10,877 bases of DNA from Thiotrichaceae bacterium (GTDB lineage Bacteria; Pseudomonadota; Gammaproteobacteria; SZUA-229): positions 2,829-13,705 of the forward strand of contig NVWZ01000047.1 in NCBI GenBank assembly GCA_002746365.1. The letters run 5' to 3'. A model generated the notes under the pieces. That model saw only the letters and a program-made list of their open reading frames with translations, did not search any database and was not told the DNA's origin. A program made the position numbers and the translations under genes. How positions within the stretch are numbered: position 1 is the stretch's first letter; every line of letters begins with the position of its first letter. Positions 1-10,877 of this stretch are shown here, one piece after another.

Positions 1-1
1 C

Positions 2-1231
2 ATGCTCACTCATCTCTGGTTTGCTTTTTTTGCCGTCTCATTTATCAGTGCCTGTTACCAGTGGCTGGTTAATGGTCAATCTGAAATATTCTCAGCACTG
101 ATCCAGTCCACGTTTGACATGGCAAGCCTGAGTGTCGAAATCTCGATTGGTTTAATTGGCGTGCTTGCTCTCTGGTTAGGTTTTTTTAAAATTGCAGAAA
201 GGGCAGGCATGGTAAATGTCCTATCACGCGTACTGGAGCCCCTGTTTTTAAAACTGATGCCAGATGTTCCGAAAAACCACCCATCACACGGCAGCATCAC
301 CATGAATATCGCCGCCAATATATTAGGTCTGGATAATGCCGCCACACCCATGGGTCTTAAGGCCATGCAGGATTTACAAACATTAAATCCTGAAAAAGAT
401 ACCGCAAGTAACGCACAAATTTTATTTTTAGTATTAAACACCTCTGCCGTTACCTTGTTACCGGTCACCATTTTTATGTATCGTGCACAACAAGGCTCTG
501 TCGAACCTACTGCTGTTTTTCTGCCCATACTAATGGCAACCTCCGCATCCACTCTAACCGGTCTACTTTGTGTTGCTTATGTTCAAAAAATAAATCTATT
601 TGATAAAGTCATCGCACTTTATTTCACTGCTTTTGCTGTCATCCTTGCCGGCCTGGCTAGTTTTATAGTATCCCTGCCAACCGAGCAAATGGCTGCCACA
701 TCCAGCTTACTGGGCAACTTTATTTTGTTTGGCATCATCATGTTATTTCTTAGCGCGGGTTATTACAAAAAAGTTGATATCTACGATGCCTTTATCGAAG
801 GCGCAAAACAGGGCTTCGAGATAGCCATAAAATTAATCCCCTACCTGCTCGCTATGCTGGTAGCCATTGGTTTATTACGCAGCAGTGGCGTACTCGATTC
901 TTTGCTTTCACTATTCCAGATTCTATTTACTGCATTAGGCGTTAACACTGACTTTATTCAGGCACTGCCGACTGCCTTCATGAAGCCGTTAAGCGGCAGC
1001 GGCGCACGCGCCATGATGCTAGAAACCATGAATACCTACGGCGTTGATTCATTCGTCGCAACCGTTTCAGCTATTATGCAGGGCAGCACCGAAACCACGT
1101 TTTACGTACTAGCGGTTTATTTTGGCAGTGTCGGTATTAAAAAAGTAAGACATGCGCTCGCCTGCGCACTATTGGCAGATCTGGCTGGAATATCAATGGC
1201 TATTTTTGCCGGTTATTTATTTTTTCACTAG
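2..1231 (+). CDS. Nucleoside recognition (Gate) domain membrane protein, SpmA/SpmB-fusion type
   Basis: This is a 409-residue polytopic inner-membrane protein that resembles a fusion of the SpmA and SpmB 'spore maturation' proteins, each half carrying a Gate domain. The N-terminal half (about 40-190) contains the conserved stretch NIAANILGLDNAATPMGLKAM at 102-122, split here by nothing but hydrophobic flanks. The C-terminal half (about 265-400) has KPLSGSGARAMM at 328-339 and STETTFYVLAVYFGSVG near 362-378, the SpmB-type signature. Despite the name, this family is widespread in non-sporulating proteobacteria and its transported or sensed substrate is unknown. The ATG lies one base inside the window. 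Relatives that I recall begin with a similar ML-x-x-LW stretch and are about 410 residues long, so the gene is probably complete, but its ribosome binding site and promoter are outside the window. It is followed by a large palindrome rather than by a co-directional close neighbour. Confidence 0.88.
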   Translation: MLTHLWFAFFAVSFISACYQWLVNGQSEIFSALIQSTFDMASLSVEISIGLIGVLALWLGFFKIAERAGMVNVLSRVLEPLFLKLMPDVPKNHPSHGSITMNIAANILGLDNAATPMGLKAMQDLQTLNPEKDTASNAQILFLVLNTSAVTLLPVTIFMYRAQQGSVEPTAVFLPILMATSASTLTGLLCVAYVQKINLFDKVIALYFTAFAVILAGLASFIVSLPTEQMAATSSLLGNFILFGIIMLFLSAGYYKKVDIYDAFIEGAKQGFEIAIKLIPYLLAMLVAIGLLRSSGVLDSLLSLFQILFTALGVNTDFIQALPTAFMKPLSGSGARAMMLETMNTYGVDSFVATVSAIMQGSTETTFYVLAVYFGSVGIKKVRHALACALLADLAGISMAIFAGYLFFH

Positions 1232-1234
1232 CAA

Positions 1235-1364
1235 TAAAAACACTCTTCACCACAGAGGCACGGAGGACACAGAGTTTTATATTGTTAACCGCGCCGTAGG
1301 CGCGTTTAACAATAATATGTTTTTCTCTGTGTCCTCTGTGCCTCTGTGGTGAAATATGTTTTTA
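1235..1364. repeat. Near-perfect ~130-bp palindrome, probable dispersed repeat
   Basis: Two 29-nt arms at 1246-1274 and 1325-1353 are reverse complements except for one base (G at 1262). Outward, TAAAAACA (1235-1242) pairs with TGTTTTTA (1357-1364) after three mismatches. Inward, a second arm pair (1281-1295 with 1299-1313) has one mismatch and a three-base GTA loop. The whole non-coding interval can fold into one long hairpin. The arm motif, alternating CACAGAG and GGCAC units, looks like a class of intergenic palindromes I have seen in many proteobacterial genomes. A transcript could also terminate or be processed here, but no U-tract follows. Copy number in this genome cannot be judged from one window. 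Confidence 0.85.
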
Positions 1365-1401
1365 CTGGCAATTCAGAACAAAATGCTTTAAAACATAAGC
1401 C

Positions 1402-2274
1402 ATGCAACCACGCCTGCCATTCAAACTTATAACCATCAGTTTATTACTACTGACGCTATCCGCCTGCTCGATGAACAAGGTGATAGTCAACATGTCTATG
1501 CCAATGATCGAAGGCGGCATTGAAGCCATGAATCAGGAACCGGATTTACAACTTGCTGAAGATTCTATGCCGGCAAACATCAGTATGCTCAATGGCATGA
1601 TTCATCTGGATCCTGAAAATGCTCAATTACATGTCTATGCGGCGCAGGCATATTACGGTTTATCCTATGGTTTTAATGAAGATACCCGTCGCCAACGCGC
1701 CGATACATTTTATTTGCGTGGATTAAAACACGGTCTAACAGCACTCGAACTGGATGGACTAAAAAATATAAAAAAACTCAGTAGCAATGAACTCGAACAA
1801 AAATTACAAAAACTAGATAAAGATGATGTCCCCGCTTTATTCTGGACTGCCAGTAACTGGGCGAAATGGATCGACCTTAACCGCGACGACCCTGCCAGCC
1901 TAATTCAGTTAGCCAAACCTACCGCTATGATGCAACGCATAATAGAACTGGATGAAACATTTTATTACGGCGGCGCCCATATGTACTTTGGTGTTTATTA
2001 TGGCGCACGTGCACCCATGTTTGGCGGTGACTTTGTAAAATCTAAACAACACTTTGATCAAGCACGCACTATTAATAACGATAAACTTTTAATTGTTGAC
2101 CTATTACAGGCACAATACCTGTCTCGCCAAATGTACGATCAGAATGATTTTCATACGCGACTCACCAAAATCATTGATGCGCCCGAAGATCTCTACCCCG
2201 AACTAACCCTGCTCAATCAAATTGCAAAACGTAAAGCCCGTTTATTACTTAAACAAGAATCAAAATGGTTTTAA
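1402..2274 (+). CDS. tatT: TatT-family lipoprotein, accessory subunit of a TRAP transporter
   Basis: This 290-residue protein has a lipoprotein signal: a basic N-terminus, a hydrophobic stretch and the lipobox LSAC with Cys22 as the lipidated residue. The mature part is alpha-helical and TPR-like. It carries segments typical of the TRAP transporter TatT component family (type member Treponema TP0956), such as PALFWTASNWAKWI at 144-157 and GGAHMYFGVYYGARAPMFGGD at 190-210. In the characterised Treponema system TatT binds the periplasmic TRAP receptor and forms a ring with hydrophobic channels, which led to the proposal that hydrophobic ligands are handed over. The next gene, the binding protein, starts inside this one with a 10-nt overlap, so the two are probably translationally coupled. 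No good Shine-Dalgarno precedes the ATG. Membrane location (inner or outer) is not decided: Ser at +2 suggests outer membrane or periplasm-facing sorting by the Lol rule. Confidence 0.88.
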   Translation: MQPRLPFKLITISLLLLTLSACSMNKVIVNMSMPMIEGGIEAMNQEPDLQLAEDSMPANISMLNGMIHLDPENAQLHVYAAQAYYGLSYGFNEDTRRQRADTFYLRGLKHGLTALELDGLKNIKKLSSNELEQKLQKLDKDDVPALFWTASNWAKWIDLNRDDPASLIQLAKPTAMMQRIIELDETFYYGGAHMYFGVYYGARAPMFGGDFVKSKQHFDQARTINNDKLLIVDLLQAQYLSRQMYDQNDFHTRLTKIIDAPEDLYPELTLLNQIAKRKARLLLKQESKWF

Positions 2275-3314
2275 CCCGTAACAGACTATCCCACTTTTTT
2301 ATTTCAGCACTATTGTTGTTATGCAGTCATTCTGCCATGGCGGAAAAAGTTTACACATTAAAATTTGCCACCTTATTACCGACCGGAACCAGCTGGACCA
2401 ATACCTTTGATAACTGGATAAAAGAAGTCGAAAGCAAAAGCCAGGGCAGATTAAAATTTAAGATGTACCCAGGTGGCATCATGGGTGACGAACCGGATGT
2501 CTTACGCAAAATTCGTAAAGGACAATTACATGGCGGCCTCTTCAGCGGTTATGGCATTGGACGCATTTACTCGCCCGCTCGCATTCTCGAACTGCCCTTT
2601 CTATTTCAAAATACTAATGAGTCGGATTATGTAAGAAAAAAATTAATGCCAGAAATTGAAGTGGGTTTTCGCGAAAGCGGTTTCGAATTAATTGGCTGGC
2701 CAGAAGTGGGCTTTATCCACTTTTTTTCCAAGCATAAAATACAATCCATCGACGATCTAAAAAACAGTCGCATTTGGTTGTGGCAGGGAGACCCACTGGG
2801 TGAAGCGCTTTTTGATGCCGCCAATATTAAACCCGTGCCACTATCCATTATTGATGTCTACTCACAATTATCAGCAAAACATGGCAGCATTGATACTGTA
2901 TATATGTCAACGTTTGGTGCAATCGCATTACAATGGTATTCAAAAGTGAATTACGCAACCCATATATCAGTCACCAATGCTATCGGCGCAGTCATTATTA
3001 GTAATGCCTTTTTCACCAAACTTCCTAAAGACCTGCAACAGCTACTTAAAGAAACCGGAGAAGTTGCCAGCACGGCAATTCGCGAACAAACACGAAAAGA
3101 AAACGCAACAAGCAAACAACTACTAATCGACAACGGTGTTGAGTTTTTATGGGATTGGGATGAAGTTAATATGGAAGAATTTATCGATATTCGAGACAAA
3201 GCCGCTGCGCATCTGATTAAAACAAACTACATCCCGAAAGATTTTTTCGAAAAAACACGCTTCCACCTTAACCAATACCGAAGCAATAGCAAAACCAGTA
3301 AACCAAAAAACTAA
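2265..3314 (+). CDS. dctP: TRAP transporter periplasmic solute-binding protein (DctP family, TatT-associated)
   Basis: This is a 349-residue extracytoplasmic receptor. Residues 1-26 form a Sec signal peptide ending AMA, with cleavage before Glu27; the Cys20 upstream is not in a lipobox. The mature start (YTLKFATLLPTGTSW, 30-44) and the segment QGRLKFKMYPGGIMGDEPDVL (60-80) are typical of the DctP fold. In sialate and C4-dicarboxylate receptors an Arg in the second lobe, within a DLKGxKIR-like segment, clamps the substrate carboxylate. Here that segment reads DDLKNSRIWLW (163-173), so the Arg position is Trp171. Loss of that residue together with a TatT partner suggests a different, perhaps hydrophobic, ligand; this is inference. 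The gene overlaps tatT by 10 nt and is followed 9 nt later by dctQ. Confidence 0.92.
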   Translation: MVLTRNRLSHFFISALLLLCSHSAMAEKVYTLKFATLLPTGTSWTNTFDNWIKEVESKSQGRLKFKMYPGGIMGDEPDVLRKIRKGQLHGGLFSGYGIGRIYSPARILELPFLFQNTNESDYVRKKLMPEIEVGFRESGFELIGWPEVGFIHFFSKHKIQSIDDLKNSRIWLWQGDPLGEALFDAANIKPVPLSIIDVYSQLSAKHGSIDTVYMSTFGAIALQWYSKVNYATHISVTNAIGAVIISNAFFTKLPKDLQQLLKETGEVASTAIREQTRKENATSKQLLIDNGVEFLWDWDEVNMEEFIDIRDKAAAHLIKTNYIPKDFFEKTRFHLNQYRSNSKTSKPKN

Positions 3315-3323
3315 TCAACGCCT

Positions 3324-3830
3324 TTGCTCTCTAAAATAAACAAGTTATTATTCACCGCAGAATCGTGGTTTGCTGCCGCCAGTCTTTTTTTATTACTGCT
3401 GCTATCCATCTTTCAAATTTTACTGCGAAACATTTTAGATTTTGGCTACCCTGAAATTGACATAATAAACCGCAATCTGCTGGTTTTATGTGGCATGGCA
3501 GGCGCTGTTCTTGCCACGTCTAATCGATCACATATAAAAACGGATGCGTTAAATTCATTATTAAGCCCAACGTTAAAAAATAAGCTAAAACTTCCACTCG
3601 CCATCTTTGCTAGTTGCGTTTGTTTATTGCTTGCCTATTATTCTGTCATCTTTGTATTAGATGAATGGACATACATACCCATCAATGAACGTTGGACCTT
3701 ACCCTTCACCCTAATTTATCCTGTCAGTTTCACGCTTATGGCCTGTCATTTTTTATTAAATGAAATGATAGACAAACCACCAGCCGACATAGCTCTCGAT
3801 AGCGATAACAAGCAACCGGGTCACGTTTAA
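3324..3830 (+). CDS. dctQ: TRAP transporter small permease subunit (DctQ family)
   Basis: This 168-residue membrane protein has four hydrophobic segments at about 15-35, 48-66, 88-112 and 126-147, the normal topology and length for DctQ. FQILLRN near 30-36 and NRSHIKTD near 67-74 match the family's usual positions after the first helix and after the second. DctQ scaffolds the large DctM subunit in the inner membrane and helps receive the loaded receptor. The start is TTG at 3324, nine bases after the dctP stop and in the same frame. There is no ATG or GTG between the stop and the first helix, so TTG is the best choice, although I see no clear Shine-Dalgarno. Translation may rely on ribosomes finishing dctP. 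dctM begins four bases after the stop. Confidence 0.88.
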   Translation: MLSKINKLLFTAESWFAAASLFLLLLLSIFQILLRNILDFGYPEIDIINRNLLVLCGMAGAVLATSNRSHIKTDALNSLLSPTLKNKLKLPLAIFASCVCLLLAYYSVIFVLDEWTYIPINERWTLPFTLIYPVSFTLMACHFLLNEMIDKPPADIALDSDNKQPGHV

Positions 3831-3834
3831 GACC

Positions 3835-5091
3835 ATGGCATTTTTCGCAACGCTTCTTATCTTACTCGCGCTCATCGGTGCACCGCTGTTCACCGTATTA
3901 GCATCCGTCGCTTTACTTGCCAGCTATACTGAAGGAATCAGTCCCGATATTCTCATTATTGAGATGAATCGATTAACCACCTCACCCAACATGGTGGCAT
4001 TACCTTTATTTATTCTTGCCGGTGTCATCATGGCAAACGGTGGCGCACCGAAAAGACTGGTTGCATTCTACCGCGCCAACTTCGGTTTTTTACCCGGTGG
4101 CATTGCGGTGGTTACATTGATTAGCTGCGCATTTTTCACCATGTTCTCAGGCGCCTCTGGCGTAACCATTCTAGCTCTCGGCGGATTGCTGTATCCCATT
4201 CTAAAAAATGAAGGCTACCCGCAAAATTTCAGTTTAGGATTATTAACCACGTCCGGCTCACTGGGGCTGCTATTTCCACCCAGCCTCGCGATAATCATCT
4301 ACAGCATCGTCGCCAAAGTCAGTATCGAAGATATGTTTTATGCCGGCCTGGTGCCAGGGCTTATACTCATTCTCATGCTGAGCATTTACAGCGCATTTAT
4401 CAGTCGAAAAAATAAGGTGAAACGCCATGCTTATGTTTTTAGTGAAGCACTAAGCACCTGTAAGCATTGCTTCTTTGACCTGTTGTTACCCTTTGGACTC
4501 GTACTCGGCATCTTTGGTGGTTTTGTTTCTTTAACAGAAGCCGCTGCCGTAACAGCGGCTTACCTGTTATTTATTGAAACCATTATCTACAAGACCTTCT
4601 CACTAAAAAAACAGGGCTTAGCGCTTTTAACCGAGGCCAGTTTATTGTTTGGCAGCTTGATTATCATTCTGCTAATCGCTCTCGGCCTAACCAATCTACT
4701 AATCGATGCGCAAATACCCACTCGCTTACTCGATTTTTTTGATCAGTTTATTGATAACAAAATTCAATTTTTAATATTGCTGAATATCTTCCTGTTATTA
4801 GTAGGCGCTCTCATGGACATTTTCTCAGCCCTGCTCGTCGTGGTGCCTTTACTGCTGCCATTGGCTGTACGTTACGATATCAGCCTCATTCATCTGGGTA
4901 TTATTTTTATTGCCAACCTTGAAATCGGTTATTCAACCCCGCCCATCGGTATTAACCTTTTCATCGCTAGCCAACGCTTCAAAAAGCCGGTCCATGTCTT
5001 ATTTAAGTCTACTATCCCATTTTTACTGATTATGCTTATCTGGTTATTAGGCATTACTTATATACCTGAATTATCGCTGTGGTGGCAATGA
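3835..5091 (+). CDS. dctM: TRAP transporter large permease subunit (DctM family)
   Basis: This 418-residue protein is almost wholly hydrophobic, with about eleven or twelve membrane segments, and is the ion-coupled transport subunit of the TRAP importer. Family landmarks are in order: ALPLFILAGVIM (55-66), FSGASGVTI (104-112), GSLGLLFPPSLAI (141-153), LTEAAAVTAAY (233-243), GALMDIFSALLVVVPLLLP (324-342) and EIGYSTPPIGINLFIAS (363-379). The two repeated elevator-type halves each carry their re-entrant hairpin motif, so the protein looks intact. Members of this family usually import substrate with sodium; no ion-specific residue can be decided by eye. It ends the tatT-dctP-dctQ-dctM operon. A weak hairpin overlaps or directly follows its stop codon. 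Confidence 0.93.
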   Translation: MAFFATLLILLALIGAPLFTVLASVALLASYTEGISPDILIIEMNRLTTSPNMVALPLFILAGVIMANGGAPKRLVAFYRANFGFLPGGIAVVTLISCAFFTMFSGASGVTILALGGLLYPILKNEGYPQNFSLGLLTTSGSLGLLFPPSLAIIIYSIVAKVSIEDMFYAGLVPGLILILMLSIYSAFISRKNKVKRHAYVFSEALSTCKHCFFDLLLPFGLVLGIFGGFVSLTEAAAVTAAYLLFIETIIYKTFSLKKQGLALLTEASLLFGSLIIILLIALGLTNLLIDAQIPTRLLDFFDQFIDNKIQFLILLNIFLLLVGALMDIFSALLVVVPLLLPLAVRYDISLIHLGIIFIANLEIGYSTPPIGINLFIASQRFKKPVHVLFKSTIPFLLIMLIWLLGITYIPELSLWWQ

Positions 5092-5094
5092 GCC

Positions 5095-5112
5095 TATAAG
5101 GGCTCCCCTATA
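5095..5112 (+). terminator. Weak hairpin after dctM, possible terminator
   Basis: TATA-A-GGG (5095-5102) pairs with CCC-TATA (5106-5112), leaving one bulged A and a three-base loop. An alternative five-base stem, GAGCC/GGCTC, spans 5090-5105 and overlaps the stop codon. No run of T follows, so intrinsic termination would be inefficient and some read-through into fadD is possible. Confidence 0.25.
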
Positions 5113-5177
5113 ATCTAACTTATTAGCTAAATTAATAAAAAATAAGGTGAAAAAAAGAACAGACAGCGTTATTCTTG

Positions 5178-5203
5178 CTCTATTAATGTATAGAGTGCCT
5201 CTA
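5178..5203. promoter_or_regulatory. Three alternating CTCTA/TAGAG half-sites upstream of fadD, possible operator
   Basis: CTCTAT (5178-5183) and ATAGAG (5190-5195) form an inverted repeat with a six-base spacer. TAGAG (5191-5195) and CTCTA (5199-5203) form a second one with a three-base spacer and share the middle half-site. A -10-like TATAGA (5189-5194), preceded by TG, lies inside. The block is about 50 bases before the fadD start, which suits an operator. It does not match the FadR or PsrA consensus sites that I know. The repressor is unknown. Confidence 0.3.
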
Positions 5204-5252
5204 TTGTTGCGCCCTAAGAATAATCACACGTTATGAGATACGGAGAAATATA

Positions 5253-6929
5253 ATGAGCAAACCCTGGTTAAAGAGCTACCCAGAAGGCACAGCGGCAGAA
5301 ATCGATCTCGATCAATTTTCCTCTGTCGCCAACATTTTCGACACCAGCGTTGCTAAGTATAAAGACTTACCCGCCTACACCAACTTTGGCAAAACACTCA
5401 ACTATTACGAAGTCGATATCTATACGGCACAATTAGCCGCTTATCTCAAAAACGAACTCGGACTGGAAAAAGGTGATCGCGTCGCAGTGATGATGCCCAA
5501 CCTGTTACAAAATCCCATTGCCATATTTGCCATCCTGCGTGCCGGCCTGGTCGTTGTAAACACTAACCCCTTATATACCAAACGTGAACTAAAACACCAG
5601 ATGACGGATTCCGGTGCAAAAGCCATTATCATCGTCGAAAATTTTGCACACGTCTTACAGAAAGTCATCGCAGAAACAAAAATAGAACATGTCATCACAA
5701 CCAGGATGGGCGATCTGCTCTCCCCGGTTAAAGGCTTCATTATCAATGCCGTTGTCAAATACGTTAAAAAAATGGTACCGGCTTTTAAGCTCGATGGCGC
5801 AGTCAGCTTTAAAAAAGCACTCAAATTGGGCTCTCAACACCGCTTTCAAACCGTACCAACCAATCATGATGACATCGCATTCTTACAATATACCGGTGGC
5901 ACCACCGGTGTTTCTAAAGGCGCCGTGCTCACGAATAAAAACATGGTTGCCAATATGCTACAGGCCTCAGAATGGATACGCACCTCAATTGGTGACCAAA
6001 AAGGCACCATTATCACCGCTTTACCGCTCTATCATATCTTTTCATTAACCGCGAACTGCTTAACCTTTATGCGTTATGGCTGGTGCAATTATCTCATCAC
6101 TAACCCACGTGATATAAAAGGCTTTGTAAAAGAATTGCAGTCCACAAAATTTGAAGTGTTTACTGGCGTGAATACCTTGTTTAATGGTTTGTTAAATAAC
6201 GACGACTTCAGAAATATTGATTTTTCAAATTTTCGTTTTGCACTCGGTGGTGGCATGGCAGTACAACGTGGCGTGGCTGAACGCTGGAAAGAAGTGACCG
6301 GCACCACACTAATCGAAGCGTATGGACTGACCGAGACCTCACCCGCCGCCTGCATGAACCCGATGGATCTAAAAGAGTTTAACGGGAAAATCGGACTACC
6401 TATTTCCTCAACCGAAGTTTCCATTCAGGATGATGACTGGAATGAGCTAGCTATAGGCGAACAAGGAGAAATTTGTATTCGCGGCCCTCAAGTCATGCGC
6501 GGCTATTGGGCACTACCTAAAGAAACATCGAATGTTTTGAGTAACAGTGGCTGGTTACACACTGGCGATATTGGCTTTATGAATGAAGACGGTTTTGTAC
6601 AAATCGTCGATCGTAAAAAAGATATGGTACTGGTGTCTGGCTTTAATGTCTTCCCGAATGAAGTAGAAGAAGTAATCGCTTCACACCCAGGCGTAATCGA
6701 AGTAGGCGTTATCGGCAAACCCGATGAACACAGTGGCGAAGTGGTGATGGCCATCGTTGTAAAAAAAGATAATGCTCTGACTGAGCAAGAATTAAGAGAT
6801 TATTGCCGTGAAAGCCTGACCAGTTACAAAGTACCAAAATCAATTGTATTTACCGACGAACTACCAAAAACCAATGTAGGAAAAATATTACGCCGTGAAT
6901 TACGTGATAAATATATCACAGGAACTTAA
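5253..6929 (+). CDS. fadD: Long-chain fatty acyl-CoA synthetase (FadD type)
   Basis: This 558-residue enzyme activates fatty acids with ATP and CoA through an acyl-adenylate, at the cytoplasmic face of the inner membrane, and feeds beta-oxidation. Length and N-terminus (PWLKSYPEG) fit gammaproteobacterial FadD. The phosphate-binding loop YTGGTTGVSKG is at 213-223, the adenine-side motif YGLTETS at 357-363 and the fatty-acyl-CoA-synthetase signature at about 431-457, including HTGD (Asp439) and DRKKD. The C-terminal domain carries the adenylation lysine in NVGKILRRE (Lys544). All key residues are present. GGAG at 5242-5245 lies seven bases before the ATG and fixes the start. It has a 161-nt leader after dctM with possible operator half-sites. 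Its position behind a TatT-TRAP operon raises the possibility that the imported ligand is a CoA-activated acid; this is inference only. Confidence 0.95.
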   Translation: MSKPWLKSYPEGTAAEIDLDQFSSVANIFDTSVAKYKDLPAYTNFGKTLNYYEVDIYTAQLAAYLKNELGLEKGDRVAVMMPNLLQNPIAIFAILRAGLVVVNTNPLYTKRELKHQMTDSGAKAIIIVENFAHVLQKVIAETKIEHVITTRMGDLLSPVKGFIINAVVKYVKKMVPAFKLDGAVSFKKALKLGSQHRFQTVPTNHDDIAFLQYTGGTTGVSKGAVLTNKNMVANMLQASEWIRTSIGDQKGTIITALPLYHIFSLTANCLTFMRYGWCNYLITNPRDIKGFVKELQSTKFEVFTGVNTLFNGLLNNDDFRNIDFSNFRFALGGGMAVQRGVAERWKEVTGTTLIEAYGLTETSPAACMNPMDLKEFNGKIGLPISSTEVSIQDDDWNELAIGEQGEICIRGPQVMRGYWALPKETSNVLSNSGWLHTGDIGFMNEDGFVQIVDRKKDMVLVSGFNVFPNEVEEVIASHPGVIEVGVIGKPDEHSGEVVMAIVVKKDNALTEQELRDYCRESLTSYKVPKSIVFTDELPKTNVGKILRRELRDKYITGT

Positions 6930-6951
6930 GGATACATTAGCTATAAGCAGC

Positions 6952-7002
6952 AAGTTGTAAGTTGTAAGTGACAGGCACAGGCCTGCTTACAACTTGCAAC
7001 TT
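6952..7002. terminator. Long hairpin between convergent fadD and outer-membrane gene, bidirectional terminator
   Basis: Arms at 6952-6968 and 6986-7002 form a 17-base-pair stem with only one G-U pair. The enclosed 17 bases fold again (CAGGC 6972-6976 with GCCTG 6981-6985, loop ACAG). It sits between the fadD stop (6929) and the stop of the minus-strand gene (7008), as expected for a shared terminator. Neither side has a long T-run. The repetitive AAGTTGTAAGTTG arm suggests it may also belong to a dispersed repeat family. Confidence 0.65.
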
Positions 7003-7007
7003 TATAC

Positions 7008-7505
7008 TTAAAACTTAAACAACACGTTCACCTGCAAGCCATTCACATGCTCTCGCGTAATATATTCCATGCGCAATGCGACTTTTGTATCAAACTTATA
7101 CTGCATACCGGCACCCAATAAAAATCCATCATCATCACCAAAATCGTAACCAATTCGCGCCAGCATATCTGTTTTACTGGTTAAAGGAACCGATTCTACC
7201 ACTGCCACCCATAGGCCACTGGCTTCATCAGCATTACCGGAAGTATTCAGGCGATCGAATTCACCGCTGTCCATATAACCCAACTCCAGTGAAGTTGAAA
7301 TATCTTCATTAAGCTTAAAGTCAAACTCATAACCACCTATAAACTGGAACCCGCGCGAACTACCTACACCCGGCAAGCTATTAAAATTTAACCCCGCCCC
7401 CAAATAAAAACGTTTCGCATCAAGCTTAAGGCCTTCCGCTTGCGCTACCATAGGTGCACCTAGAATCGAAACCGCAAATAAGACTAAACCGACTATTTTT
7501 TTCAT
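7008..7505 (-). CDS. Small outer-membrane beta-barrel protein
   Basis: This 165-residue protein has a Sec signal peptide (1-23) ending AQA. The mature part of about 142 residues alternates short amphipathic strands with glycine and acidic turns, for example FYLGAGLNFNSL, FQFIGGYEFDF, TSLELGYMDSG, DMLARIGYDFG, GFLLGAGMQYKF and VALRMEYITRE. It ends in VLFKF, with the C-terminal aromatic residue recognised by the BAM machinery. This fits an eight-stranded OmpA-like or OmpW-size barrel of the 'outer membrane protein beta-barrel' family. There is no periplasmic domain. Function is unknown; similar proteins range from structural to adhesion roles. The gene is alone on the minus strand, convergent with fadD and divergent from the J-domain gene. 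Confidence 0.85.
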   Translation of the reverse strand: MKKIVGLVLFAVSILGAPMVAQAEGLKLDAKRFYLGAGLNFNSLPGVGSSRGFQFIGGYEFDFKLNEDISTSLELGYMDSGEFDRLNTSGNADEASGLWVAVVESVPLTSKTDMLARIGYDFGDDDGFLLGAGMQYKFDTKVALRMEYITREHVNGLQVNVLFKF

Positions 7506-7607
7506 AAAAAACTCATGTCTATAATTTAAAACCGTATTTCACCATAATTATCGCCTGCCGCCAACATTCATTGCTCAAATTCTTAACTAACATTCTGGGG
7601 TAGCATG

Positions 7608-7634
7608 AAAATACAAAATACACCAAAATACACC
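7608..7634 (+). repeat. Short tandem AAAATACACC repeat in the intergenic region
   Basis: AAAATACACC occurs twice in tandem (7615-7624, 7625-7634), preceded by a partial unit AAAATAC (7608-7614). The repeat lies in the 162-nt divergent spacer before the J-domain gene. It also falls inside a 15-codon ORF (ATG at 7605, stop 7650-7652) preceded by GGGG at 7597-7600; that ORF is too short to call as a gene. Confidence 0.5.
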
Positions 7635-7667
7635 ACACTCATCACTTATTGAAATATTTCATTACAA

Positions 7668-8153
7668 ATGGCACGTATAATCATTTTACTTGTAGTAGCG
7701 GGTATCGGTTTAATCCTGTGGTACAAAATCAAAAAAACGCAGGGCGATGAACGTAAGAAGCTGATTATGTGGAGTGTTTTCGGCATTATCGCCAGCTTAT
7801 TGAGCATTCTCGCGGTGACAGGCCACCTCAATGTTATTACAGCCGCTATTGCCGCTTTAGTTGCCCTCGTGCCCCGCGGCCTGCAATTTCTAAAATACCT
7901 GCCATTTATAAGCCGCCTCTATAAACAGCAGGGGCAAGCAGGCAATAACAATCAACAATCAACCACACAGCGACGCCAACAATCCATGAGCGCGGAACAA
8001 GCGATGGATATTCTAGGCTTAAAAACGGGCTACACCGATGAAGAAGTCAAACAGGCTCACCGGAGGATGATGCAGAAAAATCACCCTGACCGAGGCGGTT
8101 CAGACTATCTAGCAGCACAAATTAATACCGCGAAAGATATCCTGTTGGGGTAG
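7668..8153 (+). CDS. Membrane-anchored J-domain protein, Pam18/Tim14-like
   Basis: This 161-residue co-chaperone has a hydrophobic N-terminal helix (about 3-20) and a second hydrophobic region (about 32-70). A polar Gln/Asn-rich linker (88-106) follows, then a compact C-terminal J-like domain (107-161). The domain holds helix II AHRRMMQKN, the essential HPD (139-141) and a tail HPDRGGSDYLAAQINTAKDILL close to mitochondrial Pam18/Tim14. The short domain, with no Gly/Phe or zinc-finger region, makes it a class III J protein that would recruit DnaK (Hsp70) to the inner membrane. The specific client is unknown. No clear Shine-Dalgarno precedes the ATG, but this is the only start before the first helix. 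It is divergent from the outer-membrane gene. Confidence 0.87.
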   Translation: MARIIILLVVAGIGLILWYKIKKTQGDERKKLIMWSVFGIIASLLSILAVTGHLNVITAAIAALVALVPRGLQFLKYLPFISRLYKQQGQAGNNNQQSTTQRRQQSMSAEQAMDILGLKTGYTDEEVKQAHRRMMQKNHPDRGGSDYLAAQINTAKDILLG

Positions 8154-8306
8154 ATAAAGGCCAATCAAACCCTCCACAATGCGCGAATACCTATTAACGA
8201 TTTCTGCACTGTTTTTACGATAGAATACAGCCTCGACAACACCCATCATTTTATACACGATGCCCCAGACGCTTCTACAAACTCTAAATACTGAGGTTTT
8301 TACACC

Positions 8307-8597
8307 ATGCCACTAAGTGATGAAAAAAAAATAAAAACTCGAGATCGTATCAATCGTGATCCGGATTTTCGTGATGCCTTTTTAATTGAAGCGAGAAACA
8401 TGTATAAAAAAGCACTTCAATTTAATAGTCAAATAGAAGATGAAATCAATCGCTTCGAACAGATTTTAGGAGCAGAACCCAATAGCTTCGAATTCACAGA
8501 AGGTGAGCTTGATGAAATAGATGTTTTCGAAAAAATTCTGGACGCTTACGACAGCCAGATACTGGAAGATGAAAAAAACTCGAGTACGATAAATTAA
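8307..8597 (+). CDS. Small acidic hypothetical protein
   Basis: I do not recognise this 96-residue protein. It is hydrophilic and rich in Asp and Glu, especially from residue 43 on. It is predicted helical by eye, with basic residues concentrated in the first 35 positions. It has no signal peptide, cysteine or membrane segment, so it is probably cytoplasmic. GAGG at 8293-8296 lies ten bases before the ATG and supports translation. The spacer to the J-domain gene is 153 nt, so it probably has its own promoter. The lipoprotein gene follows after 45 nt and may be cotranscribed. Confidence 0.65.
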   Translation: MPLSDEKKIKTRDRINRDPDFRDAFLIEARNMYKKALQFNSQIEDEINRFEQILGAEPNSFEFTEGELDEIDVFEKILDAYDSQILEDEKNSSTIN

Positions 8598-8642
8598 TAA
8601 TACCCACCCAGGAGCTTGTCATCTCAACACAAGAGCAATTTA

Positions 8643-9296
8643 ATGCACACTGATAAATACACGTCTTTAAAATCTTTAGTTATTATTATTTTTGGTCTAT
8701 TATTATACGCCTGCACCCAACCAGCCGAAGACCCAAAATCCATTGCCGATAAATACTGGCAACATTTACAAAATGGCAACACTAGCGAAGCTGAAAAATT
8801 AATCTCTACTAATAGTAAACAAGCTTTCGCTAATCACAGCAACCGAATTGCAACAATCGCACAATTAAACAACAGTGCTGCAAAAACCATTGTCAGCACA
8901 ACCATAACGACCATTAATCCAAAAACTCAATTCAGCTACACCTCAACCTTCAATACTGTTTTAGTTTTACAACAAGGAAAATGGCGAGTAGACGTAAATG
9001 AATCAACGATACCTCCTGCACTATCGGCACCAGCAGAAGAACAACTAGCCGAAAAATTATCCGAGTCGATGCAAGACAACATTGAATCCATTGATGAAGC
9101 CATGAAAGAAGGCATGCAACTATTAAACGAGGCACTACGTGATGGCTCGAAAGAAATGGGCGATTCACTCTTGCATATGATGAACGAACTCAGTGGTAAA
9201 ATGAATGAGTCTATCGACAAGATGAAAGAACGCCGTCAACGACAGCAACAACCACAGAATCAACCAGACCCTAAACAAGGCGAAGGCATGATCTAA
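8643..9296 (+). CDS. Putative lipoprotein with DUF4878-like domain and helical C-terminus
   Basis: Starting at ATG 8643 the protein has 217 residues, with signal helix and lipobox LYAC (lipidated Cys24). I prefer this start to an upstream in-frame TTG at 8616: AAGAG at 8631-8635 is spaced seven bases from the ATG, whereas the GGAG at 8611-8614 is only one base from the TTG. Residues about 30-125 ([23 protein letters not shown]...WRVDVNES) resemble the NTF2-like DUF4878 lipoprotein domain. From about 128 the sequence is a long amphipathic helix rich in Met, Glu and Lys, probably coiled coil, ending in a Gln/Pro-rich tail. The role is unknown. The stop overlaps the stop of the convergent integrase gene by four bases. 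Confidence 0.78.
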
Positions 9297-10252
9297 ACAT
9301 CAAGCGGACTTTTCACACCTCGCCCGCCTTTGTTTAGCACATGCGTGTAAATCATGGTTGTGGAAACATCTTTATGACCCAGTAATTCCTGTACCGTGCG
9401 TATATCATATCCGTTCTCAAGCAAATGGGTAGCGAATGAATGTCTCAACGTATGAGGGCTAGCTGGCTTATTTATGTTCACATGTCTAACGGCCTGTTTA
9501 ATAGCGCGCTGAATCGTTTGCGGTGACATGTGATGACGAGCTTTACGATTTGTTCTTGGATCCAACCCAACTTTTGACGAAGGGAAAACATACTGCCATC
9601 CCCACTCCCTGCACGCATTGGGATATTTTCGTTCTAACGCAAAAGGCATATAAACACATCCATACCCCTTAGTAATATCTTTATTATGTTGTGCATTAAC
9701 GCGCTCAAGATGCAGCTTTAAAGCATCAATAACCTTTTCAGGTAATACCGTCACACGATCTTTACCTCCTTTCCCTTGACGAACAACAATCTCTTTACGA
9801 TCAAAATCAATATCTTTTACACGCAAACGCAAACATTCCAACAAACGCATACCCGTCCCATACAACAGTTGCGCCACTAATCCTCTTACACCATCCAGTG
9901 AAGATAAAATTGCATTCACCTCAAAAACGGTTAATACCACTGGTAAGCGCGTAGGTTTTTTTGCCCGTGTTACATCTTCAAGCCAAGGCAAATTAACGTG
10001 TAATACTTGACGATACAAAAAAAGAATAGCATTCAAAGCCTGATTTTGAGTTGATGCAGACACATTTCGCTTAACAGCCAAATAAGTAAGAAATGCCTCA
10101 ATTTCAAGCCGCCCCATACCATTAGGATGCTTCTTATTATTAAATATAATAAAACGCTTTATCCAACTGGTGTATGACTGCTCAGTGCGAATACTATAAT
10201 GCAATGTTTTGATGCGATCACGAACTTGATCCAATAAACGAACTTCTGGCAT
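9293..10252 (-). CDS. intI: Integron integrase (IntI-type tyrosine recombinase)
   Basis: This 319-residue site-specific recombinase captures and reshuffles gene cassettes by attI x attC and attC x attC recombination. The N-terminal SAM-like core-binding domain covers about 1-90 and the catalytic domain the rest. All active-site residues are visible: Arg136 (TGMRLLE), Lys164 (GKGGKDR), His267 and Arg270 (SPHTLRHSF), His293 (LGHKD) and the nucleophile Tyr302. Residues about 193-242 ([20 protein letters not shown] followed by a [11 protein letters not shown] segment) form the extra patch that separates IntI from XerC/D and lets it bind folded attC hairpins. GGAGG at 10258-10262 lies five bases from the ATG. 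The gene points away from the attI and cassette, the usual integron arrangement. It looks intact and therefore potentially active. Confidence 0.96.
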
Positions 10253-10290
10253 AACATCCTCCTTGATGCATTTGATTTTCTGATATCCAC

Positions 10291-10306
10291 GTAGGGAATC
10301 TCCTAC
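10291..10306. other. Hairpin in the intI leader
   Basis: GTAGG (10291-10295) pairs with CCTAC (10302-10306) around a six-base loop. It would sit in the long 5' untranslated region of intI mRNA, about 40 bases before its Shine-Dalgarno. It could affect mRNA stability or bind a protein. No matching regulator is known to me. Confidence 0.4.
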
Positions 10307-10319
10307 ATGACTGTTTTCT

Positions 10320-10347
10320 TTGATAAAACCGATAAGAGGTGTATGAT
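10320..10347 (+). promoter_or_regulatory. Candidate cassette promoter Pc reading into attI and the first cassette
   Basis: TTGATA (10320-10325) and TATGAT (10342-10347) are each one base from the sigma-70 consensus and are 16 bases apart. Transcription would begin near 10354, about 35 bases before the attI crossover, and run rightward into the cassette. This is the expected place for an integron Pc. The -10 overlaps the -10 of the opposed integrase promoter almost completely. Confidence 0.5.
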
Positions 10348-10370
10348 ACTGACGTAAATAATTATGTCAA
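10343..10370 (-). promoter_or_regulatory. Candidate intI promoter (P-int)
   Basis: On the minus strand, TTGACA (10370-10365, perfect consensus) is followed after 16 bases by TATCAT (10348-10343, five of six). Transcription would start near 10336, giving an intI leader of roughly 84 nt. No LexA box (CTG-N10-CAG) overlaps it, so SOS control as in IntI1 and Vibrio is not supported. Confidence 0.6.
10350..10369. promoter_or_regulatory. Palindrome inside the intI promoter, possible operator
   Basis: TGACGTAA at 10350-10357 mirrors TTATGTCA at 10362-10369 with one G-T mismatch and a four-base centre. It fills the spacer between the -10 and -35 of the integrase promoter and covers most of the -35. 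It also overlaps the start region of the opposed cassette promoter. A protein bound here could switch both. The binder is unknown; IntI itself is one possibility. Confidence 0.4.
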
Positions 10371-10395
10371 ATAGGATACCTATTTGTAGTTATGC
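10368..10395 (+). other. Candidate attI attachment site of the integron
   Basis: A perfect eight-base inverted repeat with a three-base centre (CAAATAGG 10368-10375, CCTATTTG 10379-10386) is followed by TA and the core-like heptamer GTTATGC (10389-10395). The arrangement CCTA, six bases, GTTA resembles the L-R layout of attI1 (CCTA, seven bases, GTTA). The heptamer departs from strict GTTRRRY at one position. Its identity is supported by the exact reverse complement GCATAAC at the R'' position of the downstream attC. Crossover would fall between G10389 and T10390. Confidence 0.55.
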
Positions 10396-10479
10396 GTTTA
10401 AAAGACTAAAAGAAGTTGGTGTTTAAGGCGCAACATATTTAGTTAATTTAAACCTGACAAATAGGCGTTAATCTGTTTT

Positions 10480-10491
10480 TGGTTTATCACT
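10480..10491 (+). repeat. 12-base direct repeat TGGTTTATCACT, first copy
   Basis: TGGTTTATCACT occurs exactly at 10480-10491 and again at 10755-10766, both inside the inferred cassette. The second copy ends 11 bases before the R'' region of attC. An exact 12-mer pair in under 500 bases is unlikely by chance and suggests internal duplication or a shared binding site. Confidence 0.5.
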
Positions 10492-10594
10492 CAATCAAGC
10501 AGTATCTTCGTCAGGGGTGTTTTTAAACTTAAAGTTGCAGGTAAGCATTAAAGTTTAGACGGTTACAATAGGCAATCTTTGTCACAGCTATACT

Positions 10595-10617
10595 GGGGCA
10601 TAAATAAAGCCTGCCCC
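10595..10617 (+). other. GC-rich hairpin within the cassette
   Basis: GGGGCA (10595-10600) pairs with TGCCCC (10612-10617) around an 11-base AT-rich loop. It lies just after a TATACT -10-like box (10589-10594) whose -35 is poor, and 45 bases before the 45-codon ORF. It could be a structured leader, an attenuator or part of a small RNA. No T-run follows, so a simple terminator is less likely. Confidence 0.4.
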
Positions 10618-10661
10618 TAACTAACAACACCGCAATCACGTAAAGGAGTGCAAGTCAGATA

Positions 10662-10799
10662 ATGGTGCAAACATTAACAATGTATTCTTCTTTTGTTGCC
10701 TTCATATCAGGCATTTCTTGGTGGCAAGGTTCCAATCTGTGTTGTCATAAGGTATGGTTTATCACTATGGCTACAGCGCATAACACATATGAGCCATAA
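10662..10799 (+). CDS. Possible 45-residue cassette-encoded protein
   Basis: The ORF begins ATG GTG CAA and encodes a fairly hydrophobic peptide with a possible membrane stretch (MYSSFVAFISGISWW, residues 7-21), followed by two cysteines and a polar tail. AAGGAG (10643-10648) precedes it, but with a 13-base gap that is longer than ideal. It ends inside the attC, which is common for cassette genes. On the opposite strand a 26-codon frame (10735 down to 10655, TTG start) reads as a more ordinary hydrophilic peptide. The coding strand, if any, is therefore undecided. I recognise no family. Confidence 0.22.
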   Translation: MVQTLTMYSSFVAFISGISWWQGSNLCCHKVWFITMATAHNTYEP

Positions 10800-10877
10800 C
10801 TCTGTCAATAGGCACTAGTGTGTTTTTTCGGTTAATTAAATAACCAAAAAAGTATCAATGAGCAAAGTCGGCTACTT
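10778..10877 (+). other. Partial attC recombination site
   Basis: R'' is GCATAAC (10778-10784), the reverse complement of the attI/cassette-start heptamer at 10389. After a six- or seven-base spacer an imperfect hairpin begins. AGCC (10792-10795) pairs with GGCT (10870-10873). ACT-TG-TCA (10799-10807) pairs with 10859-10868, with one mismatch (10802) and a bulged G at 10862. TTTTTT (10823-10828) pairs with AAAAAA (10846-10851) and GGTTA (10830-10834) with TAACC (10841-10845), with C10829 bulged. Bulged bases in an otherwise paired arm are the hallmark of folded attC sites. R' should lie within roughly ten bases after the window end. Confidence 0.6.

Follow-up and report, generated by a model that had tools for sequence, protein, structure and literature searches.

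The right-hand end of a 10,877-nucleotide stretch of DNA from a Thiotrichaceae bacterium (hereafter the window) raises the question of whether the integrase gene found there marks a chromosomal integron platform, and how the same locus is occupied in related genomes. The window corresponds to positions 2829-13705 of contig C51 in its own genome (G000), a draft of 56 contigs with 4.45% contamination. Its right edge, 10877, is the end of the contig, so that nothing further to the right can be read on C51; one cassette is readable before this end, compared with more than 10-20 cassettes for a large sedentary array, and no contig of G000 could be shown to carry the right-hand part of the array. 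We conclude that the chromosomal integron platform at the right end of the window is real and of an ordinary kind. The best explanation of the whole, to which we assign a probability of about 0.82, combines an integron end, an attC site split by an insertion sequence (IS), exchange of the integrase at one chromosomal slot and a family of scattered attI sites.

The integrase gene, intI, occupies 9293-10252 on the minus strand and encodes an intact integron integrase of 319 aa. The protein matched TIGR02249 with 488.6 bits (cut-off 265), and PDB 2a3v, named IntI4 there, aligned over IntI residues 7-317 with an E-value of 5.4e-91. Between this gene and that of the relative G004, pN was 0.145 and pS, which is saturated, was 0.849, as expected for a gene kept under selection. 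R136, K161, H267, R270, H293 and Y302, to which we ascribe catalytic roles, are all present, and residues 212-241 form an IntI-type insert that is presumably specific to this group of integrases. The gene at the window's right edge thus looks intact, and its product is predicted to be active. On its left, intI converges with a conserved lipoprotein-like gene (8616-9296, plus strand), the constant left-hand neighbour of the slot, and ordinary chromosomal genes lie on that side. The window contains no tRNA genes and no matches to Rfam models.

Alignment of eight copies (A3) placed the attI region at 10259-10395 on the plus strand, with the best conservation at approximately 10340-10392. Its core, GTTATGC at 10389-10395, is one letter off GTTRRRY, and the limit of the site could be set from both sides. 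Homology with the G004 platform and with a second copy on contig C48 of G000 runs from just outside the ribosome-binding site of intI to ...CCTATTTGTAGTTA and ends at GTAGTTA, and homology with a cassette on C44 (171 bp at the start of the window cassette, 80% identical to C44:3758-3931) begins with GTTATGC at 10389. Since the attI homology stops where the cassette homology starts, we consider this join to be the attI crossover. The preliminary description had proposed a complete integrase with its catalytic residues and IntI patch, an outward-facing attI next to it and a position against ordinary chromosomal genes, all of which the analysis bore out.

A consensus scan of the attI region yielded a candidate cassette promoter Pc, TTGATA-16-TATGAT (10320-10347, plus strand, 10/12), and a candidate intI promoter, TTGACA-16-TATCAT (10343-10370, minus strand, 11/12), which face opposite ways within attI. 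Three promoter-like sites were found where 2.5 were expected, which is not above chance, and the two are therefore treated as candidates only. In the mechanism that we propose, IntI would be made leftwards from the promoter inside attI, the attI core (10389) would be the point at which incoming cassette circles recombine, and the cassettes would be read rightwards from the opposed Pc. LexA-type boxes are described in PMC3108266 as common in intI promoters; a search for CTGT-N8-ACAG with at most one mismatch found three in the window and none near 10253-10400. A palindrome read from the sequence, CAAATAGG-ATA-CCTATTTG at 10368-10386, is intact as well in the attI copies C48, G004 and G005_C57 and is changed in the other four copies of A3.

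Behind the crossover lies the first gene cassette (10389-10784, plus strand), bounded by its head, GTTATGC at 10389-10395, and by its tail, the R'' box GCATAAC at 10778-10784. Head and tail are complementary at 7/7 positions, as is required of two boxes of one attC, and the remainder of this attC lies beyond the IS and the contig end. The cassette holds no convincing gene, the longest ORF touching it being 45 aa long and continuing into the IS. Cassettes without genes, some of them with promoter activity, are already known, as reported in PMC11014356.

Further cassettes are present elsewhere in the genome. C50 carries a second IntI, 53% identical to that of the window, and this integrase has an attI core and cassettes of its own; exact head and tail complements were found in four cassettes on C50 and in one on C54. 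On C48, a gene and a degenerate attC come after a second attI of the window type, which has no intI. A covariance model built from seven attC sites of G000 gave 16 matches in that genome at an E-value of 0.01 or better, seven of which are its own training sites; they fall on eight contigs, and none is on C51. This model and the complementarity checks replaced a home-made attC finder and a stricter version of it, which served only to suggest candidates. Neither version was discriminating, with 11 versus 11 matches at score 12 in a reversed-sequence control.

The preliminary description had also seen the beginning of a cassette array, citing hairpin arms at 10792-10873 as its first attC. The cassette at 10389-10784 is real, but the structure cited for the start of the array falls within 10785-10877, which is the terminal part of an IS110/IS1111-family insertion sequence situated in the attC of that cassette. 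These 93 bases are identical to C50:12079-12171 and C54:2659-2751, and a further copy on C23 is approximately 90% identical. On C50 they start an element with a DEDD/IS110-type transposase (PF01548 and PF02371); the window carries only the end of such an element. The hairpin does fold better than shuffled sequences (z -2.35; 4/200 shuffles equally good), about as unusually as attC sites, which explains the misreading, and the R'' box GCATAAC immediately precedes it. Against this, the identical DNA begins an IS110-type element on two other contigs and the attC model finds no site on C51, and we reject an attC at 10792-10873 as hardly credible.

At three sites (window, C50 and C54) the IS starts directly behind an R'' box (...TAAC), and on C50 the other part of the split attC is found beyond the element (attC match at 13692-13782); the C23 copy sits behind CAAAAC, which does not match the tail. 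It would accordingly seem that an IS110/IS1111-type element with attC R'' boxes as its targets has split the attC of the first cassette, and that the cassette can probably no longer be cut out by IntI. The element may belong to the IS1111-attC group of insertion sequences, which it resembles in its IS110/IS1111-type transposase and its place behind attC R'' boxes at three sites.

We then compared the locus across relatives. Of 58 relatives, 26 were found to encode an IntI (E-value 1e-60 or better); within the genus, 10 of 18 genomes have one, and the lipoprotein gene was found in 12 of the 18. In five of these 12 (G000, G004, G006, G009 and G017) intI converges with the lipoprotein gene, the last codons being 2-60 bp apart, so that the chromosomal neighbourhood is fixed on the left. 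In another five (G001, G003, G005, G008 and G012) an acyltransferase gene, not intI, comes after the lipoprotein gene, in G003 and G005 not until ~0.8-0.9 kb further on. Neither intI nor the acyltransferase gene was seen within 1.5 kb in G016, and the G010 contig stops at this point. Relatives with an empty locus had been named beforehand as a possible objection to an integron; since intI at this slot is present or absent by species, they provide no argument against one. The acyltransferase gene was considered as the right end of the array and rejected, because in G000 it lies among chromosomal genes (C41:85767-87170), and no attC was found beside it.

The integrases at this slot do not form a single lineage. 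The same-slot group was defined by position before any tree was built, and its five IntIs as one clade were rejected by the AU test (p 3.9e-47; p 4.7e-8 without G009) on a tree of 43 rows, in which 17 of 79 window-like rows were kept and four long rows of relatives (L047, L048, L049 and L052) were left out. A larger tree had 109 rows, 79 of them chosen for their similarity to the window IntI, with L050 (short) and L074 (a duplicate of L026) left out. The IntIs of the window and G004 are sisters (100/97) and nest in a clade (97/94) that was filled by the sampling and consists largely of beta- and gammaproteobacterial sequences; the G006 and G017 proteins belong to a clade of genus members (100/100), and that of G009 falls elsewhere. 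Host trees were built from between one and four proteins, G006 and G009 having yielded no RpoB; they join G000 with G017 (RpoB 100/99; concatenation 100/100). The same-slot IntIs thus conflict with the host trees, and the trees speak against inheritance of intI with its host. The proteins also differ in length: the IntI of the sister species G017 has ~470 aa, with ~150 extra N-terminal residues, versus 319 aa for the window form. Integrases of ~470 aa also occur in G006 (two), G007 and G009, and are truncated at contig edges in G010 and G016.

As judged from these trees, at least three integrase lineages have occupied the slot within the genus, which implies that intI, with attI, was exchanged there, possibly through recombination in the flanks. 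The same pattern might stem from an old tandem pair of intI genes with differential loss, and the presence of two IntIs each in G000, G005 and G006 demonstrates that coexistence occurs. Such an origin is nonetheless improbable: it requires intI to have been lost at least twice and the tandem pair to predate the genus, no examined genome has two adjoining intI genes at the slot, and attI differs together with the integrase. Errors of assembly or binning are a much less probable source of the mixed picture. The genomes are drafts with many contigs, G000 with the contamination given above, and arrays and IS break assemblies according to PMC9024848, but a dnaJ-like gene, a 96-aa ORF, the lipoprotein gene and intI (four or fewer of these) lie on one contig in five genomes, and a solo attI copy of G005 (G005_C65) shares its contig with an hxlR gene 87% identical to that of G014, a member of the same genus.

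The attI of the window belongs to a family. A model based on sequence only, from the eight aligned copies of A3, gave, at an E-value of 0.01, 17 matches spread over 10 of 58 relatives and, at 1e-6, 15 matches in nine of 54 family genomes. Twelve copies were strong (at least 70 bits) and came from six genomes (G000, G004, G005, G012, G015 and G024); eight of them had built the model, and four had not (G012_C122a and three in G024). Only two of the 12, the platform copies of G000 and G004, have intI beside them in the 1.0-1.5 kb covered on the intI side. The other ten, which include three in G012 and three in G024, are solo copies, four of which reach a contig edge within 222 bp. Behind the two solo copies G005_C57 and G005_C65, an exact tail was found right after the first gene or gene pair, the genes being an arylsulfatase and a HigBA-like pair. 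The attC model misses the short attCs next to both, one of which folds no better than shuffles (z -0.92; 33/200 as good). Both IntIs of G005 belong to the C50 lineage, and no integrase of the window type was found in this genome. When the G005_C65 locus was compared with G014 in search of an empty site, homology ended at the hxlR stop, before attI.

Two readings would make the solo copies something other than live recombination sites. They could be relics of whole intI-attI platforms after loss of intI, to which we give about an even chance. Alignment of the G012_C122a copy with the window continues for another 17 bp on the left and reaches the intI ribosome-binding site and start, as it might in a relic, and intI loss is among the origins proposed in PMC8618304 for clusters of attC sites without intI (CALIN). 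On the other hand, tblastn with four IntIs over the 1.0-1.5 kb on the intI side detected nothing below an E-value of 1 beside the solo copies. In addition, the intI-side homology stops near the same place in most pairs, close to the intI start region and just outside the ribosome-binding site (the exceptions being G000/G004, the two G012_C122 copies and two G024 copies), which random deletions explain poorly.

A reading of the ~130-bp family as a dispersed promoter-like repeat, for the most part not a recombination site, appears rather unlikely to us. Most copies lie shortly ahead of a gene that has the same orientation, and the conserved part overlaps the candidate promoters; moreover, no perfect cassette tail was found behind the three G012 solo copies, and the attC model found no attC in G012 or G024. 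A repeat of this kind fits poorly with homology between different loci that, on the cassette side, ends no more than ~25 bp from the GTTR core, with the segment complementary at 7/7 between head and tail behind four copies (window, G004, G005_C57 and G005_C65), and with the gene and degenerate attC behind the C48 copy, an attC that is among the model's training sites. Moreover, a contig end lies within 1 kb on the cassette side of six of the 12 strong copies and on the other side of one, with 0.84 expected, as variable or repeated cassettes would cause, and we count this for live sites. That the scattered attI sites, each with a promoter, are loaded in trans by distant integrases, with the intI of the slot swapped between lineages, is a tentative proposal that we consider rather unlikely.

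The family nevertheless offers a practical handle. Integron surveys look for intI and attC and do not search for attI outside class 1, which PMC9024848 describes as poorly known and as not detected by IntegronFinder. With a recognisable attI family, platforms free of intI can be found, and it becomes testable whether cassette clusters without intI arose by its loss or are live docking sites used in trans. We found no account of solo attI sites in the literature, a weak negative. The several IntI lineages at one slot, for their part, indicate that retention of the integrase is not a fixed property of 'sedentary' integrons.

In its general plan the platform resembles the sedentary chromosomal integrons of Vibrio and Xanthomonas, with which it shares intI, attI, cassettes, a fixed neighbour gene and opposed transcription of intI and cassettes (predicted here). 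It differs from them in that no LexA-type box was found near intI, in that G000 has small, broken-up arrays on several contigs, and in that the window's first cassette is without a convincing gene and is split by an IS. PMC12444791 provides a precedent: at the ilvD-intI locus of Xanthomonas arboricola, the neighbour gene is conserved and intI is of other origin (97.1% versus 68.2% ANI). In contrast to that case, the slot studied here has at least three IntI lineages in two length classes, between sister species. The proposed integrase exchange at one address, together with an intI-free attI family, makes this integron, in our opinion, a variant worth following.

The solo copies recall CALIN in carrying cassettes without a nearby intI, and differ from them in that attI is retained and recognisable; besides intI loss, off-target insertion and rearrangement are origins that PMC8618304 proposes for CALIN. 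They are also akin to the delta-attI-type cassettes of mobile integrons, in which attI sequence occurs away from the intI-attI junction (PMC12901181). Those described there come from class 1 and 2 integrons and are mostly attI pieces of 14-18 nt that follow an ORF, whereas the solo copies are ~130 bp long, chromosomal and in front of an ORF.

The genome carries a second integron on contig C50 (L007, 8402-13915), adjoining groEL and a glutamate-synthase-like gene, in which four complete cassettes with matching head and tail were found. The fourth attC site of this integron holds an IS110-type element. Directly after an attC site at 351-443 of contig C44 (L015) lies another, different element with a reverse-strand ORF (about 450-2030), which reads like a further IS110-type element.

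The attC model, built on seven attC sites of this genome, also gave matches within four other contigs, C3 (61944-62737), C26 (12270-13568), C12 (135364-135453) and C56 (48522-48604), all away from both intI genes. Genes sitting in or close to cassettes on C54 (L014, 2109-2658 and 1560-1990) and C23 (L016, 180-770) look, from a reading of the sequence, like small toxin-antitoxin pairs.

Among the relatives, integrases of approximately 450-500 amino acids were found in G017, G006, G007 and G009 (L180, L182, L190, L188 and L181), with about 150 additional N-terminal residues; long-form integrases also occur in G010 and G016, where they are cut by contig ends. The extension had no Pfam match in the two of these proteins that were scanned, and a literature search turned up no paper on integron integrases extended at the N-terminus.

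In the relative G005, the attI copy on contig C57 that has no intI beside it is preceded (L215, 1-1105) by a gene that, on a reading of its sequence, resembles an OLD-type ATPase/nuclease, and by a GCCTAAC box. Since it comes after these two features, this solo attI may sit within an older array.

Within the window itself, positions 2265-5091 hold a TRAP-type transporter set, of which the gene at 2265-3314 was confirmed as a DctP family member and the remaining two are, by reading only, putative TRAP-type transporter genes.
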